From: Hymenobacter sp. 15J16-1T3B
GTDB taxonomy: Bacteria > Bacteroidota > Bacteroidia > Cytophagales > Hymenobacteraceae
Direction of reading: 5' to 3'
DNA length: 64,000 nt
NCBI RefSeq assembly: GCF_020711235.1
Contig: NZ_JAJFAV010000012.1
Coordinates: 1 to 64,000 of the forward strand
Below, piece after piece: positions 1 through 64,000 of the stretch. The notes beneath the pieces were generated by a model that saw only the letters and a program-made list of their open reading frames with translations, searched no databases and had not been told where the DNA came from. Each line of letters opens with the position of its first letter. The stretch's first letter is position 1. The translations under genes and the position numbers were made by a program.

Positions 1-441
1 CTCTACGAGACGCCCGCCGGCACCACCTTGCTCAGCCACGAGCTGACGTTTGCCCAGGACTACATCGAGCTGATGCACCTGCGCCTGACCGACAAGGTGC
101 GCGTGACCTTCGACGCGCCCGCTCAGGTGCAGGAAGTGCAGATTGCGCCCATGCTGCTGCTGCCCTTCGTCGAAAACGCGTTTAAGCACGGCGTCAGCGC
201 CACCGAGCCGAGCCACATCTACGTGGGCGTGCGCCAGCCCCCGGGCGCGCAGACCGTGGAAATGGAAGTGCGCAATACCTTGTTTCCGGAGCGCCCCGGC
301 TCCTTGGACGAGCCCGGCGGCATCGGCCTCGTCAACACCCGCCGCCGCCTGGAGCTGCTCTACCCCGGCCGCTACACCCTTACCGTCACCCCGCGCACCG
401 CCGACCACGAATACCGGGTGCTCCTAACTCTAGCCGTATGA
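1..441 (+). CDS. Sensor histidine kinase, LytS/YehU type (3' part only)
   Basis: The reading frame is open to the first base, so the N-terminus (membrane segments and sensor) lies outside the window. What remains is the end of the His_kinase domain and the start of the ATPase: the stretch around the FAQDYIELMHLRL segment is typical of LytS-type kinases, followed by the N-box LLPFVENAFKHG and a glycine-rich GGIGLVNTRRRL motif. Such kinases autophosphorylate and pass phosphate to a LytTR response regulator. The stop overlaps the start of that regulator (ATGA), so the two are co-translated. The signal sensed cannot be inferred from this fragment. Confidence 0.9.
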   Translation, partial: LYETPAGTTLLSHELTFAQDYIELMHLRLTDKVRVTFDAPAQVQEVQIAPMLLLPFVENAFKHGVSATEPSHIYVGVRQPPGAQTVEMEVRNTLFPERPGSLDEPGGIGLVNTRRRLELLYPGRYTLTVTPRTADHEYRVLLTLAV

Positions 442-1202
442 TCCTGAACTGCATTGCCGTCGACGACGAGCCCCTGGCCCTGGGCATGGTGTGCGCCTTT
501 ATCGAACAGACGCCGTTTCTGAAGCTGGCCGGCCGCTACGGCAGCGCCGTGGAGGCCCTGCGCGGCCTGCACCAGCCCGATGCGCAGGTCGACCTGATTT
601 TCCTCGACATCCAGATGCCCGACCTCAACGGCCTGGAGCTGGCCCGCGTGCTCGGCCGGGGCGAGGACAAGGCCCGCATCATCTTCACCACGGCCTACAA
701 CCAGTACGCCCTCGAAGGCTACAAAGTCGACGCGCTGGACTACCTGGTGAAGCCGTTCAACTACGACGAGTTCCTGCGCGCCGCCCTCAAGGCCAAGAAT
801 TACTTCGAGCTGATCCGGCGCCCGGCCGCCGTGGCCGCCCCGGCGCCCGCCCCCGAGCCGGCGGCCCCGTCCGCGCCCGAAGACGAGTACCTCTACCTGA
901 AAGTGGAGTACCAGCTGGTGCGCGTGCCGCTCAGCGACATTCTCTACATCGAGGGCCTGAAGGACTACATCAAGGTGTACCGCCGCAGCGAAACCAAGCC
1001 GCTGCTGTCCCTCTCCAGCCTCAAGGGCGTGGAGGACAAGCTCCCCGCGCGCCGCTTCATGCGCATTCACCGCTCCTACATCGTGGCCCTGGACCACATC
1101 ACGTCCGTCACCCGCGGCACCGTGCAAATCGGCGGCGAGACTATCCCCGTCAGCGACAGTTACCGCGAGGTATTTGATAAGTACCTGAGCCGATGGAAGT
1201 AA
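438..1202 (+). CDS. LytTR-family response regulator (LytR/AlgR type)
   Basis: This 254-residue protein has an N-terminal receiver domain (about 1-120, acidic pair at residues 9-10, phosphoacceptor Asp57 in FLDIQMP, conserved Lys in YLVKPF). A low-complexity Ala/Pro linker (about 130-150) follows, then a LytTR DNA-binding domain (about 153-252) with the typical RRFMRIHRSYIV and ISVSDSYR-like segments. It should bind DNA as a dimer when phosphorylated by the overlapping upstream kinase. The target genes are unknown; LytTR sites are direct repeats and none was recognised nearby. Confidence 0.95.
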   Translation: MILNCIAVDDEPLALGMVCAFIEQTPFLKLAGRYGSAVEALRGLHQPDAQVDLIFLDIQMPDLNGLELARVLGRGEDKARIIFTTAYNQYALEGYKVDALDYLVKPFNYDEFLRAALKAKNYFELIRRPAAVAAPAPAPEPAAPSAPEDEYLYLKVEYQLVRVPLSDILYIEGLKDYIKVYRRSETKPLLSLSSLKGVEDKLPARRFMRIHRSYIVALDHITSVTRGTVQIGGETIPVSDSYREVFDKYLSRWK

Positions 1203-1220
1203 GCAGAATGTCTACAGGGC

Positions 1221-1306
1221 CGTCATGTCGCGCTTGTCGTGACATCTCGCGTGCTGACGTCCGGCAGTAGCTTCAGCGAGATGCCTCGGCTGCGCTCGAC
1301 AGGACG
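1221..1306. repeat. Inverted-repeat intergenic module, family CGTCATG...ATCTCGC (diverged copy)
   Basis: Two arms of about 30 bases face each other (left begins CGTCATGTCG and ends ACATCTCGC; right is its diverged inverse, ending in the complement of CGTCCTGTCG). They flank a core starting GTGCTGACG. The arms and core match the better conserved copy at 42004-42110. It sits in the gap after the LytTR gene. Confidence 0.7.
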
Positions 1307-1314
1307 GCTGGAAA

Positions 1315-1354
1315 AAGAACAACGGCCACCCGGATACGGGTGGCCGTTGTTCTT
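1315..1354 (-). terminator. Rho-independent terminator of the T9SS/PID-CTERM pair
   Basis: A perfect 17-bp stem (arm AAGAACAACGGCCACCC) with a 6-nt loop. On the minus strand it is followed by a short T run, which places it as the terminator of the two minus-strand genes ending at 1372. It may also stop plus-strand transcripts from the LytTR gene. Confidence 0.85.
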
Positions 1355-1371
1355 GCGTGGACTCCGGAAAA

Positions 1372-1566
1372 TCAGCGGCGCTTGCGCAAGCCGCTCAGGG
1401 CGTAGGCCGCGCCGCCGGCCAGCAGCAGGGAGGCGCCGCCGTCGAGGGGCACAGCGGTAGGGTCGGCGGCGGGCGTGCCGGGCGTGGGCCCACCCGAGCC
1501 GGGCGTCTGGGCTCCGGCCGCGGCGGCAAAACCCAGGAGCGGCAGTAGTAGCAGGTAGCGTTTCAT
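1372..1566 (-). CDS. Small secreted protein with a PID-CTERM-like sorting tail
   Basis: This 64-residue protein is built almost only from targeting signals. It has an N-terminal signal peptide (MKRYLLLLPLLGFAAAAGAQ) and a short Gly/Pro/Thr spacer. The C-terminus is tripartite: a VPLDGG motif, a hydrophobic stretch, and a basic RKRR end. That layout matches the PID-CTERM class of Bacteroidota sorting tails as I remember it (usually PIDGG). The start lies 6 bases after the stop of the upstream T9SS gene, so the two are almost certainly one operon. The function of such mini-proteins is not established; a sorting or processing enzyme that cuts the tail is inferred and was not seen in the window. 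Confidence 0.75.
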   Translation of the reverse strand: MKRYLLLLPLLGFAAAAGAQTPGSGGPTPGTPAADPTAVPLDGGASLLLAGGAAYALSGLRKRR

Positions 1567-1572
1567 GCAGTG

Positions 1573-4500
1573 TTAGTTCAGCACGAGTTTGCGGGTGAGC
1601 GTGCCGGCGGCGGTGCGCAGCTGCACGGTGTACACGCCCGCGGGCAGCTGCTCCACCGACAGCGCCTGCTCCAGCAGGCGGCCGGTAAGCGGGGTGGTTT
1701 CGGTGCGCACCAGCTGGCCCAGGCTGTTGAGCAGGCGCAGCTCGGCCTGGCCCCCGGCCGTCAGCCCGGCGGCCGATACCGTGACCGTGCGGCCGTGGGC
1801 GGGGTTCGGGAACACCTGCAGCTCGGCGCCCACGAGGCGGCCGGTCTGCGCGGAGGTCACGCGCTGGGCGTTCAGGTGCAGCACGAAGCGCATGGTGTTC
1901 GGGCCGGCGGCCAGCTGGGCCGCGTAGGCGCCCTGGCGCAGGTCGTGCCAAGTGCCGGTGAGGCGGTCTTCGAGGTACAGGGTGGCCGCGGCGGGGAAAT
2001 TCACCAGCTGCTGCGGCGCGAAGGTGTAGGTGCCGGCGGCGGGCGCGTGCAGGCCCAGCGGCAAGCTCACGGGCTGGCCGTCGGCGGGTAGGCCCTGGAT
2101 GCTGAGCGCGTCGGCGCCGGCCTGCTGGTAGAGCGTGGGCTGCTGGCCGCCGTTGAGCTGCACCTTCCGCGCGTCGTAGCGGCCGTCGAAGCCCGCGGTA
2201 GCGCCGGCCTGCTGGTACACGTAGAGCACATCCGACGCTGCATCAGCCGCGGTGCCGGGCGCCTGCAGGGCCAGGGCCAGCAGCGGGCGCGTTTCCTGGG
2301 TGCGGTTCAGGGCGGGGTTGGTTAGGGTAGTGGTGCGGTGGGTGTTGCTTAGCACCAGCGTGGGCGTACCCGAGGCGGCCTGCACGAAGAAGGCCTGGCC
2401 CATGGGAATCAGGTGCGAAGCGCCCACGCCGTTGACGTAGCTCACGTAGCCGCCGGCGTAGGGGCCGGTGCTGCGGTACACGTAGGCCGCAGCGTTCATG
2501 CCCGTCGGGATGGACACCAGGTCCCAGTCCAGGGGCGAGGGGTAGGGGTTGCCCACCAGGTTCCAGCCCGGGGCAGCCGCGCCGCGAGTGAGCGGAATGT
2601 TGACCGTGCCGTTGCCGAGCGTGCCCACGAAATCCACCGTTTGCGGGGCCAGCTGCACGGTGTAGCCGCGGCCGGGCGTCAGGGCCTCGCCCAGGCTGGC
2701 CGGCGACTCCCAGCCGGCGTCGAAGCCGTTGCCGGGGCCGGGCGTCAGGCGCAATTCATTGTAGCCGAACACGGTGGGGAAGGGCGTCACCGAGCCGGGG
2801 TTGGCCGCCGCGTTGTAGGCCGCATTCACCGTAGGCAGGAAAGTGCCAGTGGTCAGGTCGGCCACCGTCGAGCCGCTGACGGGTGCCGCCAGGTGGCGGT
2901 AGCCGGGGCCGGCGTTCAGGGCCGGGCTGATCCAGCGCTGCACCGTGGCCGTGCCCTGCACCGCGCCGCCGTTGTTGTAGACGGCGGCCGTGCCGCTGGC
3001 GTCGGAGAGCAGGGTAAGCATCTGCCCGTTGGTGTTCAGGTTACCGGCCAGCGTGAGCAGGCCGCGCACCTGCACCGGGGCCAGCAGCCGCGCGCCGCTC
3101 GTGCCAATAATCAGGTTGCCAAACTCGGTGCCGTTGCCGCCGATGTCGTCGGCCGTGGCGCCCAGCATCGACACCGTGCCGCCGGTTTGGGTGAAGCTGC
3201 CGTTGTTCTGGAACTGCCCGTGCACGGCGAAGGTGCCGCCGGTCAGCGTGAGCTGCGCGCCGCTCTGAATCGTCAGGTCGCGCACGGCGGCGTTGGCGCC
3301 GATGACGGGGTAGCGCGGCATGCCCGCCGGAATGGTGATGTTGTCGCCGAAGGTGGGTACCACGCCGCAGGCCCAGTTGGTCGCCGCGTTCCAGTCGGTG
3401 CTCACCGCCCCGCTCCAGGTGAAGGCGCCGCCCACGTTCACCACCACGGTGGCTTCGGCAAAGCAGCCGCTGTTCACGTTGGTGGCCCGCACGCGGTAGG
3501 TGGTCGTACTGCTGGGGTTTACCTGCACCGCGGCGTCGGTGGTGCTGCTGATGTTGGTCGTGGGCGTCCAGGAGTACGCCAGGCCCTGGCGAATCGAGGC
3601 CGTGTTGTTGATCCAAGTGGGCGTGGTCGAGCCGCTGCCCAGGGTGCCGTTGTTGGCGTTGGTCGTCTGGTCGACGAAGGCGGTGCCGTTGCCCTCGTCG
3701 AGGCGGTAGTAGGCCACCAAGCCGGGCTGGGTGCCGAGCACGGTTTTGTTGTAGTCGGCCTGAATCTGGGCTTCCGAGCGGGCCACGTTCCAGAAGCGCA
3801 GCTCGTCGGCCTGTCCGTTGTAGAACTCGCCGTAGCCGCGCTGGGTGCCCAGGGTCAGGGCGTTGGTGTTGGTGGCCACGGCGCCGGTCTGGGCCTGGTC
3901 CAGCACTTTCGCCCCGTCGATGAACAGCTTCACCCGGCTGCCGTCGTAGCTGGCCGCCACGTGGTGCCAGCTGCCCTTGTAGGCCGTGTAAGGCACCGAA
4001 AACAAGCGCCAGCTGCCGCCGATGTGCAGCCACAGGCTCAAATCGTCCCAGCGCGCGTCGGTGCGGGGAAAGATGTAGCCGGTGTTGTCGGTCATGTTCG
4101 ACTTGCTGGCCACGTTCTGAATGGCCGAGCCGGTGCCGACAGGGTTGATCCACGCTTCCACCGTGAGGGCCGTGCTCAGGTTCAGCGAGGCGCTGGCCGG
4201 CACGCTGGCCTGGTCGTCGGTGCCGTCGAAGCGCAGGCCGCGGCCGGCCACCGAGGCGGCGCCGTTGGTAGCCGTGGCGGTAAGCGTGGCCGAGCCACCT
4301 CCGCAGATGCTGGTGCTGCCCGCCGGCGAAATCGTCACCGTCGGCGCCGTGTCGGTCATGATGTTGAAGGGCGCCGAGGTGGCCGTGCAGCCCGCGTCGT
4401 TGGTCACGCGCACCGCGTAGGCCCCGGAGGTCGTCAGGTTCGAGAGGCCCGGGCCGTTGGCCCCGGCGGTGGTGGCGGGCAGGTCGGCGCCGTTGTACTG

Positions 4501-5103
4501 CCACTGGTAGGTGGCCGACTCGTCGGACAGCGCCACCGCATCGATTTCGTTCCAGCCCGCCACGGCCGCCGAGTTGATGGCTAGGCGCACGTCGCGTACG
4601 GCGAAGCTGGTCAGCGGGAAATTGATGTTCAGAATGCGCGAGTTGCCTCCGGCCGCCGCGGCGGTGGCCGTGTACACCGGCACCCAAGCGCCCGAGCCGG
4701 GGTTGCGCACGAACACCGTGTCGATGGCGCCGGGGTTGTAGGTTTCCCAAATGAGGATGCGCTTGGCCGGGGCCGGGTTGTTGAAGCGCAGCACCAGGTA
4801 TTCGCGGGTGCCGTCGGCGGCCGAGCTGGCCCAGGCCCCGCTCAGGTCGCCGTAGCGCGGGTACACGTCGGGGGTGCCGGTGGTCATGCTGGCGGCCCAG
4901 CTGCTGCTGTACTCCGAGCTGAAGCGCAACACGGAAGCGGCGTAGCGCAAAGGGTTGGCGCCCAGCGTGGTGCTGAGGCTCACGTCGCCGTTGCAGACGG
5001 ACGCCGCGCCGTTCGACGTGACGGGGGGCGCGGCGCACTGGGCCAGGGCGGCCTGCGCGCCCCAGGTGCTCAGCAACCCGAGCAGTGGTACGATTCGATT
5101 CAT
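1573..5103 (-). CDS. Large secreted LamG-domain protein with T9SS type A sorting domain
   Basis: This 1176-residue cell-surface or secreted protein has a signal peptide (about 1-21, cleavage after ALA-Q). Next comes a discoidin-like beta-sandwich (about 55-195, ending in a GWNEIDAVAL-type segment), an Ig-like stretch with YQWQYNGADL (about 198-250), and a LamG/concanavalin-like domain (about 285-480) with GLRFDGTDDQ and WHHVAASYDG. Further beta-rich regions follow, then a C-terminal T9SS domain with a VFPNP motif and a final KLVLN. The domains point to glycan or matrix binding rather than catalysis; no enzyme motif was seen. It leads the PID-CTERM-like mini-gene in one transcript. Confidence 0.9.
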   Translation of the reverse strand: MNRIVPLLGLLSTWGAQAALAQCAAPPVTSNGAASVCNGDVSLSTTLGANPLRYAASVLRFSSEYSSSWAASMTTGTPDVYPRYGDLSGAWASSAADGTREYLVLRFNNPAPAKRILIWETYNPGAIDTVFVRNPGSGAWVPVYTATAAAAGGNSRILNINFPLTSFAVRDVRLAINSAAVAGWNEIDAVALSDESATYQWQYNGADLPATTAGANGPGLSNLTTSGAYAVRVTNDAGCTATSAPFNIMTDTAPTVTISPAGSTSICGGGSATLTATATNGAASVAGRGLRFDGTDDQASVPASASLNLSTALTVEAWINPVGTGSAIQNVASKSNMTDNTGYIFPRTDARWDDLSLWLHIGGSWRLFSVPYTAYKGSWHHVAASYDGSRVKLFIDGAKVLDQAQTGAVATNTNALTLGTQRGYGEFYNGQADELRFWNVARSEAQIQADYNKTVLGTQPGLVAYYRLDEGNGTAFVDQTTNANNGTLGSGSTTPTWINNTASIRQGLAYSWTPTTNISSTTDAAVQVNPSSTTTYRVRATNVNSGCFAEATVVVNVGGAFTWSGAVSTDWNAATNWACGVVPTFGDNITIPAGMPRYPVIGANAAVRDLTIQSGAQLTLTGGTFAVHGQFQNNGSFTQTGGTVSMLGATADDIGGNGTEFGNLIIGTSGARLLAPVQVRGLLTLAGNLNTNGQMLTLLSDASGTAAVYNNGGAVQGTATVQRWISPALNAGPGYRHLAAPVSGSTVADLTTGTFLPTVNAAYNAAANPGSVTPFPTVFGYNELRLTPGPGNGFDAGWESPASLGEALTPGRGYTVQLAPQTVDFVGTLGNGTVNIPLTRGAAAPGWNLVGNPYPSPLDWDLVSIPTGMNAAAYVYRSTGPYAGGYVSYVNGVGASHLIPMGQAFFVQAASGTPTLVLSNTHRTTTLTNPALNRTQETRPLLALALQAPGTAADAASDVLYVYQQAGATAGFDGRYDARKVQLNGGQQPTLYQQAGADALSIQGLPADGQPVSLPLGLHAPAAGTYTFAPQQLVNFPAAATLYLEDRLTGTWHDLRQGAYAAQLAAGPNTMRFVLHLNAQRVTSAQTGRLVGAELQVFPNPAHGRTVTVSAAGLTAGGQAELRLLNSLGQLVRTETTPLTGRLLEQALSVEQLPAGVYTVQLRTAAGTLTRKLVLN

Positions 5104-5286
5104 GCGAAGAATGCAGTTAGTAAGTCACGGTGGCGGCCCGCCGCCCGCAAGCGGACACGGCGGAGCCAGCGCAAAGGACGTTTCCGCGCTTGCACTCATC
5201 AATTACATCTTTGGGTTTAAGCCATGCCGAGGCCTCACATCAACGTGTGATGCGCGCCGCTCGAATTAAGCGTACACTCCGCCGGC

Positions 5287-5922
5287 TCAGTCGCAGATGG
5301 TGGGCAGCTCGGGCTGCCGGGCGAAGCGAAACATATCGGCCAGCTGCCCGGGCGTGGTGCGCGCCGCCGACAGCTCCAGACTGGGAATTTCGCTTTCGTG
5401 CACCCAGCGCACTTCCCCGGTTTCCATGGTATCGGTGGTAAGGGTTCCGCCTGTCACGCGGCAGAGCACGTAGCACTTGTAGCAGTACCAGGGCTCCACG
5501 GGGTGGGGGTGCAGCTTTTTGTCGTAGAGGGCCAGCAGGCGCACGGCCTCCACCTCCAGGCCGGTTTCCTCGCGGGCTTCCTTCACGGCCACTTCCTTCG
5601 GCGTCAGCCCGATGTCGGCCCAGCCGCCGGGCACCGTCCAGCGGTTGCCGTCGATTTTTTCCTGCACCATCAGGATTTCGTCGGTGCCGCGGAAGACGAC
5701 CACGCGGATGTCGACCTTGGGCGTCTGGTAGCCGGTTTCGCTTGCGAACAGCGGGCCGATTTTCTCGATGGGCTCGTCGGTCAGCCGGTGCAAAATGTCC
5801 ACGCTCATGGCGCGCAGCTGCTCGTAGCGCTCCGTGTCGTACACGTTCTGGCTGTACGTCAGGCCGGTTTGGGCAATAGCTTGCAGCTGCTGGGCAATGC
5901 CGAGCCAGTCGAGGTTGGTCAT
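5287..5922 (-). CDS. NUDIX hydrolase (YjhB-like, with N-terminal NUDIX_N domain)
   Basis: The 211-residue protein has a helical N-terminal region (about 1-65) of the type that precedes some ADP-ribose-type Nudix enzymes, then the Nudix fold. The box spans residues 100-122 and keeps the metal-binding core Glu115, Glu118 and Glu119 plus Gly121. It has Leu instead of the first Glu (position 106) and Lys instead of Arg (114), as I recall from YjhB-like members with GGWADIG. It probably hydrolyses a nucleoside diphosphate linked to another group, such as ADP-ribose; the substrate is not determined. It is transcribed alone. Confidence 0.9.
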   Translation of the reverse strand: MTNLDWLGIAQQLQAIAQTGLTYSQNVYDTERYEQLRAMSVDILHRLTDEPIEKIGPLFASETGYQTPKVDIRVVVFRGTDEILMVQEKIDGNRWTVPGGWADIGLTPKEVAVKEAREETGLEVEAVRLLALYDKKLHPHPVEPWYCYKCYVLCRVTGGTLTTDTMETGEVRWVHESEIPSLELSAARTTPGQLADMFRFARQPELPTICD

Positions 5923-5968
5923 GAAAGGGTGGACGGTGAATCAGAGCGGAAGATAGACGCGGCGCGTG

Positions 5969-6009
5969 AAAAAAGAACGTCATGCTGAGCTTGGCGCAGC
6001 ATGACGTTC
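5969..6009 (-). terminator. Terminator of the molybdenum hydroxylase operon, made from a GTCAT-type repeat
   Basis: A 13-bp perfect inverted repeat (GAACGTCATGCTG and its complement, 9-nt loop, 5975-6009) is followed on the minus strand by six T. It lies just after the stop of the hydroxylase large subunit. The arm is a minimal copy of the CGTCATG repeat family seen elsewhere in the window. Confidence 0.85.
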
Positions 6010-6065
6010 AAACGAAACACGCGGGATGCCTTTGTCGCGCCTGGACGCTTGTGAAAGCACCGTTG

Positions 6066-8318
6066 CTACGCCAGCAGCACCTTGTCAGGCGTCACGGGCA
6101 GCTCGCGGATGCGTTTGCCGGTGGCGTTGAAAATGGCGTTGGTAATGGCCGGGGCCACGCCGATGATGGCAATTTCGCCGATGCCCTTGGTGCCCAGCGC
6201 GTCCACCAGCGGGTCGGGCTTGTTCACAAAGTACACCTCCACCGGCGGCGCGTCGGCGTGCACGGGCACGTGGTAATCGGCCAGGTCCTTGGTCACGTAG
6301 CGCCCAAACCGGTCGTCCATCACCGCCCCTTCGTGCAGGGCCATGCCGATGCCGCCGATGGCGCCGCCTATCATCTGGCTACCGGCCGTCTTCTGGTTGA
6401 CGATGGTGCCCGCGTCGGCGCACGACACCATCTTGGTCACGCGCACCTCGCCGGTCATGGCGTGCACGCGCACCTCGGCGAAATGCACCGAAAACGAGTA
6501 CATGGAGTAGTTCTGCCGCGCGTCGCCGCTGGGCTTCGACTCGGTGGTCACCTCCACGTCCTGCCCGTTGTTGGCCTTGCGCAGGTCGGCAAAGCTCATG
6601 CGCGGGCCGCCGTTGGCCTTCAGCCCGAGCTGTCCGCCGCTCAGGGTGAGTTGCTCCGGCTGCACGTTGGCGAAGGCGGCGCCGCCCAGCTCCTGCAGCT
6701 TCTTTTTCAGGGCCAGGCAGGCGTCGTTCACGGCCGAGCCCACGGTATTGACCGTGGACGAACCGCCTTGCGAGGGCGCCTGCGGAAACAGGGAGTTGCC
6801 CAGCTCAAAGCGAATCTTGTCGGTGGGCAAACCCAGAGCATCCGAGGCAATCTGCACCATGGCCGTGCCGGTGCCTGGGCCGATGTCGGTGGTGGCGCTT
6901 TGCAGCAGCACCGAGCCGTCGGCGAGCAGGGCGGCGCGGGCCTTGGCCGTGCCGCGGTTGGCCCCGAAGGTGCCCACGCCCATCCCGTAGCCGATCAGCC
7001 AGTCGCCCTCGCGCAGCTGCCCGGGCTGCAGCTGGCGCTTGCTCCAGCCGATGCGCTCGGCCCCGGCCTGAAAGCACTCTTTCAGGTACTTGGTCGACCA
7101 GGGCTTGTTTTTCTCGGGGTCCGAGTCGGTGTAGTTGCGCAGGCGGAACTCCAGCGGGTCCAGGCCCACCAAATGCGCCATTTCGTCGATGGCCGACTCC
7201 AGGGCAAAGGCGCCGGTGGCCTCGCCCGGGCCGCGCATCCAGATGGGCGTGCTCACGTCGAGGCCCAGGATGCGGTAGCGCGTGCTCACGTTCGGGGCCG
7301 CGTACATCATGCGCGTCTGCTGCACCGTCGACTCAGTAAACTCCTCGTAGGTCGAAGTCTGGCCCACCGATTCGTGGGTGATGCCCACCAGCTTGCCGTC
7401 CTTGGTGGCGCCCATCTGAATGCGCTGCCAGGTTTTGGGCCGGTAGCCGACCATGGTAAACATCTGCTCCCGCGTCAGCATGAGCTTGACCGGCTTGCCG
7501 GTGACCTTGGCGGCAATGATGGCGGCCGTTTCGTGGGGCCAGTTGTGCAGCCCGTTGCCGAAGGCCCCGCCCACAAAGGTGGCAATGACTTTCACGTTCT
7601 GCTCGGGCAAACCCCAGTCCTTGGCAAAGGCCCGCTGCGTGCCCTTCACGGCCTGCACCTTGTCGTACACCGTCAGCTGGTCCGCGGCTTCCCAGTGCGC
7701 GATGATGCTTTGCAGCTCCATGGGGTTGTGCATTTCCGACTCGTGCACGTACTCGGCCTCCAGCTTCACCGGCGCCGCCTGGTAGCCGTCGGCCTGCCCG
7801 CGGGTGTAGTCGTTTTGCGCCGATTTGGGGTTGCGCTTGGCCTGGGTCGGCAAAAAGCCCTTGCTCTTGTTGGCTTCGAAGTTGGTTTGGTGCTGCTCGG
7901 CGACGTACTGCACCTTCACCAGCCGGGCCGCGTGGCGGGCGCGCTCCAGCGTGTCGGCCACCACGATGGCCACGGGCTGGTCGTTGAAGTAGATTTTCTC
8001 GTCGTGGAACACGCGCAACGGCTGGCCGATGGCCGGCGGCTCGTCGGGGTTGCTCTTGGCCGCGAAGCCCGGCACCTTGGGCGAGTTCAGGTGCGTAATG
8101 ACGGCCAGCACGCCCGGCGCCCGCTCGGCCGCCTTGGTGTCGATGCTGGTGATGCGGCCCTTGGCAATGGTGCTGCCCACCAGGGCGCTGTGCACCAAAC
8201 CCGGCAGCTCGTACTCGGCCGAATACTTGGCCCCGCCGGTTACTTTCAGGCGGCCGTCCACCCGGCTCATCCGGTCCCCGACGGCCTTGCCGTCTTGCAG
8301 TGCTGCAATGTTGTTCAT
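6066..8318 (-). CDS. Xanthine dehydrogenase family protein, molybdopterin-binding subunit (PaoC/YagR-like)
   Basis: The 750-residue catalytic large subunit of a three-part molybdenum hydroxylase. It starts with the RVDGRLKVTGGAKYSAE segment of the aldehyde oxidase/xanthine dehydrogenase a/b hammerhead. It then carries cofactor-contact motifs such as FGNGLHNWPHE, a GPGEATGAFALE loop and QGGSSTVNTVGSA. The C-terminus has GTKGIGEIAI, in which Glu715 is the likely catalytic base. Together with the FAD and 2Fe-2S subunits encoded just upstream, it matches the periplasmic aldehyde oxidoreductase PaoABC of E. coli in gene order and architecture. It probably oxidises aldehydes or N-heterocycles in the periplasm; the substrate is unknown. 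It starts 24 bases after the FAD-subunit gene. Confidence 0.92.
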   Translation of the reverse strand: MNNIAALQDGKAVGDRMSRVDGRLKVTGGAKYSAEYELPGLVHSALVGSTIAKGRITSIDTKAAERAPGVLAVITHLNSPKVPGFAAKSNPDEPPAIGQPLRVFHDEKIYFNDQPVAIVVADTLERARHAARLVKVQYVAEQHQTNFEANKSKGFLPTQAKRNPKSAQNDYTRGQADGYQAAPVKLEAEYVHESEMHNPMELQSIIAHWEAADQLTVYDKVQAVKGTQRAFAKDWGLPEQNVKVIATFVGGAFGNGLHNWPHETAAIIAAKVTGKPVKLMLTREQMFTMVGYRPKTWQRIQMGATKDGKLVGITHESVGQTSTYEEFTESTVQQTRMMYAAPNVSTRYRILGLDVSTPIWMRGPGEATGAFALESAIDEMAHLVGLDPLEFRLRNYTDSDPEKNKPWSTKYLKECFQAGAERIGWSKRQLQPGQLREGDWLIGYGMGVGTFGANRGTAKARAALLADGSVLLQSATTDIGPGTGTAMVQIASDALGLPTDKIRFELGNSLFPQAPSQGGSSTVNTVGSAVNDACLALKKKLQELGGAAFANVQPEQLTLSGGQLGLKANGGPRMSFADLRKANNGQDVEVTTESKPSGDARQNYSMYSFSVHFAEVRVHAMTGEVRVTKMVSCADAGTIVNQKTAGSQMIGGAIGGIGMALHEGAVMDDRFGRYVTKDLADYHVPVHADAPPVEVYFVNKPDPLVDALGTKGIGEIAIIGVAPAITNAIFNATGKRIRELPVTPDKVLLA

Positions 8319-8342
8319 TGGAAGGTAGTTCGAAGGGGAAAC

Positions 8343-9326
8343 CTAGCTGACGGCAGCGGCATTTTTCAGCGCCTGCACGATGGCATTGGGCGCCAGCTTG
8401 AGCTTGTACTGGTTGTGCTTGAACGCCTTGGCGCCCTGCATGGCCACCCGGGCCGCTTCCTGAAAGGTGGCTTCCGTGGCCGGCTTGCCAATCAGGCTTT
8501 TCTCGGCCTCGGTCAGGCGCCAGGGCTTGTGAGCCACCCCGCCCATGGCCAGGCGGGCGTCCTTGATGGTATTGCCGTCGAGGCTCAGGGCCGCGGCCAC
8601 GGATACCAGCGCAAAGGCGTAGGAGGCCCGCTCGCGCACTTTTAGGTAGTGCACGTGCTTGGTAAAAGGCGAATCGGGTACTTCCACGGCGGTTATCAGC
8701 TCGCCGGCTTCCAGGTTGGTGTCGCGCTGGGGCTCGTCGCCGGGCAGGCGGTGCAGGTCGCCGAAGGCCAGGCGCCGCTCGCCTTTCGGGCCACTCACTA
8801 GCACGGCCGCGTCGAGGGCGACCAGGGCCACACTCATGTCGGAGGGGTGCACGGCTATGCACTTGTCCGAAAAACCGAAGATGGCGTGCATGCGGTTGTA
8901 GCCTTCCAGCGCCCCGCAGCCCGAGCCGGGTTCCCGCTTGTTGCAAGGCATGGCCGGGTCGTAGAAGTAGGAGCAGCGGGTGCGCTGCAGCATGTTGCCG
9001 CCCACGGTAGCCATGTTGCGCAGCTGGGCCGAGGCGCCGGCGTTGAGCGCCTGGGCCAGCAGCGGAGCCCGCTCCAGCACCTGCTTATCCTCGGCCGTGG
9101 TGCTGTTCAGGGCCAGCGCCCCGATGCGCAGGCCGTTGCTTTGCCGCTCGATTTTGTCGAAGGGCAGCTTGTTGATGTCGATGAGGCGCTGCGGGGTCAT
9201 CACCCCGCGCTTCATCAGGTCGAGCAAATTGGTGCCGCCCGCTATGAACTGGGAAGTGGCGTCGCCGGCGCGGGCGTCGATGGCGGCTTTGGCTTTGGTG
9301 GCCCGTACGTACTGAAACGGATTCAT
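8343..9326 (-). CDS. Xanthine dehydrogenase family protein, FAD-binding subunit (PaoB/YagS-like)
   Basis: This 327-residue FAD subunit has the FAD-pyrophosphate loops FIAGGTNLLDLM (28-39) and ATVGGNMLQ (106-114). The C-terminal CO_deh_flav_C domain begins near residue 220. An insertion with four cysteines (118, 128, 137, 156) in a TRCSYFYDP / CNKREPGSGC pattern indicates an extra 4Fe-4S cluster, as in PaoB and 4-hydroxybenzoyl-CoA reductase. This feature separates it from ordinary xanthine dehydrogenase medium subunits. It passes electrons from the 2Fe-2S subunit to an acceptor. The gene lies 12 bases after the Fe-S subunit gene. Confidence 0.92.
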   Translation of the reverse strand: MNPFQYVRATKAKAAIDARAGDATSQFIAGGTNLLDLMKRGVMTPQRLIDINKLPFDKIERQSNGLRIGALALNSTTAEDKQVLERAPLLAQALNAGASAQLRNMATVGGNMLQRTRCSYFYDPAMPCNKREPGSGCGALEGYNRMHAIFGFSDKCIAVHPSDMSVALVALDAAVLVSGPKGERRLAFGDLHRLPGDEPQRDTNLEAGELITAVEVPDSPFTKHVHYLKVRERASYAFALVSVAAALSLDGNTIKDARLAMGGVAHKPWRLTEAEKSLIGKPATEATFQEAARVAMQGAKAFKHNQYKLKLAPNAIVQALKNAAAVS

Positions 9327-9338
9327 ACTCGCTGCTCG

Positions 9339-9971
9339 TTAAACTTTCTGCCCGCCGTTTTTCACTTCCTGAATGGCCGCCACGATGTTGGGGTAGGCGC
9401 CGCAGCGGCAAATGTTGCCGCTCATGTACTCCTTGATTTCGCCCTCCGAATCGGCGTGCCCCTCGCGGATGCATGCCACGGCCGACATGATCTGGCCCGG
9501 GGTGCAATAGCCGCACTGAAAGCCGTCGTGCTTGATGAAGGCCTCCTGCATGGGGTGCAGCTTGTCGCCCTCGGCCAGGCCCTCGATGGTGGTGATTTTC
9601 TTGCCGTCCTGCATCACGGCCAGCGTCAGGCAGCTGTTCACGCGCTTGCCGTCGACGTGCACGGTGCAGGCCCCGCACTGCCCGTAGTCGCAGCCTTTCT
9701 TGGTGCCGGTCAGGTGCAGCTGTTCGCGCAGCAGATCGAGCAGGGTGGTGCGCGGCTCCACCGACAGCTTGTGCTTGACGCCGTTGACGTCGAGCTTGAG
9801 CGACACTTTTTCGAAGGCGGCGGCCACTTTCTCGTCGAATTCAGTTTCGGCGGCCCGCACGACGGCGCCCGGGGCCAGGGCCAGCGCCGTCAGCAAGGAC
9901 GACTGCTTCAGGAAGGTGCGGCGGGCTTCGTCGTGGCCCGGGCAGCCGGCTGGCGGCGTTTCGTGTTCCAT
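9339..9971 (-). CDS. 2Fe-2S subunit of periplasmic molybdenum hydroxylase (PaoA/YagT-like), Tat-exported
   Basis: This 210-residue small subunit is the first gene of the operon. The N-terminus carries a twin-arginine signal (ARRTFLKQSSLL, residues 16-27) and a hydrophobic stretch ending in VRA-AE, so the folded complex is exported to the periplasm. The first 2Fe-2S cluster is bound by Cys94, 99, 102 and 114 in a plant-ferredoxin fold. The second is bound by Cys153, 156, 188 and 190 in the C-terminal helical domain, with the GYCTPGQ and NICRCGAY motifs. Only this subunit carries an export signal, so the other two probably travel with it, as in PaoABC. Confidence 0.94.
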   Translation of the reverse strand: MEHETPPAGCPGHDEARRTFLKQSSLLTALALAPGAVVRAAETEFDEKVAAAFEKVSLKLDVNGVKHKLSVEPRTTLLDLLREQLHLTGTKKGCDYGQCGACTVHVDGKRVNSCLTLAVMQDGKKITTIEGLAEGDKLHPMQEAFIKHDGFQCGYCTPGQIMSAVACIREGHADSEGEIKEYMSGNICRCGAYPNIVAAIQEVKNGGQKV

Positions 9972-10228
9972 GATGCGGGGTAAGGAAAGTCGGTAGTATC
10001 AAAAGGACAGTAACCAAACCCGACGGCGGCCGCTTGGTTTGGTTGCGTGGCGGGCGCCGGCGTCTCGGCGCGGGCCCGCAAACCTTGTGCATACGCGTCG
10101 GCGGCCGTTTCGTTAAGAAAAAGGGCCAAGCGGCGAGTAGCGCAGCTTGGCATCGCACGATAATCAAGCCGACGGCTTCGGGCGCATGCATGAGCCAGGT
10201 TGCGCGGCGTCGAGCGGCGCTACGCCCG

Positions 10229-11569
10229 CTAGCGGCGGCTGCGCAGCTGGCTCAGCCGCCGCCCGGCGTCGCGGGCCATGCCGGGATGCTTGGCCGTGCC
10301 CACCACCTGCGCTCCGTAGATGCCGCCGTGGCCCGAGGTCAGGTACGCCACCACGCAGCCCAGCGCCAAATAGGGCGCGGCGGGCAGTCCAAACAGCTCC
10401 AGGCCCATCAGCGTGCAGGCCAGCGGGGTGTTGGCCGCCCCGCTGAACACGGCCACGAAGCCCACGCCCGCCAGCAAAGCCACGGGCAGCGGCAGCACCA
10501 GGGCCAGGGCCGAGCCCAGCGCCGCGCCCATGAAAAACAACGGCGTCACCTCGCCGCCCTTGAAGCCCGCCCCCAGCGTGAGCGAGGTCAGCAGCAGCTT
10601 CAGCCCGAAGCTATACCCGGGCAGCGGCGCCTCAAACGCGGCCACGATGGTGGGCACGCCCAGGCCCAGGTAGCGCGTCACCTCGGCGCCGATCAGCAGG
10701 TAGAGCAGCCCCACGAGTCCGAGCAGCAAGGCGCCGCCCGCCACCGGCCGCAGCGGGGGCCGGGCTATCCACCGGCCAAACCAGGCCTGCCAGCCGTGCA
10801 CCGCCGCCACAAAGACCCGCGCCGTGAGCCCGCTGAGCAAACCCAGCAGCAGCGTGGCCGCCACGCCCCCGGCCGACAGCGCCGGCACCGCCGGCACGTG
10901 GTAGTGCGTGTGGCCCACGCCCCAGGCCCGCGTCACCCAGTCGGCCCCGAACGCGGCCAGCAGGCTCGGTAGCAAGGCCTCGTAGCGCAGGCGGCCCACG
11001 CGGAATACTTCGAGCCCGAACACGGCCCCGGCCAGCGGGGTGCCGAACACCGAGGCAAACCCCGCGCTGATGCCGGCAATGAGCAGCAGGCGCCGCTCCC
11101 GGGGGCGGTGCAGGCGCAGGCCCCGCGGCAGCCACCGGCTCAGTTGATCGGCCAGGGCGCCGCCCATTTGCACGGCCGTGCCCTCGCGGCCCGCCGAGCC
11201 GCCCACCAAGTGCGTGAGCAGGGTGCCCAGCAGCACCAGCGGGGCCATGCGCAGCGGAATGACGTCGCGCGGCTGGTGGATTTCCTCGATGAGCTGGTTG
11301 TTGCCCTTGGCTACCGATTGCCCGAAATAGTGGTAGAGCAACCCCACCAGCAGCCCGCCCACGGGCAGCAGCCCCAGCAGCCAGGGCTGCGCCTCGCGGG
11401 TGCGGGTCGTCCAGTCCAGGGCCACCAGGAAGCCCGCCGACGCCGTGCCCGCCAGCGCGCTGATTACGCCGCCGAGCAGCAACCAGCGCAGCACGAACTG
11501 CAGCTGCGGCAGCGGCTCAGGCCAGCCGGAGCGCCGGGCGGATGGGGCAGGAGAGGAGGGGGCAGGCAC
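10229..11569 (-). CDS. CLC-family anion channel/antiporter, possibly fluoride-type
   Basis: A 446-residue polytopic membrane protein with roughly ten hydrophobic helices. The gating-glutamate signature is GREGT at 127-131 (Glu129), and the second signature GGEVTP lies near residue 340. The first selectivity loop reads AKGNNQLIEE around 88-96 instead of the GSGIP of chloride antiporters, and the third residue of the gate motif is followed by Thr rather than Pro. From memory, the GNN/GREGT combination is typical of the CLC-F clade, which exports fluoride in exchange for protons. That assignment is an inference; no fluoride riboswitch was recognised in the 5' region. It faces the MocA-like gene across a 159-base divergent gap. 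Confidence 0.85.
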   Translation of the reverse strand: MPAPSSPAPSARRSGWPEPLPQLQFVLRWLLLGGVISALAGTASAGFLVALDWTTRTREAQPWLLGLLPVGGLLVGLLYHYFGQSVAKGNNQLIEEIHQPRDVIPLRMAPLVLLGTLLTHLVGGSAGREGTAVQMGGALADQLSRWLPRGLRLHRPRERRLLLIAGISAGFASVFGTPLAGAVFGLEVFRVGRLRYEALLPSLLAAFGADWVTRAWGVGHTHYHVPAVPALSAGGVAATLLLGLLSGLTARVFVAAVHGWQAWFGRWIARPPLRPVAGGALLLGLVGLLYLLIGAEVTRYLGLGVPTIVAAFEAPLPGYSFGLKLLLTSLTLGAGFKGGEVTPLFFMGAALGSALALVLPLPVALLAGVGFVAVFSGAANTPLACTLMGLELFGLPAAPYLALGCVVAYLTSGHGGIYGAQVVGTAKHPGMARDAGRRLSQLRSRR

Positions 11570-11728
11570 AGAATCAGGCGTAGAGCGGACACAAAAGTAG
11601 GCGACTCCGGCGCGCCCAAGCGGCCTTTCGGTGCCGACTGCGTATGTAGTGCACTAATATTGCCGGGCCAACGCGCCGGACCGCCGTTTCCGGCGCGTGT
11701 CGGGCCCACCACTCAGCTCCACCCTCGC

Positions 11729-12340
11729 ATGATTACCCCGCCCATTCCCGCCGTGCTGCTCGCGGCCGGCGCTTCCACCCGCATGGGCCAGCCCAAGCAG
11801 CTCTTGCCCTACCAGGGCCGCACGCTGCTGCGCCGCGCCGCCGAAACCGCCCTGGCCGCCGGTTGCGCGCCCGTTATCATCGTCACCGGCGCCCTGCACC
11901 AGGAGCTGGCCGTCGAGGTGGCCGATTTGCCGGTGCAGCTGGTGCACAACGCCGTGTGGGAGGCCGGCCTGGGCACTTCCATCGGCGTGGGCGTGCAGGC
12001 CGTGGAAGACGCCGCCCCCGAGGCGCCCGCCGTGCTGGTCCTGCTCACCGACCAACCCCTGGTCACCGCCGAATTGCTGCGCCAGTTGCTGCGCGAGTGG
12101 CAGCTCAGCGGCCTGCCCGTGGCCACCGGCTACGCCGATTCGGTGGGCGTGCCCGCCGTGTTTGGCCGTTTGGTGTGGCCGCAGCTGCTGGCCCTGCCCG
12201 CCGCCGCCGGCGCCAAGCTGCTGCTGCAGCGCCTCGGCGACGAGCTGGTGGTGGTGCCCTTCCCCGCCGCCGCCCTCGACGTGGACACGCCCGAGCAGTA
12301 CCAGGCGCTGCTGGATCAACCCAGCCCGGAACCGGTCTAA
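11729..12340 (+). CDS. Nucleotidyltransferase, MocA/MobA-like (molybdenum cofactor maturation)
   Basis: The start is set at the ATG giving MITPPIPAVLLAAG. A longer in-frame extension upstream lacks domain sequence and runs antisense to the CLC gene. The 203-residue protein has the NTP-transferase signature LLAAGASTRMGQPKQLL (residues 10-26) and a metal-binding LLTDQPLVT segment near residue 110. Its C-terminus has the DVDTPEQYQAL motif (near 188). Proteins of this kind cytidylate or guanylate molybdopterin for hydroxylases of the xanthine dehydrogenase family. The nearby PaoABC-like operon fits a role in making its cofactor. MobA-type guanylation is possible but less fitting for this enzyme class. 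Confidence 0.85.
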   Translation: MITPPIPAVLLAAGASTRMGQPKQLLPYQGRTLLRRAAETALAAGCAPVIIVTGALHQELAVEVADLPVQLVHNAVWEAGLGTSIGVGVQAVEDAAPEAPAVLVLLTDQPLVTAELLRQLLREWQLSGLPVATGYADSVGVPAVFGRLVWPQLLALPAAAGAKLLLQRLGDELVVVPFPAAALDVDTPEQYQALLDQPSPEPV

Positions 12341-12498
12341 GCTAGCCAGTGCGCCGACTTAGCCGGAATCAGCGCTTTGGCCCTCTCTCGTGGGCGAAGG
12401 TGTCCTCTAGCGTAGCAAGGCCGCATAACCGCCAGAGGCGGACCGCCCATCATCCTCCCGAAACCGCTGCGCGGGGCTGCCGGTACCCGCGGGCCGGT

Positions 12499-12530
12499 TT
12501 GTGTGGCCACGCCGGGGCCTCGTATTTTTG
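12499..12530 (+). promoter_or_regulatory. Bacteroidota-type promoter for the BNR lipoprotein gene
   Basis: A TTG at 12499-12501 and TATTTTTG at 12523-12530 are separated by 21 bases, matching the phylum consensus TTG-N19-21-TAnnTTTG. The start codon follows 26 bases after the -7 element. Confidence 0.65.
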
Positions 12531-12556
12531 AGGGTCGTATTTATTTTCTTCGACTT

Positions 12557-13888
12557 ATGCTACGCACCTCGCCGCCCGGTCGCTGGGCGGGCCTGCTCGC
12601 CGGCGCAGTGCTGCTGACCGGTTGCCCCAAGAAGTCGGACCCCCAACCCGCTGCCCCCGATTACACGCTGGAAGTGCTCCAGGGCGACGCCCAGCGCGAC
12701 ACCATCGGCCACATCGCCGCGGATACGGTGGTGGTGCGCGCCCGGCGCGGCGCCCGCCTGCTGCACGGCTACACCCTGCGCTACGAAGCCGGAGCCTGCG
12801 GCGAGTGGCCCACCTACCTGCCCTACCAAACCGACCGGAGCGGGCGCAGCCGCTACCGCTGGCGCCTCTCGGGCGAGGTAGGCGCTCAGCAGCTGCGCAT
12901 CCGCCTCATCGATTCGGCCGGGGTGGAGCGCGCCACCGCTACGCTCCGGGCCACGGCCGTGCAGCCCACCCGCGGCTGGCACCCGGCTGCTTGCCTGCCC
13001 GGCGGAGCCGGCGCCCTGGCCCAGCAGCCCGGCGGCCGGGTGCTGGCCGGGGTGGCCGGCGCCCTTTACGCCTCCGCCGACAACGGCGTGAGCTGGCAGC
13101 CGCTGGCCTTCCCGAAGGTCATCGGCCTGACGATAGACGAGATTGTGCCGGTGGGGGCCACCGAGCTGCTGGTGCGCGCCAGCGTGCTGGGCAACAATGC
13201 CGGCACCGGCCTCTACTACTCAGCCGACAACGGCGCCACCTGGCAGCTGCGCGACGCGGGCCTGCGCAACGACTTTTTCGCCGACGTGCTCTACACCCGC
13301 GGCGGACGCATTTTGCTCAGCAGCGAGTACAACGGCCTGGTGGCTTCCGCCAACAAGGGCCAGAGCTGGAGCCCGGTGCCGCTGCCCGTGCCCGCCGCCC
13401 GCTCGCCCTTCAGCAGCCTGACCGAAGCGCCCAACGGCGACCTGTACCTGCTCGACTACGACGGCAAGATTTTCCGCGCGGCCGGGGGCGGGACGAGCTG
13501 GCAGCGCCTGCCCGATCCGCCCGCCATCCGCAACAGCTACGCCTACGCCGACCCCGACAACTTGTATGTGGGCACCAACTACGGCCTGTACCGCTCCGCC
13601 AACCAAGGCGCCACTTGGCAGCTGGTGTACCAAGCCTCGACCAACCAGCCTTACATCACCCAAGTGTTCAAGGCCGGCGGGGCGTTTTATCTGACTGTAA
13701 CCGGGCAGGGCGTGGTGCGCACCGCTGATTTTGCCACCTTCCGCTACCTCACCCGCCGGGCCGACGGGGAGCCGTGGGGTGGCTGGTACGAGGAAACCCT
13801 GCTGACGACCAACGGCACGCTGCTCACCAACGGCCGGCGCTCCGGGCTGGATGGCTACAGCGGCCTGCTTTACAACCAGCGCCCCTAA
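12557..13888 (+). CDS. Lipoprotein with BNR/Asp-box beta-propeller repeats
   Basis: The start is the ATG giving MLRTSPPGRW, which puts a type II signal directly before a lipobox LLTG-C (Cys23). Residues 40-150 form a beta-rich N-terminal region of no recognised family. From about 165 on there are at least four Asp-box repeats (ASADNGVSW, YSADNGATW, ASANKGQSW, RSANQGATW), the loop motif of sialidase-like and YCF48-like propellers. The 443-residue product is predicted to be an outer-membrane or surface lipoprotein. The repeats give the fold and not the activity; no sialidase catalytic set (RIP motif, Arg triad) was seen. Confidence 0.85.
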   Translation: MLRTSPPGRWAGLLAGAVLLTGCPKKSDPQPAAPDYTLEVLQGDAQRDTIGHIAADTVVVRARRGARLLHGYTLRYEAGACGEWPTYLPYQTDRSGRSRYRWRLSGEVGAQQLRIRLIDSAGVERATATLRATAVQPTRGWHPAACLPGGAGALAQQPGGRVLAGVAGALYASADNGVSWQPLAFPKVIGLTIDEIVPVGATELLVRASVLGNNAGTGLYYSADNGATWQLRDAGLRNDFFADVLYTRGGRILLSSEYNGLVASANKGQSWSPVPLPVPAARSPFSSLTEAPNGDLYLLDYDGKIFRAAGGGTSWQRLPDPPAIRNSYAYADPDNLYVGTNYGLYRSANQGATWQLVYQASTNQPYITQVFKAGGAFYLTVTGQGVVRTADFATFRYLTRRADGEPWGGWYEETLLTTNGTLLTNGRRSGLDGYSGLLYNQRP

Positions 13889-14009
13889 CGCGGCCCCGCC
13901 GCCGGTCCGCCGGTGCGGCCATTGGGGGCAGCAAACGGGCGCTCCAATGGCCGTACTTGCTATTTCTGCGTAGTTTGCCCGTTGCCAACCCTCACCTCCC
14001 AAGAGCTAC

Positions 14010-15431
14010 ATGACCACTGCCGCCGCGCCCGCCGCCGACTCGGGCTTTGAAAGCGTACCCAAGGACGACAAGCGCATCACCCGCGGCTGGACGTTCTACG
14101 ACTGGGCCAACTCCGTCTACCCGCTGGTCATCACCAGCTCCATCTTCCCGATTTACTGGGGCTCGGTCACCAAGGAGCTGAGCCCCAAAACCGACGTCGT
14201 GGACTTCCTGGGCTTCCAGGTGCCCGGCTCCTCGCTGCTGACATACGCCATTTCGGCCGCCTTCCTGCTCATTGCTCTGGTGAGCCCCTTCCTGACCGCC
14301 CTAGCCGACTTCTCAGGCCGCAAGAAGCTGTTTATGCAGATTTTCTGCTACATCGGCGCCCTGTCTTGCGCGGCCCTGTACTGGTTCGACAAGTCCACGC
14401 TGGTCGTGTCGACCTTCATCTTTATTGCCGCCACGGTGGGCTTTTCGGGTTCCATTGTGTTCTACAACAGCTACCTGCCCGTCATCAGCTCCGAAGAAAA
14501 GTACGATTCGCTGTCGGCCCGGGGCTTTTCCATGGGCTACATCGGCTCAGTGCTGCTGCTGGTTATCTGCCTGGTGCTCATCATGGGCCACGAAACCTTT
14601 GGGCTCGAAACCGGCCATGCCACCCGCATCGGCTTCCTGCTGACCGGCCTGTGGTGGGCCGGCTTCGCGCAAATTCCCTTCGCCACGCTGCCCAAAGACC
14701 CCGGCCGCCCCGCCGGCGCAGCCGCATCCGATTCAGGCTGGGTGCTCAACGGCTTCCGCGAGCTGGGCAAGGTGTGGGACCAACTTCAGCACTTGCCCAA
14801 CCTCAAGCGCTTCCTGCTGGCCTACTTTACCTACAACATGGGCGTGCAGACGGTCATGTACGTGGCTACCATCTTCGGCGACAAGGAACTGCACCTGGAA
14901 AGCACCGCCCTGATTACCACCATTCTGCTGCTGCAGCTGGTGGGCATCCTCGGCGCTTGGCTCTTTGCCAAGCTCTCGGAGCGCATCGGCAACACCCGGG
15001 CCCTGAGTTGGTCGGTGGTCATCTGGTGCGGTATCTGCGTGGCGGGCTACTTCGTGCAGGCCGGCTGGTCGTTCTACGCCCTGGCCTCGGTCATCGGCCT
15101 CACCATGGGCGCCATCCAGAGCCTCTCGCGCAGCACCTACTCCAAGATTATTCCCGAAAACACACCCAACACGGCCGCTTTCTTCAGCTTTTTCGACGTG
15201 ACCGAGAAGCTCAGCATTGTAATCGGCACCTTCTCCTTCGGCTACATTGCCCAGCTCACCGGCTCCATGCGCAACAGCATCCTGGCGCTGATTGTGTACT
15301 TCATCCTGGGCCTGCTGTTCCTGCTCACGCTGCGCGGCAAAAAGCTGCGCGAGCATACCGCGGTCGGCGCCGGCGAAGTGCTGGCCCCGCCGCCCGCTAC
15401 GCCCAACATCGGCATGCCCGCTTCCCGCTAG
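14010..15431 (+). CDS. MFS transporter, UMF1 (Atg22-like) family
   Basis: This 473-residue protein has about twelve hydrophobic segments. It carries the UMF1 hallmark FYDWANSVYPLVI near residues 29-41 and a cytoplasmic loop ADFSGRKKLFMQI (about 94-106) matching the MFS loop 2-3 motif. UMF1 permeases are related to yeast vacuolar Atg22 amino acid effluxers; bacterial substrates are mostly unknown. It is a single gene between the BNR lipoprotein and the first delta-60 protein, with no clear functional partner. Confidence 0.9.
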   Translation: MTTAAAPAADSGFESVPKDDKRITRGWTFYDWANSVYPLVITSSIFPIYWGSVTKELSPKTDVVDFLGFQVPGSSLLTYAISAAFLLIALVSPFLTALADFSGRKKLFMQIFCYIGALSCAALYWFDKSTLVVSTFIFIAATVGFSGSIVFYNSYLPVISSEEKYDSLSARGFSMGYIGSVLLLVICLVLIMGHETFGLETGHATRIGFLLTGLWWAGFAQIPFATLPKDPGRPAGAAASDSGWVLNGFRELGKVWDQLQHLPNLKRFLLAYFTYNMGVQTVMYVATIFGDKELHLESTALITTILLLQLVGILGAWLFAKLSERIGNTRALSWSVVIWCGICVAGYFVQAGWSFYALASVIGLTMGAIQSLSRSTYSKIIPENTPNTAAFFSFFDVTEKLSIVIGTFSFGYIAQLTGSMRNSILALIVYFILGLLFLLTLRGKKLREHTAVGAGEVLAPPPATPNIGMPASR

Positions 15432-15509
15432 GCACTAGGCCGGTGTGTTTGCTTAGAACCCAGAAAAACCTAGTTTTAACGCTGATTCATCTTTCGTAAA
15501 TACTATCGT

Positions 15510-16886
15510 ATGAAACAGCGTTACTTTTCCCTCAGCGGCGGCATCTTGCTGGCTGCCCTAAACCTGCTCGGAAGGCCGGCCGCGGCGCAGGGGCTGCGCC
15601 TCGACCCCTCGTTTCAGCCCCCGCAGATTACGCCCGCCAGCCCCGCGGCCGGCCCGGCGGCCGTGCAAGCACTGGTGCGGCAACCCGACGGCAAATACCT
15701 GATTGGCGGTTCGTTTGGCAGCATCAACGGCGTGCGCGTGCGCAACCTGGCCCGCCTGAACGCCGACGGCACCTTGGATACTTCGTTTAGCGCCAACTGC
15801 CCTGCCAACGGCACGGTGCACACCCTGGCCTTGCAGGCCGATGGCCACATCCTGGTGGGCGGCAGTTTCGACTCGCTGGCCGGCGCGGCGCGCCCGCGCC
15901 TCGGGCGGCTGGCGCCCAACGGCACCCTGGACGCCGGTTTCACTCCCGTGGGCTTGGCCAACATCCGGCAGGTGGCCGTATTGCCCAACGGCGACGTGCT
16001 AGCCCTGAACCCCACCGGCGCCAGCAACTACAGCCCGCCGAGGGGGTTGTACCGCCTGAACGGGACGAGCGGCCAGCCGGTGACGGGCTTTCAGCAGGCC
16101 GTGGAAGTGCAGTGCTTTGCCGTGCAGCCCGACGGCAAAATCCTCACCGGCGGCGGCAGCGGCTCGTACGTGCTGATGCACCTGCTGGCGCGGCTCCAGC
16201 CCGACGGCCGCCTCGACCCGACGTTTACCCCGGTTACCACCTACTTCACCGCCACCACGCTGCAGGTGGCCCAGCACACCGACGGGACGATTTACTACAA
16301 CTCCCAGTACACCGGCCTGGTAGGCCACGCGGGCCCCTCCACGGGGCAGCTCAATACGTTTGCCCTGCAGCCCGACGGGCGCATTCTGCTAATGCCCCTG
16401 CCCGCCGCCAATTCTCCGCTCACCGCGCGCTTGTTGGCCACCGGCCAGCCCGACGCCAGCTACTTGGCCGCCAACGGCCCGCGCGCCAGCGCTACCGGCA
16501 CCGGCAACGTATTCGCCACGGTAATCCAGCCGGACGGAGCCATCCTGTATGCCGGCGACTACGCCTTGGCAGGCACCACGACTGTCTGGGGCTTGGCGCG
16601 CTTTCTGGACAATAACGCCTTGACAACCCGCGCCCAGGCCCAGCTTCCAGTGGCCGCGTGGCCCAATCCGGCCGCCGACCGGCTGCACCTGCGTTTTGAG
16701 GCGGCGAGTCAGCCGCAGCAGGTGACGTTGCTCGACAATGTAGGCCGGGTGGTGCGCCGCCAGCCCGTAAGAGGCACCGCCGAATTGACCTTGGATGTAG
16801 CCGAACTGCCGGCCGGGGCCTATGTCCTGCGCGTGGACGATGCGCAGACGAGTCCGCGGACGCAACGGGTACTGCTGCAGCGCTGA
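15510..16886 (+). CDS. Secreted delta-60-repeat protein with T9SS sorting domain (copy 1)
   Basis: The 458-residue protein has a signal peptide (about 1-26, ending AAA-Q) and then a run of delta-60-type repeats. These are seen as recurrent blocks such as VRQPDGKYLIGGSF, LARLNADGTLDTSF, LQADGHILVGGSF and LARLQPDGRLDPTF, and form a beta-propeller-like array up to about residue 370. The C-terminal 80 residues are a T9SS type A domain (AAWPNPAADRLHLRF through a final VLLQR). Proteins of this kind are exported to the surface; their function is unknown. A paralogue with the same layout starts at 17664, with only a DinB gene between. Confidence 0.88.
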   Translation: MKQRYFSLSGGILLAALNLLGRPAAAQGLRLDPSFQPPQITPASPAAGPAAVQALVRQPDGKYLIGGSFGSINGVRVRNLARLNADGTLDTSFSANCPANGTVHTLALQADGHILVGGSFDSLAGAARPRLGRLAPNGTLDAGFTPVGLANIRQVAVLPNGDVLALNPTGASNYSPPRGLYRLNGTSGQPVTGFQQAVEVQCFAVQPDGKILTGGGSGSYVLMHLLARLQPDGRLDPTFTPVTTYFTATTLQVAQHTDGTIYYNSQYTGLVGHAGPSTGQLNTFALQPDGRILLMPLPAANSPLTARLLATGQPDASYLAANGPRASATGTGNVFATVIQPDGAILYAGDYALAGTTTVWGLARFLDNNALTTRAQAQLPVAAWPNPAADRLHLRFEAASQPQQVTLLDNVGRVVRRQPVRGTAELTLDVAELPAGAYVLRVDDAQTSPRTQRVLLQR

Positions 16887-16931
16887 TTCCGCGGCGGATG
16901 GGGCTGTATCTGCTCACACGGCTGAAAACGT

Positions 16932-16980
16932 AAGCCCAGAAAAAGGCCCGCTACCCCGCAGCGGGCCTTTTTCTGGGCTT
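16932..16980 (+). terminator. Strong rho-independent terminator after delta-60 copy 1
   Basis: A perfect 21-bp stem (arm begins AAGCCCAGAAAAAGG, internal T5 in the right arm, 7-nt loop) lies 45 bases after the stop codon. Confidence 0.9.
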
Positions 16981-17063
16981 TATTTGCTGTTATTGCATCC
17001 ATTGGCCTGGCTAGCCGCCCGGCGGATGCTGGGGCCAATCCGTTTGTTCTTTTCCCTTCTCCC

Positions 17064-17576
17064 ATGTCCGACCCGCTTACCCCGCCTACCCTGCAAACCG
17101 CGTTTGCCAACGAGCTACAGCAGGAATTGCACCTCACGCGCCGCCTGCTCGAGCGCGTGCCCACCGACCGCTTCGACTGGCGCCCGCACCCCAAGTCCAT
17201 GCCCATCGGCAAGCTGGCCTGGCACATGGCCAACCTCACGTCCTTCCTCGACCTCTCGCTGCAGGGCACCGAAACCGACATGACCACCGTGCAGTGGCCC
17301 GCCGCGGCCACCAGCACCGACGACGTGCTGAGCCGCTTCAACGTGACGGCCGCCAGCGTGCAGCAAACGGTGGCCGCAATCGAGGACGAGCAACTGCACG
17401 GCCCGTGGACCATGCGCGTGGGTGAGCGGGTAATTCGCACCATGCCGCGGCGCATCGTGCTGCGCACCCTGGTGCTCAACCACCTCATCCACCACCGCGG
17501 GCAGCTTTCCGTGTACCTGCGTCTGCTCGACATCCCCGTGCCCAGCATCTACGGCCCCTCCGCCGACGAGCAGTAA
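17064..17576 (+). CDS. DinB-family protein (putative metal-dependent enzyme)
   Basis: The 170-residue protein fits the DinB four-helix bundle. The three conserved metal-binding histidines are most likely those in KLAWHMANL (near 54) and LNHLIHHRGQL (near 144-148). Members include bacillithiol or mycothiol-dependent transferases and damage-inducible proteins of unknown activity; nothing here fixes the substrate. The gene is flanked by terminators on both sides and is probably its own transcription unit, although it is inserted between two delta-60 paralogues. Confidence 0.88.
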   Translation: MSDPLTPPTLQTAFANELQQELHLTRRLLERVPTDRFDWRPHPKSMPIGKLAWHMANLTSFLDLSLQGTETDMTTVQWPAAATSTDDVLSRFNVTAASVQQTVAAIEDEQLHGPWTMRVGERVIRTMPRRIVLRTLVLNHLIHHRGQLSVYLRLLDIPVPSIYGPSADEQ

Positions 17577-17597
17577 CCTTTCCGTGACGCCACGTAG

Positions 17598-17646
17598 AAG
17601 AATATTCGGCTGGAATGGTACATTTCGGCCGAATATTCTTTTTTCA
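17598..17646 (+). terminator. Terminator after the DinB gene, close to the next start codon
   Basis: A 13-bp stem (AAGAATATTCGGC and its complement, 17-nt loop) is followed by T6 on the plus strand. It ends only 17 bases before the ATG of delta-60 copy 2, so the promoter of that gene must overlap the hairpin or transcripts must read through it. Confidence 0.85.
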
Positions 17647-17663
17647 CATTTAGTGGTTGCGGT

Positions 17664-19091
17664 ATGACTACACGTATTACTCCGGCGCTGCGGCGCTTGT
17701 TGTTCATTGGCGGTGTGCTGCTCAGCGCGGCGGCCCAGGCCCAGAGCCCGACGGTCGACCCCACCTTTCCACCCGTGCAAATCAGCGGCACAACGGCCCT
17801 GGCTGGAGTGTACGACGTGGCGCGGCAGCCCGACGGCAAATACCTGATTGGCGGCGACTTTCAAGCCGTTAACGGGCAGCCCGTCAGCAACCTGGCCCGC
17901 CTCAACGCCGACGGCAGCCTCGACGCGGCCTTCACGGCGGCCTGCGCCGCCAACGGACCGGTTGGGGCCATCATCGTGCAGCCCGACGGGAAAATCCTGG
18001 TAGCCGGGTCGTTTCAGACGCTGGGCGGCAGTGCCCGGGCGGCCGTGGGCCGGCTGCTGGCCAACGGCACGCCGGACGCCTCTTTCGCTCCGAATTTTAA
18101 CACGGCCGATGGCTGGGTGAACAGCGCAAGCAATTTGCTGCTGCTGCCCGACGGCAAAGTGCTGGCAACCGGCTCCGTATACCTGCTGGGCAACCCTAAC
18201 GAGCAGCGCATGTTCCGCCTCGACGGCGCGACCGGGCAGGCAGACCCCAGCTTTCAGTTTACCCTGCCTTCCCCCGACAGCCACCCCGGCCGCATGGTGC
18301 GGCAGCCCGACGGCAAGGTGATTCTCAGCGGCAGCGTGCCCTCGTACCGGCAGGCCACCATGCTCATGCGCGTCGAGGCCAACGGCAGCGCCGACGCCAG
18401 CTTTTCGCCGGTGGTGAACTACTTCACCGGCGGCATTTACACCATCGCGCTGGACGGGGCGGGGCGCATTTACGCCGGCGGCAGCTACAACGGCCTGGGC
18501 GGCGGGCACCCTGCCCTGCGCCGCTACCTGGCCAATGGCACCGTCGACCCCAGTTTTGCCTACGCCGGCGCCGGCTCGGCCGTGGTCAACGCCGTAACCC
18601 TGCAGCCCAATGGCAACCTGCTGGTTGGTAGCGGCATTACCGAGCGGGTGTTGCCGACCGGGGCCGTAGATGCCACCTACCTCTCCGCCAACGGGCCGAG
18701 CGGAAACTACAACTTCGCCTTTCGCAAAGTGCTGGTGGAGCCCAGCGGCGCCATTCTGATGGCCGGCGCGTTTGCCCTGCCCGGTACCACTGGGGTGGTG
18801 GGGCTGGCGCGGCTGAACGCGGCCAACGTGCTGCCCGTGCGCCCGGCTACCGCGGCCGCCGAACGGCTGGCGGCCTGGCCCGTGCCCACGCGCGACGTGC
18901 TGCACCTGCGTGCCACCGCCCCGGCCCAGCACGTGCAACTGCTCGACGCCTTGGGCCGCTCGGTGCGTAGCTACCGCCTGCCCGTCGCCGACCTGAACAT
19001 TCCCGTCGCCGACTTGCCCGCTGGCACCTACCAGCTGCGCGTGGCCTTCACCGATGGCAGCCAAGCGGTGCGGCGGGTACTGCTTCAGTAA
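17664..19091 (+). CDS. Secreted delta-60-repeat protein with degenerate T9SS domain (copy 2)
   Basis: This 475-residue paralogue of the gene at 15510 has a signal peptide (about 1-26, ending AQA-Q). Its delta-60-type repeats (ARQPDGKYLIGGDF, LARLNADGSLDAAF, VQPDGKILVAGSF, VRQPDGKVILSGS) run to about residue 390. The C-terminal sorting domain keeps the overall pattern (LLDALGRSVRS, LPAGTYQLRV, final VLLQ). The usual PNP turn at its start reads PVP, so recognition by T9SS is likely but less certain than for copy 1. The function is unknown. Confidence 0.87.
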   Translation: MTTRITPALRRLLFIGGVLLSAAAQAQSPTVDPTFPPVQISGTTALAGVYDVARQPDGKYLIGGDFQAVNGQPVSNLARLNADGSLDAAFTAACAANGPVGAIIVQPDGKILVAGSFQTLGGSARAAVGRLLANGTPDASFAPNFNTADGWVNSASNLLLLPDGKVLATGSVYLLGNPNEQRMFRLDGATGQADPSFQFTLPSPDSHPGRMVRQPDGKVILSGSVPSYRQATMLMRVEANGSADASFSPVVNYFTGGIYTIALDGAGRIYAGGSYNGLGGGHPALRRYLANGTVDPSFAYAGAGSAVVNAVTLQPNGNLLVGSGITERVLPTGAVDATYLSANGPSGNYNFAFRKVLVEPSGAILMAGAFALPGTTGVVGLARLNAANVLPVRPATAAAERLAAWPVPTRDVLHLRATAPAQHVQLLDALGRSVRSYRLPVADLNIPVADLPAGTYQLRVAFTDGSQAVRRVLLQ

Positions 19092-19117
19092 GCAGCTCGC
19101 AACCAAGAGCTGTTATA

Positions 19118-19162
19118 CAACAATCCCCGGTCGTAACGGCATGTTACGGCCGGGGATTGTTG
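19118..19162 (+). terminator. Terminator after delta-60 copy 2
   Basis: A 20-bp stem with one G-U pair (arm begins CAACAATCCCCGG, loop GGCAT) lies 26 bases after the stop codon. Confidence 0.85.
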
Positions 19163-19435
19163 CGTTGCTGGTGGGCAAAAGCCTGCTTCTCACGCTGAGC
19201 CGGGCAGCAGCTCGGCTCGGGTGCCCAAGCGTTGGCCAGGCGTTAACGGCAGTTCGGCTGCCTCGGCCATTGGCTCCGTCCCGCACACGACGCCATTCTC
19301 CAGCAAGTGGTCGGCGGCTTCTTTGGCTGCCTTCGGTGGCCGGGCAGCCGTGGTCATCGGTAGATTAACGAAGGCTGCGGCCTGGAAGCCAACCGGCTAG
19401 CCCTGAAAGCGGACGGTGGGCAGGGCGGTAGGTCG
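19163..19435. other. Gene-free stretch between delta-60 copy 2 and the amidohydrolase
   Basis: This 273-base stretch has typical host base composition. Short frames are open on both strands, but none has a start, domain or codon pattern I recognise. No hairpin with a T run was seen. It could be a decayed gene remnant, but no parent family could be named. Confidence 0.4.
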
Positions 19436-21115
19436 TTAGCGCGTTCCGTAAACCTTTTCGCCCTGGATGTAAGTGCCGAGCACTTTCACCTGGCGCAGTT
19501 GCTCGGCCGGCGCCGTCATGATGTCCTGGTCGAGGATGACAAAATCGGCCCACTTACCGGGGGTGAGCGTGCCTTTCTGGTCGTCCTCGAAGGCGGCCCA
19601 GGCCGCCCAGACGGTCATGCCGCGCAGGGCAGCTTCGCGGGTAATGGCGTTTTCGGGCTGAAAGCCGCCCTGTGGAAAGTTCTTGGCGTCCTGCCGGGCC
19701 ACGGCGGCGTGGAAGCCGAACAGCGGATTCAGGTACTCCACCGGGAAGTCCGAGCCCAGGGCCAGGCGGCCGGTGGCGCGCAGCAGATCCTGGTAAGCGT
19801 AGGCGGTTTTCAGCCGCTCGGCGCCCAGCCGCTCGCCGGCCCAGTACATATCGGAAGTGGCGTGGGTGGGCTGCACCGAGGGCACGATGCCGTAGCGGGC
19901 AAACTTGGCTACGTCGCCGGGACTCACCACCTGCGCGTGCTCGATGCGCCAGCGCCGGTCTTTCTGCCCCCGCAGCACCGCGCCGTAAATGTCGAGCAAC
20001 AGGCGGTTGGCCGAGTCACCGATGGCGTGGGTGTTCATCTGGAAGGGGCTGGCGGCCAGCCGCTGGGCCAGCTGCCGGTACTCCTGCACCGAGGATAGCA
20101 AGAAACCCGTTTGCTTGGGCCGGTCGGTGTAGGGGTGCAGCAGGCAGGCTCCGCGGGAGCCCAGCGCACCGTCGGCGTACACCTTGAAGGAATTGACGGT
20201 GAGCCGGTCGGTGCGGGTCGGGCCCTTTTTGAGGTAGTACTGCACGTTGGCCGGCGAGGCGCTGATCATGGCGTCGAGGCGCAGCTTGAGCTGGCCCGCC
20301 CGGTGCAGCGAGTCGAGGCGCTCGATCTGGGCGGGCTCCAGGCCGGCGTCGGCGAGGCTGGTCAGGCCCAGGGCCACGCACTCCTGCTGGGCCTGCAGCA
20401 GCAGCTTGGCGGCTTCGGCGGGCGTGGGCTCCGGAATCTTGGCCGAAACCAAATCCACCGCGTTGTCGACCAGCAGGCCTGTGAGCCGGCCTTGGGCGTC
20501 GCGTTCCAGCACACCCCCGCTGATGGGCGTGCGCGCCGTCACGCCGGCCAGGTCCAGCGCCTTCTGGTTGACCAGCGCCGCGTGCCCGTCGACGCGGGTG
20601 ATGAACACCGGAACGTCCGGAAACTGCCGGTCCAGGGAGTCTTTGGTCGGAAACTGCTTGGTGGGCCAGTCGTTCTGGTCCCAGCCGCGGCCCGTGAGCC
20701 ACTGGCCCTGCGGGTACTGCCGGCGCTGGGCGCGCAGCTTCCGCAGCACGTCGTTCCAGGAGCTAGTACCCACCAGCACGGCGTCGCGCAGCCCGAGGGC
20801 GTAGCGGTAGAAGTGGCAGTGCGCGTCGTAGAAGCCGGGGTAGATGAATTTGCCGTGGGCGTCGACTTCGGCCTGCCCCTTGAAGCGCTGTCGGGCTTCG
20901 GCGTTGCTCCCGACGAATACCACGCGGCCATTCTGCACGGCCAGGGCCTCGGCCTTGCTGAACGCCGAATCGACGGGATAAACGGTGGCGTTGTAGACCA
21001 GCAAGTCGGCGGGCTGCCGGGCACCGGGGCAGCCGGCAAGGCCGAAGAGGAGGGCGGGCAGGACGGCCGGCAGCCAAAGCTGGCGCAGCCGCGGCAGGCG
21101 GGGCGGGCGAATCAT
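19436..21115 (-). CDS. Amidohydrolase family lipoprotein, YtcJ-like
   Basis: This 559-residue metal-dependent hydrolase of the Amidohydro_3/YtcJ type has a long N-terminal signal ending in lipobox GLAG-C (Cys29), so it is membrane-anchored outside the cytoplasm. Metal-site motifs include DAHCHF near residue 97 (HxH), a HAIGDSANRLLLD segment, WRIEHAQVV, and LGSDFPVEYLNP near the end. The closing strand reads WADFVILDQDIM. YtcJ-like enzymes hydrolyse amides or formyl groups of mostly unknown substrates. It is preceded on the same strand by a small STAS-like gene but separated from it by 75 bases. Confidence 0.9.
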   Translation of the reverse strand: MIRPPRLPRLRQLWLPAVLPALLFGLAGCPGARQPADLLVYNATVYPVDSAFSKAEALAVQNGRVVFVGSNAEARQRFKGQAEVDAHGKFIYPGFYDAHCHFYRYALGLRDAVLVGTSSWNDVLRKLRAQRRQYPQGQWLTGRGWDQNDWPTKQFPTKDSLDRQFPDVPVFITRVDGHAALVNQKALDLAGVTARTPISGGVLERDAQGRLTGLLVDNAVDLVSAKIPEPTPAEAAKLLLQAQQECVALGLTSLADAGLEPAQIERLDSLHRAGQLKLRLDAMISASPANVQYYLKKGPTRTDRLTVNSFKVYADGALGSRGACLLHPYTDRPKQTGFLLSSVQEYRQLAQRLAASPFQMNTHAIGDSANRLLLDIYGAVLRGQKDRRWRIEHAQVVSPGDVAKFARYGIVPSVQPTHATSDMYWAGERLGAERLKTAYAYQDLLRATGRLALGSDFPVEYLNPLFGFHAAVARQDAKNFPQGGFQPENAITREAALRGMTVWAAWAAFEDDQKGTLTPGKWADFVILDQDIMTAPAEQLRQVKVLGTYIQGEKVYGTR

Positions 21116-21190
21116 GCGGCGAAGGTACGCCCGGCCAGCGGTTTGGAAAGCGGCGGCGCGGGGCCGTCGTCCCGGCTGGGCCGCGCCGGG

Positions 21191-21625
21191 CTAAGCCACC
21201 TCCGCGTCTTGGCTGGCGCAGTGCTGCAGCCAGCGGCGGGCCTCGTTTTCGCTGGTGAAGCGGGCCAGGTGATAGGGCCGCCGGTCGTAGTGCGAAAGGT
21301 CGGCAATGCGCGGATCGGCCAGGGCGCCGGCCAGCTGGTGCGGGGCCATCAGCAGGGCAATGTAAGTGGTGCCGCCGAGGCGTTTGGGGAGCTGCGGGAA
21401 GAACTGTTCGCGCATCCACTGCACGTCGCCGGCGTCGAGGCCCACCTGGCGCGGGGTGGTGTCGACGAGCCAGAAGCGGCACTGGTGCTTCTCGGCCGCG
21501 TCGAGCAGACGGTCGTAGCCGCGGGCCAGCTCGAAGGGCATGACCATGCGCTGCCAGCGCCCGGTGAGCACGGCCGCGTCGGCGTCGTAGTTGATAGTGA
21601 GGTAGTTTTGTGCTGGGGTAGGCAT
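21191..21625 (-). CDS. Hypothetical protein, possibly SpoIIAA/STAS-like
   Basis: The 144-residue cytoplasmic protein shows no signal peptide or membrane segment. The pattern (a short strand with GRWQRMV, a helix FELARGYDRLLDAAEKH, a strand FWLVDTTPR, helices with QWMREQFFPQL, and a strand YIALLMAPH) resembles the SpoIIAA-like fold common in Bacteroidota hypothetical proteins. No catalytic residue was recognised. The function is unknown, and the family match is by eye only. Confidence 0.7.
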   Translation of the reverse strand: MPTPAQNYLTINYDADAAVLTGRWQRMVMPFELARGYDRLLDAAEKHQCRFWLVDTTPRQVGLDAGDVQWMREQFFPQLPKRLGGTTYIALLMAPHQLAGALADPRIADLSHYDRRPYHLARFTSENEARRWLQHCASQDAEVA

Positions 21626-21656
21626 GGCGCAGGCCGTTGAGCGGGGAGTAAAAATA

Positions 21657-21688
21657 ACAAGCCCCCGCTAAAAATGCCGGGGGCTTGT
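21657..21688 (-). terminator. Terminator of the AMP nucleosidase gene
   Basis: An 11-bp stem (ACAAGCCCCCG, 10-nt loop) is followed on the minus strand by a T-rich run. It lies between the AMP nucleosidase stop and the start of the small STAS-like gene. Confidence 0.85.
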
Positions 21689-21742
21689 GATAAAAGCAGG
21701 CGGACCCGCCGCGGCCGGGCAAGCGGCCGCGGGGCGGGCCGC

Positions 21743-22516
21743 TTATTCGAAGCGCATGTGCTTGACCGACTCGCCGGAGTTCTTCAGCTCCAGCAGCGAC
21801 TCGATGCCAATCTGCAGGTGCGAGGTGACGTAGTCGGACGTGACTTTCTTGTCGCTTTCGGCCGTTTTCACGCCTTCCGGCGTCATCGGCTCGTCCGACA
21901 CGAGCAGCAGCGCGCCGTGGGGAATTTCGTTGGCAAAACCCACTACGAAAATGGTGGCCGTTTCCATGTCCACGGCCATGGCCCGGATCTGGCGCAGGTA
22001 GTCCTTGAAGTTCTCGTCGTGCTCCCACACGCGGCGGTTGGTGGTGTACACCGTGCCCGTCCAGTAGTCTTTCTCGTGCTTCTTGATCATCGACGAGACG
22101 GAGCGCTGCAGGCGGAAGGAGGGCAGGGCCGGAATTTCTGGGGGCAGGTAGTCGTCGGAAGTACCCTCGCCGCGGATGGCGGCGATGGGCAGGATCAGGT
22201 CGCCCACGCGGGTGTTGTGCTTCAGGCCGCCGCACTTGCCCAGGAACAGGGCGGCTTTGGGCTTGATGGCCGAGAGCAGGTCCATCACCGTGGCGGCCAT
22301 GGCCGAGCCCATGCCGAAGTTGATGATGGTAATGCCGTTGGCTGTGGCCGTCTGCATGGGCTTGTCGAGGCCGCGGATGGGTACCTCAAACTGCTTGGCA
22401 AACATTTCCACGTAGTTGATGAAGTTGGTCAGCAGGATGTACTGGCCGAACTCCTCCAGCGGCACGCCCGTGTAGCGCGGCAGCCAGTTCTTGACGATAT
22501 CGGATTTGGTCTTCAT
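21743..22516 (-). CDS. amn: AMP nucleosidase
   Basis: This 257-residue protein belongs to the nucleoside phosphorylase superfamily and has the short form of AMP nucleosidase usual in Bacteroidota. It lacks the N-terminal extension of the E. coli enzyme. Motifs include TIINFGMGSAMAATV and FLGKCGGL for phosphate and sugar binding. The base-binding and catalytic segment AVDMETATIFVVG (about 178-190) contains the conserved Met-Glu pair, and LLVSDEP carries the catalytic Asp. It splits AMP into adenine and ribose 5-phosphate, which adjusts the adenylate pool. A terminator-like hairpin lies in its 5' region (22606-22637). Confidence 0.92.
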   Translation of the reverse strand: MKTKSDIVKNWLPRYTGVPLEEFGQYILLTNFINYVEMFAKQFEVPIRGLDKPMQTATANGITIINFGMGSAMAATVMDLLSAIKPKAALFLGKCGGLKHNTRVGDLILPIAAIRGEGTSDDYLPPEIPALPSFRLQRSVSSMIKKHEKDYWTGTVYTTNRRVWEHDENFKDYLRQIRAMAVDMETATIFVVGFANEIPHGALLLVSDEPMTPEGVKTAESDKKVTSDYVTSHLQIGIESLLELKNSGESVKHMRFE

Positions 22517-22605
22517 GTAGTATGGGAAGTAGGGAAGGGGCGTTTGGTTGAGGGGTTAAAACACCGCCGGCCGGGCGGAGGGGTTCGGCCGACAGCGGCG
22601 GGTAC

Positions 22606-22637
22606 AAAAAAACCGTCGTGCATGGACTGAACGACGG
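22606..22637 (-). terminator. Terminator-like hairpin in the 5' region of amn
   Basis: A 7-bp stem (CCGTCGT and ACGACGG, 11-nt loop) is followed on the minus strand by seven T. No minus-strand gene ends here: the next gene in that direction is amn itself, starting 90 bases further on. It is therefore either a leader attenuator of amn or the end of a short minus-strand RNA. Confidence 0.55.
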
Positions 22638-22680
22638 CTCTGCGAAGCGAAAAGCGGGTGCAGGAGCCTGACTTGTGCCG

Positions 22681-22688
22681 TACCTTTG
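22681..22688 (+). promoter_or_regulatory. TAnnTTTG promoter element almost at the start codon
   Basis: TACCTTTG is a perfect match to the Bacteroidota -7 element and ends 6 bases before the ATG at 22695. Transcription would begin at or next to the start codon, giving a leaderless or nearly leaderless message. No good TTG was found at the -33 position. Confidence 0.55.
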
Positions 22689-22694
22689 GAGGTG

Positions 22695-23171
22695 ATGCAA
22701 GCGTTGAACCTGCCGCCTTTCGCCCACAAACTTACGCAATCCGGCGACAATTTGCTGATTTGGGACCAGCTGCGCCGCCGCCACGTGGTGTGCACGCCCG
22801 AGGAATGGGTGCGCCAGCACGTGGTGCATTACCTCGTCGAGCACCTGGGCTACCCGCGCGGGCTGCTCAGCCTGGAGCGCGGCCACACCTACAACACCCG
22901 GCGCAAGCGCACCGATCTGCACGCCCTCGGCCCCGACGGCCAGCCCCTGCTGCTGGTGGAGTGCAAAGCCGCCGCCGTACCGCTGACTTCGGCCGTGACC
23001 ATGCAGATTGCCACCTACAACCAGACCGTCGGCGCCCCGCTCATGCTCGTCACCAACGGCGTGCAGCACTACTGCTGGCGCGTACACACGCTGGAGCGCA
23101 CCACCCAGGCCCTCACGTTCATTCCCACCTACGCCGAAGCCCTGGAGCTGCTGGCCGTGGCCCGCTCGTAA
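22695..23171 (+). CDS. Type I restriction enzyme R N-terminal-like domain protein (HSDR_N_2)
   Basis: The start is the ATG giving MQALNLPPFAH; this N-terminus (LNLP motif) is conserved in the family as I remember it. The 158-residue stand-alone domain has the PD-(D/E)xK nuclease pattern: RKRTDLHALGPDG (about 65-77) followed by LLLVECKAAAVPL (ExK near 85) and a QIATYNQ helix. Restriction subunits start with this fold, but here it occurs alone with no methylase, specificity or helicase gene nearby. In Bacteroidota this small protein is widespread and its function is not known to me. It should not be read as evidence of a restriction system. Confidence 0.85.
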   Translation: MQALNLPPFAHKLTQSGDNLLIWDQLRRRHVVCTPEEWVRQHVVHYLVEHLGYPRGLLSLERGHTYNTRRKRTDLHALGPDGQPLLLVECKAAAVPLTSAVTMQIATYNQTVGAPLMLVTNGVQHYCWRVHTLERTTQALTFIPTYAEALELLAVARS

Positions 23172-23362
23172 CCGACCCTGCCCCCCTCGCGCATCAGGGC
23201 TCTGGTGCTGCGGGGGCGGGTCAGGCGTGGCCGGCCGGGTGAGCTAGTTTGGTACCCAACCATGCTCCGCCGGTATTTTTTGTGGCGGATCGGCGGGCCT
23301 AGCTTACCAAAATGGCTTACCTTCCGGTTAGGTGCCCGCCGCGAACCATTGCACCTCTGGTC

Positions 23363-25228
23363 ATGGATGCACGCGAAGCTGCCCCGGACGGGGCCAATAC
23401 CGGGGTTCGGCCCGAAGCCCTGGTTTACCTGAACCCCCAAGGCGAGATTGTGCACGGCAACGAGGCCTTTGCGGCGCTTACCGGGCATGCGCCCGCCGCG
23501 CTGCAGGGGCAGGCGTTGGTGCAGCTGGTGGACCCCACCGACGCCGAAGCGGTATTGCCGCAGCTACAGCGGGGCTTGCGCGGCGAGTCGCTAACCTGCG
23601 AGGTGCGCCTGCGCACGGCCGCCGGCTCGTCCGAACGGTTTGCCCTGACCATGTTTCCCCTGCACCCCACGGCCGAGGCCGGCACGGGCGTGCTGCTGCG
23701 CCCGGTGGAAGCCACTGCCCGGGCCGCGGCCGCCGTGCAGGAGCGCGAAAAGCGCCTTTCCATCATCTTCCAAACCATTGCCGACGTCATTTTCGTGCTG
23801 CAGGTGGAGGGCCCCGGTCAGTACCGTTTTCAGTTCGTCAATCAGGCTTTCACGCGCGTAACGGGGCTCGAAGCCGCGCAAGTGGTGGGCAACACCGTGG
23901 CCGATGTCATTCCCGAACCGTCGCTGAGTCTGGTACTAGACCACTACCAGCAGGCCCTGCAAACCGGGCAGCCCGTGCACTGGGTCGAAACCTCGGACTA
24001 CCCCTCGGGCCGCGTGGTGGGCGAAGTGAGCGTGACGCCGGTGCTCGACGCAGCCGGCCGCTACAGCCAGATTGTGGGCGTGGTGCACGACGTGACGGAG
24101 CGCCAGCAGATCGAACACGCCCTGCGCGACAGCTCCGAGCGGTTTCGCTACGCCCTCAAAGCCACCACCGACGCGCTCTACGACTGGGACGTGGCGGCCG
24201 ACACGCTGTTCTGGGGCGAGGGATTCGAAGAATTGTTCGGCCACCAGCTCGCCCAGAACCCGACGCCGTTCAGCCAGTGGTCGGCGCACGTGCACCCCGA
24301 CGACGTGGCCCGCACCGTCGACGACCTGCGCTACACGGCCCTGCACACAACGCGCACCCGCTGGCAGCAGGAGTACCGCTTCGAGCGCGCCGACGGCCGC
24401 TGGGCCACCGTGTTCGACCGCGGCTACCTCCTACGCGACGAGGCCGGGCGGGCCGTGCGCATGATCGGGGCCATGCAGGACGTTTCGGAGCGCAAGGAAG
24501 CCGAGCAGCGCCAACAGCAGCTGGCGCAAGAGCTGTTTCAGCACAACGCCGACTTGCAGCAGTTCACTTACCTGGTGTCGCACAACCTGCGCGCCCCGCT
24601 GGCCAATGCCACCGGCTTTGCGGGCCTGCTCGACCGCCTGCAGCCCGGCTCGGCCGAATTCGGGCAGACCCTGCAGCACCTGCACACCAGCCTGCGCCGC
24701 GTCGACGAGATACTACGCGACCTGAACACCATTCTCTCGGTGCGGGGGCGGGCGCTGCTCACCGAACCCGAGCCCGTGCCGCTGGCCGAGGTACTGCGCG
24801 AAGTCACCGACCTTCTAGCCGAAGACCTGGCCAGCAGCGGGGGCGAAATTCGCGACGAGCTGCCCGCCGGCTTGCGCGTGCTCGGCCGCAAAGCCTACTT
24901 CCACAGCATCTTCTACAACTTGCTCAGCAACGCCATCAAGTACCGCTCGGCCGAGCGGGCCCTGCTGGTGACCGTCCGCGCCGAACCGCCGGCCGAGGGC
25001 TGGGTGACCATCCACGTGGCCGACAACGGGGCCGGCTTCGACGCCAGCCGGGCCCGGCCCGATGCGTTTCAGCTGTACCAGCGCCTACACGCCGGCGTGC
25101 CCGGCCGCGGCATTGGCTTGTTTTTGGTCAAAGCGCATACGGAATCGATGGGCGGCCGCGTGGCCGTTGCCAGCAACGTCGGGCAGGGTACTACCTTTAC
25201 GTTGCAGTTCCGCTCGCCAGCCGCATGA
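23363..25228 (+). CDS. PAS-domain sensor histidine kinase (cytoplasmic)
   Basis: The ATG at 23363 (MDAREAAPDG) is preferred; an in-frame ATG at 23312 would add 17 residues of no domain content. The 621-residue protein has three PAS domains (roughly 15-115, 125-240 and 255-375), with PAC-like ends such as VVHDVTERQQ and AMQDVSERKE. Next come a coiled linker and a HisKA-type helix with phosphoacceptor His407 in VSHNLRAPLAN. The ATPase domain (about 495-620) has NLLSNAIKY, DNGAGFD and GRGIGLFLVK. There is no membrane segment, so it senses an internal signal or ligand. Its stop overlaps the start of a receiver protein, which is probably its phosphate target. Confidence 0.92.
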   Translation: MDAREAAPDGANTGVRPEALVYLNPQGEIVHGNEAFAALTGHAPAALQGQALVQLVDPTDAEAVLPQLQRGLRGESLTCEVRLRTAAGSSERFALTMFPLHPTAEAGTGVLLRPVEATARAAAAVQEREKRLSIIFQTIADVIFVLQVEGPGQYRFQFVNQAFTRVTGLEAAQVVGNTVADVIPEPSLSLVLDHYQQALQTGQPVHWVETSDYPSGRVVGEVSVTPVLDAAGRYSQIVGVVHDVTERQQIEHALRDSSERFRYALKATTDALYDWDVAADTLFWGEGFEELFGHQLAQNPTPFSQWSAHVHPDDVARTVDDLRYTALHTTRTRWQQEYRFERADGRWATVFDRGYLLRDEAGRAVRMIGAMQDVSERKEAEQRQQQLAQELFQHNADLQQFTYLVSHNLRAPLANATGFAGLLDRLQPGSAEFGQTLQHLHTSLRRVDEILRDLNTILSVRGRALLTEPEPVPLAEVLREVTDLLAEDLASSGGEIRDELPAGLRVLGRKAYFHSIFYNLLSNAIKYRSAERALLVTVRAEPPAEGWVTIHVADNGAGFDASRARPDAFQLYQRLHAGVPGRGIGLFLVKAHTESMGGRVAVASNVGQGTTFTLQFRSPAA

Positions 25229-25614
25229 CGATTTATCTGATCGACGACGATTCCCTGGGTAATTACCTGACCGAAGCCTTGCTCCGGCTGGAAAACTTCG
25301 CCAGCCAGATTTGCACCTACGAATCGGCCGAGGACGCGCTGGCGGCGCTGCTGCGGGCGCCCACGCCGCCCCGCGTCATTTTTCTCGATCTGAACATGCC
25401 CGTGATGAGCGGCTGGGACTTTCTCGACGCCCTGGCCCCCCACCGGCACCGCCTCCTGGGCCAGTGCCAGATCTACATCCTCACCTCATCGCTGGCGCTG
25501 TCAGACATGGAAAAGGCCCGCACCTACGACCTGGTCAGCGGCCTCATCCACAAGCCCATCGACCGGGAGGAAATCCGCGCCATTCAGGCCGAGCTAACGT
25601 TGGAAAACCGCTAA
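25225..25614 (+). CDS. Single-domain response regulator (CheY-like)
   Basis: The start ATG overlaps the kinase stop (ATGA). The 129-residue protein is a bare receiver: acidic cluster IDDD at 6-9, phosphoacceptor Asp55 in IFLDLNMPVMSGW, Thr87/Ser88 in YILTSS, and Lys110 in IHKPID. There is no output domain. Signal output must be by protein contact or by passing the phosphate on, as in other stand-alone receivers paired with multi-PAS kinases in Bacteroidota. Confidence 0.92.
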   Translation: MTIYLIDDDSLGNYLTEALLRLENFASQICTYESAEDALAALLRAPTPPRVIFLDLNMPVMSGWDFLDALAPHRHRLLGQCQIYILTSSLALSDMEKARTYDLVSGLIHKPIDREEIRAIQAELTLENR

Positions 25615-25632
25615 ATCGGCCCGGCCTCGGCG

Positions 25633-27549
25633 TTAGGGCGCCGACTGACGGTAGAGCGAGTTGTCGAGCAGCCCAATGGTGAAGTACTGCGTTACCGCCC
25701 GCAGCTCGTCGCCGTAGCGGCGCAGTTTGTCGGCCGGGGGCGCGGGCAGGGGCTGGGCCGGCAGCTGGTGGGTGGCGTAGGGGTAGAGGCGCACCTCATT
25801 GTCGGCGGTTAGCTCGGTCACGTAGTCGCGGTGCACGAGGTAGTGCGCGCCGTTGGAGAGGAACAGCGCCCGGCCCGGCGCCTGCGGGTCGAACACGGAG
25901 TAGCCGAAGGGCAGCAGCTGCCGGGCGTCGGCCCCGTAGCCGAGAAAGTCGAGCACGGTGGCGGGCACGTCGGCCTGCTGGGTGACGCGGTGCGCGTCGG
26001 CCGTGGGCATGGGACGGCCCGGGTGGAAGAGCAGCAACGGGGTTTTGTACTCGCCGAGCAGGTTCTGGTAGGCCGGGGCCAGGCTCTGGGAGGTGTGGTC
26101 GGCCAGCACCACGAACAAGGTGTGCTGGTACCACGGCTGGCGGCTGGCCGTCTGGAAAAAGCGGCGCAGAGCGTAATCGGTATAGCCGATGGAGGCATGA
26201 ATGGGCAGCTGCCCCGGCGCAAAGCGGCCCTGGTACTGCGGCGGTACCGGAAAGGGCTCGTGCGAGGTCAGGGTGAAGACCGTGGAGAAAAACGGCTGCG
26301 GCTGCTGGCCGAGCTGCCGGGCAAAGTACTGCAGGTAGGGCTCGTCGTAGATGCCCCAGTGCCCGTCGAAATCCGGGCTTTGCGCCCCGCCAGGGTATTC
26401 CTCCAGGCCGTAGTACTGGCGGATGCCGGCCTTGCCGCTGAACACGTTGAAGCCCATCGTGCCATTCTGCGCCCCGTGAAACACCGAGGAGGCGTAGCCG
26501 TGGCGGCCCAGCAATTCGCCCAGGCCGTGCAGCTCGTCGGTCTGAAAGTTGGAGGTGATAAACGGCGACTCCATCAGGGCCGGCAGCCCGGCCAGCACCG
26601 CCGGCAACGACTCGATGGAGCGGCGGCCGTTGGCGTAATGCTCGCGCATGAGCAGCGCGCCGGGCGCCGTCGCCAGCGAATCGAAGAAGGGCGTGTAGCT
26701 CTTCTGCCCAGGGTTTTCGACACCGTTGTACTCCGAAGCGAAGCTCTCCACCAGCAGAATCACCACGTTATCGGGCGTCGGATTCGGCCGCGGCGCGGGG
26801 TAGTGCGGGGCCAGCGCGCTGGTAAGCGCCCACTCCGAGTCGAAGTACGCGGGCCGCTCCAGGGTTTTCTGCCCGAAGCTTTTGACGAAGGTAAACGTGC
26901 TGTTCAGCGCCACGTGCCCGAGCGAAGGCGGCGTCTGCACAAAGGCGTGACCGGGGCGCAAGGGCTTGAGCTGCAGGCCGCCGCGGATGCCGAGCACCGC
27001 CAGCCCCGCTACCAGGCCCAGTTCCAGCATGGCCCGGCCCATGCGCCAGAGGGCGTGGCGCGGCGTCTGCTCCGTGGGGCGGGCCGCGGGCATGGGGTAG
27101 AAGTACCACAGCAGCCCGAAGAGCACGGCGAAGGGCAACAGCAGAAACCAGTAGTGCCACACCAGCTGCCCCGCCTGCCGCTCAATGTCGCCGGTAATGG
27201 TGAACAGCTCGTCGGAGGTGCGCCGTCCGATAAACTTGAAGTACTGGCTGTCGATGATGTTCAGGGCTAGCCCCGGCGCGTTGAGCGTGAGGTACACCCC
27301 GCGCAGGGCCCGCTGCCAGCCGCGTCCGTACCAGGGTACGAACGAGAGCAGAATAAACGGCAGATTCAACAGCAGCAGCGCCGACAAATCAAACCGGAAC
27401 CCGTGCCAGAACGCCCACAGCGTCTCCGCCCCCGAGGCCTCCGCAAACACGCCGTAATTGGCCGCGAAGAACCCGAGGCGCAGCAGCAGGTACGCGGCCA
27501 GCAGCAGCGAAAACCGCCGTAGCAGCAGGCGAAGCAGGGGAGAGGGCAT
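25633..27549 (-). CDS. LTA synthase-like membrane sulfatase/phosphotransferase
   Basis: This 638-residue protein has about five N-terminal membrane helices (roughly 1-200) and an extracytoplasmic alkaline-phosphatase-type domain. The segment VVILLVESFASEYNG (about 262-276) holds the metal-binding Glu. The nucleophile Thr is expected in the segment around 310-320, and the metal site near the end reads VVLADHTSQSL. Bacteroidota make no lipoteichoic acid, so this is more likely a phosphoglycerol, phosphoethanolamine or similar head-group transferase acting on a lipid or glycan. The exact substrate is unknown. The intergenic gap on its 5' side is filled by a GTGAAGTTG-type inverted repeat. Confidence 0.88.
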   Translation of the reverse strand: MPSPLLRLLLRRFSLLLAAYLLLRLGFFAANYGVFAEASGAETLWAFWHGFRFDLSALLLLNLPFILLSFVPWYGRGWQRALRGVYLTLNAPGLALNIIDSQYFKFIGRRTSDELFTITGDIERQAGQLVWHYWFLLLPFAVLFGLLWYFYPMPAARPTEQTPRHALWRMGRAMLELGLVAGLAVLGIRGGLQLKPLRPGHAFVQTPPSLGHVALNSTFTFVKSFGQKTLERPAYFDSEWALTSALAPHYPAPRPNPTPDNVVILLVESFASEYNGVENPGQKSYTPFFDSLATAPGALLMREHYANGRRSIESLPAVLAGLPALMESPFITSNFQTDELHGLGELLGRHGYASSVFHGAQNGTMGFNVFSGKAGIRQYYGLEEYPGGAQSPDFDGHWGIYDEPYLQYFARQLGQQPQPFFSTVFTLTSHEPFPVPPQYQGRFAPGQLPIHASIGYTDYALRRFFQTASRQPWYQHTLFVVLADHTSQSLAPAYQNLLGEYKTPLLLFHPGRPMPTADAHRVTQQADVPATVLDFLGYGADARQLLPFGYSVFDPQAPGRALFLSNGAHYLVHRDYVTELTADNEVRLYPYATHQLPAQPLPAPPADKLRRYGDELRAVTQYFTIGLLDNSLYRQSAP

Positions 27550-27550
27550 T

Positions 27551-27643
27551 AGGTGGTGACGTTGTGAGTTTGTGAAGTTGGGAAATCGGCAAAGTGTCGT
27601 TTGAACGTCAAATTCACCATTTCACAACTTCACAAATTCACCT
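27551..27643. repeat. Inverted-repeat module, family GTGAAGTTGTGAA (copy 1)
   Basis: The left arm around 27564-27580 (GTGAGTTTGTGAAGTTG) and right arm at 27625-27641 are near-perfect inverses (one mismatch) separated by 44 bases. The module fills the whole gap between the LTA-synthase-like gene start and the stop of the SUKH gene. Related copies lie at 39528-39585 and 60562-60656. Confidence 0.8.
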
Positions 27644-27644
27644 T

Positions 27645-28244
27645 TTAATAATCCTTGCGCAGGCGAATTTGCTGGCCGGGCTTGAGCTTGACAATCTGCT
27701 TGTAAAGGTGGGCCAGGGAGTGCAGGCGCACTTCCGTGGGCATGCGCGTGAGCTCGAAGCTTTCGTCTTCGCTTTTCACGCACACCGGCGGGTAGATGGC
27801 CAGCAGTTCGCCGGGCTGCAGCAGGGCGCCGTACTCCATGAACTGGCCTACCGGGCCTAGGTCCAGGGCCTTGTCGGGAAAGCGCTGCACGCCTTCGATA
27901 AAGCCGGTGAAGTTCACGCCCAGGGGCTGGATTTCGCCGGTTTCCGCGTCGAGGAAGATGACCTCGCCGCGGCGCAGCAGAAACTGGTTGCCCACCGCAT
28001 CCTCGGCAAAGGGCAGGTCGGAGCGCTTCACGTTGCGGTAGTTGCGCCAGAAGGCGTTGGGGCCGTCCCAGGTTTCGCGGATGCTGTGCCAGAGGGGCTC
28101 TTTGCAGCAGCCGCGAATGTGCAGCCCGCCGAAGTAAGCCACCAAGCCGTTGTTTTGCAGCATAAACGACTGCATATCAAACGGCAGCAGCTTAAAGGTT
28201 GCCGCGTCGGATACCGGCTCCCCGATGTAGGTAATGTCTTTCAT
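27645..28244 (-). CDS. SMI1/KNR4 (SUKH) family protein
   Basis: The ATG giving MKDITYIGEP is chosen; an upstream TTG would add two residues. The 199-residue protein shows SUKH-type features: a strand-turn LQNNGLVAYFGGLHIRG near 28-44, the central FAEDAVGNQFLLRRGEVIFLDAETGEI (about 77-103), and a helical end. SUKH proteins include many toxin-immunity proteins but also housekeeping members. No toxin gene is adjacent, so an immunity role is not supported here. Confidence 0.75.
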   Translation of the reverse strand: MKDITYIGEPVSDAATFKLLPFDMQSFMLQNNGLVAYFGGLHIRGCCKEPLWHSIRETWDGPNAFWRNYRNVKRSDLPFAEDAVGNQFLLRRGEVIFLDAETGEIQPLGVNFTGFIEGVQRFPDKALDLGPVGQFMEYGALLQPGELLAIYPPVCVKSEDESFELTRMPTEVRLHSLAHLYKQIVKLKPGQQIRLRKDY

Positions 28245-28267
28245 ACTCAAAAAGAAAGCGGTTCAGC

Positions 28268-28306
28268 AAAAAGCCTCCCCGGCCACGGCGGGACGGGAAG
28301 GCTTTT
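28268..28306 (-). terminator. Terminator in the ald-SUKH gap
   Basis: A stem with one bulge (AAAAGCCTCCC and GGGAAGGCTTTT) followed by T on the minus strand. It would end transcripts from the alanine dehydrogenase gene before the SUKH gene. Confidence 0.7.
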
Positions 28307-28318
28307 GAGGAAATTCAA

Positions 28319-28405
28319 AATTAAAGAATGAGCAATTAAAAATGCGGCTTCGGGTGGCCCGGCTTGGCCTACGCCCCCATCATTTCTAATTCTCAGCTTT
28401 TAATT
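28319..28405. repeat. AT-rich inverted-repeat module
   Basis: The left arm AATTAAAGAATGAGCAATTA (28319-28338) and an imperfect inverse at about 28378-28405 flank a GC-rich core of about 33 bases. The arms are far more AT-rich than the surroundings. It follows the stop of ald on the minus strand. Confidence 0.65.
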
Positions 28406-28408
28406 GAC

Positions 28409-29539
28409 TTAGGCTACGTAGGCCGAGTCCAGCACCTTCGACACGTTGGTCAGGGGCAGGCCCCAGGCTTCGGCTACGCCTTTGTAGACCACCTCGCCGT
28501 TGACTACGTTCAGACCCAGGCGCAGGGCGTTGTCGCGGGTGCAAGCCTCGCGCCAGCCCAGGTTGGCCAGCTTGACGGCGTAGGGCAGGGTGGCGTTGGT
28601 CAGCGCCAGCGTGGAGGTGTAGGGCACCGCGCCGGGCATGTTGGCCACGCAGTAGTGCACCACGTCCTCGATGATGAAGGTCGGGTTTTCGTGGGTCGTG
28701 GGGGTGCAGGTTTCGATGCAACCGCCCTGGTCCACGGCCACGTCCACCACCACGGCGCCGGCTTTCATGTCCTTGAGCATGTCGCGGGTCACCAGGTGCG
28801 GGGCCTTGGCGCCCGGAATCAGCACGGCGCCGATAACCAGGTCGGCCGTCTTGATGGCTTCGCGGATGTTGTAGTCGTTGGAGTACTGAGTCACCACGTT
28901 CTTGGGCATGATGTCGTCCAGCTCGCGCAGGCGGTTCAGGCTGATGTCCATGATGGTCACCTGAGCGCCGAGGCCGGCGGCCACTTTGGCGGCGTTGGTG
29001 CCGACCACGCCGCCGCCCAGGATAAGCACTTCGGCGGGGCGCACGCCGGGCACGCCGCCCAGCAGGATGCCGCGGCCTTTCAGCGGCTTCTCCAGGTACT
29101 TAGCGCCTTCTTGCGGGGCCATGCGGCCGGCCACCTCGCTCATCGGCACCAGCAGGGGCAAGGAGCGGTTGGGCAGCTCTACCGTTTCGTAGGCCAGGCA
29201 GGTTGCCTTGCGCTCGATCATGGCGTGGGTCAGCTCTTCCGAGGAAGCGAAGTGGAAGTAGGTGAACAGCAGCTGACCTTCCTTGATCAGGCCGTACTCC
29301 TCCGAAATCGGCTCCTTTACTTTCACGATCATTTCGGCCTGCGCGTACACCTCCTCGATGGTCGGCAGCAGCAGCGCCCCGGCTTGCTCGTACTCGGCGT
29401 CGGAGAAGCCGCTGCCGATGCCGGCGCTGGCCTGTACGTACACCGTGTGGCCCGCTTTGCGGAATTCAGCTACACCGGCCGGCGTCACGCCCACGCGGTT
29501 TTCGTTGTTTTTAATCTCCTTCGGAACGCCGATGATCAT
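28409..29539 (-). CDS. ald: Alanine dehydrogenase
   Basis: The start is the ATG giving [17 protein letters not shown], the conserved N-terminus of the family; an upstream in-frame extension is non-homologous. The 376-residue enzyme has the substrate-site segment [11 protein letters not shown], catalytic Lys in VKVKEP, and catalytic His in FTYFHFA. Its Rossmann NAD-binding motif is [19 protein letters not shown] near 174-192. It interconverts alanine and pyruvate with NAD. Length is normal for the family. A perfect TAnnTTTG element lies 39 bases upstream. Confidence 0.95.
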
Positions 29540-29578
29540 GGGAAAAATGCTGGGATGGGTTGACGGGGAAAACGCCGG

Positions 29579-29586
29579 CAAATATA
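29579..29586 (-). promoter_or_regulatory. -7 promoter element of ald
   Basis: TATATTTG on the minus strand is a perfect match to the Bacteroidota consensus, leaving a leader of about 30-39 bases. No correctly spaced TTG was found at -33. Confidence 0.55.
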
Positions 29587-29746
29587 GGCAAGGTTTCGCG
29601 CGAGCGGGCGAACAACAGTTAGTTTGCGCGAAAGAACCCGGCCCAGTAGCCCGCATCGGCCGCCGGGAGGAATGCCGGTGCAACCCCTCGCTGCCTTACC
29701 CCATGCTGTTCGGCCTTGAACCCCAGTCGGATGGGCCCGCTAGGGC

Positions 29747-30244
29747 CTAGAATCGATACCGGTTGCTCGGAATTTCAATAACCCGCGCAAACGAACCCGC
29801 CGGGGAATACACCCGCGGGTGATAAAACAACTGCAGTTGGTAATCGGCCTGGGTTTGCGGCCGCGTCGGGCCGCCGAAGCGGCTCAGGGGCAGCTCGTAG
29901 GTACGCGTGACGCTGCCGTGGGGCGGCACGGTGATGCGCTGGTCCTTGCTGCGGCGCATGTGCAGCTCCCAGGGCAGGGCCTGCCCGTTGACCCACACTA
30001 CCGGCAGGCAGGCCTGCGTCTGCGCCGGATCCGACACCACGAAGGGCAAATCGTTTTGGTTGACCAGCTCCACCGTGGCGCGCACGCCTTCCAGGTCGGT
30101 GCCGGGCGTGATGGGCGGCAGACTCACGCGCACTTGCAGGCCGTACTGCGGCGTGACGCGGGGCGAGCGGACGTTGCGGGCACAGCCGCCGAGCAGGGTG
30201 GCGGCGCCGGCCAGTAAGAGCAGAGCGGGTAGGGGAAAACGCAT
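29747..30244 (-). CDS. Predicted lipoprotein of unknown function
   Basis: The start is the ATG giving MRFPLPALLLL, with lipobox LLGG-C (Cys21). The remaining roughly 145 residues are beta-rich. The pattern VRATVELVNQNDLPFVV then ITVPPHGSVTRTYELPLSRFG then YQLQLFYHP resembles an Ig-like or BsuPI-type fold, but no family is named with confidence. No operon partner is apparent. Confidence 0.75.
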   Translation of the reverse strand: MRFPLPALLLLAGAATLLGGCARNVRSPRVTPQYGLQVRVSLPPITPGTDLEGVRATVELVNQNDLPFVVSDPAQTQACLPVVWVNGQALPWELHMRRSKDQRITVPPHGSVTRTYELPLSRFGGPTRPQTQADYQLQLFYHPRVYSPAGSFARVIEIPSNRYRF

Positions 30245-30303
30245 AACCAAGTTTGTTGAGAGGGAAGGGAAGCAAAGCGCCGGAGCGCGTAGGCGGCGTA
30301 CCT

Positions 30304-30336
30304 AAAAAATAATGCCACGACCGACGGCCGTGGCAT
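30304..30336 (-). terminator. Terminator of the DUF1573 transcript
   Basis: An 8-bp stem (ATGCCACG and its complement, 9-nt loop) followed by a T6 run on the minus strand, 156 bases after the DUF1573 stop. Confidence 0.8.
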
Positions 30337-30360
30337 CAAAACTGGGGGAATTTGCGCAGC

Positions 30361-30463
30361 AGCGTCAGAACCAGCGGGAAAGAATCGATGGACCGACGCT
30401 GTTTGAAAGTCGACTGTCAACTTTCATCTGCCGGACGCCAGATGAAGAATGATATACTCATTC
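30361..30463. other. Run of four short stem-loops in the 3' region of the DUF1573 gene
   Basis: Four small inverted repeats occur in a row: AGCGTC/GACGCT (30361-30400), TGAAAGT/ACTTTCA (30404-30426), TCATCTG/CAGATGA (30424-30445) and GAATGA/TCATTC (30447-30463). They lie between the gene stop and its terminator. This could be a structured 3' UTR or a small RNA; no coding frame is convincing. Confidence 0.45.
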
Positions 30464-30491
30464 GTTCAGACCGGCGCCAGCATCCGGGACC

Positions 30492-31283
30492 TTATTTAAA
30501 CGGCACGGCCGCGCTGCCTTCTTTCAGCATGCTCTGCTGGGTCAGGCTCTGCACGATGTTAGCTTTCAGGGTAATCTTGGGGTCCGAGGCGGTGATGTCG
30601 TTGGAGTGCAAGGTCACCACGTCGGTCATCTGGCCCACTTGGCGCTGGGCGTACTGCAGCTCCAGCGTAGCCGATTCGCCCGGCTTCAGGGCTTTGGGCA
30701 GGCTTTTCACCGTCACGCAGTAGCAGCTGGAGGTAATAGGGCTCAGTTCCAGGTTGGACTTTCCGGTGTTTTTCACCGTGAACTTGGCCACGGGCTGCTG
30801 GCCCGACTCCATCTTGCCGAAGTCGTGCGTGGCGCGGTCCAGCGTGAGCTTGGGCGACTTGGCCAGCTCGGCCGGCGAGTAGGTTTTGGTCATTTCGGCC
30901 TTGTCGACCACCGTGCCGGTGATGCTGAGCACCATCGACGGCTCCTTGGCGTTGCTGGTCACCGTCACGGTCTTGTTGAACTGGCCGGGCCGGCCGGCAC
31001 TGTTGTAAGCGGCGCGGATAAAGCCGGTTTTGCCGGGCAGCACGGGCGTTTTGGTCCAGTCCGGGGTGGTGCAGCCGCAGGAAGCCTGCACGTTGGCAAT
31101 GACCACGGGCTGGTTGCCGGTGTTGGTGAACTTAAACTCGTGGGTGGCCAAGACGCCCTCGGCTACTTTCTTGAAGTCGTGGGCGGTTTCGGTAAACTGG
31201 AGCACGCCCTGCGCCAGCGCGCCGAGCGAGGTGAACAGTAGCAGGGCCAGGCCCAGCAAGGAAGTAAAGATGTGACGCACCAT
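30492..31283 (-). CDS. Secreted DUF1573-domain protein (two repeats)
   Basis: The start is the ATG giving MVRHIFTSLLG, with a signal peptide ending ALA-Q; an upstream in-frame extension is not part of the protein. The 263-residue product carries two Ig-like DUF1573 units. The first has THEFKFTNTGNQPVVI and SCGCTTPDW; the second has AKFTVKNTGKSNLEL and SCYCVTV. DUF1573 proteins are abundant periplasmic or surface proteins of Bacteroidota with no settled function. A divergent promoter pair separates it from the E1 gene. Confidence 0.88.
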   Translation of the reverse strand: MVRHIFTSLLGLALLLFTSLGALAQGVLQFTETAHDFKKVAEGVLATHEFKFTNTGNQPVVIANVQASCGCTTPDWTKTPVLPGKTGFIRAAYNSAGRPGQFNKTVTVTSNAKEPSMVLSITGTVVDKAEMTKTYSPAELAKSPKLTLDRATHDFGKMESGQQPVAKFTVKNTGKSNLELSPITSSCYCVTVKSLPKALKPGESATLELQYAQRQVGQMTDVVTLHSNDITASDPKITLKANIVQSLTQQSMLKEGSAAVPFK

Positions 31284-31376
31284 AGCGGAAGAGTTGAAAA
31301 TCAGCGGAAGCCGGCCCGCAACAACAGCGCCGGGCCGTGAAGGCGCGGTGAAGCTACGCCGCGCCGCGAACCAGAG

Positions 31377-31384
31377 CAAATATA
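31377..31384 (-). promoter_or_regulatory. -7 promoter element of the DUF1573 gene
   Basis: TATATTTG on the minus strand (perfect TAnnTTTG), giving a leader of about 90 bases that contains GC-rich inverted repeats. Confidence 0.5.
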
Positions 31385-31447
31385 ACCATAACCCGCGGCT
31401 GATGCACGCCGCCGAGGTAAGGTCCGTACCCTAACGCTCGTTTTGCG

Positions 31448-31455
31448 TACTTTTG
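31448..31455 (+). promoter_or_regulatory. -7 promoter element of the fused E1 gene
   Basis: TACTTTTG on the plus strand matches TAnnTTTG and lies 76 bases before the chosen start codon, back to back with the DUF1573 promoter. Confidence 0.5.
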
Positions 31456-31531
31456 CCTGCCTGCCGTGCGGTCAGGCCGCCCCGCCCACCGGGCGTCTGC
31501 TCCCCCAATCCATTCCCCCAGTATCCACTGC

Positions 31532-33952
31532 ATGTCCACCGCCGACTCGGCCGTAGCTTCGGCCGCCGCCACGCTTAGCAAGGAAGAGCTGCTCCGCGAT
31601 TACCGCCTCGGCTGGGAAAGCCGGCAGGCGTCGCTTGCCGGCCGCAAAGAAGTATTCATGGGCAAGGCCAAGTTTGGCATCTTCGGCGACGGCAAAGAGC
31701 TGCCGCAGCTGGCCATGGCCCGGGCCTTCCGCCCCGGCGACTGGCGCTCCGGCTACTACCGCGACCAGACCTTCATGCTCGCCACCGGCGAGCTGACCCT
31801 GCAACAGTACTTCGCCCAGCTTTACGCCCACCCCGACGTGGAGGCCGAACCCAGCACCGCCGGCCGCGCCATGAACGGCCACTTCGGCACCCGCATCCTC
31901 GACGAGGACGGGCAGTTCAAAGACCAGCTGGCCAGCAAAAACTCCTCCGCCGACATTTCGCCCACCGGCGGGCAGATGCCCCGCCTCGTGGGCCTGGCTT
32001 ACGCCTCCAAGCTCTACCGCCAGAACCCCGAGCTGGCCCAGTTCGCGCAGTTCTCGCGCAACGGCGACGAAGTGGCCTTCGGCACCATCGGCAACGCCAG
32101 CACCTCCGAGGGCATGTTCTTCGAGGCCATCAACGCCGCCGGGGTGCTGCAGGTACCCATGCTGATGAGCGTTTGGGACGACCACTACGGCATTTCGGTG
32201 CCGGCCGAGTACCAGACCACTAAGCAGAGCATCAGCGAAATTCTGATGGGCTTCCAGCGCAACGCGCCGGGCGAGCAAGGCTTCGAAATCTTCGTGGTAA
32301 AGGGCTGGGACTACGCCGCCCTCGTCGACACCTACCAGCGCGCCGCTGAGGTCTGCCGCCGGGAGCACGTGCCGGTGCTCATTCACGTGACGGAGCTGAC
32401 CCAGCCCCAGGGCCACTCCACCTCCGGCTCGCACGAGCGGTACAAGAGCAAGGACCGCCTGGGCTGGGAGCAGGAGTTTGACTGCCTGCGCCAGCTGCGC
32501 CTGTGGCTGCTGCAGGAAGGCCACGCCACCGAAGCCGAGCTGGATCAGATCGAGAACGAAGCCAAGGACACTGTGCGCCAAGCCCGCGCGGCCGCCTGGG
32601 AAGCCTTCTTCAACCCCATCAAGCAGGAGCGCGACGAAGTGGTGCAGCTGCTCAACGGGCTGGCTACTGAAGCCGGCCGCGAAAACGAGCTGCACGAGCT
32701 GATTCACCAGCTGGAGCACAACCCGACGCCCATCCGCGCCGATTTGATGCGCGCCGTGCGCAAGGCCCTGCGCCAGGTGCGCGACCTGAAGCGCAGCTTC
32801 GCCCGCGCCGAGCTGCGCCGCTGGCACGAGCAAGCCCTGGCCGACAACGCCGACCGCTACAATTCCCACCTGCACAGCCAGAGCGAAGACGCCGCCCTGC
32901 ACGTGGAGGAAGTGAAAGCTGAGTACGCCGCCGACGCCCCGCAAGTGGACGGCCGCGAGGTGCTGCAGGCCTGCTTCGACGCCATGTTCCAGCGCGACCC
33001 GCGCGTATTTGCCATCGGTGAAGACGTGGGCCGCATCGGCGACGTAAACCAGGCCTTTGCCGGCCTGCAGGAGAAATTCGGCGAGCTGCGCATCACCGAC
33101 ACCGGCATCCGCGAGTGCACCATTGTGGGCCAGGGCATCGGGGCGGCGCTGCGCGGGCTGCGGCCCATCACCGAAATCCAGTACCTGGATTACCTGCTCT
33201 ACGCCATCCAAATCCTCAGCGACGACGTGGCCTGCCTGCAGTACCGCACCAAGGGCGGGCAAAAAGCCCCGCTCATCGTGCGCACCCGCGGGCACCGCTT
33301 GGAAGGCATCTGGCACTCCGGCTCCCCGATTCAAATGATTCTGGGCGCCGTGCGCGGCATGTACCTCTGCGTGCCCCGCGACATGACCCAGGCCGCCGGC
33401 TTCTACAACACCCTGCTCAAGGGCGACGACCCGGCCATTGTCATCGAGCCGCTCAACGGCTACCGCCTCAAGGAACGCCTGCCCGCCAACATCGGCGAAT
33501 TCACCGTGCCGCTGGGCGTGCCGGAAGTGCTGCGCCCGGGCACCGACGTGACCGTGGTGACTTACGGCTCGATGTGCCGTATCGTCATGGACGCGGCCAA
33601 GCAGTTGGAGCAGGTGGGCGTGTCAGTTGAAGTCATCGACGTGCAGACCCTGCTGCCCTTCGACCGCGAAGGCGTGATTCTGGAGTCGATTCAGAAAACC
33701 AACCGGGTGGTCTTCGCCGACGAGGACGTGCCCGGCGGGGCTTCGGCCTACATGCTGCAGCAGGTGCTCGACGAGCAGGGCGGCTACCGCTTCCTCGACT
33801 CGCAGCCGCGCTGCCTCGCGGCCCAGCCCCACCGCCCGCCCTACGGCTCCGACGGCGACTATTTCAGCAAGCCCAACGCCGAAGACGTGTTCGACGTGGT
33901 GTACGAGCTGATGCAGGAAGCCGCGCCCGGGCAGTTTCCGAGCATCTACTAG
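31532..33952 (+). CDS. Fused alpha/beta E1 subunit of a 2-oxoacid dehydrogenase complex
   Basis: The start is the ATG giving MSTADSAVAS. The 806-residue protein joins two thiamine-diphosphate enzyme subunits. The alpha part (about 1-420) has the FGTIGNASTSEGMFFEAIN cofactor loop, YGISVPAEYQTT, and a phosphorylation-loop-like GSHERYKSKDR. The beta part (about 475-806) has AIGEDVGRIGDVNQAF, GIRECTIVGQGIGAAL and the C-terminal VVFADEDVPGGASAYML. It decarboxylates a 2-oxoacid (branched-chain or pyruvate) and transfers the acyl group to lipoyl-E2. Such fusions are common in Bacteroidota. E2 and E3 genes are not in the window, so the exact complex cannot be told. Confidence 0.92.
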   Translation: MSTADSAVASAAATLSKEELLRDYRLGWESRQASLAGRKEVFMGKAKFGIFGDGKELPQLAMARAFRPGDWRSGYYRDQTFMLATGELTLQQYFAQLYAHPDVEAEPSTAGRAMNGHFGTRILDEDGQFKDQLASKNSSADISPTGGQMPRLVGLAYASKLYRQNPELAQFAQFSRNGDEVAFGTIGNASTSEGMFFEAINAAGVLQVPMLMSVWDDHYGISVPAEYQTTKQSISEILMGFQRNAPGEQGFEIFVVKGWDYAALVDTYQRAAEVCRREHVPVLIHVTELTQPQGHSTSGSHERYKSKDRLGWEQEFDCLRQLRLWLLQEGHATEAELDQIENEAKDTVRQARAAAWEAFFNPIKQERDEVVQLLNGLATEAGRENELHELIHQLEHNPTPIRADLMRAVRKALRQVRDLKRSFARAELRRWHEQALADNADRYNSHLHSQSEDAALHVEEVKAEYAADAPQVDGREVLQACFDAMFQRDPRVFAIGEDVGRIGDVNQAFAGLQEKFGELRITDTGIRECTIVGQGIGAALRGLRPITEIQYLDYLLYAIQILSDDVACLQYRTKGGQKAPLIVRTRGHRLEGIWHSGSPIQMILGAVRGMYLCVPRDMTQAAGFYNTLLKGDDPAIVIEPLNGYRLKERLPANIGEFTVPLGVPEVLRPGTDVTVVTYGSMCRIVMDAAKQLEQVGVSVEVIDVQTLLPFDREGVILESIQKTNRVVFADEDVPGGASAYMLQQVLDEQGGYRFLDSQPRCLAAQPHRPPYGSDGDYFSKPNAEDVFDVVYELMQEAAPGQFPSIY

Positions 33953-33977
33953 CCCCGACCTCAGCGGCTGAAAACGC

Positions 33978-34017
33978 AACCGCCCCGCCGTCGGCACAGG
34001 CCGATGGCGGGGCGGTT
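33978..34017 (+). terminator. Terminator after the fused E1 gene
   Basis: An 18-bp stem with one mismatch (arm begins AACCGCCCCGCCG, 4-nt loop), 25 bases after the stop codon. It also faces the end of the convergent minus-strand lipoprotein gene. Confidence 0.85.
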
Positions 34018-34038
34018 TAGGTTGGCCGCGGGCAGCGC

Positions 34039-34578
34039 TTAGGGCAGCACGTATTCTTCGGTGGTGATGACGTTGCTCTTGTTCTTGGCGCGGTCGTAGA
34101 TGTAGATGTCGAATTTGACCTTGTTGCCGGGCGCGTACTGCGGGTAGTTGATCGGGAAGCCGTTGCCCTTGTTGATGTTGTAGGTCAGCTCGCCGCGAAT
34201 GGGCTGCGCCTTGGCGTCGGCGGCCAGCATGCGTGCGAAGGTGCCGTTAAACGACAGATCCTCCACAAACTGGTTTGTGCGGCTGTTGAACACGTACATC
34301 TTCGCATAGTAGTTGAAGTTGTAGGGCGGCGCGTTGTACGGCGGGGAGTTCAGGTCTTCGGCGGCGAGGCCCAGGTCGCCGTCACCATCTTTGTAGGTGA
34401 TGGTGACAAAGATTTCGTTGACGTCCGTTTCCGGGGCCGGTTTGTCCACGCGCTCCGCCCGCATGCTTTTGAACTCGATGGAGGGCTCCACCGGGTAATC
34501 CGGCGCCGGTTCGCAGGAAAACACGAGCAACGGCGCGGCGGCGGTAAGCAAGCTCGAAAGTAGACGTGTGCGTAGCAT
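34039..34578 (-). CDS. Predicted lipoprotein of unknown function
   Basis: The start is the ATG giving MLRTRLLSSLL, placing lipobox LVFS-C at Cys22. The mature part (about 157 residues) has a beta-sandwich pattern with EIFVTITYKDGDGDLGL (about 80-96). It ends in KVKFDIYIYDRAKNKSNVITTEEYVL. The KDGDGDLGL segment is frequent in Bacteroidota surface lipoproteins, but no activity is known to me. It converges on the E1 terminator. Confidence 0.78.
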   Translation of the reverse strand: MLRTRLLSSLLTAAAPLLVFSCEPAPDYPVEPSIEFKSMRAERVDKPAPETDVNEIFVTITYKDGDGDLGLAAEDLNSPPYNAPPYNFNYYAKMYVFNSRTNQFVEDLSFNGTFARMLAADAKAQPIRGELTYNINKGNGFPINYPQYAPGNKVKFDIYIYDRAKNKSNVITTEEYVLP

Positions 34579-34690
34579 AGGAACTGGTAAGGCTGGCGTG
34601 AACATCCGGCGGCAAAAAGTACGCATTAATATCCTCTGAACGCGCAAGGGCCGCATTTGTTATGCCCTTTCCAAACCCGGTTTCCGAGCA

Positions 34691-35710
34691 ATGAGTTTCC
34701 GCGCCGATTACTTGTCTGAGCTGCCGCAGGTGACCTTCGCCACGGCCGAAGCGCTGGCCCTGCGCCTCTTCCGTCACCAAGCCGCGCACTGCACCCCGTA
34801 CCGCCGGTGGCTGCAGGCGCTGAACTGCCGCCCCGAGCAGGTGCAGCGCCTGACCGACGTGCCCTTCCTGCCCATCGAGTTCTTTAAAACCCAGGACGTA
34901 GTGACGGCCGAACCGGGCGACGCGTGGCAGCCGGTGCAGACGTTTCGCAGCAGCGGCACCACCCTGCAGCAGCGCAGCCGCCACCTCGTGCGCGACCCGC
35001 AGCTTTACCACGAGCACGCCCGGCGCATTTTCGAGCAGCAGTACGGCCCGCTCACCGGCTGGACCTTCCTGGCCCTGCTGCCCTCGTACCTGGAGCAGGG
35101 CGAGTCGTCCTTGGTCGACATGGTGGAGCACTTCGTGCGCGCCTCCCAGCAGCCGCAGCAGGAGGCTTTTTTCCTGCGCGACCACGCCGCCCTGCTGGCC
35201 GCCCTGGAAACGGCCAAGCGCACCCAGCCCGGCCGCCGGCTCATGCTGATCGGCGTGACGTACGCCCTGCTCGACCTGCTGGCGGCTTTCCCCGGCCACC
35301 CCGCGCTGCGTCTGCCCGACGCCGTGCTGGAAACCGGCGGCATGAAGGGCCGCCGCCGCGAGATGATCCGGGAGGAGCTGCACGCCGAGCTGGGCGCCGG
35401 TTTTGGGCAGGCAGTCATCCACTCCGAGTACGGCATGACGGAGCTGCTTTCGCAGGCTTACAGCCCCGGCCACGGCCGCTTCTGGGCGCCGCCGGCGCTG
35501 CAAATCCTGCTGCGCGAACCCACCGACCCCTTCAGCCCCAGCTTCGAGCGCGCGGCCGGCGCCATCAACGTGGTGGACTTGGCCAACATCGACAGCTGCG
35601 CCTTCCTGGAAACCCGCGACCTGGGCCGCCGCCACCCCGACGGCTCCTTCGAAGTGCTCGGCCGGCTGGATAACTCGGACATCCGCGGCTGCAGCCAGCT
35701 GGCGGGATAG
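34691..35710 (+). CDS. LuxE/PaaK-like acyl-protein synthetase family protein
   Basis: The 339-residue protein is of the LuxE family of adenylate-forming enzymes. Evidence includes the N-terminal VPFLPIEFFKTQDVV segment (near 57-71), the phosphate-binding-like TFRSSGTTLQQRSRH (about 84-98), an LETGGMKGRRREM motif and HSEYGMTELLSQAYS (about 243-257). The end reads DLGRRHPDGSFEVLGR. No luciferase or reductase gene is near, so bioluminescence is not implied. In Bacteroidota such genes often belong to surface-polysaccharide or lipid acylation pathways; the substrate is unknown. Confidence 0.87.
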   Translation: MSFRADYLSELPQVTFATAEALALRLFRHQAAHCTPYRRWLQALNCRPEQVQRLTDVPFLPIEFFKTQDVVTAEPGDAWQPVQTFRSSGTTLQQRSRHLVRDPQLYHEHARRIFEQQYGPLTGWTFLALLPSYLEQGESSLVDMVEHFVRASQQPQQEAFFLRDHAALLAALETAKRTQPGRRLMLIGVTYALLDLLAAFPGHPALRLPDAVLETGGMKGRRREMIREELHAELGAGFGQAVIHSEYGMTELLSQAYSPGHGRFWAPPALQILLREPTDPFSPSFERAAGAINVVDLANIDSCAFLETRDLGRRHPDGSFEVLGRLDNSDIRGCSQLAG

Positions 35711-35718
35711 GGGCCGCT

Positions 35719-35921
35719 GTCATTGCGAGCAAAGCGAAGCAATCCTTCCTCTAGTTGCAGAAACGGCACAAGAAGCAGAAACCGAAAACCACCAGAACAA
35801 AAACGCTACGGCCCGAAACCAGAGTCACCTGGTTTCGGGCCGTAGCGTTTTTGGGTAATAGGGACTGAGCCGGCGGTGCTCCTGGGGGAAGGGTTGCTTC
35901 GTCCTTCGTCCTCGCAATGAC
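35719..35921. repeat. Nested inverted-repeat module, family GTCATTGCGAGCAAAGCG (copy 1)
   Basis: Outer arms begin GTCATTGCGAGCAAAGCG and end with its diverged inverse CCTCGCAATGAC. They enclose about 150 bases with a strong inner hairpin (35798-35853). The same architecture and outer arms recur at 39020-39202. It fills the gap between two convergent genes. Confidence 0.8.
35798..35853. terminator. Bidirectional terminator inside the repeat module
   Basis: A perfect 25-bp stem (arm begins CAAAAACGCTACGG and ends CCGAAACCAG, 6-nt loop) with A5/T5 built into its base, so it can act in both directions between the convergent LuxE-like and AAA+ regulator genes. Confidence 0.9.
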
Positions 35922-35939
35922 AGCCAGTGAGCCGGCGGC

Positions 35940-37097
35940 TTACTTCCCGGCGTAGCTTTTCGCGTCCTGCTCGGTGATGGGGTCGCCGCCCATGATGACG
36001 AGGCGTTCCACCACGTTGCGCAGCTCGCGGATGTTGCCGCGCCAGTCCAGGCTTTGCAGGTAGGCCATGCCCTCGGCGCTCATTTTCTTGGGCTTGGTGC
36101 CGTAGTCGTTGCCGATGTCGGCGAGGAACTTCTCCACCAGGGCCGGAATGTCGTCGCGGCGGTCGTTCAGCGCAGGCACCTGGATGAGGATGACCGAGAG
36201 GCGATGGTAGAGGTCTTCGCGGAAGTTGCGGTCGGCAATTTCCTGCAGCAGGTTCTTGTTGGTGGCGGCCACCACGCGCACGTTCACGCTGATTTCCTTT
36301 TCGCCGCCCACGCGGGTAATCTTGTTTTCCTGCAGGGCGCGTAGCACCTTGGCCTGGGCCGAGAGGCTCATGTCGCCGATTTCGTCCAGAAATAGCGTGC
36401 CGCCGTCGGCTTGCTCAAACTTGCCGATGCGCTGCTTCACGGCCGAGGTGAACGAGCCTTTCTCGTGGCCAAACAGCTCCGACTCAATCAGCTCCGAAGG
36501 AATGGCGGCGCAGTTGACTTCCACCATGGGGCCGCCGGCGCGGTTGCTGAGCTCGTGAATTTGCCGGGCCACCATTTCCTTGCCGGCGCCGTTGGGGCCG
36601 GTGATGAGCACGCGGGCATCGGTAGGGGCCACCTTTTCGATGGCGGTGCGTACGGCGCCCAGGGCGGCTGAGGCGCCCACCATTTCAGAGCTCTTGGCAA
36701 TCTTTTTCTTGAGCGTCTTGGTTTCGGTGACGAGCTTGGTGCGGTCCAGAGCGTTGCGCACGGTCACCAGCAGGCGGTTCAGGTCGGGCGGTTTCGGGAT
36801 GAAGTCGAAGGCGCCTTTCTTGGTGGCGTCCACCGCCATTTCGATATTGCCGTGGGCCGACACCATGATAAAAGCCGTGTCGGGCGCAATTTTCTGGGCG
36901 CGCTCCAGCACTTCGAGGCCGTCCATCTTGGGCATTTTCACGTCGCAGAGCACCACGTCGTACTTGTCCTTGATGAGCATGTCGAGGCCGGCGGGGCCGT
37001 CTTCGGCCTGGTCGACGGTGTAATTTTCGAACTCCAGGATTTCCTTGAGCGTGTAGCGGATGGCTTTTTCGTCGTCGATGATGAGGATGCGGGGCAT
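35940..37097 (-). CDS. NtrC-like receiver/AAA+ protein lacking a DNA-binding domain
   Basis: The start is the ATG giving MPRILIIDDE; the longer upstream frame is not receiver sequence. Of 385 residues, 1-120 are a receiver (Asp52, Lys102) and 140-375 a sigma-54-activator AAA+ domain. Walker A reads GPNGAGKE at 167-174 (usually GESGTGKE) and Walker B is FLDEI at 236-240. The sigma-54 contact loop reads GSFTSA at 214-219 instead of GAFTGA. The protein ends about ten residues after the AAA+ domain, with no Fis-type helix-turn-helix. From memory, related proteins with the same loop occur widely in Bacteroidota. How it would act on a promoter is unclear. Confidence 0.88.
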   Translation of the reverse strand: MPRILIIDDEKAIRYTLKEILEFENYTVDQAEDGPAGLDMLIKDKYDVVLCDVKMPKMDGLEVLERAQKIAPDTAFIMVSAHGNIEMAVDATKKGAFDFIPKPPDLNRLLVTVRNALDRTKLVTETKTLKKKIAKSSEMVGASAALGAVRTAIEKVAPTDARVLITGPNGAGKEMVARQIHELSNRAGGPMVEVNCAAIPSELIESELFGHEKGSFTSAVKQRIGKFEQADGGTLFLDEIGDMSLSAQAKVLRALQENKITRVGGEKEISVNVRVVAATNKNLLQEIADRNFREDLYHRLSVILIQVPALNDRRDDIPALVEKFLADIGNDYGTKPKKMSAEGMAYLQSLDWRGNIRELRNVVERLVIMGGDPITEQDAKSYAGK

Positions 37098-37248
37098 GGA
37101 AGCGGGGTAGGTGAGTCGGAGGCCAAAGTAACGAAAACCGCCGCGCTGCCGTTCAGCCGGGGCCGGCCGCGGGCCCAAAATCCGGCCGGCAACCTTTGCC
37201 GCCGATTTGCGACTTTGCCGCCCCAATCACCTTTTCGTTCCCTGCGCA

Positions 37249-38544
37249 ATGAACCGAACCCTTCCGCGCTACCTGCTGCTGTCGGCCGCCGTGGCCGGTA
37301 GCCTCTCCCTGCTGGCCCTGCGCCCTTCCGCCCCCGCCGCCGTGGTGGCCGACCCCAACAACGCCGGGCTGAAGTTGCCCGCGGGCTTCGGAGCCCTGGT
37401 GGTGGCCGAAACCGGCGGCCGCGCCCGGCACCTGGTCGTCACGCCCAAGGGCATCCTGTACGTGAAGCTGAACCGGCCCGACAAAAGCGGCCGGGGCATC
37501 CTGAAACTCACGCCCAACGTGGGCGGCAAGGTCACCGTGGCCGGCGGCTTCGGCAACTACGGTGGCACCGGCATCAGCCTCAAGGACGGCTACCTGTACG
37601 CCTCCTCGGACGAGGACGTGTACCGCTACAAGCTCGACGGGAATGGTGAAGTGACCAATCCGACCGCGCCCGAGAAAATCGTGACCGGGCTCATCAACCG
37701 CCGCCAGCACGAGAGCAAGTCCATCGTGCTCGACAACGCGGGCAACTTGTACGTGAACATCGGCGCCTACTCCAACTCCTGCCAGGAGCAGGACCGCCAG
37801 AAGGGCTCGATGGGCCAGCCCAACTGCCCGATTCTGGAGCAGGCCGGTGGCATCTGGCAGTTCCGCGCCGACAAGCCCAACCAAGGCTACGCCGAGGGCA
37901 CGCGCTACGCCACCGGCCTGCGCAACGTGGTGGGCCTCGACTGGAACAGCCAGGCCAACCAGCTCTTCGTGATGCAGCACGGCCGCGACCAGCTGCACGA
38001 CATTTTCCCCGAACTCTACGACACGAAGCAGTCGGCCGAGCTGCCCGCCGAATGCCTGTACGCGCTGACCAAGGGCGCCAACGCCGGCTGGCCCTACGTG
38101 TACTACGACGGGCAGCAGCGCAAGCTGATGCAGGCCCCCGAGTACGGCGGCGACGGGAAGAAAGAAGCCACCGGTAACTACCTGCAGCCCGCCGCTGCTT
38201 ACCCGGCCCACACTGCGCCCAACGCCCTGCTGTTCTACACCGGCACCATGTTTCCGGAGAAGTACCGCCACGGCGCGTTTATTGCCTTCCACGGCTCCTG
38301 GAACCGCGCCCCCGAGCCGCAGAAAGGCTACTACGTAGTGTTCCAGCCCTTCAAGGACGGCAAGCCCTCGGGCAACTGGGAGGTATTCGCCGACAACTTC
38401 GCTGGCACCCCGGAAAAAGCCGCCGCCGGCCGCCCCGACCACAAGCCCTGTGGCTTGGCCCAGGGCCCCGATGGGTCGCTCTACGTCTCGGATGACAGCA
38501 AGGGCACCATTTACCGCATCGTATACACCCAGAAGAAGTCTTGA
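37249..38544 (+). CDS. Secreted sugar dehydrogenase, sorbosone/glucose dehydrogenase-like propeller
   Basis: The start is the ATG giving MNRTLPRYLLL, with a signal peptide (about 1-28). The 431-residue protein has a six-bladed propeller of the PQQ-dependent sugar dehydrogenase/sorbosone dehydrogenase class. Segments include LPAGFGALVVAE, ESKSIVLDNAGNLYVNIG, TRYATGLRNVVGLDW, HGRDQLHDIFPE, AFHGSWNRAPEPQKGY and CGLAQGPDGSLYVSDD. Such proteins oxidise sugars or alcohols in the periplasm with PQQ and calcium. The stop overlaps the start of a cytochrome c gene, the likely electron acceptor. Substrate and cofactor are inferred from the fold, not shown. Confidence 0.88.
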   Translation: MNRTLPRYLLLSAAVAGSLSLLALRPSAPAAVVADPNNAGLKLPAGFGALVVAETGGRARHLVVTPKGILYVKLNRPDKSGRGILKLTPNVGGKVTVAGGFGNYGGTGISLKDGYLYASSDEDVYRYKLDGNGEVTNPTAPEKIVTGLINRRQHESKSIVLDNAGNLYVNIGAYSNSCQEQDRQKGSMGQPNCPILEQAGGIWQFRADKPNQGYAEGTRYATGLRNVVGLDWNSQANQLFVMQHGRDQLHDIFPELYDTKQSAELPAECLYALTKGANAGWPYVYYDGQQRKLMQAPEYGGDGKKEATGNYLQPAAAYPAHTAPNALLFYTGTMFPEKYRHGAFIAFHGSWNRAPEPQKGYYVVFQPFKDGKPSGNWEVFADNFAGTPEKAAAGRPDHKPCGLAQGPDGSLYVSDDSKGTIYRIVYTQKKS

Positions 38545-38996
38545 TGAAGCGTTTTTTTGTTCTGCTAGCTGCCGTGACGCTGCTGCACGGCGCGGCCGTG
38601 GCCCAGCAAAAAAAGCCCGTTGCCAAAAAGCCCGCGGGTAAGCCCGCAACCGCCATGCCGGCGGCGCGGCTGGCCGCCGGCAAAACCGTGTATACCCAGA
38701 ATTGCCTGACCTGCCACATGGCCGACGGCGGCGGGGTGGAGGGCATGAACCCGCCCCTAAGCAAAACCACCTGGGTGCTCGGCGACAAAACCCGCCTCGT
38801 GGGCGTGGTGCTCAACGGCCTGCAGGACCAGGACATCGACGGGGAGCCGTACCGCAACGTGATGCCCGCCCAAAACCAGCTTACCGATCAGCAGATTGCC
38901 GACGTGCTGACCTACGTGCGCAACAGCTTTGGCAACAAGGCCTCGGCGGTAACGCCGGCCGAGGTAAAAGCAGCCCGCGCCGCGAATAAGAAGTAG
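38544..38996 (+). CDS. Secreted class I cytochrome c
   Basis: The start is the ATG overlapping the dehydrogenase stop (TGATG). The 150-residue protein has a signal peptide (about 1-20), a Lys/Pro/Ala-rich linker, the haem site CLTCH (Cys54, Cys57, His58) and the distal ligand Met107 in YRNVMPAQ. This is the layout of small c-type cytochromes that accept electrons from periplasmic dehydrogenases. Translational coupling indicates it serves the sugar dehydrogenase. Electrons would go on to a terminal oxidase not in the window. Confidence 0.92.
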   Translation: MKRFFVLLAAVTLLHGAAVAQQKKPVAKKPAGKPATAMPAARLAAGKTVYTQNCLTCHMADGGGVEGMNPPLSKTTWVLGDKTRLVGVVLNGLQDQDIDGEPYRNVMPAQNQLTDQQIADVLTYVRNSFGNKASAVTPAEVKAARAANKK

Positions 38997-39019
38997 CGCT
39001 GCCGACGGCCAAACTGGTC

Positions 39020-39202
39020 GTCATTGCGAGCAAAGCGCAGCAATCCTGACTCTAGCAACAACGCCGTTACCATACTTGCTGCCCAAAACAAGCCCCGCCC
39101 GAAACGGTAACCCCAGTTTCGGGTGGGGCTTGTTGGTTTCTGCCAGTTGAGCCATTGTGCCGCGAGAGGAAGGATTGCTTTGTCCTTCGTCCTCGCAATG
39201 AC
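39020..39202. repeat. Nested inverted-repeat module, family GTCATTGCGAGCAAAGCG (copy 2)
   Basis: Outer arms match those of 35719-35921 (left GTCATTGCGAGCAAAGCG, right ending CCTCGCAATGAC). The inner sequence differs but again contains a hairpin whose stem has CCCGAAAC / GTTTCGGG (39087-39134). It lies between the cytochrome c gene and rnpB. Confidence 0.8.
39087..39134 (+). terminator. Terminator inside repeat module copy 2
   Basis: A 19-bp stem with one G-U pair (arm begins AACAAGCCCCGCCCG, 10-nt loop), 90 bases after the cytochrome c stop. Confidence 0.8.
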
Positions 39203-39239
39203 GGCGGGATGAGCCGTTGCAGAAATACCACCAAATCAC

Positions 39240-39277
39240 AACCGCCCGCCGCTGCAGAGCTGCAACGACGGGCGGTT
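39240..39277 (-). terminator. rnpB: Terminator of rnpB
   Basis: On the minus strand an 18-bp stem (AACCGCCCGTCGTTGCAG with its inverse, G-U pairs allowed, very short loop) begins about 9 bases after the predicted RNase P RNA 3' end. The T run is weak. Confidence 0.75.
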
Positions 39278-39285
39278 TCGTGAGT

Positions 39286-39729
39286 GGTGATGCGCCTGTA
39301 AGCCGGGTTCTGTCCGCTGCCTTGCGGCCGCGGCCCCACCATTTATCTAGGCCCGAACTTGCGCGCGGGCTCCATCAGCCTACCCGCCGACCGGACGAAC
39401 CGCCCGTTGCAGCGCCTTGCGGCGCTGCGTGCCGGCCTATTTGGCCTTTCAACCCCTGAGGTTTACCCAGCCGGACGGTCACCCGCCCGCTGGTGCGCTC
39501 TTACCGCACCTTTTCACCCTTACCAAAGGTGAAGTTGTGAAGTGGTGAAATTGTGAGTCACAACCTCGCCTTTCGCAACCTCACCGCGCTTGGCGGTAGT
39601 TTTCTGTGGCACTAGCTGTCCGGCGGCCGTTCCCAGCCGCCGTCCTTCCCGTTAGGAAGCAGGGTGCTCTGCGTTGCCCGGACTTTCCTCTCCGCCCCGA
39701 GGGGCGCAGCGGTGGGGCGGCGCATCACT
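39286..39729 (-). ncRNA. rnpB: RNase P RNA (class A), with an unusual P12 hairpin
   Basis: Read on the minus strand, the universally conserved regions are clear: GAGGAAAGTCCGGGC near the 5' end, GTGCCACAGAAA in the middle, GGTAAGGGTGAAA, and ACAGAACCCGGCTTACAGG near the 3' end. Helix P1 pairs the two ends (GTGATGCGCC with GGCGCATCAC). The catalytic RNA processes tRNA 5' ends with the RnpA protein. At about 444 nt it is long. The extra length lies partly in the P12 position, between CTACCGCC and GGTAAGGG, where a roughly 28-bp hairpin belongs to the GTGAAGTTGTGAA repeat family (39528-39585). A TACCTTTG promoter element lies just upstream. Confidence 0.97.
39528..39585. repeat. GTGAAGTTGTGAA-family inverted repeat inside rnpB (copy 2)
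   Basis: Arms 39528-39556 (begins GGTGAAGTTGTGAAGTGG) and 39558-39585 are inverses with several G-U pairs, single-base loop. It occupies the P12 helix of RNase P RNA. The arm shares the sequence of the intergenic modules at 27551 and 60562. Confidence 0.8.
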
Positions 39730-39735
39730 TGCGGG

Positions 39736-39743
39736 CAAAGGTA
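39736..39743 (-). promoter_or_regulatory. rnpB: -7 promoter element of rnpB
   Basis: TACCTTTG on the minus strand is a perfect TAnnTTTG, placing transcription start at about 39729-39731, in agreement with the P1 helix end. Confidence 0.65.
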
Positions 39744-39773
39744 ACGAATGAATTGCCTTGGCTCCTAGAAAGG

Positions 39774-40076
39774 CTAGGAGTCAGCTCTGGCGTAGACCAA
39801 AGTCGGATAGTGCGCCTCCGGACTGTACGCTGCAGTTGAGCTTATGAAAGAGACATCAAAGGACTTCATATCCACAAAGTCGCCATTTACTTCACCGGCT
39901 GCTTCTCCACACATAGCCTTGTCATCACCGGTAGGCTCATTGTCGAACTGGAAACGCATAAAAAACTCGTTCGCCTCGGATAGATGGATAGAAATACAGA
40001 CCACAGCTGGTCGAATGTTGAATAGCAAGGCTCGTTGAACGGAAGCTTTCAGCTCAAGCCAGTTAATCCTCTCCAT
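39774..40076 (-). CDS. Small AT-rich hypothetical protein
   Basis: This 100-residue protein starts MERINWLELKASVQRAL. It shows a helix, a strand AVVCISIHL, a strand FFMRFQFDNEPTGDDKAM, a helix around AAGEVNGDFVDMKSFDV, and a final strand LVYARAD. There is no signal or membrane segment. Codon use is clearly richer in A and T than in neighbouring genes, suggesting recent acquisition. The layout recalls small immunity-type proteins I have seen in Bacteroidota, but no family is named with confidence and no toxin is adjacent. Its stop overlaps a short CTCCTAG/CTAGGAG hairpin just before the rnpB promoter. Confidence 0.7.
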   Translation of the reverse strand: MERINWLELKASVQRALLFNIRPAVVCISIHLSEANEFFMRFQFDNEPTGDDKAMCGEAAGEVNGDFVDMKSFDVSFISSTAAYSPEAHYPTLVYARADS

Positions 40077-40106
40077 GCGGTTTTAATATTTTAATAATCA
40101 ATCTGG

Positions 40107-41990
40107 TTACCTCCCCGTCCACACATTGTCCTGTGGGTAGCTGTCGGGCACGAGAGTGCTGCCCAGCTTCACCTGCTTCACCGCTTTGTCGCCGGGGACA
40201 TTCACCGTGACAGTGCGGGCGCCGGTTTCCCAGACGGCTACCGAGCGGTGGGCCTGCTGGGTCGTGCCGTCGGTGTACGTGATGGTCAGGTCGATGGGCA
40301 CGGGCTTGCTGCCTTTGGCTGCCACCAGCACGTCGTAGCCGGCGCCTTGCTTGGTTACGCTCTGGATGGCCAGGTCGGGGTAGCCAGCGTCGAAAAACCA
40401 GCGCTGCCAGAACCAGTTCAGGTTGCGGCTCGCGCCGGCGTTCATCGCGTTGAAAAAGTCGTAGGGCATGGGGTGCTTGCCGTGCCAGGTCTCGATGTAA
40501 TGGTGCAGGGCCTTGGTAAACAGCTCGTCGCCCAGCATATCCTTCACGTAGAGGTAGCCCAGGCCGGGCTTGGGGTACGAGTTCAGGAAAAAGGCCGTAC
40601 CGGTCTGCTGGGTGCTCAGGGTGGCGATGGGCACGTCGACTTCAGTAGCAGCCGCGCCGGCGTAGGGCGCGATGCCGTAGTCGTCGTCCAGCTTGGGGGC
40701 GATGATGCTGGAAATCAGCCACTCGCCGATGGTAGCCCAGCCCTCGTCCATCCAGCCGTACTTGGTTTCGTTTGTTCCCATGTAGAAGGGGAACATGGTG
40801 TGGAAGATTTCGTGGTCGGTCAGCGTAATGGCGTCGGCGCGGGTTTCCACCGGGTTGTCGTTCACCATCATCGGGTACTCCATCTGGTCGAGTCCGTCGA
40901 ACACGGTGATGTGCGGGTAGGGGAAGGGCCACTTGGGGAAGGTGTAGCTCATGGCTTCCACCGTTTTGCGCCCGAACTGCACCACTTCCTCGTAGTCCTG
41001 GTGCTTGGGGTTGTAAACGGCATCCACGCGGGTGCGGCGCTTGGTCTTGGGGTCGACGACGAGGCTGGTGGCCTGCCACACGTAGTGGTCGGCGGTGGCG
41101 AAGGCGAAGTCCGTCACGTCGCGGGCTTCGAAGTGCCAGGTATTCTGCGCATTCGGGGCCGTGATGCCGCGACGCTCGGCTTCCTGCCGGCTGACAATGG
41201 TGGTGTAGCCGTCTTTTTTCTCGGCCTCGCGCAGGCGCTTGAGGTAGGCCTTGCCGAGCACCTGCTCGGCGTTGGTCAGGTCGCCGGTGGCCCACACCAG
41301 GAAGTCCCGGGGCACGGTGATGTCGGCGGTGAAGTTGCAGAAGTCGTTGTAAAACTCCTGCTGGCCGTTGTAGGCAAACTCGTTCCAGCCGTCGATGTCG
41401 TCGTAGACGGCCACGCGCGGAAAGAAGTAAGCCACAAAATCGGCCCCCGGCTCAATCTCGCCGGTGCGCATATGCGAGCTTTTGTTGAGCGTGTACGAAT
41501 ACGCAATGGTGAGCTGGGTGCTCTGCATGCTGCCCAGCGCCTGCGGCAGCGGCACCAGCATGTTGGTGGCCTGCACGCGCCACTTGGCCGCATCCACCGC
41601 CTGCCCGTTCACCGCCAGCGCCTCGATTTTCACGCCTTCTCCGATGTCCTCGGGCTCCATGCGGCTGGCCCGGGGGGCGCCCTGCTGGTAGAGGTTCGGG
41701 TAGAGCTTCAGCAGCAGCCGCGGCAGCTCGTCGGGGCTGTTGTTCTGGTACTTGATGTCGACGGTGCCCTGCACCCGCCGCGTGGCCGGGTCGAAATTGA
41801 CCTTGATGGCGTAATCGGCCGTATTCTGCCAGTAGTTGGGGCCGGGCTGGCCGTCGGGGCTGCGGGTTCCTTTGGTGTAGGTGGCCTGCAGGTTGCGCGG
41901 CACGGGCAGGTTAGGCGCGGCGGCCTGCTGGGCAAAAGCGGCGAACGGGCCGAGGGCGAGGAGGGAAGCGGCGAGCAGCAGTGACTTCAT
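40107..41990 (-). CDS. Secreted M1-family metallopeptidase
   Basis: This 627-residue protein has a signal peptide (about 1-20, ending FAA-FAQ). The zinc site is H393-EIF-H397 with the third ligand Glu416 after 18 residues (GWMDEGWATIGEW), the gluzincin pattern of M1 enzymes. The exopeptidase loop usually GxMEN reads DQMEYP here (368-373). The N-terminal beta saddle (about 50-240) is present and the C-terminal helical domain is short. It is likely a periplasmic or secreted aminopeptidase. The altered GxMEN loop, shared as I recall with other Bacteroidota M1 proteins, makes strict aminopeptidase activity uncertain. Confidence 0.9.
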   Translation of the reverse strand: MKSLLLAASLLALGPFAAFAQQAAAPNLPVPRNLQATYTKGTRSPDGQPGPNYWQNTADYAIKVNFDPATRRVQGTVDIKYQNNSPDELPRLLLKLYPNLYQQGAPRASRMEPEDIGEGVKIEALAVNGQAVDAAKWRVQATNMLVPLPQALGSMQSTQLTIAYSYTLNKSSHMRTGEIEPGADFVAYFFPRVAVYDDIDGWNEFAYNGQQEFYNDFCNFTADITVPRDFLVWATGDLTNAEQVLGKAYLKRLREAEKKDGYTTIVSRQEAERRGITAPNAQNTWHFEARDVTDFAFATADHYVWQATSLVVDPKTKRRTRVDAVYNPKHQDYEEVVQFGRKTVEAMSYTFPKWPFPYPHITVFDGLDQMEYPMMVNDNPVETRADAITLTDHEIFHTMFPFYMGTNETKYGWMDEGWATIGEWLISSIIAPKLDDDYGIAPYAGAAATEVDVPIATLSTQQTGTAFFLNSYPKPGLGYLYVKDMLGDELFTKALHHYIETWHGKHPMPYDFFNAMNAGASRNLNWFWQRWFFDAGYPDLAIQSVTKQGAGYDVLVAAKGSKPVPIDLTITYTDGTTQQAHRSVAVWETGARTVTVNVPGDKAVKQVKLGSTLVPDSYPQDNVWTGR

Positions 41991-42003
41991 AGAAAAAACA
42001 GAA

Positions 42004-42110
42004 CGTCATGCCGAGCGCAGCCGAGGCATCTCGCGTGCTGATGGCGGGTAGTAATGTTCAACGAAGAAATTACTATCCGGCGAGATGCCTCGGCTGCGCT
42101 CGGCATGACG
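42004..42110. repeat. Inverted-repeat module, family CGTCATG...ATCTCGC (conserved copy)
   Basis: Arms of about 31 bases (left begins CGTCATGCCGAGCGCAGCC and ends ATCTCGC; right is a perfect inverse) flank a core with a small inner hairpin TAGTAAT/ATTACTA. The core start GTGCTGA and GGGTAGTA match the diverged copy at 1221-1306. It fills the gap between M1 peptidase and DUF2027 genes. Confidence 0.85.
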
Positions 42111-42127
42111 GCCAAACGTTGGAAATG

Positions 42128-43258
42128 CTACTTCAGCCGCACCAGCGTGGCGCCGTAGCCGAACTTCTCCTTGCGCGCCTCTTCGAAGAACTTGATGTCG
42201 CGGTTGCGGCTCAGGCGCTTGTGCAGCTCCTTGCGCAGGGTGCCGTTGCCCACGCCGTGGATAAAGATGATTTCGTGCATGTTGGTGGCCAGGGCCCGGC
42301 TCAGCGCGTCCTCGAAGGCCGCCGTTTGCAGCTCCAGCACGGCGGTGTTGCTCAGGCCTTCGGTGCCGCCTTCGGGCTTGAGCGCCTCCAGGTGCAGGTC
42401 TACCTCGTGGGGCGGCGCCACAATGGCTTTGACCGGCTCGGGCTTGGGCGCGGGCACGACGGTTTTGGCGTCGCCGCGCAGCTTGTCGGCAATCTGGTCG
42501 CGCAGCTTCACCGGGTCCACGGCGGGGGCGGGCTTGGGCGCCTCGTCGGTGAGGGGCACGGCAATGGGGGCGGCAGGCTTTTCGTCGAGCTGGAAGAGGT
42601 AAGCCTCGCGCTTAATCACCGGCGCTTCGCGGCGCGAGGAGTAAAACGAGCTTGCCTTGAAAGACACGCGCTTGAGCAGGGTGTCGTAGAGCGTGGGCGC
42701 GTTCAGCTGCGACGGGAGCAGCTGCACCACGGCCGTGGCCCACTGGTCGAAGTCTTTGAGGTGGCGGTGGCCCAGCGGCTGGCTTACGGTTTTGGGCGCC
42801 AGCTTGTCGGCGGCCAGGGCGCGGTACTGCCCGCCGCGTTCCTCGCCGAAGGTAAAGAGCACGTCGGCGTCGGTGTTGTTGATCAGGTGGGCCACCAGCA
42901 GCTCCGAGGTTTGCTGCACCAGGGCCAGGTACAGCCCCTTGGGCGCGGGCGGAGCGGGGGCGGCTTTGGCCGGCGTGGTGCTGCTGCCGCTGGGCGTCGT
43001 GGTGGTGGTCGGCGCAGCTGCGGCGGGCTTGCCCGGCTTACCGGGCTTGAGCGGGCGCGGGGCAGCTACCTGCGAAGGCGCCAGCTCGCTGCCGCCGAAG
43101 GCTTTAAACTCTTCCGCGGCCACTAGCACCAGCTCCGAGCGGAGCACGGGCACCGGGAAGTCGTCGATGGTAACTTCCACCAAGTTTTGGTCGAGGATGC
43201 GGGTAACGATGCCTTCTTCGCGGCCCGACATGAGGCGCACACGGTCTCCGATATTCAT
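42128..43258 (-). CDS. DUF2027 and Smr domain protein
   Basis: The 376-residue cytoplasmic protein begins with a small SH3-like region (MNIGDRVRLMSGREEGIV, about 1-50). A Pro/Ala/Thr-rich linker (about 62-105) follows, then the DUF2027 core (about 106-225) and a second Ala/Pro linker. It ends with a C-terminal Smr domain (about 285-376) with HEVDLHLEAL and the GVGNGTLRKELHKRL loop. Smr domains are nuclease or nucleic-acid-binding modules first seen at the end of MutS2. The combination with DUF2027 is a Bacteroidota protein of unknown role. Nothing nearby suggests a pathway. Confidence 0.88.
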   Translation of the reverse strand: MNIGDRVRLMSGREEGIVTRILDQNLVEVTIDDFPVPVLRSELVLVAAEEFKAFGGSELAPSQVAAPRPLKPGKPGKPAAAAPTTTTTPSGSSTTPAKAAPAPPAPKGLYLALVQQTSELLVAHLINNTDADVLFTFGEERGGQYRALAADKLAPKTVSQPLGHRHLKDFDQWATAVVQLLPSQLNAPTLYDTLLKRVSFKASSFYSSRREAPVIKREAYLFQLDEKPAAPIAVPLTDEAPKPAPAVDPVKLRDQIADKLRGDAKTVVPAPKPEPVKAIVAPPHEVDLHLEALKPEGGTEGLSNTAVLELQTAAFEDALSRALATNMHEIIFIHGVGNGTLRKELHKRLSRNRDIKFFEEARKEKFGYGATLVRLK

Positions 43259-43416
43259 AGTTGTTGCTGAGGGGTGTAGTCCTTCAATACGCGAACGGCC
43301 AGGGAAAAAGTGCCGCCGCGCGGCAGGACAAGGGGGTAAAGGTCGGCAGAGAATCGGGAAAGTTGCCTGTTAAGCTGAAGCACGCCGCTCCGCCGAAGCT
43401 ACTGCCGCCGCGCTGC

Positions 43417-44487
43417 CTAGTAATACAAACCGTGTGCGACCAGCCCGCGCTTGCGGCTGAACTCCAGCGCCGGGGCGGGCAGGTGGAAGATGCTGGCCAC
43501 GTAAAACACGGTGCGCAAGGCCTTGCTGCGCGTGGGAATGCGACGTAGGTCGATATCAAACGACAGGTAGTACTGCCGGTAGCTGTCGAGGCCGGCGGCG
43601 CGGTTGGTGGCCGCGTCGTTGTACACCATCTGCTGGGCGCCGTAGCCCAGGGCCGGCTGCAGCCAGCGCGGCCAGCGGCTGCTCTGGGGCAAAAAGGCGC
43701 CCACGTCGGCGCACAGCCAGTAGGTTTGGCCGTTGTAGTCCTTGAGCAGCCGCTCGCCGACGTTCTGGCCGAGCACGTTGGGCCGCCGGGCGGCGTAGGG
43801 CGTGAGGTGAAACGACACCTTGGGCATCAGGCGCACCTCGCCCCAGGCCAGCTGCTGCCCGATGACGCCCGCCGAACCCAGAAAGTTGGCCGCCAGGTCG
43901 GTGGCCGAGGCGCCGTAGGCCGGGTCGCGGCCGTCGAAGTATTCGATGGGGCTTTGCAGCAAAAAGCCCAGGAAGCCGCCGTACCAGAGCGCTTTTTTCG
44001 GGGAAAGGCCCGCCCAGCGCAGCATGTCCACCGCGCCGCGGCTTTCGTGGAAGGCGCCCCAGAAGTGCCCGGCTTTGTCGAGCTGCTTCCACTCGGGCAG
44101 GTCGTTGAACCAGTGAAACGGCTCGCGCGGGCCCGTGTACCAGCCCGCGGCCAGGGCCGAATAGGTGCCGGCGTAGCCCACGCCCAACGTGCCAATGACC
44201 AGCGGCAGCCGGTAGCGGGGCACCGCCGGTGGGGGCAGCGAGTCGGCGAGGGACAAGCGGCGCAAGCTGACGGGATGATGGCCCTCGACGAGGCCGCAAA
44301 TGGGCAGGCGGTTTCGCAGGGCTAGCTCGGCAGCTGCTGGGGTAGGGGAAGTTGAAACGACGGGCCTGAGCGGGGGAATGACCCGGTCAGCTGCCAGGCC
44401 TTGGGCCTGAACTGAGTGAGCACTCAATCTATTAAAAAACATTAATAAACCACACAAATAAAAACCGGAGTAACTTAGGGGCGCCAT
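43417..44487 (-). CDS. DUF2279 family protein, predicted exported
   Basis: The start is the ATG giving MAPLSYSGFYL. A promoter-like TACTTTTC ends six bases upstream, so the longer in-frame extension is unlikely. The 356-residue protein has an N-terminal signal (about 1-29, ending SVQAQ). The conserved DUF2279 region (about 95-240) has GYAGTYSALAAGWYTG, FHWFNDLPEWKQLDKAGHFWGAFHESRG and SPIEYFDGRDPAYGAS. The remainder is beta-rich, as in outer-membrane-associated proteins. The function is unknown. Confidence 0.82.
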   Translation of the reverse strand: MAPLSYSGFYLCGLLMFFNRLSAHSVQAQGLAADRVIPPLRPVVSTSPTPAAAELALRNRLPICGLVEGHHPVSLRRLSLADSLPPPAVPRYRLPLVIGTLGVGYAGTYSALAAGWYTGPREPFHWFNDLPEWKQLDKAGHFWGAFHESRGAVDMLRWAGLSPKKALWYGGFLGFLLQSPIEYFDGRDPAYGASATDLAANFLGSAGVIGQQLAWGEVRLMPKVSFHLTPYAARRPNVLGQNVGERLLKDYNGQTYWLCADVGAFLPQSSRWPRWLQPALGYGAQQMVYNDAATNRAAGLDSYRQYYLSFDIDLRRIPTRSKALRTVFYVASIFHLPAPALEFSRKRGLVAHGLYY

Positions 44488-44605
44488 TGCTCGAAAAGTA
44501 CGCACAAAAGCCCAATGCGCCCGGAAATGCGCACTGGACTGCTGCCCCGGCCGTGGCCCCAACCGTTTGCGACATTCGATTTTCTTACCCATTCCCACTC
44601 GTTAC

Positions 44606-47440
44606 ATGAAAGCACTTCGACTCCTGACCGTGCTGCTGCTGGCCCTGACCGGCGTGGCGCGGGCGCAGGTGGTAACCACCAATCCGGCGTTTTTCACCGC
44701 GGCCGACCCGGTGACGCTGACCTTCAACGCGGCCCAGGGCAACCAAGGGCTCAACAACTTCACCGGCGACGTGTACGCCCACATCGGCGTCATCACCAAC
44801 CTGAGCACCTCGCCCTCCGATTGGCGCTACGTGAAGTTTAGCAACTTCAACGCAGCCGACCCCTCGGTGCTGCTCACCCGCACCGGCGCCAACACCTACA
44901 CGCTGAGCATCACCCCGAGTGTGCGGGCGTGGTTCAACGTGCCGGCCGCCGAACAGATCCTGAAACTGGCCATGGTGTTCCGCAACGCCACCGGCACCAT
45001 CGTCGGCCGCGCCACCGGCGGCGCCGACATTTTTGTGGACGTGGCCCAGAGCAGTGCCCTGGCCGTGCGCATTACCGCCCCGACCACCGGCCAGAACCCG
45101 ACGTTTATCAACTCGGGAACCACCGTCAACGTGACGGGCACGGTCTCGCAGGCTGCCACGCTTACCTTGCGCCTCAACGGCACGCAAATCAGCCAGCAAA
45201 CCAACGCCACCAGCTTTAGCGGCAGCGTGACGCCCACCCAGGCCGGCCGCAACGTCATCCGCCTGACCGCCACCGTGGGCACCACCTCGGTGTCCGATTC
45301 GGCCATCGTCTACATCCGCCCGGCCGTTACCACGGCCGCCTTGCCCACGGGCGTGCGCGACGGCATCAACTACCTGGCCGGCGGCACCTCCGCCGTGCTG
45401 GTGCTCACGGCCCCGGGCAAGCAGTTCGTGTACGCCATCGGCGAATTCAACGGCTGGCAGCCGACCACGGCCGGCTACATGAACAAAACCCCCGACGGCA
45501 ACCAGTGGTGGGTGCAGCTCAACGGGCTCACCGCCGGGCAGGAATACGCCTTCCAGTACCTCGTCGACGGGGAGCTGCGTGTGGCCGACCCCTACGCCGA
45601 GAAAATCCTCGACCCCAGCAACGACCAGTACATTCCGGCCGCTACCTACCCTAACCTGAAGGCCTACCCCACAGGCCAGACCACGGGCATCGTGTCGGTG
45701 TTGCAACCCAATGCCCCGACCTACACTTGGACCACGACCGGCTACCAGCGCCCGGCCAAGAGCAAGCTGGTGGTGTACGAGCTGCACCTGCGCGACTTCA
45801 TTGCCCGCCACGATTACCAGACGCTCATCGACACGCTGGGCTATTTGCAGCGCCTGGGCGTAAATGCCATCGAGCTGATGCCGGTGGGCGAGTTTGAGGG
45901 CAACGAATCCTGGGGCTACAACCCCTCGTTCCACATGGCCCCCGACAAGTACTACGGCCCCAAAAACGAGTTGAAGCGCTTCGTCGACGCGGCCCACGCC
46001 CGCGGCATGGCCGTGGTGCTCGACATGGTGCTCAACCACGCCTTCGGCCAGAACCCCCTGGTGCAGCTCTACTTCGCCAACGGCAACGTGACCTCGGCCT
46101 CGCCCTGGTTTAACGTCACGCCCACCCACCCCTACAACGTGGGCTACGACTTCAACCACGAAAGCACCTTCACCAAGGCGTACTGCAAACGTGTGATGCA
46201 GTACTGGCTGCAGGAATACCGCATGGACGGCTACCGCTTCGACCTCTCGAAGGGCTTTACCCAGACCAACAACCCCAACGACGTGCCCGCCTGGGGCCGC
46301 TACGACCAATCGCGCATCAACATCTGGACCGACTACAACAACTACATCCAGACCGTCGACCCGAACGCCTTCGTCATCCTGGAGCACTTCGCCGACAACT
46401 CGGAGGAAACCGTGCTGGCCGCCGCCGGCATGATGCTGTGGGGTAACCTGAACCACAACTACAACGAGGCCACCATGGGCTGGCTGAACGACTCCAACTT
46501 CAGCTGGGGCTACTACGGCAGCACGACCCAGGGCGGCCGCGGCTGGGCCCAGCCGAACCTGGTGACCTACATGGAAAGCCACGACGAGGAGCGCCTGATG
46601 TACAAGAACATCACCTACGGCAACCAGTCGAACCCCAACCACGACACGCGCACCCTGCCCGTGGCGCTGGCCCGCCAAGAAGCCGCCGCGGCCTTCTTCT
46701 TCACCGTGCCCGGCCCCAAAATGGTGTGGCAGTTCGGCGAGCTGGGCTACGACGTGAGCATCGACTTCAACGGCCGCGTGGGCAACAAGCCCATCCGCTG
46801 GAACTACTACCAGGAGCCTGCCCGCCGCAAGCTCTACGACGTGTACAGCTCGCTCATCGCCCTGAAGAAAAGCCAAGCGGTGTTCGACAACCCCACGAGC
46901 TACTCCCAGCAGCTGGCCGGGGCCGCCAAGTCGATTCACCTCAGCGACGCCGCCCAGAAAGTAACCGTCATCGGCAACTTCGACGTGACCAGCACCACCA
47001 TCGACCCGGCTTTCCAGCAAACCGGTAAGTGGTACAACTACCTCACCGGGGACAGCATCACCGTGAGCAACGTGAATGCTCAGTTGACGCTGCAGCCCGG
47101 CGAGTACCGCGTGTACACCACCACCCGCGTGCGCCGCCCCGCCACGGTGCTGGCCAGCAAAGCCGAGCAGCGCGTGGCCGCCCTCGGCCTGACGGTGGCC
47201 CCGAACCCGGCCGCCGGCCGCGCCACCGTGCGTCTGACCGCCCCCACCGCCGCGCCCGTGACGGTGAGCGTGCGCAACGTTATCGGCCGCGAGGTGCGCC
47301 GCGTGCAGCTGCCCGCCCGCCCCGCCGGCGCCGCGCTGGAAGTACCCCTGACGCTCGACGGCCTGGCCGCCGGCGTGTACATCGTGAATGTGCAGGCTGG
47401 CGCGGCCAGCGCCGCCACTCGCCTCGTGGTGCAGCCCTAA
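44606..47440 (+). CDS. Secreted alpha-amylase family (GH13) glycoside hydrolase with T9SS domain
   Basis: The start is the ATG giving MKALRLLTVLL with a signal peptide ending ARA-Q. Of 944 residues, about 20-250 are two beta-sandwich modules and 265-350 a CBM48/isoamylase-N-like domain (YAIGEFNGWQP, VDGELRVADPYAE). The GH13 barrel spans about 385-780 and the T9SS type A tail about 865-944. Conserved GH13 regions are VVLDMVLNHAF, DGYRFDLSKGF (nucleophile Asp546), VILEHFADN (acid/base Glu593) and YMESHDEERLM (Asp660). It should hydrolyse alpha-1,4 or alpha-1,6 glucans at the cell surface. It heads the glucan-related cluster extending to 58.1 kb. Confidence 0.94.
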   Translation: MKALRLLTVLLLALTGVARAQVVTTNPAFFTAADPVTLTFNAAQGNQGLNNFTGDVYAHIGVITNLSTSPSDWRYVKFSNFNAADPSVLLTRTGANTYTLSITPSVRAWFNVPAAEQILKLAMVFRNATGTIVGRATGGADIFVDVAQSSALAVRITAPTTGQNPTFINSGTTVNVTGTVSQAATLTLRLNGTQISQQTNATSFSGSVTPTQAGRNVIRLTATVGTTSVSDSAIVYIRPAVTTAALPTGVRDGINYLAGGTSAVLVLTAPGKQFVYAIGEFNGWQPTTAGYMNKTPDGNQWWVQLNGLTAGQEYAFQYLVDGELRVADPYAEKILDPSNDQYIPAATYPNLKAYPTGQTTGIVSVLQPNAPTYTWTTTGYQRPAKSKLVVYELHLRDFIARHDYQTLIDTLGYLQRLGVNAIELMPVGEFEGNESWGYNPSFHMAPDKYYGPKNELKRFVDAAHARGMAVVLDMVLNHAFGQNPLVQLYFANGNVTSASPWFNVTPTHPYNVGYDFNHESTFTKAYCKRVMQYWLQEYRMDGYRFDLSKGFTQTNNPNDVPAWGRYDQSRINIWTDYNNYIQTVDPNAFVILEHFADNSEETVLAAAGMMLWGNLNHNYNEATMGWLNDSNFSWGYYGSTTQGGRGWAQPNLVTYMESHDEERLMYKNITYGNQSNPNHDTRTLPVALARQEAAAAFFFTVPGPKMVWQFGELGYDVSIDFNGRVGNKPIRWNYYQEPARRKLYDVYSSLIALKKSQAVFDNPTSYSQQLAGAAKSIHLSDAAQKVTVIGNFDVTSTTIDPAFQQTGKWYNYLTGDSITVSNVNAQLTLQPGEYRVYTTTRVRRPATVLASKAEQRVAALGLTVAPNPAAGRATVRLTAPTAAPVTVSVRNVIGREVRRVQLPARPAGAALEVPLTLDGLAAGVYIVNVQAGAASAATRLVVQP

Positions 47441-47460
47441 TACGGCTCGGTTAGCAAGCC

Positions 47461-47497
47461 AAAAAAGCCTGCTCCGGTATTCGGAGCGGGCTTTTTT
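47461..47497 (+). terminator. Terminator of the GH13 gene
   Basis: A 16-bp stem with one mismatch (arm AAAAAAGCCTGCTCCG, 5-nt loop) ending in T6, 20 bases after the stop codon. Confidence 0.9.
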
Positions 47498-47513
47498 GTG
47501 TGATGTATAAATC

Positions 47514-47714
47514 AGACCGTCATCCTGAGGCGTAGCCAAGAACCTACCTCTAAGCCCGCACCGCCGCTGCCGACGAAGTGCGGCCTCTTTTTCGACAATG
47601 GCAGTAACGCGAAAGCGCAGCCACCGAGCCCAGACGAGGGGCGTTGGTGGCTGCGCTTTTCAGGTGGTGCGGGGTTGGAGGAAGGTCCTCGGCTACGCCT
47701 CAGGATGACGGTCT
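47514..47714. repeat. Nested inverted-repeat module, CGTCATCCTGAGGCGTAGCC type
   Basis: Outer arms begin AGACCGTCATCCTGAGGCGT and close with the inverse; a second, inner 14-bp hairpin (AAAGCGCAGCCACC, 47612-47659) sits in the middle. The architecture matches the GTCATTGCGAG modules though the arm sequence differs. It lies between the GH13 terminator and the sugar-kinase gene. Confidence 0.8.
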
Positions 47715-47730
47715 AAGGTCGTTGTTTTAC

Positions 47731-48591
47731 CTACTCCGCCGCGGCCATTTCCACGTGGTAGTCTACCAGCGAATCGATAGGGGAGCGGATGATTTTGCCG
47801 ACTTCCATGCCGTGGGCGCGGGCCACCTGGGCCAGTGCGTCGCGGAAGTTGTAGCCCACCGAGCCCACGCAATTAAAGGTGTAGTTCTGGTAGCCGGGGT
47901 ACTGGATGACCAGGTTCTGGAAGAAGGCTTCAAAGCCGTCGACCACGATGTCGCGGCAGTAGCTCACATTGTTGTGGTCGTAGGCAAACTTGCTGAACGA
48001 CGCCAGGAAGCGGTTGGGTAGCGGCTGGTTATACACACGGTCGAAAATCTGCTCGTTTTCGAGGCCGTACTGCTGGCGGAAGGCGTCCTGTAGGCCGTCG
48101 GGCAGCAGGCCGCGCATGTAGTCGCGCAGCAGGCGCTTGCCAATCCACGAGCCCGAGCCCTCGTCGCCGAGGAAGTAGCCCAGCGAGTCGATGTTGTGGG
48201 TGATGTCCTTGCCGTCGTAGATGGCCGAGTTGGTGCCGGTGCCGAGGATGGCGGCGAAGCCCGGCTTGTTGCCGAGCAGGGCCCGGGCCGAAGCCAGCAG
48301 GTCGTGGCCCACGAAGATGTTGGCCAGCGGAAACACTTGGCGCATGGCCTTTTCCACGATGGCCACGTTTTGCTCGGTGGAGCAGCCTGCCCCGTAGTAG
48401 CTCACTTCGCGCACGGCCTGCCGATTCAGCGTGTCGGGCAGGTTGGCGTCGAGCGAGGCCACGATGCCGGCCGTATCGATGAAGTAGGGGTTGTAGCCTT
48501 CCGTGTTGAAGTGCACGCGCTGCTGCGGGTCGGCCAAATCGAGTTGGCACCAGCTGGTTTTGGTGGAGCCGCCGTCGGCAATCAAGATCAT
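47731..48591 (-). CDS. BadF/BadG-family sugar kinase (N-acetylglucosamine kinase-like)
   Basis: The start is the ATG giving MILIADGGSTKTSW, the phosphate-1 motif of the ASKHA fold; upstream in-frame sequence is not homologous. The 286-residue protein has a second phosphate loop AAILGTGTNSAIYDG (about 113-127), the LGYFLGDEGSGSWIGKRLL segment typical of N-acetylglucosamine kinases (about 137-155), and a C-terminal CVGSVGYNFRDAL motif. It probably phosphorylates an amino sugar or related hexose. Its place next to the starch-type locus may be a metabolic link or chance; its own promoter and strand make it a separate unit. Confidence 0.88.
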   Translation of the reverse strand: MILIADGGSTKTSWCQLDLADPQQRVHFNTEGYNPYFIDTAGIVASLDANLPDTLNRQAVREVSYYGAGCSTEQNVAIVEKAMRQVFPLANIFVGHDLLASARALLGNKPGFAAILGTGTNSAIYDGKDITHNIDSLGYFLGDEGSGSWIGKRLLRDYMRGLLPDGLQDAFRQQYGLENEQIFDRVYNQPLPNRFLASFSKFAYDHNNVSYCRDIVVDGFEAFFQNLVIQYPGYQNYTFNCVGSVGYNFRDALAQVARAHGMEVGKIIRSPIDSLVDYHVEMAAAE

Positions 48592-48713
48592 AGAAAGGAG
48601 GGAGGTTGCGGTAAGACCATATGCGCGGCCAGAATGCCGCACGGGCGGCTAAGTTACGGGCCTGCGCCGAAGTTGACGCGGATCTGGGCCGGCGGTTTGC
48701 GCTTTTTTTGCTG

Positions 48714-48733
48714 GTGTAAGTGAGCCTTTACAC
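48714..48733. promoter_or_regulatory. Candidate operator, GTGTAAGTGAGC motif (site 1)
   Basis: GTGTAAGTGAGC followed by C and TTTACAC forms an imperfect palindrome with 6-base GTGTAA/TTACAC ends. It lies 144 bases before the secreted T9SS gene at 48878. A site identical at 16 of 17 consecutive bases lies in the susC/esterase promoter region (56580). The function as an operator is inferred. Confidence 0.45.
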
Positions 48734-48877
48734 ACGACGTTCAAGGAGTTAGGAATAATGCAGTGTTTGATGAAAAAAACGCGCAACTTAAATGCATTGA
48801 TTTTGCGTATTATTTAACATCTTTCACGCACAATTGCTGCATTTTCAACATTTCCCACATCCTCTCACACTACTCTC

Positions 48878-50086
48878 ATGAAGTACATCTCTACCCTGTT
48901 TGCAACCGGCGCCCTGGCTTTGCTTGGCCTGAACGCCCAAGCCCAGGCCCCGATTACCATCAACGGGCAACTGGCGGCCTCGGAGGTAGCCACTAACGGT
49001 TACCAGCTGGTGGGCCGCTTTACCAACCCGCACGGCTTCGGCGACGCCGGCCTGCTGGCCCTCTACGCCGCTTCCGACGCCAACAACCTGTATTTCTTCA
49101 TTGCCGGCACCCTCGAAAACAACACGGGTGGCGTGAGCAACTCCCTGCAACTGTTCATCGACCGCCCGGGCTCCACGCCCGGCGTACCCGTAGGCACCAT
49201 CCTGCCGGCCGGGGGCGCCAACACGTCCTTCGCCAACACCACCATCAAGCTGGATTTGGCGGCTGATATGGCCATCGGTATCAAAGGCACGGGCACGGGC
49301 AACCAAGTGCAGGTCGACGGTGTGGTGTATACCTCCTCCACTGCCGCTACCGGCGGCGTGCTGACGGGCACGACCCCGCTGAACACCACCGGCACGGCCG
49401 GCACCATTACTGCTGCCAACGCCCCCGGTAACCTAGCGCCCTTCGTGGGCTCGCAAGTAGCTTACACCAGCAGCGCCAACCTCTCGTCGAACCCCGGCTT
49501 CAGCACCACCACGCCCGGCAACGCTCCTAGCAACGGGCTGGAAATTGCCGTCAGCCGTTCGGCCATCGGTCTGCCCACGGCGGGTGGCACGGTGCAGATT
49601 TTTGCCCTGCAGAACAACAGCGGCGGCGGCTACCTGTCGAGCGACTTTATCCCGCAAAACAACGCGGCCATTCCGACCACGCTGGGCTACCCGCTGCCCA
49701 ACTTGGGCGGCCCCAGCAACGGTACGCCCAACGCCGTGGACTTCGCGAACATCCCCGGCACCCAGGCCGCCTCGCTCAACGTCACGGCCACGAACCTAAC
49801 GGTAACCAGCAACCGCGCCAAGGCCGAAGCCGTGGCCCTGAACGTGTACCCCAACCCCGTGCAAGGTGAAGCCACGGTAACCTACCGCGTGCAGAATGCC
49901 CAGCAGCAGGTGAACATCGAGCTGACCGACCTGATGGGCCGCCGCGTGAGCACGGTGTTTGCTGGCCAGCAAGGTGTGGGCGTGCAGAGCCAGAAGCTCG
50001 GCGCCGGCAACGTAGCCGCTGGCACCTACCTGGTGAAAGTGCAGGTAGGCGAGCAAGTGGCCACGCACAAAGTGACGCTGCTGTAA
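48878..50086 (+). CDS. Secreted T9SS protein of unknown function in the glucan cluster
   Basis: This 402-residue protein has a signal peptide (about 1-22, ending AQA-Q). The body is beta-rich, with LYAASDANNLYFFIAGTLE and NSLQLFIDRPG (about 68-100) and GLEIAVSRSAIGLP (about 225-238). The C-terminal T9SS domain (about 318-402) has NVYPNPVQGEATVTYRV and a final HKVTLL. The body shows the layout of carbohydrate-binding or surface-layer modules, but no family was recognised. Asn and Thr-rich composition suggests abundant surface exposure. A palindromic motif shared with the susC region lies upstream, which suggests co-regulation with the starch locus. Confidence 0.82.
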   Translation: MKYISTLFATGALALLGLNAQAQAPITINGQLAASEVATNGYQLVGRFTNPHGFGDAGLLALYAASDANNLYFFIAGTLENNTGGVSNSLQLFIDRPGSTPGVPVGTILPAGGANTSFANTTIKLDLAADMAIGIKGTGTGNQVQVDGVVYTSSTAATGGVLTGTTPLNTTGTAGTITAANAPGNLAPFVGSQVAYTSSANLSSNPGFSTTTPGNAPSNGLEIAVSRSAIGLPTAGGTVQIFALQNNSGGGYLSSDFIPQNNAAIPTTLGYPLPNLGGPSNGTPNAVDFANIPGTQAASLNVTATNLTVTSNRAKAEAVALNVYPNPVQGEATVTYRVQNAQQQVNIELTDLMGRRVSTVFAGQQGVGVQSQKLGAGNVAAGTYLVKVQVGEQVATHKVTLL

Positions 50087-50110
50087 ACGGCTTCCCGTTA
50101 CCACGAATGC

Positions 50111-50143
50111 AAAAGCCTTCCGGGTCTGACCCGGAAGGCTTTT
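50111..50143 (+). terminator. Terminator of the secreted T9SS gene
   Basis: A perfect 15-bp stem (AAAAGCCTTCCGGGT, 3-nt loop) followed by T, 24 bases after the stop codon. Confidence 0.92.
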
Positions 50144-50162
50144 TTGTGCGTCGACAGGAACG

Positions 50163-50231
50163 CAGGAGCGGCTGTTGGCCGTGGGAGCGGGGCGGTCATT
50201 GGTTGAGCTACGAGGGCAACAGCCGCTCCTG
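50163..50231. repeat. Inverted repeat CAGGAGCGGCTGTTG with 39-base core
   Basis: Perfect 15-base arms (50163-50177 and 50217-50231). The surrounding 50144-50377 stretch holds no gene; it contains repeated GCCAGCACT words and ends at the susE terminator. Confidence 0.75.
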
Positions 50232-50377
50232 CCAGCACTAGCATTAGCTATATGCAGACTGGCTATGGCAGATGGCGCAGCTACGCGCTGCCAGCACTGC
50301 TTATGGGCAGAAACGTAAGAAGCCCTAGCCGGACTGAGGCAGCGCAACATGGCCGGAAACGAGCGGCTAGTAGCCAT

Positions 50378-50409
50378 AAAAAAAGCCCCGCCACAAGGTG
50401 GCGGGGCTT
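50378..50409 (-). terminator. Terminator of the susC-susD-susE operon
   Basis: A perfect 12-bp stem (AAGCCCCGCCAC, 3-nt loop) followed on the minus strand by seven T, 19 bases after the susE stop. Confidence 0.92.
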
Positions 50410-50428
50410 GGCATCACGGGAGCGGTAA

Positions 50429-51562
50429 TTAGCGCGTCACCGTGTACTTGTAGTTGCCGGCGTCGTTCAGGTCCAGGGAGACCTTGTAGCCGGTGCCGGG
50501 GCTGGCGAGCTTGATGTTGGCCCCGTCGTAGTCCAGGACGCCATCGGGTGCCGAAGCGGGCGAATCACCGAAGTTGATGGTCCATTCGTCGTTGGCGCGG
50601 AACTTATACTCGTTGTTCGAGCCAGTGCCGGGCAGGTTGATGGTGCCTTCCCACTTCTTGGTCGTCGTATTGTAGGTCAGCGGCTTCGACGCGTTCCAGC
50701 CCGAGCCGTCGTTGGTCGTGGCCGAGCCAACGATGCCCCAAGTCGTAGACGTCGCTTTGAAGGTATTGACGCCGGTGTTCAGGTCCAGCTCGATACGGTA
50801 CATGCGCCCGCCGGGCAGGGTAATGTCGTTGCCCGAACCGGCCGCGGCCATCGAGCCGGTTACCGTTACCACGCCGTTGGCGGCCGTAACCGGCGTGCCC
50901 AGCGAACCGATGCCCGTCACCGTGCCCGAGGCGGACGAGGTGTTCGAGAACTTAAAGGTGTTGTTCGGCGCGGCCGGCACGTAGATGTAGCCGTCGTACT
51001 TGCGCGGAGCGGTTTCGCGCACGAAGGGCGAACCGCTGCCCAGCCCACCAAGGCTGCCGAAGGTGTACAGCTCGCGCGAGTAAGGCGTGGCGGCTACCGT
51101 CAGCGAGTTCGTGCTCAGCACCATCGACATGTTGTTGGCGTAGGCGGCGCGCAGCCGCACGTCGACTTCACCGGCCACTTCCGGGGTAAGACCGGCCCGA
51201 ATCAGGGCGGCGTTCAGGTCGCCGACCTTAATCGTGTCGCGGTTCGCCCCGGCCTTGTTGGGCAGGTCAATCGTGGTGGAGTTGGCGAAGCTGCTCCCCC
51301 GCTTGGCTACTTCCAGCGAGTAGGTTACCGGAATAACGGTGGTAGCCGAGTTGTTGAACGTGAGGGGCGTCCACGAGTAGATGATACCCGGACGGGCGGC
51401 GTTGGCGCTGGTCAGCACGCCGTTGGTCGGCAGGCTGCTGGCCGCGGAAAGCGTGGGCGTCCCCGTGATGTCGGAGGTGACCTTCACTTCGTCTTTCTCG
51501 CAGGCAGCGACAACGACGAGCAAGGAACCGAGGCTCACGAGCTTAAAGAAGCTGTTTTTCAT
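50429..51562 (-). CDS. susE: SusE-type starch-binding outer-membrane lipoprotein
   Basis: The 377-residue lipoprotein has lipobox VVAA-C at Cys21. Residues about 25-165 match the SusE N-terminal Ig-like domain (YSWTPLTFNNSATTVIPVTYSLEVAKRG). The C-terminal part has two SusE/F-like carbohydrate-binding beta domains with GYIYVPAAPNNTFKFSN (about 190-206) and WEGTINLPGTGSNNEYKFRANDEW (about 305-328). It should hold starch or a related glucan at the cell surface and help the SusCD pump. It is the last gene of the operon, 78 bases after susD with a stem-loop in that gap. Confidence 0.9.
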   Translation of the reverse strand: MKNSFFKLVSLGSLLVVVAACEKDEVKVTSDITGTPTLSAASSLPTNGVLTSANAARPGIIYSWTPLTFNNSATTVIPVTYSLEVAKRGSSFANSTTIDLPNKAGANRDTIKVGDLNAALIRAGLTPEVAGEVDVRLRAAYANNMSMVLSTNSLTVAATPYSRELYTFGSLGGLGSGSPFVRETAPRKYDGYIYVPAAPNNTFKFSNTSSASGTVTGIGSLGTPVTAANGVVTVTGSMAAAGSGNDITLPGGRMYRIELDLNTGVNTFKATSTTWGIVGSATTNDGSGWNASKPLTYNTTTKKWEGTINLPGTGSNNEYKFRANDEWTINFGDSPASAPDGVLDYDGANIKLASPGTGYKVSLDLNDAGNYKYTVTR

Positions 51563-51600
51563 ATGGAATGAGTGGGAAAAGCGTGGAAAGAAACCAAGCT

Positions 51601-51629
51601 GGTCGGCCCCCGCCTAACGAGGGCCGACC
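51601..51629. other. Intercistronic stem-loop between susD and susE
   Basis: A 9-bp stem (GGTCGGCCC and GGGCCGACC, 11-nt loop) with no T run on either side. It may protect the upstream mRNA or lower susE expression relative to susD; this is inferred. Confidence 0.5.
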
Positions 51630-51640
51630 GCCGAAAGGTT

Positions 51641-53278
51641 CTAGTACCCCGGGTCGTTTTGCTGCAGGTTGGGGTTGGCCACCAAGTCCGTCGTCGGGAT
51701 GGGGAACAGGTTGAACCGCGCCGCCACGCCTTGGCCAACGGCCGTACCGCCCTTGAAGGGCCACACGTAGTTGCCGCTGGTGAAGAGGCCGTAGCGGATC
51801 AAGTCCGTCCGGCGGTGACCCTCCCAGTACAGTTCCCGCGCCCGCTCGTCCAGCACCGTCTGCAGGCCTTGGCTGCCCGTGGGCAGCGCCGCAAACTGCG
51901 TAGCCCCGGCCCGGCGACGAATGTCGTTCAGGTAGGTAAGGGCTTGGGTGTTCGAGCCGCCGGTGCCGCCGCGCAGCACGGCTTCCACGTACATCAGCTC
52001 CACGTCGGCGAGGCGGAACATGGGGAAGTCCGTGTCGATGAAGTTGCCTTCGCCACCGTTCACCTTCGCGTCCGTGCCCGGCACCCCCGTCGAGGAGATG
52101 TTGCGGTACTTGGTCATCAAGTAGCCCTGGCTGAAGGTGAAGATGTCGCTGATATCACGCGACTGGCCGGTGGTGAAGAACATGGCACGCCGGTCGGAGC
52201 TGGTGGCACCGCCGTCGAACTTGTCTACCAAGGTCGACTTGGCGCGAACCCCGCCCCAGCCGCCGGCAATACCGAAGGAGTCAGCCGCAAACGCGTCGAG
52301 GGCACCGCCCACCGGGGCGTGGACCAGGAAGGTCATGCCGCCGTAGGTCTTCGTGTTGCGCCCGTCCGAAGTCACCGGGAAGATGATTTCGTTGCGCGCC
52401 GCCGCCCGGTTGTTGTCGGTGCGGAACAGGTTGCGGTAAGCGGGGGCAAGCGAGTAGCCGCCCTTGGTCAGCACTTCGTTGGCGTAGAACACGGCCTCGT
52501 TGTAGCGGGGCGTGCCGGTGTACACCTGCGCGTTCAGGTACAGCTTGGTCAGCAGCGTCCAGCAGGCGCCTTTGTCGGCGCGGGCGTATTCGGCGCGCGG
52601 CGGCAGCAGGTCGCCTTCGATGGCTTTCAGCTCGGTTTCGATGAAGGTGAACACCTCGGCCCGGCTCTTCTGCTGGGGCAGGCTGCCACCCACGGCCGCG
52701 GTTTCGTCGGCGAAGGGCACGTTGCCGAACATGTCGATGGCGTGCCAGTAGCTCAGGGCGCGCAGGAAGCGGGCCTCGGCGCGGTAAACGCGGATGGTGG
52801 CCTTGTCACCGTCCGACAGCCCGCGCTCCGACATGCGGTCCTCGGTGGTCTGACGGATGAACTCGTTGCAGAGCGAAATCTGGTAGAAAATCCGGTCATA
52901 CATGGCCCGCACAAAGTTGTTGTTGGCGTTCCACGTAAGCTTGTTGTAGTCGGGCAGGTTGCCGTCGTTCCAGGCGATGATGGCCTCGTCGGTGGGCAGT
53001 TCCTGGGCCATCCAGTACTGGCGCAGGTAGTTGGAGAAGCCTTCGTCGATGCCCGTGATGTCGGGCTGGCCGGCCGGACCTTGCTGGCCGCTCACGGCCA
53101 GGGTGGCGTACAGACGAGCCAGCACCTGCTTCACCTGGGCCGGGTCGCGGTAAACCACGTCCGGTACGGCGTCGAATTCAGGAGTTTGGTCCAAGTCGCC
53201 GACGCAGGAAGAAACAGCGGGGAGCAGCAGGGCCGCCAGGGCCAGGGCTCCCAAAGTCCGCGTGAATTTGTTTTTCAT
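51641..53278 (-). CDS. susD: SusD/RagB-family nutrient-binding lipoprotein
   Basis: The 545-residue lipoprotein has lipobox AVSS-C at Cys25. The family's N-terminal segment DLDQTPEFDAVPDVVYRDPAQV and the TPR-like helices with VYRAEARFLRALSYWHAIDMFGNVPF (about 160-185) are clear. The C-terminal RagB part ends in VLDERARELYWEGHRRTDLIRYG and the FPIPTTDLVANPNLQQNDPGY tail. It forms the lid of the SusC transporter and delivers oligosaccharides. It starts 11 bases after the susC stop. The neighbouring susE and secreted amylase suggest starch or a related alpha-glucan as ligand. Confidence 0.95.
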   Translation of the reverse strand: MKNKFTRTLGALALAALLLPAVSSCVGDLDQTPEFDAVPDVVYRDPAQVKQVLARLYATLAVSGQQGPAGQPDITGIDEGFSNYLRQYWMAQELPTDEAIIAWNDGNLPDYNKLTWNANNNFVRAMYDRIFYQISLCNEFIRQTTEDRMSERGLSDGDKATIRVYRAEARFLRALSYWHAIDMFGNVPFADETAAVGGSLPQQKSRAEVFTFIETELKAIEGDLLPPRAEYARADKGACWTLLTKLYLNAQVYTGTPRYNEAVFYANEVLTKGGYSLAPAYRNLFRTDNNRAAARNEIIFPVTSDGRNTKTYGGMTFLVHAPVGGALDAFAADSFGIAGGWGGVRAKSTLVDKFDGGATSSDRRAMFFTTGQSRDISDIFTFSQGYLMTKYRNISSTGVPGTDAKVNGGEGNFIDTDFPMFRLADVELMYVEAVLRGGTGGSNTQALTYLNDIRRRAGATQFAALPTGSQGLQTVLDERARELYWEGHRRTDLIRYGLFTSGNYVWPFKGGTAVGQGVAARFNLFPIPTTDLVANPNLQQNDPGY

Positions 53279-53289
53279 CAGTGTGGGAA

Positions 53290-56200
53290 TTAGAAGCCGA
53301 GGTTCAGACCAAGGGTGAAGGTGCGGGCACGCGGGTACACCACGTTGTCGATGCCGAGGTTGCCGTCGCGCACGGCCTCCGGGTCAAGGCCGCTGTATTT
53401 GGTGATGAGGAATGCATTCTGAACAGCGAAGGAAACCCCGAAGTTCGTGTTTTCACCGGCCAGGGAACCAAAGTTATAGCCCAGCGTGACGTTTTCCAGG
53501 CGCAGGAACGAGCCGTTCTCCAGGAAGTAGTCCGACAGCAGCACTTGGTCGGTGCCAGCCGTGAACCCGGACTTGTTGATTTCCGGCGTCACGTTGTAGA
53601 GGTAGTTAAGCGAGTTCGACGAGAAGTTCGCGCCCGAGCGGACGTTGTTGTACACGTAGTTGCCGATCTGCGAGCGGAACGTGAAGGCCAGCGAAGCCTT
53701 GCCGTAGCTCATGTTCGAGCCGAAGCCCAGCGAGGCTTTCGGGCGGGGCGACTTGTACTGGTAGCGGTCCGAGCCGTTGATGACGCCGTCGCCGTTGCGG
53801 TCCACCACTACGCCTTGCAGCGGGCGGCCGGTTTGCTTGTCGTACACTTGCTGGTACACGTAGAACGACTGGGCGGGGAAGCCCACCGAGTTGATCTGCA
53901 CCGTGTTGCCCACGCCGCCCGAGATGCCGCCCACCAGGTTGCCCACGGTGTTGGCGTTGGCCACGTTGGTCAGGCTCTTGATTTCGTTGCGGTTGAAGGC
54001 CGCGTTGGCATTCACCGAGAGGTTAAACTGTTCGCCCTGTACGGCGTCCACGTTGGCCTGAATTTCGAGGCCGCGGTTCTGCAGCTTGCCCACGTTCAGG
54101 TTCAGCTCGTTGGTCAGGTTCACCAGAGCGGCCACCTGCGTGAAGCTCAGCAGATCTTTGGTGTCGCGCTGGTACACATCCACCGAACCGTAGAAGCGGC
54201 CGCCGAAGAAGCCGAAGTCCAGACCGGCGTTGTAGGTCGTAGTGGTTTCCCACTTCAGCTGGCCGTTGTAGCCCGAGCTACGCAGCGTGCGGATAAACTG
54301 GTCGCCGAACTGGTACTGCGCAGTGGTGGTGCTCAACTGGTAGCGGGGCAGGTAGTCGTAGAAACCGCCGATGTCCTGCTGGCCCGTCTGGCCCACGCCC
54401 ACGCGCAGTTTCAGGTCCGATACCGTGGCGTTGTCCTTCAGGAACCCTTCGTCCTTGAGGCGCCACGCGAAGGCTGCCGAGGGGAAGTAGCCGAACTTGT
54501 TGTCGGTGGGGAAGCGCGACGAGCCGTCGGCGCGGAACGTGGCGGTGAAGAGGTACTTGCCGCTGAAGTTCAGGTTGGCGCGGCCGTAGAACGAAATCAG
54601 GTTGTACTGCTGCCGAATCGTGGAGTCGCCGTTGTAGGCGGCCACGGCGCGCTGGAACACGGTGCGGTCGGCGCGGTACTCGGGGAAGTTGTATTCGGTG
54701 TTCTTAAACTGCTGCCAGGAGTAACCGGCCAGCAGTTCGAGGCGGGTAGCGCCGAATTCGCGGTTGTACTTGCCGAAGGTTTCCAGCAGCAGGTTGTCGC
54801 GGTCTTGGCCGTAGTTGTTGTTGCGGCCGCCGCGGTTAAAGTCGGCGGCGGCGTTGGTCGGCACGAAGGTGGTGCCGCGGCCGCGCTGGATGTCGTAGCC
54901 GGCGTTGACGTTGGCGCTCAGGCCTTTCAGGAAGGGCAGTTGGTAGTCGAGCTGAATGTTGCCGATGCTGCGCTTCACGGTGCTTCGGTCGCGGCGCTGG
55001 TTCACCAGGCCCACCGGGTTGCGCGGGGCCAGGGCCACCAGGTCGCCGTTGGGCTGCAGGAACTGGAAGTAACCACCGTAAGGCGCAAACTGGGCTTCGC
55101 TGGAGCGCACCGGCTGGGTCGGGTCGAAGAACACGGCCCCGCCCACGGCGCCCTGGTCGGAGAAGTTGTTGTCGATCCACGAACCCTTCACGTTCATGTC
55201 CACGCGCAGCTTGCCGTCGAGCAGCAGGGGCGTCAGGCCCACCGAACCGGTGAAGCGCTTCAGGTCGTTGTTGATCAGCAGGCCCTGCTGGCCCAGGTAG
55301 CCGCCCGAAACGCGGTACGGCACTTTGCCGACGGCGCCGGTCACGCTGGCCGTGTTGTCGGTGGTGTAGGCGGTGCGGAAGATTTCCTTCTGCCAGTTGG
55401 TGTTGGCCGTGCCCAGCAAGGATTTGGACAGGGCGCTGCCGCGGGCGTTAACCAAGGCGCGGTACTCGTCGCCGTTGAGCACGTCCACGTACTTCACCGG
55501 GGTCGAAATAGCGTGCTGGCTCGTCACGTTCACGCGCAGCTTCTCGCCGGCCACGCCGCGCTTGGTGGTTACCAGCAGTACGCCGTTGGAGGCGCGCGAA
55601 CCGTAGATGGCGGTGGCCGAAGCATCCTTCAGCACCGTGATGCTCTCGATGTCGTTCGGGTTGATGAGCGTCAGCGGGTTGGAAGCGCCTTTCAGCGTGC
55701 CGTTGTCCACCGGTACGCCGTCGATAACGATAAGCGGGTCGTTGGAGGCCGACAGCGAGGAGCCGCCGCGGATGCGGATCTGGGAGGCAGCGCCCGGCTG
55801 GCCGCTGGTAGTGGTGATTTGCACACCGGCTACTTTGCCCTGCACCAGTTGCTCGGGGTTGGTCACCTGGCCCTTCACGAACTGCTTCTCGGAGATTTGC
55901 TCTACCGAGCCGGTCAGATCCTGGCGGCGGGTGGTGCCGTAGCCCACAACCACTGCTTCGTTGAGCAGGGTGGTGTTTTCGCCCAGCGAGACGTTGGCCA
56001 CGTTGGCCGTCTGCCCGGCCGTCACCGTTACGGGAATGCGCTGGGTGGAGAAGCCCACGAACGAGGCCACCACCGTGCGCGGGCCAGCCGGCACGTTCTG
56101 GATCAGGTACTGCCCGTCGGCATTGGTGGAGCTACCCAGCTGCGTACCCTCGATGATAACAGTAACGCCCGGAAGGGGCTGCTGCTTCTCGTCGAGTACG

Positions 56201-56298
56201 CGCCCGCTCACCGCCCCGGTTTGGGCAGCAGCGCTTAGCGTGCAGCAAATGAGAAAAAATAGCAGAAACCAGAGTTTCGGCAGGTACGAGTGCTTCAT
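53290..56298 (-). CDS. susC: SusC-family TonB-dependent outer-membrane transporter
   Basis: The 1002-residue protein has a signal peptide (about 1-25) and a carboxypeptidase-regulatory-like domain (GAVSGRVLDEKQQPLPGVTVIIEG, about 28-110). The TonB box region ALNEAVVVGYGTTRRQDLTGSV lies near 112-135. The plug has TTSGQPGAASQIRIRGGSSL and the RGxSSL signature; the barrel of about 22 strands runs to the final FTLGLNLGF. With SusD it forms the pump that imports oligosaccharides using TonB energy. It is the first gene of the operon, divergent from the esterase gene across a 369-base regulatory region. Confidence 0.95.
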   Translation of the reverse strand: MKHSYLPKLWFLLFFLICCTLSAAAQTGAVSGRVLDEKQQPLPGVTVIIEGTQLGSSTNADGQYLIQNVPAGPRTVVASFVGFSTQRIPVTVTAGQTANVANVSLGENTTLLNEAVVVGYGTTRRQDLTGSVEQISEKQFVKGQVTNPEQLVQGKVAGVQITTTSGQPGAASQIRIRGGSSLSASNDPLIVIDGVPVDNGTLKGASNPLTLINPNDIESITVLKDASATAIYGSRASNGVLLVTTKRGVAGEKLRVNVTSQHAISTPVKYVDVLNGDEYRALVNARGSALSKSLLGTANTNWQKEIFRTAYTTDNTASVTGAVGKVPYRVSGGYLGQQGLLINNDLKRFTGSVGLTPLLLDGKLRVDMNVKGSWIDNNFSDQGAVGGAVFFDPTQPVRSSEAQFAPYGGYFQFLQPNGDLVALAPRNPVGLVNQRRDRSTVKRSIGNIQLDYQLPFLKGLSANVNAGYDIQRGRGTTFVPTNAAADFNRGGRNNNYGQDRDNLLLETFGKYNREFGATRLELLAGYSWQQFKNTEYNFPEYRADRTVFQRAVAAYNGDSTIRQQYNLISFYGRANLNFSGKYLFTATFRADGSSRFPTDNKFGYFPSAAFAWRLKDEGFLKDNATVSDLKLRVGVGQTGQQDIGGFYDYLPRYQLSTTTAQYQFGDQFIRTLRSSGYNGQLKWETTTTYNAGLDFGFFGGRFYGSVDVYQRDTKDLLSFTQVAALVNLTNELNLNVGKLQNRGLEIQANVDAVQGEQFNLSVNANAAFNRNEIKSLTNVANANTVGNLVGGISGGVGNTVQINSVGFPAQSFYVYQQVYDKQTGRPLQGVVVDRNGDGVINGSDRYQYKSPRPKASLGFGSNMSYGKASLAFTFRSQIGNYVYNNVRSGANFSSNSLNYLYNVTPEINKSGFTAGTDQVLLSDYFLENGSFLRLENVTLGYNFGSLAGENTNFGVSFAVQNAFLITKYSGLDPEAVRDGNLGIDNVVYPRARTFTLGLNLGF

Positions 56299-56432
56299 GA
56301 TGACATGAAAAGGGTTGTGGGAAAATGGCAGGGATTGGCGAGGAGAACGGGAGGCCGCTGGCGCCGGGCGCTAACGTTTCCGGTAGCCCGGGAAACGGGC
56401 TGGCTAAGGCCCTTACGCATTAATAAACTGCG

Positions 56433-56464
56433 CAAGATATAGTTTTGGTTTTGGCAATTGCAAC
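56433..56464 (-). promoter_or_regulatory. Candidate promoter of the sus operon
   Basis: On the minus strand TTG (56461-56463) and TATATCTTG (56433-56441) are 19 bases apart, close to the phylum consensus TTG-N19-21-TAnnTTTG. It would give a leader of about 130 bases. Confidence 0.5.
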
Positions 56465-56469
56465 GGCGG

Positions 56470-56541
56470 AAATCAGCAAATAGCGCTGATTTTTGACTCG
56501 GTAAAACGGCCAAACAATTGTCATGACGCTGATTATCAGCG
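56470..56541. promoter_or_regulatory. Two palindromes with ATCAGC half-sites upstream of susC
   Basis: AAATCAGC/GCTGATTT (56470-56492, 7-base spacer) and CGCTGATTATCAGCG (56527-56541) share the same half-site, four copies in 72 bases. They lie directly upstream of the susC promoter candidate, where an activator or repressor would bind. The gene-free 56299-56667 gap holds these, the promoter and the GTGTAAGTGAGC site. Confidence 0.45.
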
Positions 56542-56579
56542 GCGACGCACCCCAAAAACTCCAAACGATTGCGTAGCAA

Positions 56580-56601
56580 GTGTAAGTGAGCGTTTAATCA
56601 C
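56580..56601. promoter_or_regulatory. Candidate operator, GTGTAAGTGAGC motif (site 2)
   Basis: GTGTAAGTGAGC then G and TTTA, matching site 1 (48714) at 16 of 17 bases, followed by ATCAC. It lies 66 bases before the esterase start and between the two divergent glucan-locus genes. Confidence 0.45.
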
Positions 56602-56667
56602 CGAGGGTATTCGGTAGGCAAATTTCGCTGGTTTCTATCACTTTTGCGCTGTTAACCCCCCGATTAT

Positions 56668-58095
56668 ATGCGTCTTTTTTTTGTCTTGCTGACCCTGCTG
56701 GCCGGTAGCGCCCAAGCGCAAACCACTTTTCGGCTGGCGAGCATCCCCGCCAACACCCCGGCCGGGGCCACGCTCTACGTGGCGGGTTCGTTCAACGGGT
56801 GGAACCCGAGCAGCGCCGCCCACGCCCTGGCCCCGCAGCCCGACGGCAGCTACGCTGTCACGCTGCCGGCCACGGTGACCGGGGCGCTGGAGTTCAAGTT
56901 CACCCGCGGCAGCTGGGCCGCCGTCGAAACCGACGCCCAGTATCAGGACATAGCCAACCGGCGCTACACCGCCACCGGGGCCGCGGCCACGGTCACGCTG
57001 CAAGTGCTGGGCTGGAAGGACCTGGGCGGCGCGGCGCCCTGCCAGTCGACGGCCCTGCAGCCCAACGTGCAGGTCATCAGCACCAATTTTGCCATGCCTC
57101 AGCTGCCCGGCCGCACCCGTCGGGTGTGGGTGTATTTGCCCACGGGCTACGCCAGCAGCGGCGCGCGGCGCTACCCCGTGCTCTACATGCACGACGGGCA
57201 GAACGTATTTGACCAATGCACCAGCTTTTCGGGGGAGTGGGGCGTCGACGAGGCGCTGGTTGCGCTGCAGCAGAGCGGGCAGGACCCTACCGGCTGCATC
57301 GTGGTGGCCGTGGACAACGACGGGCAGCAGCGCCTCAACGAGTATTCGCCCTGGAACAACCCGCAGTACGGCGGCGGGCAGGGCGACCAGTACGTGGACT
57401 TCCTGGTGCAGACGCTCAAGCCCTACATTGACCAGCAGTACCGCACCCTGCCCGACCGCCTGAATACGGGTATCGGGGGCAGCAGCATGGGCGGGCTGAT
57501 TTCGCTGTACGCCGCGCTGAAGTACCCGGCCGTGTTCGGGCGGGCGGCCTTGTTCTCGCCCGCGTTCTGGTTTGCCGAAGCCCCGCTCAAGGCTTACCTG
57601 CACCAGCACCGCGCCGCTGCCGGCCAGCCCACGCGCTTCTACTTCGTGGCCGGCACCCCGGAAAGCGCAACCATGGTGCCGCTGATGCAGGCCGTGCGCG
57701 ACTCGCTGCAGCGCGCGGGCTACGCCGCCACCGACCTCAACGCCCAGGCCCTGGCCGATGGGCAGCACGCGGAGTGGTTCTGGCGCCGCGAGTTTCCGGC
57801 CGCCTACCAGTGGCTGTACCGGCCCGCCACGGCCACGGCCGCGCAACCCGGCGCGGCGGCGGCTTCCTTTCAACTGTTTCCCAATCCCGCGGCCCACACG
57901 CTGACGGTGCAGCTGCCCGCCGGCTGGCGGCGCGCCCGCATGGAAATCTTGGACTCGGCCGGGCGCGTAGTGCTGCGCCGGTCCCTGCGCAGCGCCGCCG
58001 AGGCCGTGGAGGTGGGCACGCTGCGCCGCGGCAGCTACGTAGTGCGGCTGCAGAGCGAAAAAACGACCGTCAGCCAACCTTTCGTGAAAGAATAG
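56668..58095 (+). CDS. Secreted esterase (EstD/Fes-like alpha/beta hydrolase) with starch-binding-like and T9SS domains
   Basis: This 475-residue protein has a signal peptide (about 1-17, ending AQA-Q). An N-terminal CBM20/48-like domain follows (about 20-115; LYVAGSFNGWNPSS and LEFKFTRGSWAAVE). The alpha/beta hydrolase (about 130-390) has the nucleophile Ser273 in GGSSMGG, an oxyanion stretch VLYMHDGQNVFD, and a His near the end of the domain in DGQHAEWFW. The T9SS tail (about 395-475) has LFPNPAAHTL. It probably removes acyl groups from polysaccharide or oligosaccharide. It is divergent from susC and shares a motif with the promoter region of the T9SS gene at 48878. Confidence 0.9.
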   Translation: MRLFFVLLTLLAGSAQAQTTFRLASIPANTPAGATLYVAGSFNGWNPSSAAHALAPQPDGSYAVTLPATVTGALEFKFTRGSWAAVETDAQYQDIANRRYTATGAAATVTLQVLGWKDLGGAAPCQSTALQPNVQVISTNFAMPQLPGRTRRVWVYLPTGYASSGARRYPVLYMHDGQNVFDQCTSFSGEWGVDEALVALQQSGQDPTGCIVVAVDNDGQQRLNEYSPWNNPQYGGGQGDQYVDFLVQTLKPYIDQQYRTLPDRLNTGIGGSSMGGLISLYAALKYPAVFGRAALFSPAFWFAEAPLKAYLHQHRAAAGQPTRFYFVAGTPESATMVPLMQAVRDSLQRAGYAATDLNAQALADGQHAEWFWRREFPAAYQWLYRPATATAAQPGAAAASFQLFPNPAAHTLTVQLPAGWRRARMEILDSAGRVVLRRSLRSAAEAVEVGTLRRGSYVVRLQSEKTTVSQPFVKE

Positions 58096-58230
58096 GTTGA
58101 AAGAACATTAGTAGATCCGCAAAACCAGCGGCTATTCGTCGGTGAATTTTAGAGGCAGGCAATTATTTGGGTGCTTATTTTGTGAATTGTTAAAATTTTA
58201 GCTCATTGTTTAAAATATTTTGATTGTTGC

Positions 58231-58262
58231 TTGGCATCTGTTGCCAAGCCGCGGTACTTTTG
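58231..58262 (+). promoter_or_regulatory. Promoter of the trp operon
   Basis: TTG at 58231-58233 and TACTTTTG at 58255-58262 with a 21-base spacer, matching TTG-N19-21-TAnnTTTG. Transcription would start near 58268, about 16 bases before the leader peptide start. Confidence 0.75.
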
Positions 58263-58284
58263 CAGCGTCAACCATTCACTCACC

Positions 58285-58374
58285 ATGACACTTGCTTCAA
58301 CCACGCCTCTGCTGCTTTGGTGGTGGCCCAACCGTTCTGCCGGTCGGGACCTGACCATTGCGTGCATAGCCTAA
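58285..58374 (+). CDS. trpL: trp operon leader peptide with three consecutive Trp codons
   Basis: A 29-residue frame (MTLASTTPLLLWWWPNRSAG..., stop TAA at 58372) starts about 16 bases after the predicted transcription start of the trp operon. Codons 12-14 are TGG TGG TGG (58318-58326). Three Trp in a row are rare by chance and are the classic sensor of charged tRNA-Trp. A stem (CCCAACCG with CGGTCGGG, 58327-58348, one mismatch) begins right after the Trp codons. A terminator hairpin follows at 58417-58442, and trpE starts at 58490. This is the arrangement of ribosome-mediated attenuation: stalling at low Trp would favour an alternative fold that prevents termination. The alternative pairing was not proven here. 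Confidence 0.85.
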   Translation: MTLASTTPLLLWWWPNRSAGRDLTIACIA

Positions 58375-58416
58375 TTTGAAGCAGTTGACCCTGCTACTCC
58401 TGAATGCTTAGCAGTG

Positions 58417-58450
58417 CAAGCCCGGCCCGCCAGCCGGGCTTGTTGCTTTT
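58417..58450 (+). terminator. Attenuator terminator of the trp operon
   Basis: A 10-bp stem (CAAGCCCGGC and inverse, 6-nt loop, 58417-58442) followed by TTGCTTTT, 39 bases before trpE. A competing weaker stem CTGCTA/TAGCAG (58391-58414) lies directly before it. The rest of the gap from 58096 to 58230 is AT-rich with no gene seen. Confidence 0.75.
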
Positions 58451-58489
58451 CGGAGCCGCCGCTACGCCTTCACCTCTTGCCGCTTTTCT

Positions 58490-59971
58490 ATGCTGCCTAC
58501 CATCACCCTGCGCACCCGCCACCTTCGCCTGCCCGCCGACACCGTCACGCCGGTGGGGCTGTACCTGCGGCTGCGCGACCAGTACCCCGGCTGCCTGCTG
58601 CTGGAAAGCTCCGACTACCACGCCCAGCAGAACGCCTTTTCTTACCTCGCCCTCGACGAACTGGCCCGCTTCGAGCTGCGCGGTGCCGAGCTGCTGGAGC
58701 GCCTGCCCGGCGGCCGGGAGCAGCGCCGCACCCTGCAGGACCCGCGCCACGAAGCCTTGGACTGCCTGCGCCAGTTTGCCGGCCGCTTTTCGGCCCCCGA
58801 AAGCGGACAGTCCTTCATCAGCGGCGGCTTGTTTGGCTTCATGGGCTACGGCGCGGCCCCGTACTGCGAGGACGTGACCTTCGACGCCGCCAAGCCCGCG
58901 CCCTACCGGCTGCCCGACGCGCGCTACGGCCTGTACCGCTACGTGCTGGCCCTGAACCACTACCGGCAGGAGCTGCACGTGTTCGAGCACACGCCCGAGG
59001 GGCAGGAGCCCGACGAAGCGGCCCTGCATCGCCTGCTGAGCGTGGTGCGCAGCCCCGTACGGCCCTCGTTCAGCTTCGCGCTGGAAGGTGAGGAGACGAC
59101 CAACCAGACCGATGACGAATTCCGCCACGTACTGGCCCAGGGGCAGCGCCACTGCCTGCGCGGCGACGTGTTTCAGATTGTCCTCTCGCGGCGCTTTCAG
59201 CAGCGTTTCCGCGGCGACGAGTTTCAGGTCTACCGCGCCCTGCGGGCCATCAACCCCTCGCCCTACCTCTTCTACTTCGACTACGGCAGCTACCGCCTGC
59301 TGGGCTCCTCGCCCGAGCCGCAGCTGCGCGTGGCGGGCGGCGAAGCCAGCATCTTCCCCATTGCCGGCACCTTCCGCCGCACCGGCCACGACGCCGAGGA
59401 CGCGGCCCTGGCCGAAAAGCTGGCCGCCGACCCCAAGGAAAATGCCGAGCACGTGATGCTAGTGGACCTGGCCCGCAACGACCTCGCCCGCCACGCCGAA
59501 TCGGTGACGGTAAAGCGCTTCCGCGAAATTCAGTACTACTCGCACGTCATTCACCTCGTCAGCCACGTGCAGGCCACCCTGGCGCCGGGCACCGACTCGC
59601 TGCAAGTGGCGGCCGATACCTTTCCGGCCGGCACGCTCTCGGGTGCCCCCAAGGTGCGGGCCATGCAGCTCATCGAAGCGCTGGAGCCCTCGGCCCGCGG
59701 CCTCTACGGCGGCTGCCTCGGTCACCTGGGCCTGGACGGCAGCTTCAACCACGCCATTTTCATCCGCTCCTTCGTGAGCGTGGGCGGCACGCTCTACTAC
59801 CAGGCGGGGGCTGGCGTGGTGGCCAAATCCGACCTCGAAGCGGAGCTCAACGAAGTACACCACAAGCTCGGCGCGCTGCGGCAGGCGCTCAAGCAGGCCG
59901 CCCGCGCCGGCGAAGAGGTGGTGGCCACCGAACTAGGCGAACGGGCACCGTTTCCCACCGCCGCGGTCTAA
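58490..59971 (+). CDS. trpE: Anthranilate synthase component I
   Basis: The 493-residue large subunit has the feedback-site motif LLES at 37-40 near the N-terminus, so inhibition by tryptophan is expected. The chorismate-binding domain (about 215-470) shows GDVFQIVLSRRF, the PIAGTFRRTG loop, ENAEHVMLVDLARND, VSHVQATL, FPAGTLSGAPKVRAM and YYQAGAGVVAKSD. With TrpG it makes anthranilate from chorismate and glutamine. The gene is the first structural gene after the leader-peptide attenuator and starts 39 bases after the terminator. TrpG follows after 22 bases. Confidence 0.97.
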   Translation: MLPTITLRTRHLRLPADTVTPVGLYLRLRDQYPGCLLLESSDYHAQQNAFSYLALDELARFELRGAELLERLPGGREQRRTLQDPRHEALDCLRQFAGRFSAPESGQSFISGGLFGFMGYGAAPYCEDVTFDAAKPAPYRLPDARYGLYRYVLALNHYRQELHVFEHTPEGQEPDEAALHRLLSVVRSPVRPSFSFALEGEETTNQTDDEFRHVLAQGQRHCLRGDVFQIVLSRRFQQRFRGDEFQVYRALRAINPSPYLFYFDYGSYRLLGSSPEPQLRVAGGEASIFPIAGTFRRTGHDAEDAALAEKLAADPKENAEHVMLVDLARNDLARHAESVTVKRFREIQYYSHVIHLVSHVQATLAPGTDSLQVAADTFPAGTLSGAPKVRAMQLIEALEPSARGLYGGCLGHLGLDGSFNHAIFIRSFVSVGGTLYYQAGAGVVAKSDLEAELNEVHHKLGALRQALKQAARAGEEVVATELGERAPFPTAAV

Positions 59972-59993
59972 CGCTGCTTTATCCGCCTGACCG

Positions 59994-60566
59994 ATGAACA
60001 TTCTCGTCTTCGACAACTACGATTCTTTCACCTACAACCTGGTGCAGGTGCTGCGCGAGCTGGGCCACGGCGCCCGGCTGACGGTGCGTCGCAACGACCA
60101 GCTCGACTTGGACGAGGTAGCGGCCTACGACGCGGTGCTCTTGTCGCCCGGCCCCGGCGTGCCGTCGGAAGCCGGGCTGATGCCCGCACTGATTCAGCGC
60201 TACGCCCCCGTCAAACGCATTTTGGGCGTGTGCCTGGGCCACCAGGGCATAGCCGAGAGCTTCGGCGCCGAGCTGGTGAACCTCACCGAGGTGCACCACG
60301 GCGTGGCCAGCCAGGCCACCGTGACGGTGCCCGACGAGCGGCTGTTTCAGGGGCTGCCGGCGCAGTTCAACGTGGGCCGCTACCACTCCTGGGCCGTGCG
60401 CCCCGGCTCGTTGCCCGACGCGCTGGAAGCCACTGCCCACGACAGCAGCGGCGAAATCATGGCCCTGCGCCACCGCCACTACGACGTGCGCGGGGTGCAG
60501 TTTCACCCCGAATCGGTGCTGACCGAGCACGGCCACCAGCTGCTCAGCAATTGGCTGGAAAGGTGA
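59994..60566 (+). CDS. trpG: Anthranilate synthase component II (glutamine amidotransferase)
   Basis: This 190-residue class I amidotransferase has FDNYDSFTYNL at 6-16, the GPGVPSEAG oxyanion loop near 53-61, catalytic Cys80 in LGVCLGHQGIAE, and His171/Glu173 in GVQFHPESVLTEHG. It supplies ammonia to TrpE. It could also serve para-aminobenzoate synthesis, as trpG sometimes does, since no pabA is in view. The final codons run directly into an inverted-repeat module whose first bases provide the TGA stop (60564-60566). Confidence 0.96.
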   Translation: MNILVFDNYDSFTYNLVQVLRELGHGARLTVRRNDQLDLDEVAAYDAVLLSPGPGVPSEAGLMPALIQRYAPVKRILGVCLGHQGIAESFGAELVNLTEVHHGVASQATVTVPDERLFQGLPAQFNVGRYHSWAVRPGSLPDALEATAHDSSGEIMALRHRHYDVRGVQFHPESVLTEHGHQLLSNWLER

Positions 60567-60656
60567 AGTTGTGAAGTAGTGAAAGGTGAATGGACTAACG
60601 CTGTCAATAGCCTTCACGCCCGAGCCAAACCGCTCTTCACAAGCTCACCACTTCCC
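60562..60656. repeat. GTGAAGTTGTGAA-family module overlapping the trpG stop (copy 3)
   Basis: The left arm GGTGAAGTTGTGAA (60562-60575) and right arm TTCACAAGCTCACC (60636-60649) are inverses with two mismatches. The left arm is followed by further GTGAA words. The module occupies the trpG-trpD gap and includes the trpG stop codon. Confidence 0.75.
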
Positions 60657-60671
60657 AAATACACCCTTGCA

Positions 60672-61667
60672 ATGAAAGACCTGCTCACCGCCTTATTCGA
60701 CCACCACACCCTGAGCCGCCCTGAGGCGCACGCGCTGATGCTGCGCCTGGGCGAAGGGGAGGTCACGGACGTGGAAGCGGCTGCCCTGCTGGCCGTCTAC
60801 CGCATGCGCCCCATCACCGTGCCCGAGCTGGCCGGCTTCCGCGACGCGCTGCTGGAGCTGTGCCGCGACCCGGAGCTGGGTACCCACGAAGTGCTCGACA
60901 TCGTGGGCACCGGCGGCGACGGGAAGGCCACGCTCAACATCAGCACCCTGGCTTCCTTCGTGGTGGCCGGCGCCGGCTACAAGGTGGCCAAGCACGGCAA
61001 CTTTGGGGTGTCGTCGCCGGTGGGCTCCAGCAACGTGCTGGCTTACTTCGGCTACGACTTCGACGCCGGCCCCGACCGCCTGCGCCGCCAGCTCGACGCG
61101 GCCGGCATCTGCTTTCTGCACGCGCCGGCCTACCACCCGGCCATGCGCCGCGTGGCCCCGGTGCGCCGCGACCTGGGCGTGCGCACCTTCTTCAACATGC
61201 TCGGGCCGCTGATCAACCCGGCCCGGCCGGCGGCGCAGCTGCTGGGCGTGTACAGCTTGGAGCTGCTGCGCCTCTACCAATACCTGCTCGAAGACGCCGG
61301 CACGCGCTACGCCGTGGTACACGCCCTCGACGGCTACGACGAGCTGAGCCTCACCGGCGAGGCCAAAATTGCCACCTCCGCCGAGGGCGAGCAGCTGCTC
61401 ACGGCCGAAGCCCTGGGCCTGCCCGTGTGCCAGGCCGAGGAGCTGGCCGGCGGGCAGTCGGTGGAGGGCTCGGCGCGCATCTTCCGCGACGTGCTCGACG
61501 GCAAAGGTACCCGCGCCCAGTGCGACGTGGTGGCCGCCAACGCCGCCCTCGGCATCCGCTGCATCAACCCCCAGGTGTCGCTGGCCGACGCCCTCGAAGC
61601 CGCCTACGACTCGCTCGATTCCGGCCGCGCCCGCCGCGCCTTCATCGGCCTGCTAAACACGCAGTAG
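60672..61667 (+). CDS. trpD: Anthranilate phosphoribosyltransferase
   Basis: The start is the ATG giving MKDLLTALFDHH; upstream in-frame sequence is repeat DNA. The 331-residue enzyme has the PRPP loop DIVGTGGDGKATLNISTLASFV (about 78-99), the KHGNFGVSSPVGSSNVL segment (about 107-123) and the FFNMLGPLINPA motif (about 175-186). The SSPVGS replaces the commoner SSxSGS/SGSADL pattern, a variant I recall from other Bacteroidota TrpD proteins. It attaches phosphoribose to anthranilate. Length is normal. Confidence 0.95.
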   Translation: MKDLLTALFDHHTLSRPEAHALMLRLGEGEVTDVEAAALLAVYRMRPITVPELAGFRDALLELCRDPELGTHEVLDIVGTGGDGKATLNISTLASFVVAGAGYKVAKHGNFGVSSPVGSSNVLAYFGYDFDAGPDRLRRQLDAAGICFLHAPAYHPAMRRVAPVRRDLGVRTFFNMLGPLINPARPAAQLLGVYSLELLRLYQYLLEDAGTRYAVVHALDGYDELSLTGEAKIATSAEGEQLLTAEALGLPVCQAEELAGGQSVEGSARIFRDVLDGKGTRAQCDVVAANAALGIRCINPQVSLADALEAAYDSLDSGRARRAFIGLLNTQ

Positions 61668-61802
61668 GGCTTCGTAGAGGAGCTTGCGCCTGCTCGCTGC
61701 GCACGGAAAACACTACCCGACGATGGAGGCGCAAGGTTGCATCTCGACGCCAGGATCTTACCATACTAACAACTCAACAGACCTCCCGAGTCGTCAGGCT
61801 TG

Positions 61803-61822
61803 CCCTCTCCCCAAGGAGAGGG
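61803..61822. repeat. Palindrome CCCTCTCC/GGAGAGGG just before trpC
   Basis: An 8-bp stem with a CCAA loop ends 19 bases before the trpC ATG, followed by a G-rich GGGGGTGAGG stretch. The rest of the 174-base trpD-trpC gap (61668-61841) has no gene; it includes a loose inverted pair around GCGCCTGC and GAGGCGCAAGG. Confidence 0.65.
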
Positions 61823-61841
61823 GCCGGGGGTGAGGTTTCCC

Positions 61842-62675
61842 ATGACAACGACCCTGAACACCCCCGACGTGCTGGCCCGCATTGTGGCCCACAAGCGGCA
61901 GGAAGTGGCCGAGCGCCGCGGCCTGGTGCCCGACAAGCTGCTGGAGCGCAGTCAATACCTCGACGCGCCCACGCTGTCCTTGCGCGGCTACCTGCGCCGG
62001 CCCGAGCTGAGCGGCATCATCGCCGAGTTCAAGCGCCGCTCGCCCTCCAAAGGCTGGATCAACGAGTTTGCGCCGGTGGAGCGCACCACGCTGGGCTACA
62101 TGCAGGCCGGCGCTGCCGCCTTGTCGGTGCTGACGGATACCGAGTTTTTCGGCGGCAAAAACGAGGACCTGACCACGGCCCGGCGCTTCAACCTATGCCC
62201 GATTTTGCGCAAGGACTTCGTGGTGGACGCCTACCAACTGCTCGAAGCCCGCAGCATTGGTGCCGACGCGGTGCTGCTCATTGCCAGCGTACTCACGCCC
62301 CAGCAAATCCGCGAGCTGGGCCTGCAGGCGCAGGGCCTGGGCCTGGAAGTGCTGCTGGAAGTGCACGACAAGGAAGAGCTGGACCGCACGCTCGACGTGG
62401 CCCACGATGCCATCGACCTGGTGGGCGTAAACAACCGCGACCTGCGCGACTTCTCCGTGTCCTTGGAGCGCAGCCTGCAGCTGGTGGAGCACCTGCCGGC
62501 CCAGTTAGGCAAGGTGGCCGAAAGCGGCCTGCGCACCGCCCAGGACATCGATACGCTGCGCCGGGCCAGTTTTGAGGGCTTCCTCATCGGTGAAACGTTT
62601 ATGCGCCACAGCCGCCCCGATCGGGCCTGCGCCGCCTTGGTGCAGCAACTGCGCGAACTATCGGCCGCCCGCTAG
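61842..62675 (+). CDS. trpC: Indole-3-glycerol phosphate synthase
   Basis: The ATG giving MTTTLNTPDVLARIV is chosen; the frame continues upstream through the palindromic repeat, which is not coding in relatives. The 277-residue TIM-barrel has the conserved AEFKRRSPSKGWIN (Lys and Ser of the active site, near 58-71), a SVLTDTEFFGGKNED segment, CPILRKDFVVDAYQ, DLVGVNNRDLRDF and VAESGLRTAQDI. It closes CdRP to indole-glycerol phosphate. TrpF is encoded separately 13 bases downstream. Confidence 0.95.
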   Translation: MTTTLNTPDVLARIVAHKRQEVAERRGLVPDKLLERSQYLDAPTLSLRGYLRRPELSGIIAEFKRRSPSKGWINEFAPVERTTLGYMQAGAAALSVLTDTEFFGGKNEDLTTARRFNLCPILRKDFVVDAYQLLEARSIGADAVLLIASVLTPQQIRELGLQAQGLGLEVLLEVHDKEELDRTLDVAHDAIDLVGVNNRDLRDFSVSLERSLQLVEHLPAQLGKVAESGLRTAQDIDTLRRASFEGFLIGETFMRHSRPDRACAALVQQLRELSAAR

Positions 62676-62688
62676 CCTTATCAGCGCT

Positions 62689-63363
62689 ATGACCGTTTCC
62701 GCTGCCACCCTCACGCCCGCGCTGCCCAGCCCGCACCCCGACCGGCCGCTGCTAAAAGTGTGCGGGCTGAAATACCCCGCCAACGTGGCCGCCGTGGCCG
62801 CGCTGCCGGTGGACATGCTCGGCTTCATCTTCGCCCCAAAGTCGCCGCGCTACGCGCCCACGGCCCTGGACGCGGCCCAGCTGCGGGCCTTGCCGGTGGC
62901 CAAGGTCGGCGTGTTCGTCGACGAGCAGCCGGCGGTCATTCGCCGCACGGCCCTGCACTTCGGCCTCACGGCCGTGCAGCTGCACGGGCAGGAGTCGCCG
63001 GCCGACTGCGCGGCGCTGGCCGCCGCCGGGCTGCCGGTGCTCAAGGCCGTTGGGGTGGGGGAGCAGCTCGACCTCGGCCGCCTGGAAGCCTACGCCCCGC
63101 ACTGCGCCTACTTCGTGTTCGACGCGGCCGGGCCGGCGGCGGGCGGCAACGGCACCACCTTCAACTGGGACCTGCTGCGCGACTACGACCTGCCCACGCC
63201 CTACCTACTGGCCGGGGGCCTCGGGCCCGACCACGCCGCCACGCTGCGGGCGCTGCAGCTGCCGGGCCTCGCGGGCTTCGACGTGAACAGCCGCTTCGAG
63301 CAAGGGCCCGGACTAAAAGACGCGGCGCGGCTGCGCACGTTTATCGACGAACTGCGCGGGTAG
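62689..63363 (+). CDS. trpF: Phosphoribosylanthranilate isomerase
   Basis: The start is the ATG giving MTVSAATLTPALP; the frame continues upstream through trpC and is not used. The 224-residue TIM-barrel has the catalytic KVCGLKYPANV (near 23-33), the GFIFAPKSPRYAP motif, VGVFVDEQ and AVQLHGQESP. The C-terminal phosphate-binding segments are LLAGGLGPDHA and GFDVNSRFEQGPGLKD. It converts PRA to CdRP between TrpD and TrpC steps. Start spacing (13 bases) shows it is in the trp operon. Confidence 0.94.
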   Translation: MTVSAATLTPALPSPHPDRPLLKVCGLKYPANVAAVAALPVDMLGFIFAPKSPRYAPTALDAAQLRALPVAKVGVFVDEQPAVIRRTALHFGLTAVQLHGQESPADCAALAAAGLPVLKAVGVGEQLDLGRLEAYAPHCAYFVFDAAGPAAGGNGTTFNWDLLRDYDLPTPYLLAGGLGPDHAATLRALQLPGLAGFDVNSRFEQGPGLKDAARLRTFIDELRG

Positions 63364-63435
63364 CGCTGCCCGCGTGGCAAGCAAGTCAGCTGCGCTACCG
63401 GTTACCCGCCGCCCCAAACCACACCAGAACGAATC

Positions 63436-64000
63436 ATGAGCCACTACCAACCCTCCGCCCGCGGCTACTACGGCCAGTTCGGCGGCGCTTTTATCCCCGA
63501 AATGCTCTATCCCAACGTGGAGGAGCTGCGGGAGCAGTATCTGGACATTCTGGCCGATGAGAGCTTTCAGCGGGAGTACCAGCTGCTGCTGCGTGACTAC
63601 GTAGGCCGCCCCACGCCGCTGTTCAAGGCCGAGCGCCTAAGCCAGCATTTTGGAGCCACCATCTACCTCAAGCGCGAGGACCTCTGCCACACCGGCGCCC
63701 ACAAGGTCAACAACACCGTGGGGCAGATTCTGCTGGCCGAGCGCTTGGGCAAGAAGCGCATCATTGCCGAAACCGGGGCCGGGCAGCACGGCGTGGCCAC
63801 GGCCACCGTCTGCGCACTGCGCGGGCTGGAGTGCATCGTGTACATGGGCGCCGTAGACATGGAGCGGCAGAAGCCCAACGTAGCCCGCATGCGCATGCTG
63901 GGCGCCGAGGTGCGGGCGGCCGTCAGCGGCTCCCAAACGCTCAAGGACGCTACCAACGAGGCCATCCGCGACTGGATCAGCAACCCCACGGACACGCACT
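63436..64000 (+). CDS. trpB: Tryptophan synthase beta chain (5' part)
   Basis: The gene runs off the window. The first 188 residues are present: [13 protein letters not shown] near the start, [13 protein letters not shown], and the PLP-binding Lys90 in [24 protein letters not shown]. The [18 protein letters not shown] catalytic segment (Glu near 113) and [14 protein letters not shown] follow. It joins serine and indole to make tryptophan, with TrpA. TrpA presumably follows beyond the edge. It lies 72 bases after trpF in the same operon. Confidence 0.96.

Follow-up and report, generated by a model that had tools for sequence, protein, structure and literature searches.

The trp operon of Hymenobacter sp. 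15J16-1T3B is very probably controlled by a transcription attenuator in which the ribosome senses charged tRNA-Trp. The element lies near the end of the window, by which we mean the whole 64,000-nucleotide stretch of DNA analysed (positions 1 to 64,000 of contig NZ_JAJFAV010000012.1). Its short leader frame, the tryptophan codons within that frame, the terminator, the competing fold and their conservation rest on sequence, folding and comparison with relatives. An earlier sequence-only reading had interpreted the element as a ribosome-stalling attenuator, and the present analysis supports that interpretation.

The trp operon and its promoter

The genes 3′ of the attenuator are ordered trpEGDCF, all on the forward strand. 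First is trpE (58490–59971), encoding anthranilate synthase component I (TIGR00564, E = 1.5e-117; 393.5 bits, under the curated cut-off of 517.7), whose product is 66–70% identical to its best ten matches, all named Hymenobacter. It is followed by trpG, encoding anthranilate synthase component II (59994–60566; TIGR00566, 182.5 bits, above cut-off), and by open frames for trpD (60579–61667; TIGR01245, 313.4 bits, above cut-off, residues 37–353), trpC (61800–62675; NF001377, 269.2 bits, above cut-off) and trpF (62572–63363; NF002295, E = 8.3e-44, under cut-off, matching from residue 61); the true starts of trpD and trpF are probably further in. Directly upstream of the trp promoter, the same strand encodes an esterase-like protein with a T9SS type A sorting domain (56668–58095).

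Direct reading of the forward strand revealed a Bacteroidota-type −7 box, TACTTTTG, at 58255–58262, which follows the consensus TAnnTTTG given, together with a spacing of 4–5 nt to the transcription start, in the accessible text of PMC6847099. Applying this spacing places the predicted start at 58267–58268 and leaves a predicted 5′ UTR of 17–18 nt before the leader ATG; the earlier estimate was about 16 bases. The box is unchanged in 7/7 aligned congeners, and position 58231, at which the feature had been taken to begin, is the TTG of the −33 position.

This −33 region is overlapped by a perfect 8-bp inverted repeat, GCTTGGCA-N5-TGCCAAGC (58229–58249), and a DNA-binding repressor acting at the dyad could in principle control the operon and make the leader secondary. 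The dyad is the sole 0-mismatch match in the window and the sole exact TTGGCA-N5-TGCCAA site in the genome; a single site, however, gives no regulon, the dyad was not seen in the alignment with the seven congeners, and the repressor TrpR (PF01371) was found in none of 18 genomes, the named control genomes being positive. The dyad, unique in the genome and not seen in the seven congeners, was dropped as a control site, and we regard repressor control as very unlikely. Two further regulators, TRAP (PF02081) and the T-box (RF00230), likewise gave no match in any of 18 genomes, which for the T-box included the window's own, and were recovered in the named control genomes.

A tryptophan leader and an intrinsic terminator precede trpE

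Downstream of the promoter, on the forward strand, the leader peptide frame MTLASTTPLLLWWWPNRSAGRDLTIACIA (58285–58374; ATG start, 29 codons plus TAA) carries the control codons TGG-TGG-TGG at 58318–58326. Its stop codon lies 45 nt past the last of these, so that a translating ribosome would pass through segment 2 of the RNA, described below. Direct reading found no purine-rich Shine-Dalgarno stretch ahead of the leader ATG, and the leader is presumably translated efficiently without one. A scan of the window for further leaders recovered the trp leader itself and, beyond it, just one SSS frame, which lies on the minus strand and is unconvincing.

In the minimum-energy fold of the unmasked leader, segments 1 and 2 form a local hairpin immediately after the tryptophan codons (58327–58334 with 58341–58348). 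Further downstream, direct reading and folding both revealed an intrinsic terminator (58417–58450, forward strand), made of the arms CAAGCCCGGC (58417–58426) and GCCGGGCTTG (58433–58442) followed by TTGCTTTT and ending at 58450; its 5′ arm is segment 3. The T tract TTGCTTTT is interrupted, which counts against reading the element as an attenuator. The fold of 58268–58450 as a whole reached −67.9 kcal/mol (z = −3.51), a value equalled by 0/200 shuffles. Thus the anatomy proposed from the letters alone, namely a consensus-type promoter, a 29-codon frame with three consecutive TGG codons, a stem right after them and a GC-rich terminator ahead of trpE, was borne out.

A whole-window Rfam scan at gathering score returned only RNase P RNA of bacterial class A (39283–39728, minus strand, 244.6 bits). 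Weak matches at E ≤ 10 (isrJ, rnk_pseudo, snoTBR2 and others) were below their cut-offs and were judged chance.

The terminator arm has a competing partner

The sequence-only reading had suggested folding the leader to look for mutually exclusive terminator and antiterminator states, and such a competing fold was found. Stalled-ribosome folds were computed with the RNA masked up to 58333 or 58339 and made up to 58431. With the ribosome at the first or third tryptophan codon, the stretch CCCGGCC of the terminator 5′ arm (58421–58427) pairs with GGTCGGG (58342–58348, forward strand), the antiterminator strand that constitutes segment 2. A second antiterminator helix is predicted in the window between CATTGC (58356–58361, forward strand) and GCAGTG (58411–58416). 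Once the ribosome has reached the stop codon, CCCGGCC is unpaired and the terminator forms; when the RNA carries no ribosome, the stretch just 5′ of segment 2 sequesters it, and four of the core bases pair weakly with 58384–58387. At equilibrium the full stalled RNA favours the terminator (a state of −42.5 kcal/mol), and antitermination must therefore be kinetic.

Taken alone, the antiterminator duplex of the window is borderline against shuffles, with p = 0.05 for the 5′ arm as target and p = 0.154 for the larger target; the former target comprised the terminator 5′ arm plus 4 nt, and the latter was widened to capture a flavobacterial pairing with the loop. Across 98 loci, an RNA's own segment paired with its own terminator better than shuffles at p ≤ 0.05 in 63 and missed this level in 35, as compared to 18/98 when terminators were swapped between loci.

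We folded 21 window-type leaders in the stalled state, of which 8 come from the window's genus and 13 from Hymenobacter. In all 21, the terminator arm pairs 16–21 nt past the last tryptophan codon through 4–6 of 6 core bases, and this position is kept despite differing linker lengths. With shuffled middles, pairing at the fixed position occurred in 46/1050 cases and pairing of the core anywhere in 672/1050; what is rare relative to shuffles is hence the fixed position only, not core pairing as such. Five Hymenobacter loci with another leader type (WWHSTFPKG-like; L017, L019, L024, L103 and L108) were kept apart from the 21: here, 8/11 arm bases pair 23–42 nt past the last W, and 18–25 of 100 shuffles do likewise. 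In 46/103 loci, a count made without a shuffle control, the stretch from the last W to the terminator contains a GTGAR motif, which stands 16–25 nt after the W in all save two.

Covariation was scored on an alignment of 15 of the 21 window-type leaders. The terminator was paired in 98.6% of cells and, in its best register, reached a covariation score of 0.160, attained by 0/500 shuffles; in two of its pairs both partners had changed, a number equalled by 136/500 shuffles. The antiterminator was paired in 86.7% of cells and scored 0, its strands being nearly invariant and therefore silent in such a test, and pair counts for the 1:2 hairpin were not above shuffles. Of the conserved tryptophan codons and covarying stems looked for in aligned leaders, the codons and, by score, the terminator were supported, and pair counting lent no support to the antiterminator or the 1:2 hairpin.

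Two classical marks of attenuators are present outright: firstly, codons for the operon's own product are clustered in a short upstream frame (WWW before trpE); secondly, an intrinsic terminator lies between leader and first gene (58417–58450). A third, an exclusive antiterminator freed by a stalled ribosome, is seen in silico only.

The leader and its terminator are conserved before trpE

To follow the element in relatives, we used trpE loci picked by similarity to the TrpE of the window; loci L111–L146 were left out of these analyses as such. An ATG frame of 8–60 codons containing WW within 350 nt upstream of trpE occurred in 99/109 loci, as compared to 35/4360 dinucleotide shuffles and 2/109 loci on the reverse strand, and WWW occurred in 76/109 loci and 0/4360 shuffles. 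A hairpin with T tract at or below −15 kcal/mol followed the last tryptophan codon in 98/104 loci and 1/312 shuffles (101/104 and 29/312, respectively, at −10 kcal/mol). Where the hairpin was −10 or stronger, the terminator began 47–83 nt past the last W in 99/101 loci and 105 and 110 nt past it in the other two.

We then removed redundancy, dropping L089 as a duplicate of L002 and five further duplicates (repeated genomes or identical stretches). A WW leader lies within 700 nt of trpE in 98/104 non-redundant loci, and 78 of the 98 leaders have WWW. In 95 of these 98 the terminator reaches −15 kcal/mol or stronger, including L084 and L088, for which it was set by hand because the T tract is interrupted; it is weaker in L006, L076 and L100. 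Among the misses, L041 has a WW frame far upstream, lacking a terminator and judged spurious, and L040 and L063 offer only 174 and 107 nt of upstream sequence, whereas L066, L075 and L110 are true misses with no WW frame within 700 nt of trpE; in L075, WRW replaces WW at the expected place, in MTTFITNNHWRWHTISS. All seven congeners have an intact WW or WWW frame. That homologous leaders keep their in-frame tryptophan codons, on which the stalling interpretation had been staked, is therefore confirmed both in congeners and across the non-redundant loci.

We also examined a class-wide sample. TrpE was found at E ≤ 1e-110 in 63 of 197 sampled Bacteroidia genomes, with 64 matches. We used 58 of these, setting aside G000, G011 and G016 (already represented), G250 and G341 (at contig ends) and a second copy in G213. 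A WW frame was present in 42/58 upstream stretches, and in 39/58 it was accompanied by a terminator at or below −12. The TAnnTTTG box precedes an in-frame leader ATG in 111/148 units and is absent in 37/148; shuffling these stretches produced the motif in 10.8% of cases.

These comparisons also bear on a second alternative, in which the frame encodes a trans-acting peptide, as peTrpL does in Sinorhizobium, and the terminator serves just to produce a short RNA. A trans role for a Trp leader peptide has indeed been reported in Sinorhizobium, according to the available text of PMC7298713, and GRD or GRE after the tryptophan codons is common to most window-type leaders. However, these shared residues overlie antiterminator segment 2; where they are replaced, by IGPACLC in L009, L010 and L092, 4–5 of 6 core bases still pair at the same place, and across the class the N- and C-termini of the leader vary freely. 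Since the residues change where the pairing is kept, we consider it very unlikely that the frame serves mainly to encode a trans-acting peptide, although the leader peptide may have an additional trans role beside attenuation.

Proposed mechanism

We propose that the element works as an attenuator in the following way; we infer leader translation, stalling, the timing of polymerase and ribosome, and the response to tryptophan. Transcription would start near 58267, and a ribosome would start the leader at 58285. If Trp-tRNA is scarce, the ribosome would halt on the tryptophan codons and cover segment 1; segment 2 (58342–58348), thereby freed, would pair with the emerging terminator 5′ arm (58421–58427), and the polymerase would read into trpE. 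If Trp-tRNA is ample, the ribosome would move on across segment 2 and reach the stop codon, leaving the 58417–58442 hairpin to terminate transcription. Were the leader left untranslated, segments 1 and 2 would pair and the terminator would form as well.

Also very unlikely, we judge, is a nascent peptide that senses free tryptophan in the manner of TnaC: tryptophan residues do lie in a short leader ahead of a Trp-related operon, but this operon is biosynthetic and expected to be repressed on tryptophan excess, and its leaders keep runs of two to three tryptophans and little else, which suits codon counting rather than a binding peptide, TnaC itself having residue requirements for sensing free tryptophan.

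An attenuator of the proposed kind needs a ribosome close behind the polymerase. The element being conserved, coupling would be required at the leader across Bacteroidia if the switch works as inferred. This would mean transcription-translation coupling at a trp leader in a phylum whose translation starts do not use Shine-Dalgarno sequences, and would turn the trp operon into a ready-made assay for such coupling.

Serial units, predicted near-leaderless leaders and other amino-acid leaders

In 10/167 loci (9 without the duplicate L097), two Trp units stand in series before trpE. These are L012 and L015 (Rufibacter), L093, L095, L096 and L101 (same genus), and L043, L051 and L080 (Maribellus/Draconibacterium); the Rufibacter and Maribellus/Draconibacterium tandems are probably of separate origin. 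In each tandem the two terminators are at or below −10, and antiterminator pairing reached p ≤ 0.055 in all 20 rows. In the six Rufibacter-type loci, a TAnnTTTG box stands on the first unit and none on the second; L043 and L051 have no box on either unit, and L080 has one on the second only. Inspection of 21/109 loci revealed one more locus, L094, with two WW frames, of which the first terminator did not score. Serial two-unit attenuators constitute a natural experiment on dose response.

Leader frames often begin close to the predicted transcript end. Among 111 boxed units, 13 have 4 nt between the end of the −7 box and the leader ATG and 65 have 4–14 nt, and in these 65 the ATG lies 12–22 nt past the start of the box, equivalent to a predicted 5′ UTR of 0–10 nt; these distances are biased short because the box nearest the tryptophan codons was chosen, and a few duplicate genomes enter the counts. 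Units with such short distances include L012, L056, L093, L155, L185, L191, L195 and L198, among others. By comparison, PMC6847099 gives a 5′ UTR longer than 10 nt for 87% of those F. johnsoniae transcripts that have a probable promoter. Judged from box positions, we predict these leader-peptide transcripts to be leaderless or nearly so.

Leaders for other amino acids were also seen. Upstream of hisG, a short frame carrying at least HHH was present in 10/10 loci of the window's genus and Hymenobacter (L216–L225) and in 0/11 other genomes of the order. In the window's own genome (L217), the His leader upstream of hisG is MSLVASLRFSLSPAVPHWGAAAGHAGHHHHHSSPGEE, and a TAnnTTTG box starts 32 nt upstream of its ATG. 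In 6/10 loci the His leader is followed, at varying places, by a T-tract hairpin at or below −12, so that it makes a less complete attenuator. Upstream of ilvD-family genes, 3/18 loci (L230, L234 and L237) have short frames with many Ile, Val and Leu residues, such as MFANIIVVVVVILCTQTV, followed by a terminator; these are possible branched-chain leaders.

The tandem Trp units, the leader frames almost at the predicted 5′ end and the His leader found before hisG in the family were not met in the portions of the literature compared. Together, these observations lead us to a broader proposal, for and against which we see even chances: Trp leader attenuation would be ancestral to Bacteroidia, the known RNA family would cover a small part of it, the leader would often lie near the transcript 5′ end, and some lineages would have two serial units, a two-gate design that reads one signal twice.

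Relation to known systems

The E. coli trp attenuator has adjacent Trp codons, pairings between segments 1:2, 2:3 and 3:4, and Trp-tRNA as its signal, and the window shares this logic with trpL (RF00513). Unlike trpL, the window element has a Bacteroidota promoter, no Shine-Dalgarno sequence, no TrpR and a stop codon well past the last Trp codon, and the RF00513 Trp_leader model found no match in the window at gathering score or at E ≤ 10.

Within the phylum, reportedly, Lopatovskaya et al. 2010 cover attenuators of Bacteroidetes/Chlorobi. The nearest RNA family is RF01692, 'Bacteroid-trp' or 'Bacteroidete tryptophan peptide leader RNA', which is listed in Table 1 of Weinberg et al. 2010 (PMC2864571), the part of that paper used here. 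Like the window element, it is a leader peptide RNA with Trp codons before Bacteroidetes trp genes, and its model alignment ends in the terminator 5′ arm. The window element differs in that its leader frame runs through segment 2, its stems are GC-rich and its primary sequence is another. In the window, RF01692 had no match at E ≤ 10, its gathering score of 49 bits being unreached, and it had none in 14 genomes of the window's genus and Hymenobacter. It does match 2/20 relatives' loci (L046 and L053), at the same position before trpE as the leader of the window. In the class scan, run with Infernal's stricter filters, RF01692 exceeded its cut-off in 9/197 genomes, all 9 among the 63 with a TrpE like that of the window. 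Set against the 39/58 stretches recognised by anatomy, these 9/63 genomes indicate that annotation by RF01692 under-reports the attenuator. In L188, L192, L196 and L197, four genomes without a unit, an RF01692 match lies farther away from trpE, some 1.3 kb upstream, presumably ahead of a different trp gene.

The sequence-only reading had called ribosome-stalling attenuation best described in Proteobacteria; the logic carries over, but the literature also covers Bacteroidota. Besides RF01692, the accessible text of a Flavobacterium psychrophilum transcriptome paper has a sentence that precedes this finding of a Bacteroidota leader (PMC9723704), and that of a Bacteroides thetaiotaomicron study describes short frames in 5′ UTRs reminiscent of leader peptides (PMC7366714). 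Hymenobacter is absent from the best-matching literature on Trp leader-peptide attenuation among the matches listed, as far as the text of those sources extends. An origin of amino-acid attenuators in gamma-proteobacteria has been suggested (PMC3766115, in the text available); that study used four Rfam models, and the class-wide pattern seen here speaks against a gamma-proteobacterial limit.

More distant systems share anatomy or arrangement. The Trp attenuators of Corynebacterium and Streptomyces, as given in the text available for PMC1262725, resemble the window element in having a leader with double or triple UGG, an antiterminator and a GC-rich terminator, but they belong to another phylum, with other promoters and sequences, and the likeness drawn here is one of anatomy. 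Salmonella mgtCBR, as outlined in the available portion of PMC3641672, places two leader ORFs and attenuators serially on one transcript, as in the Rufibacter loci; it reads two signals, ATP and proline, whereas the Bacteroidota tandems are two Trp units and the window has one. The attenuator of the window is of a known functional kind, beyond the reach of the existing RNA model, and the surprise lies in its relatives rather than in the window.
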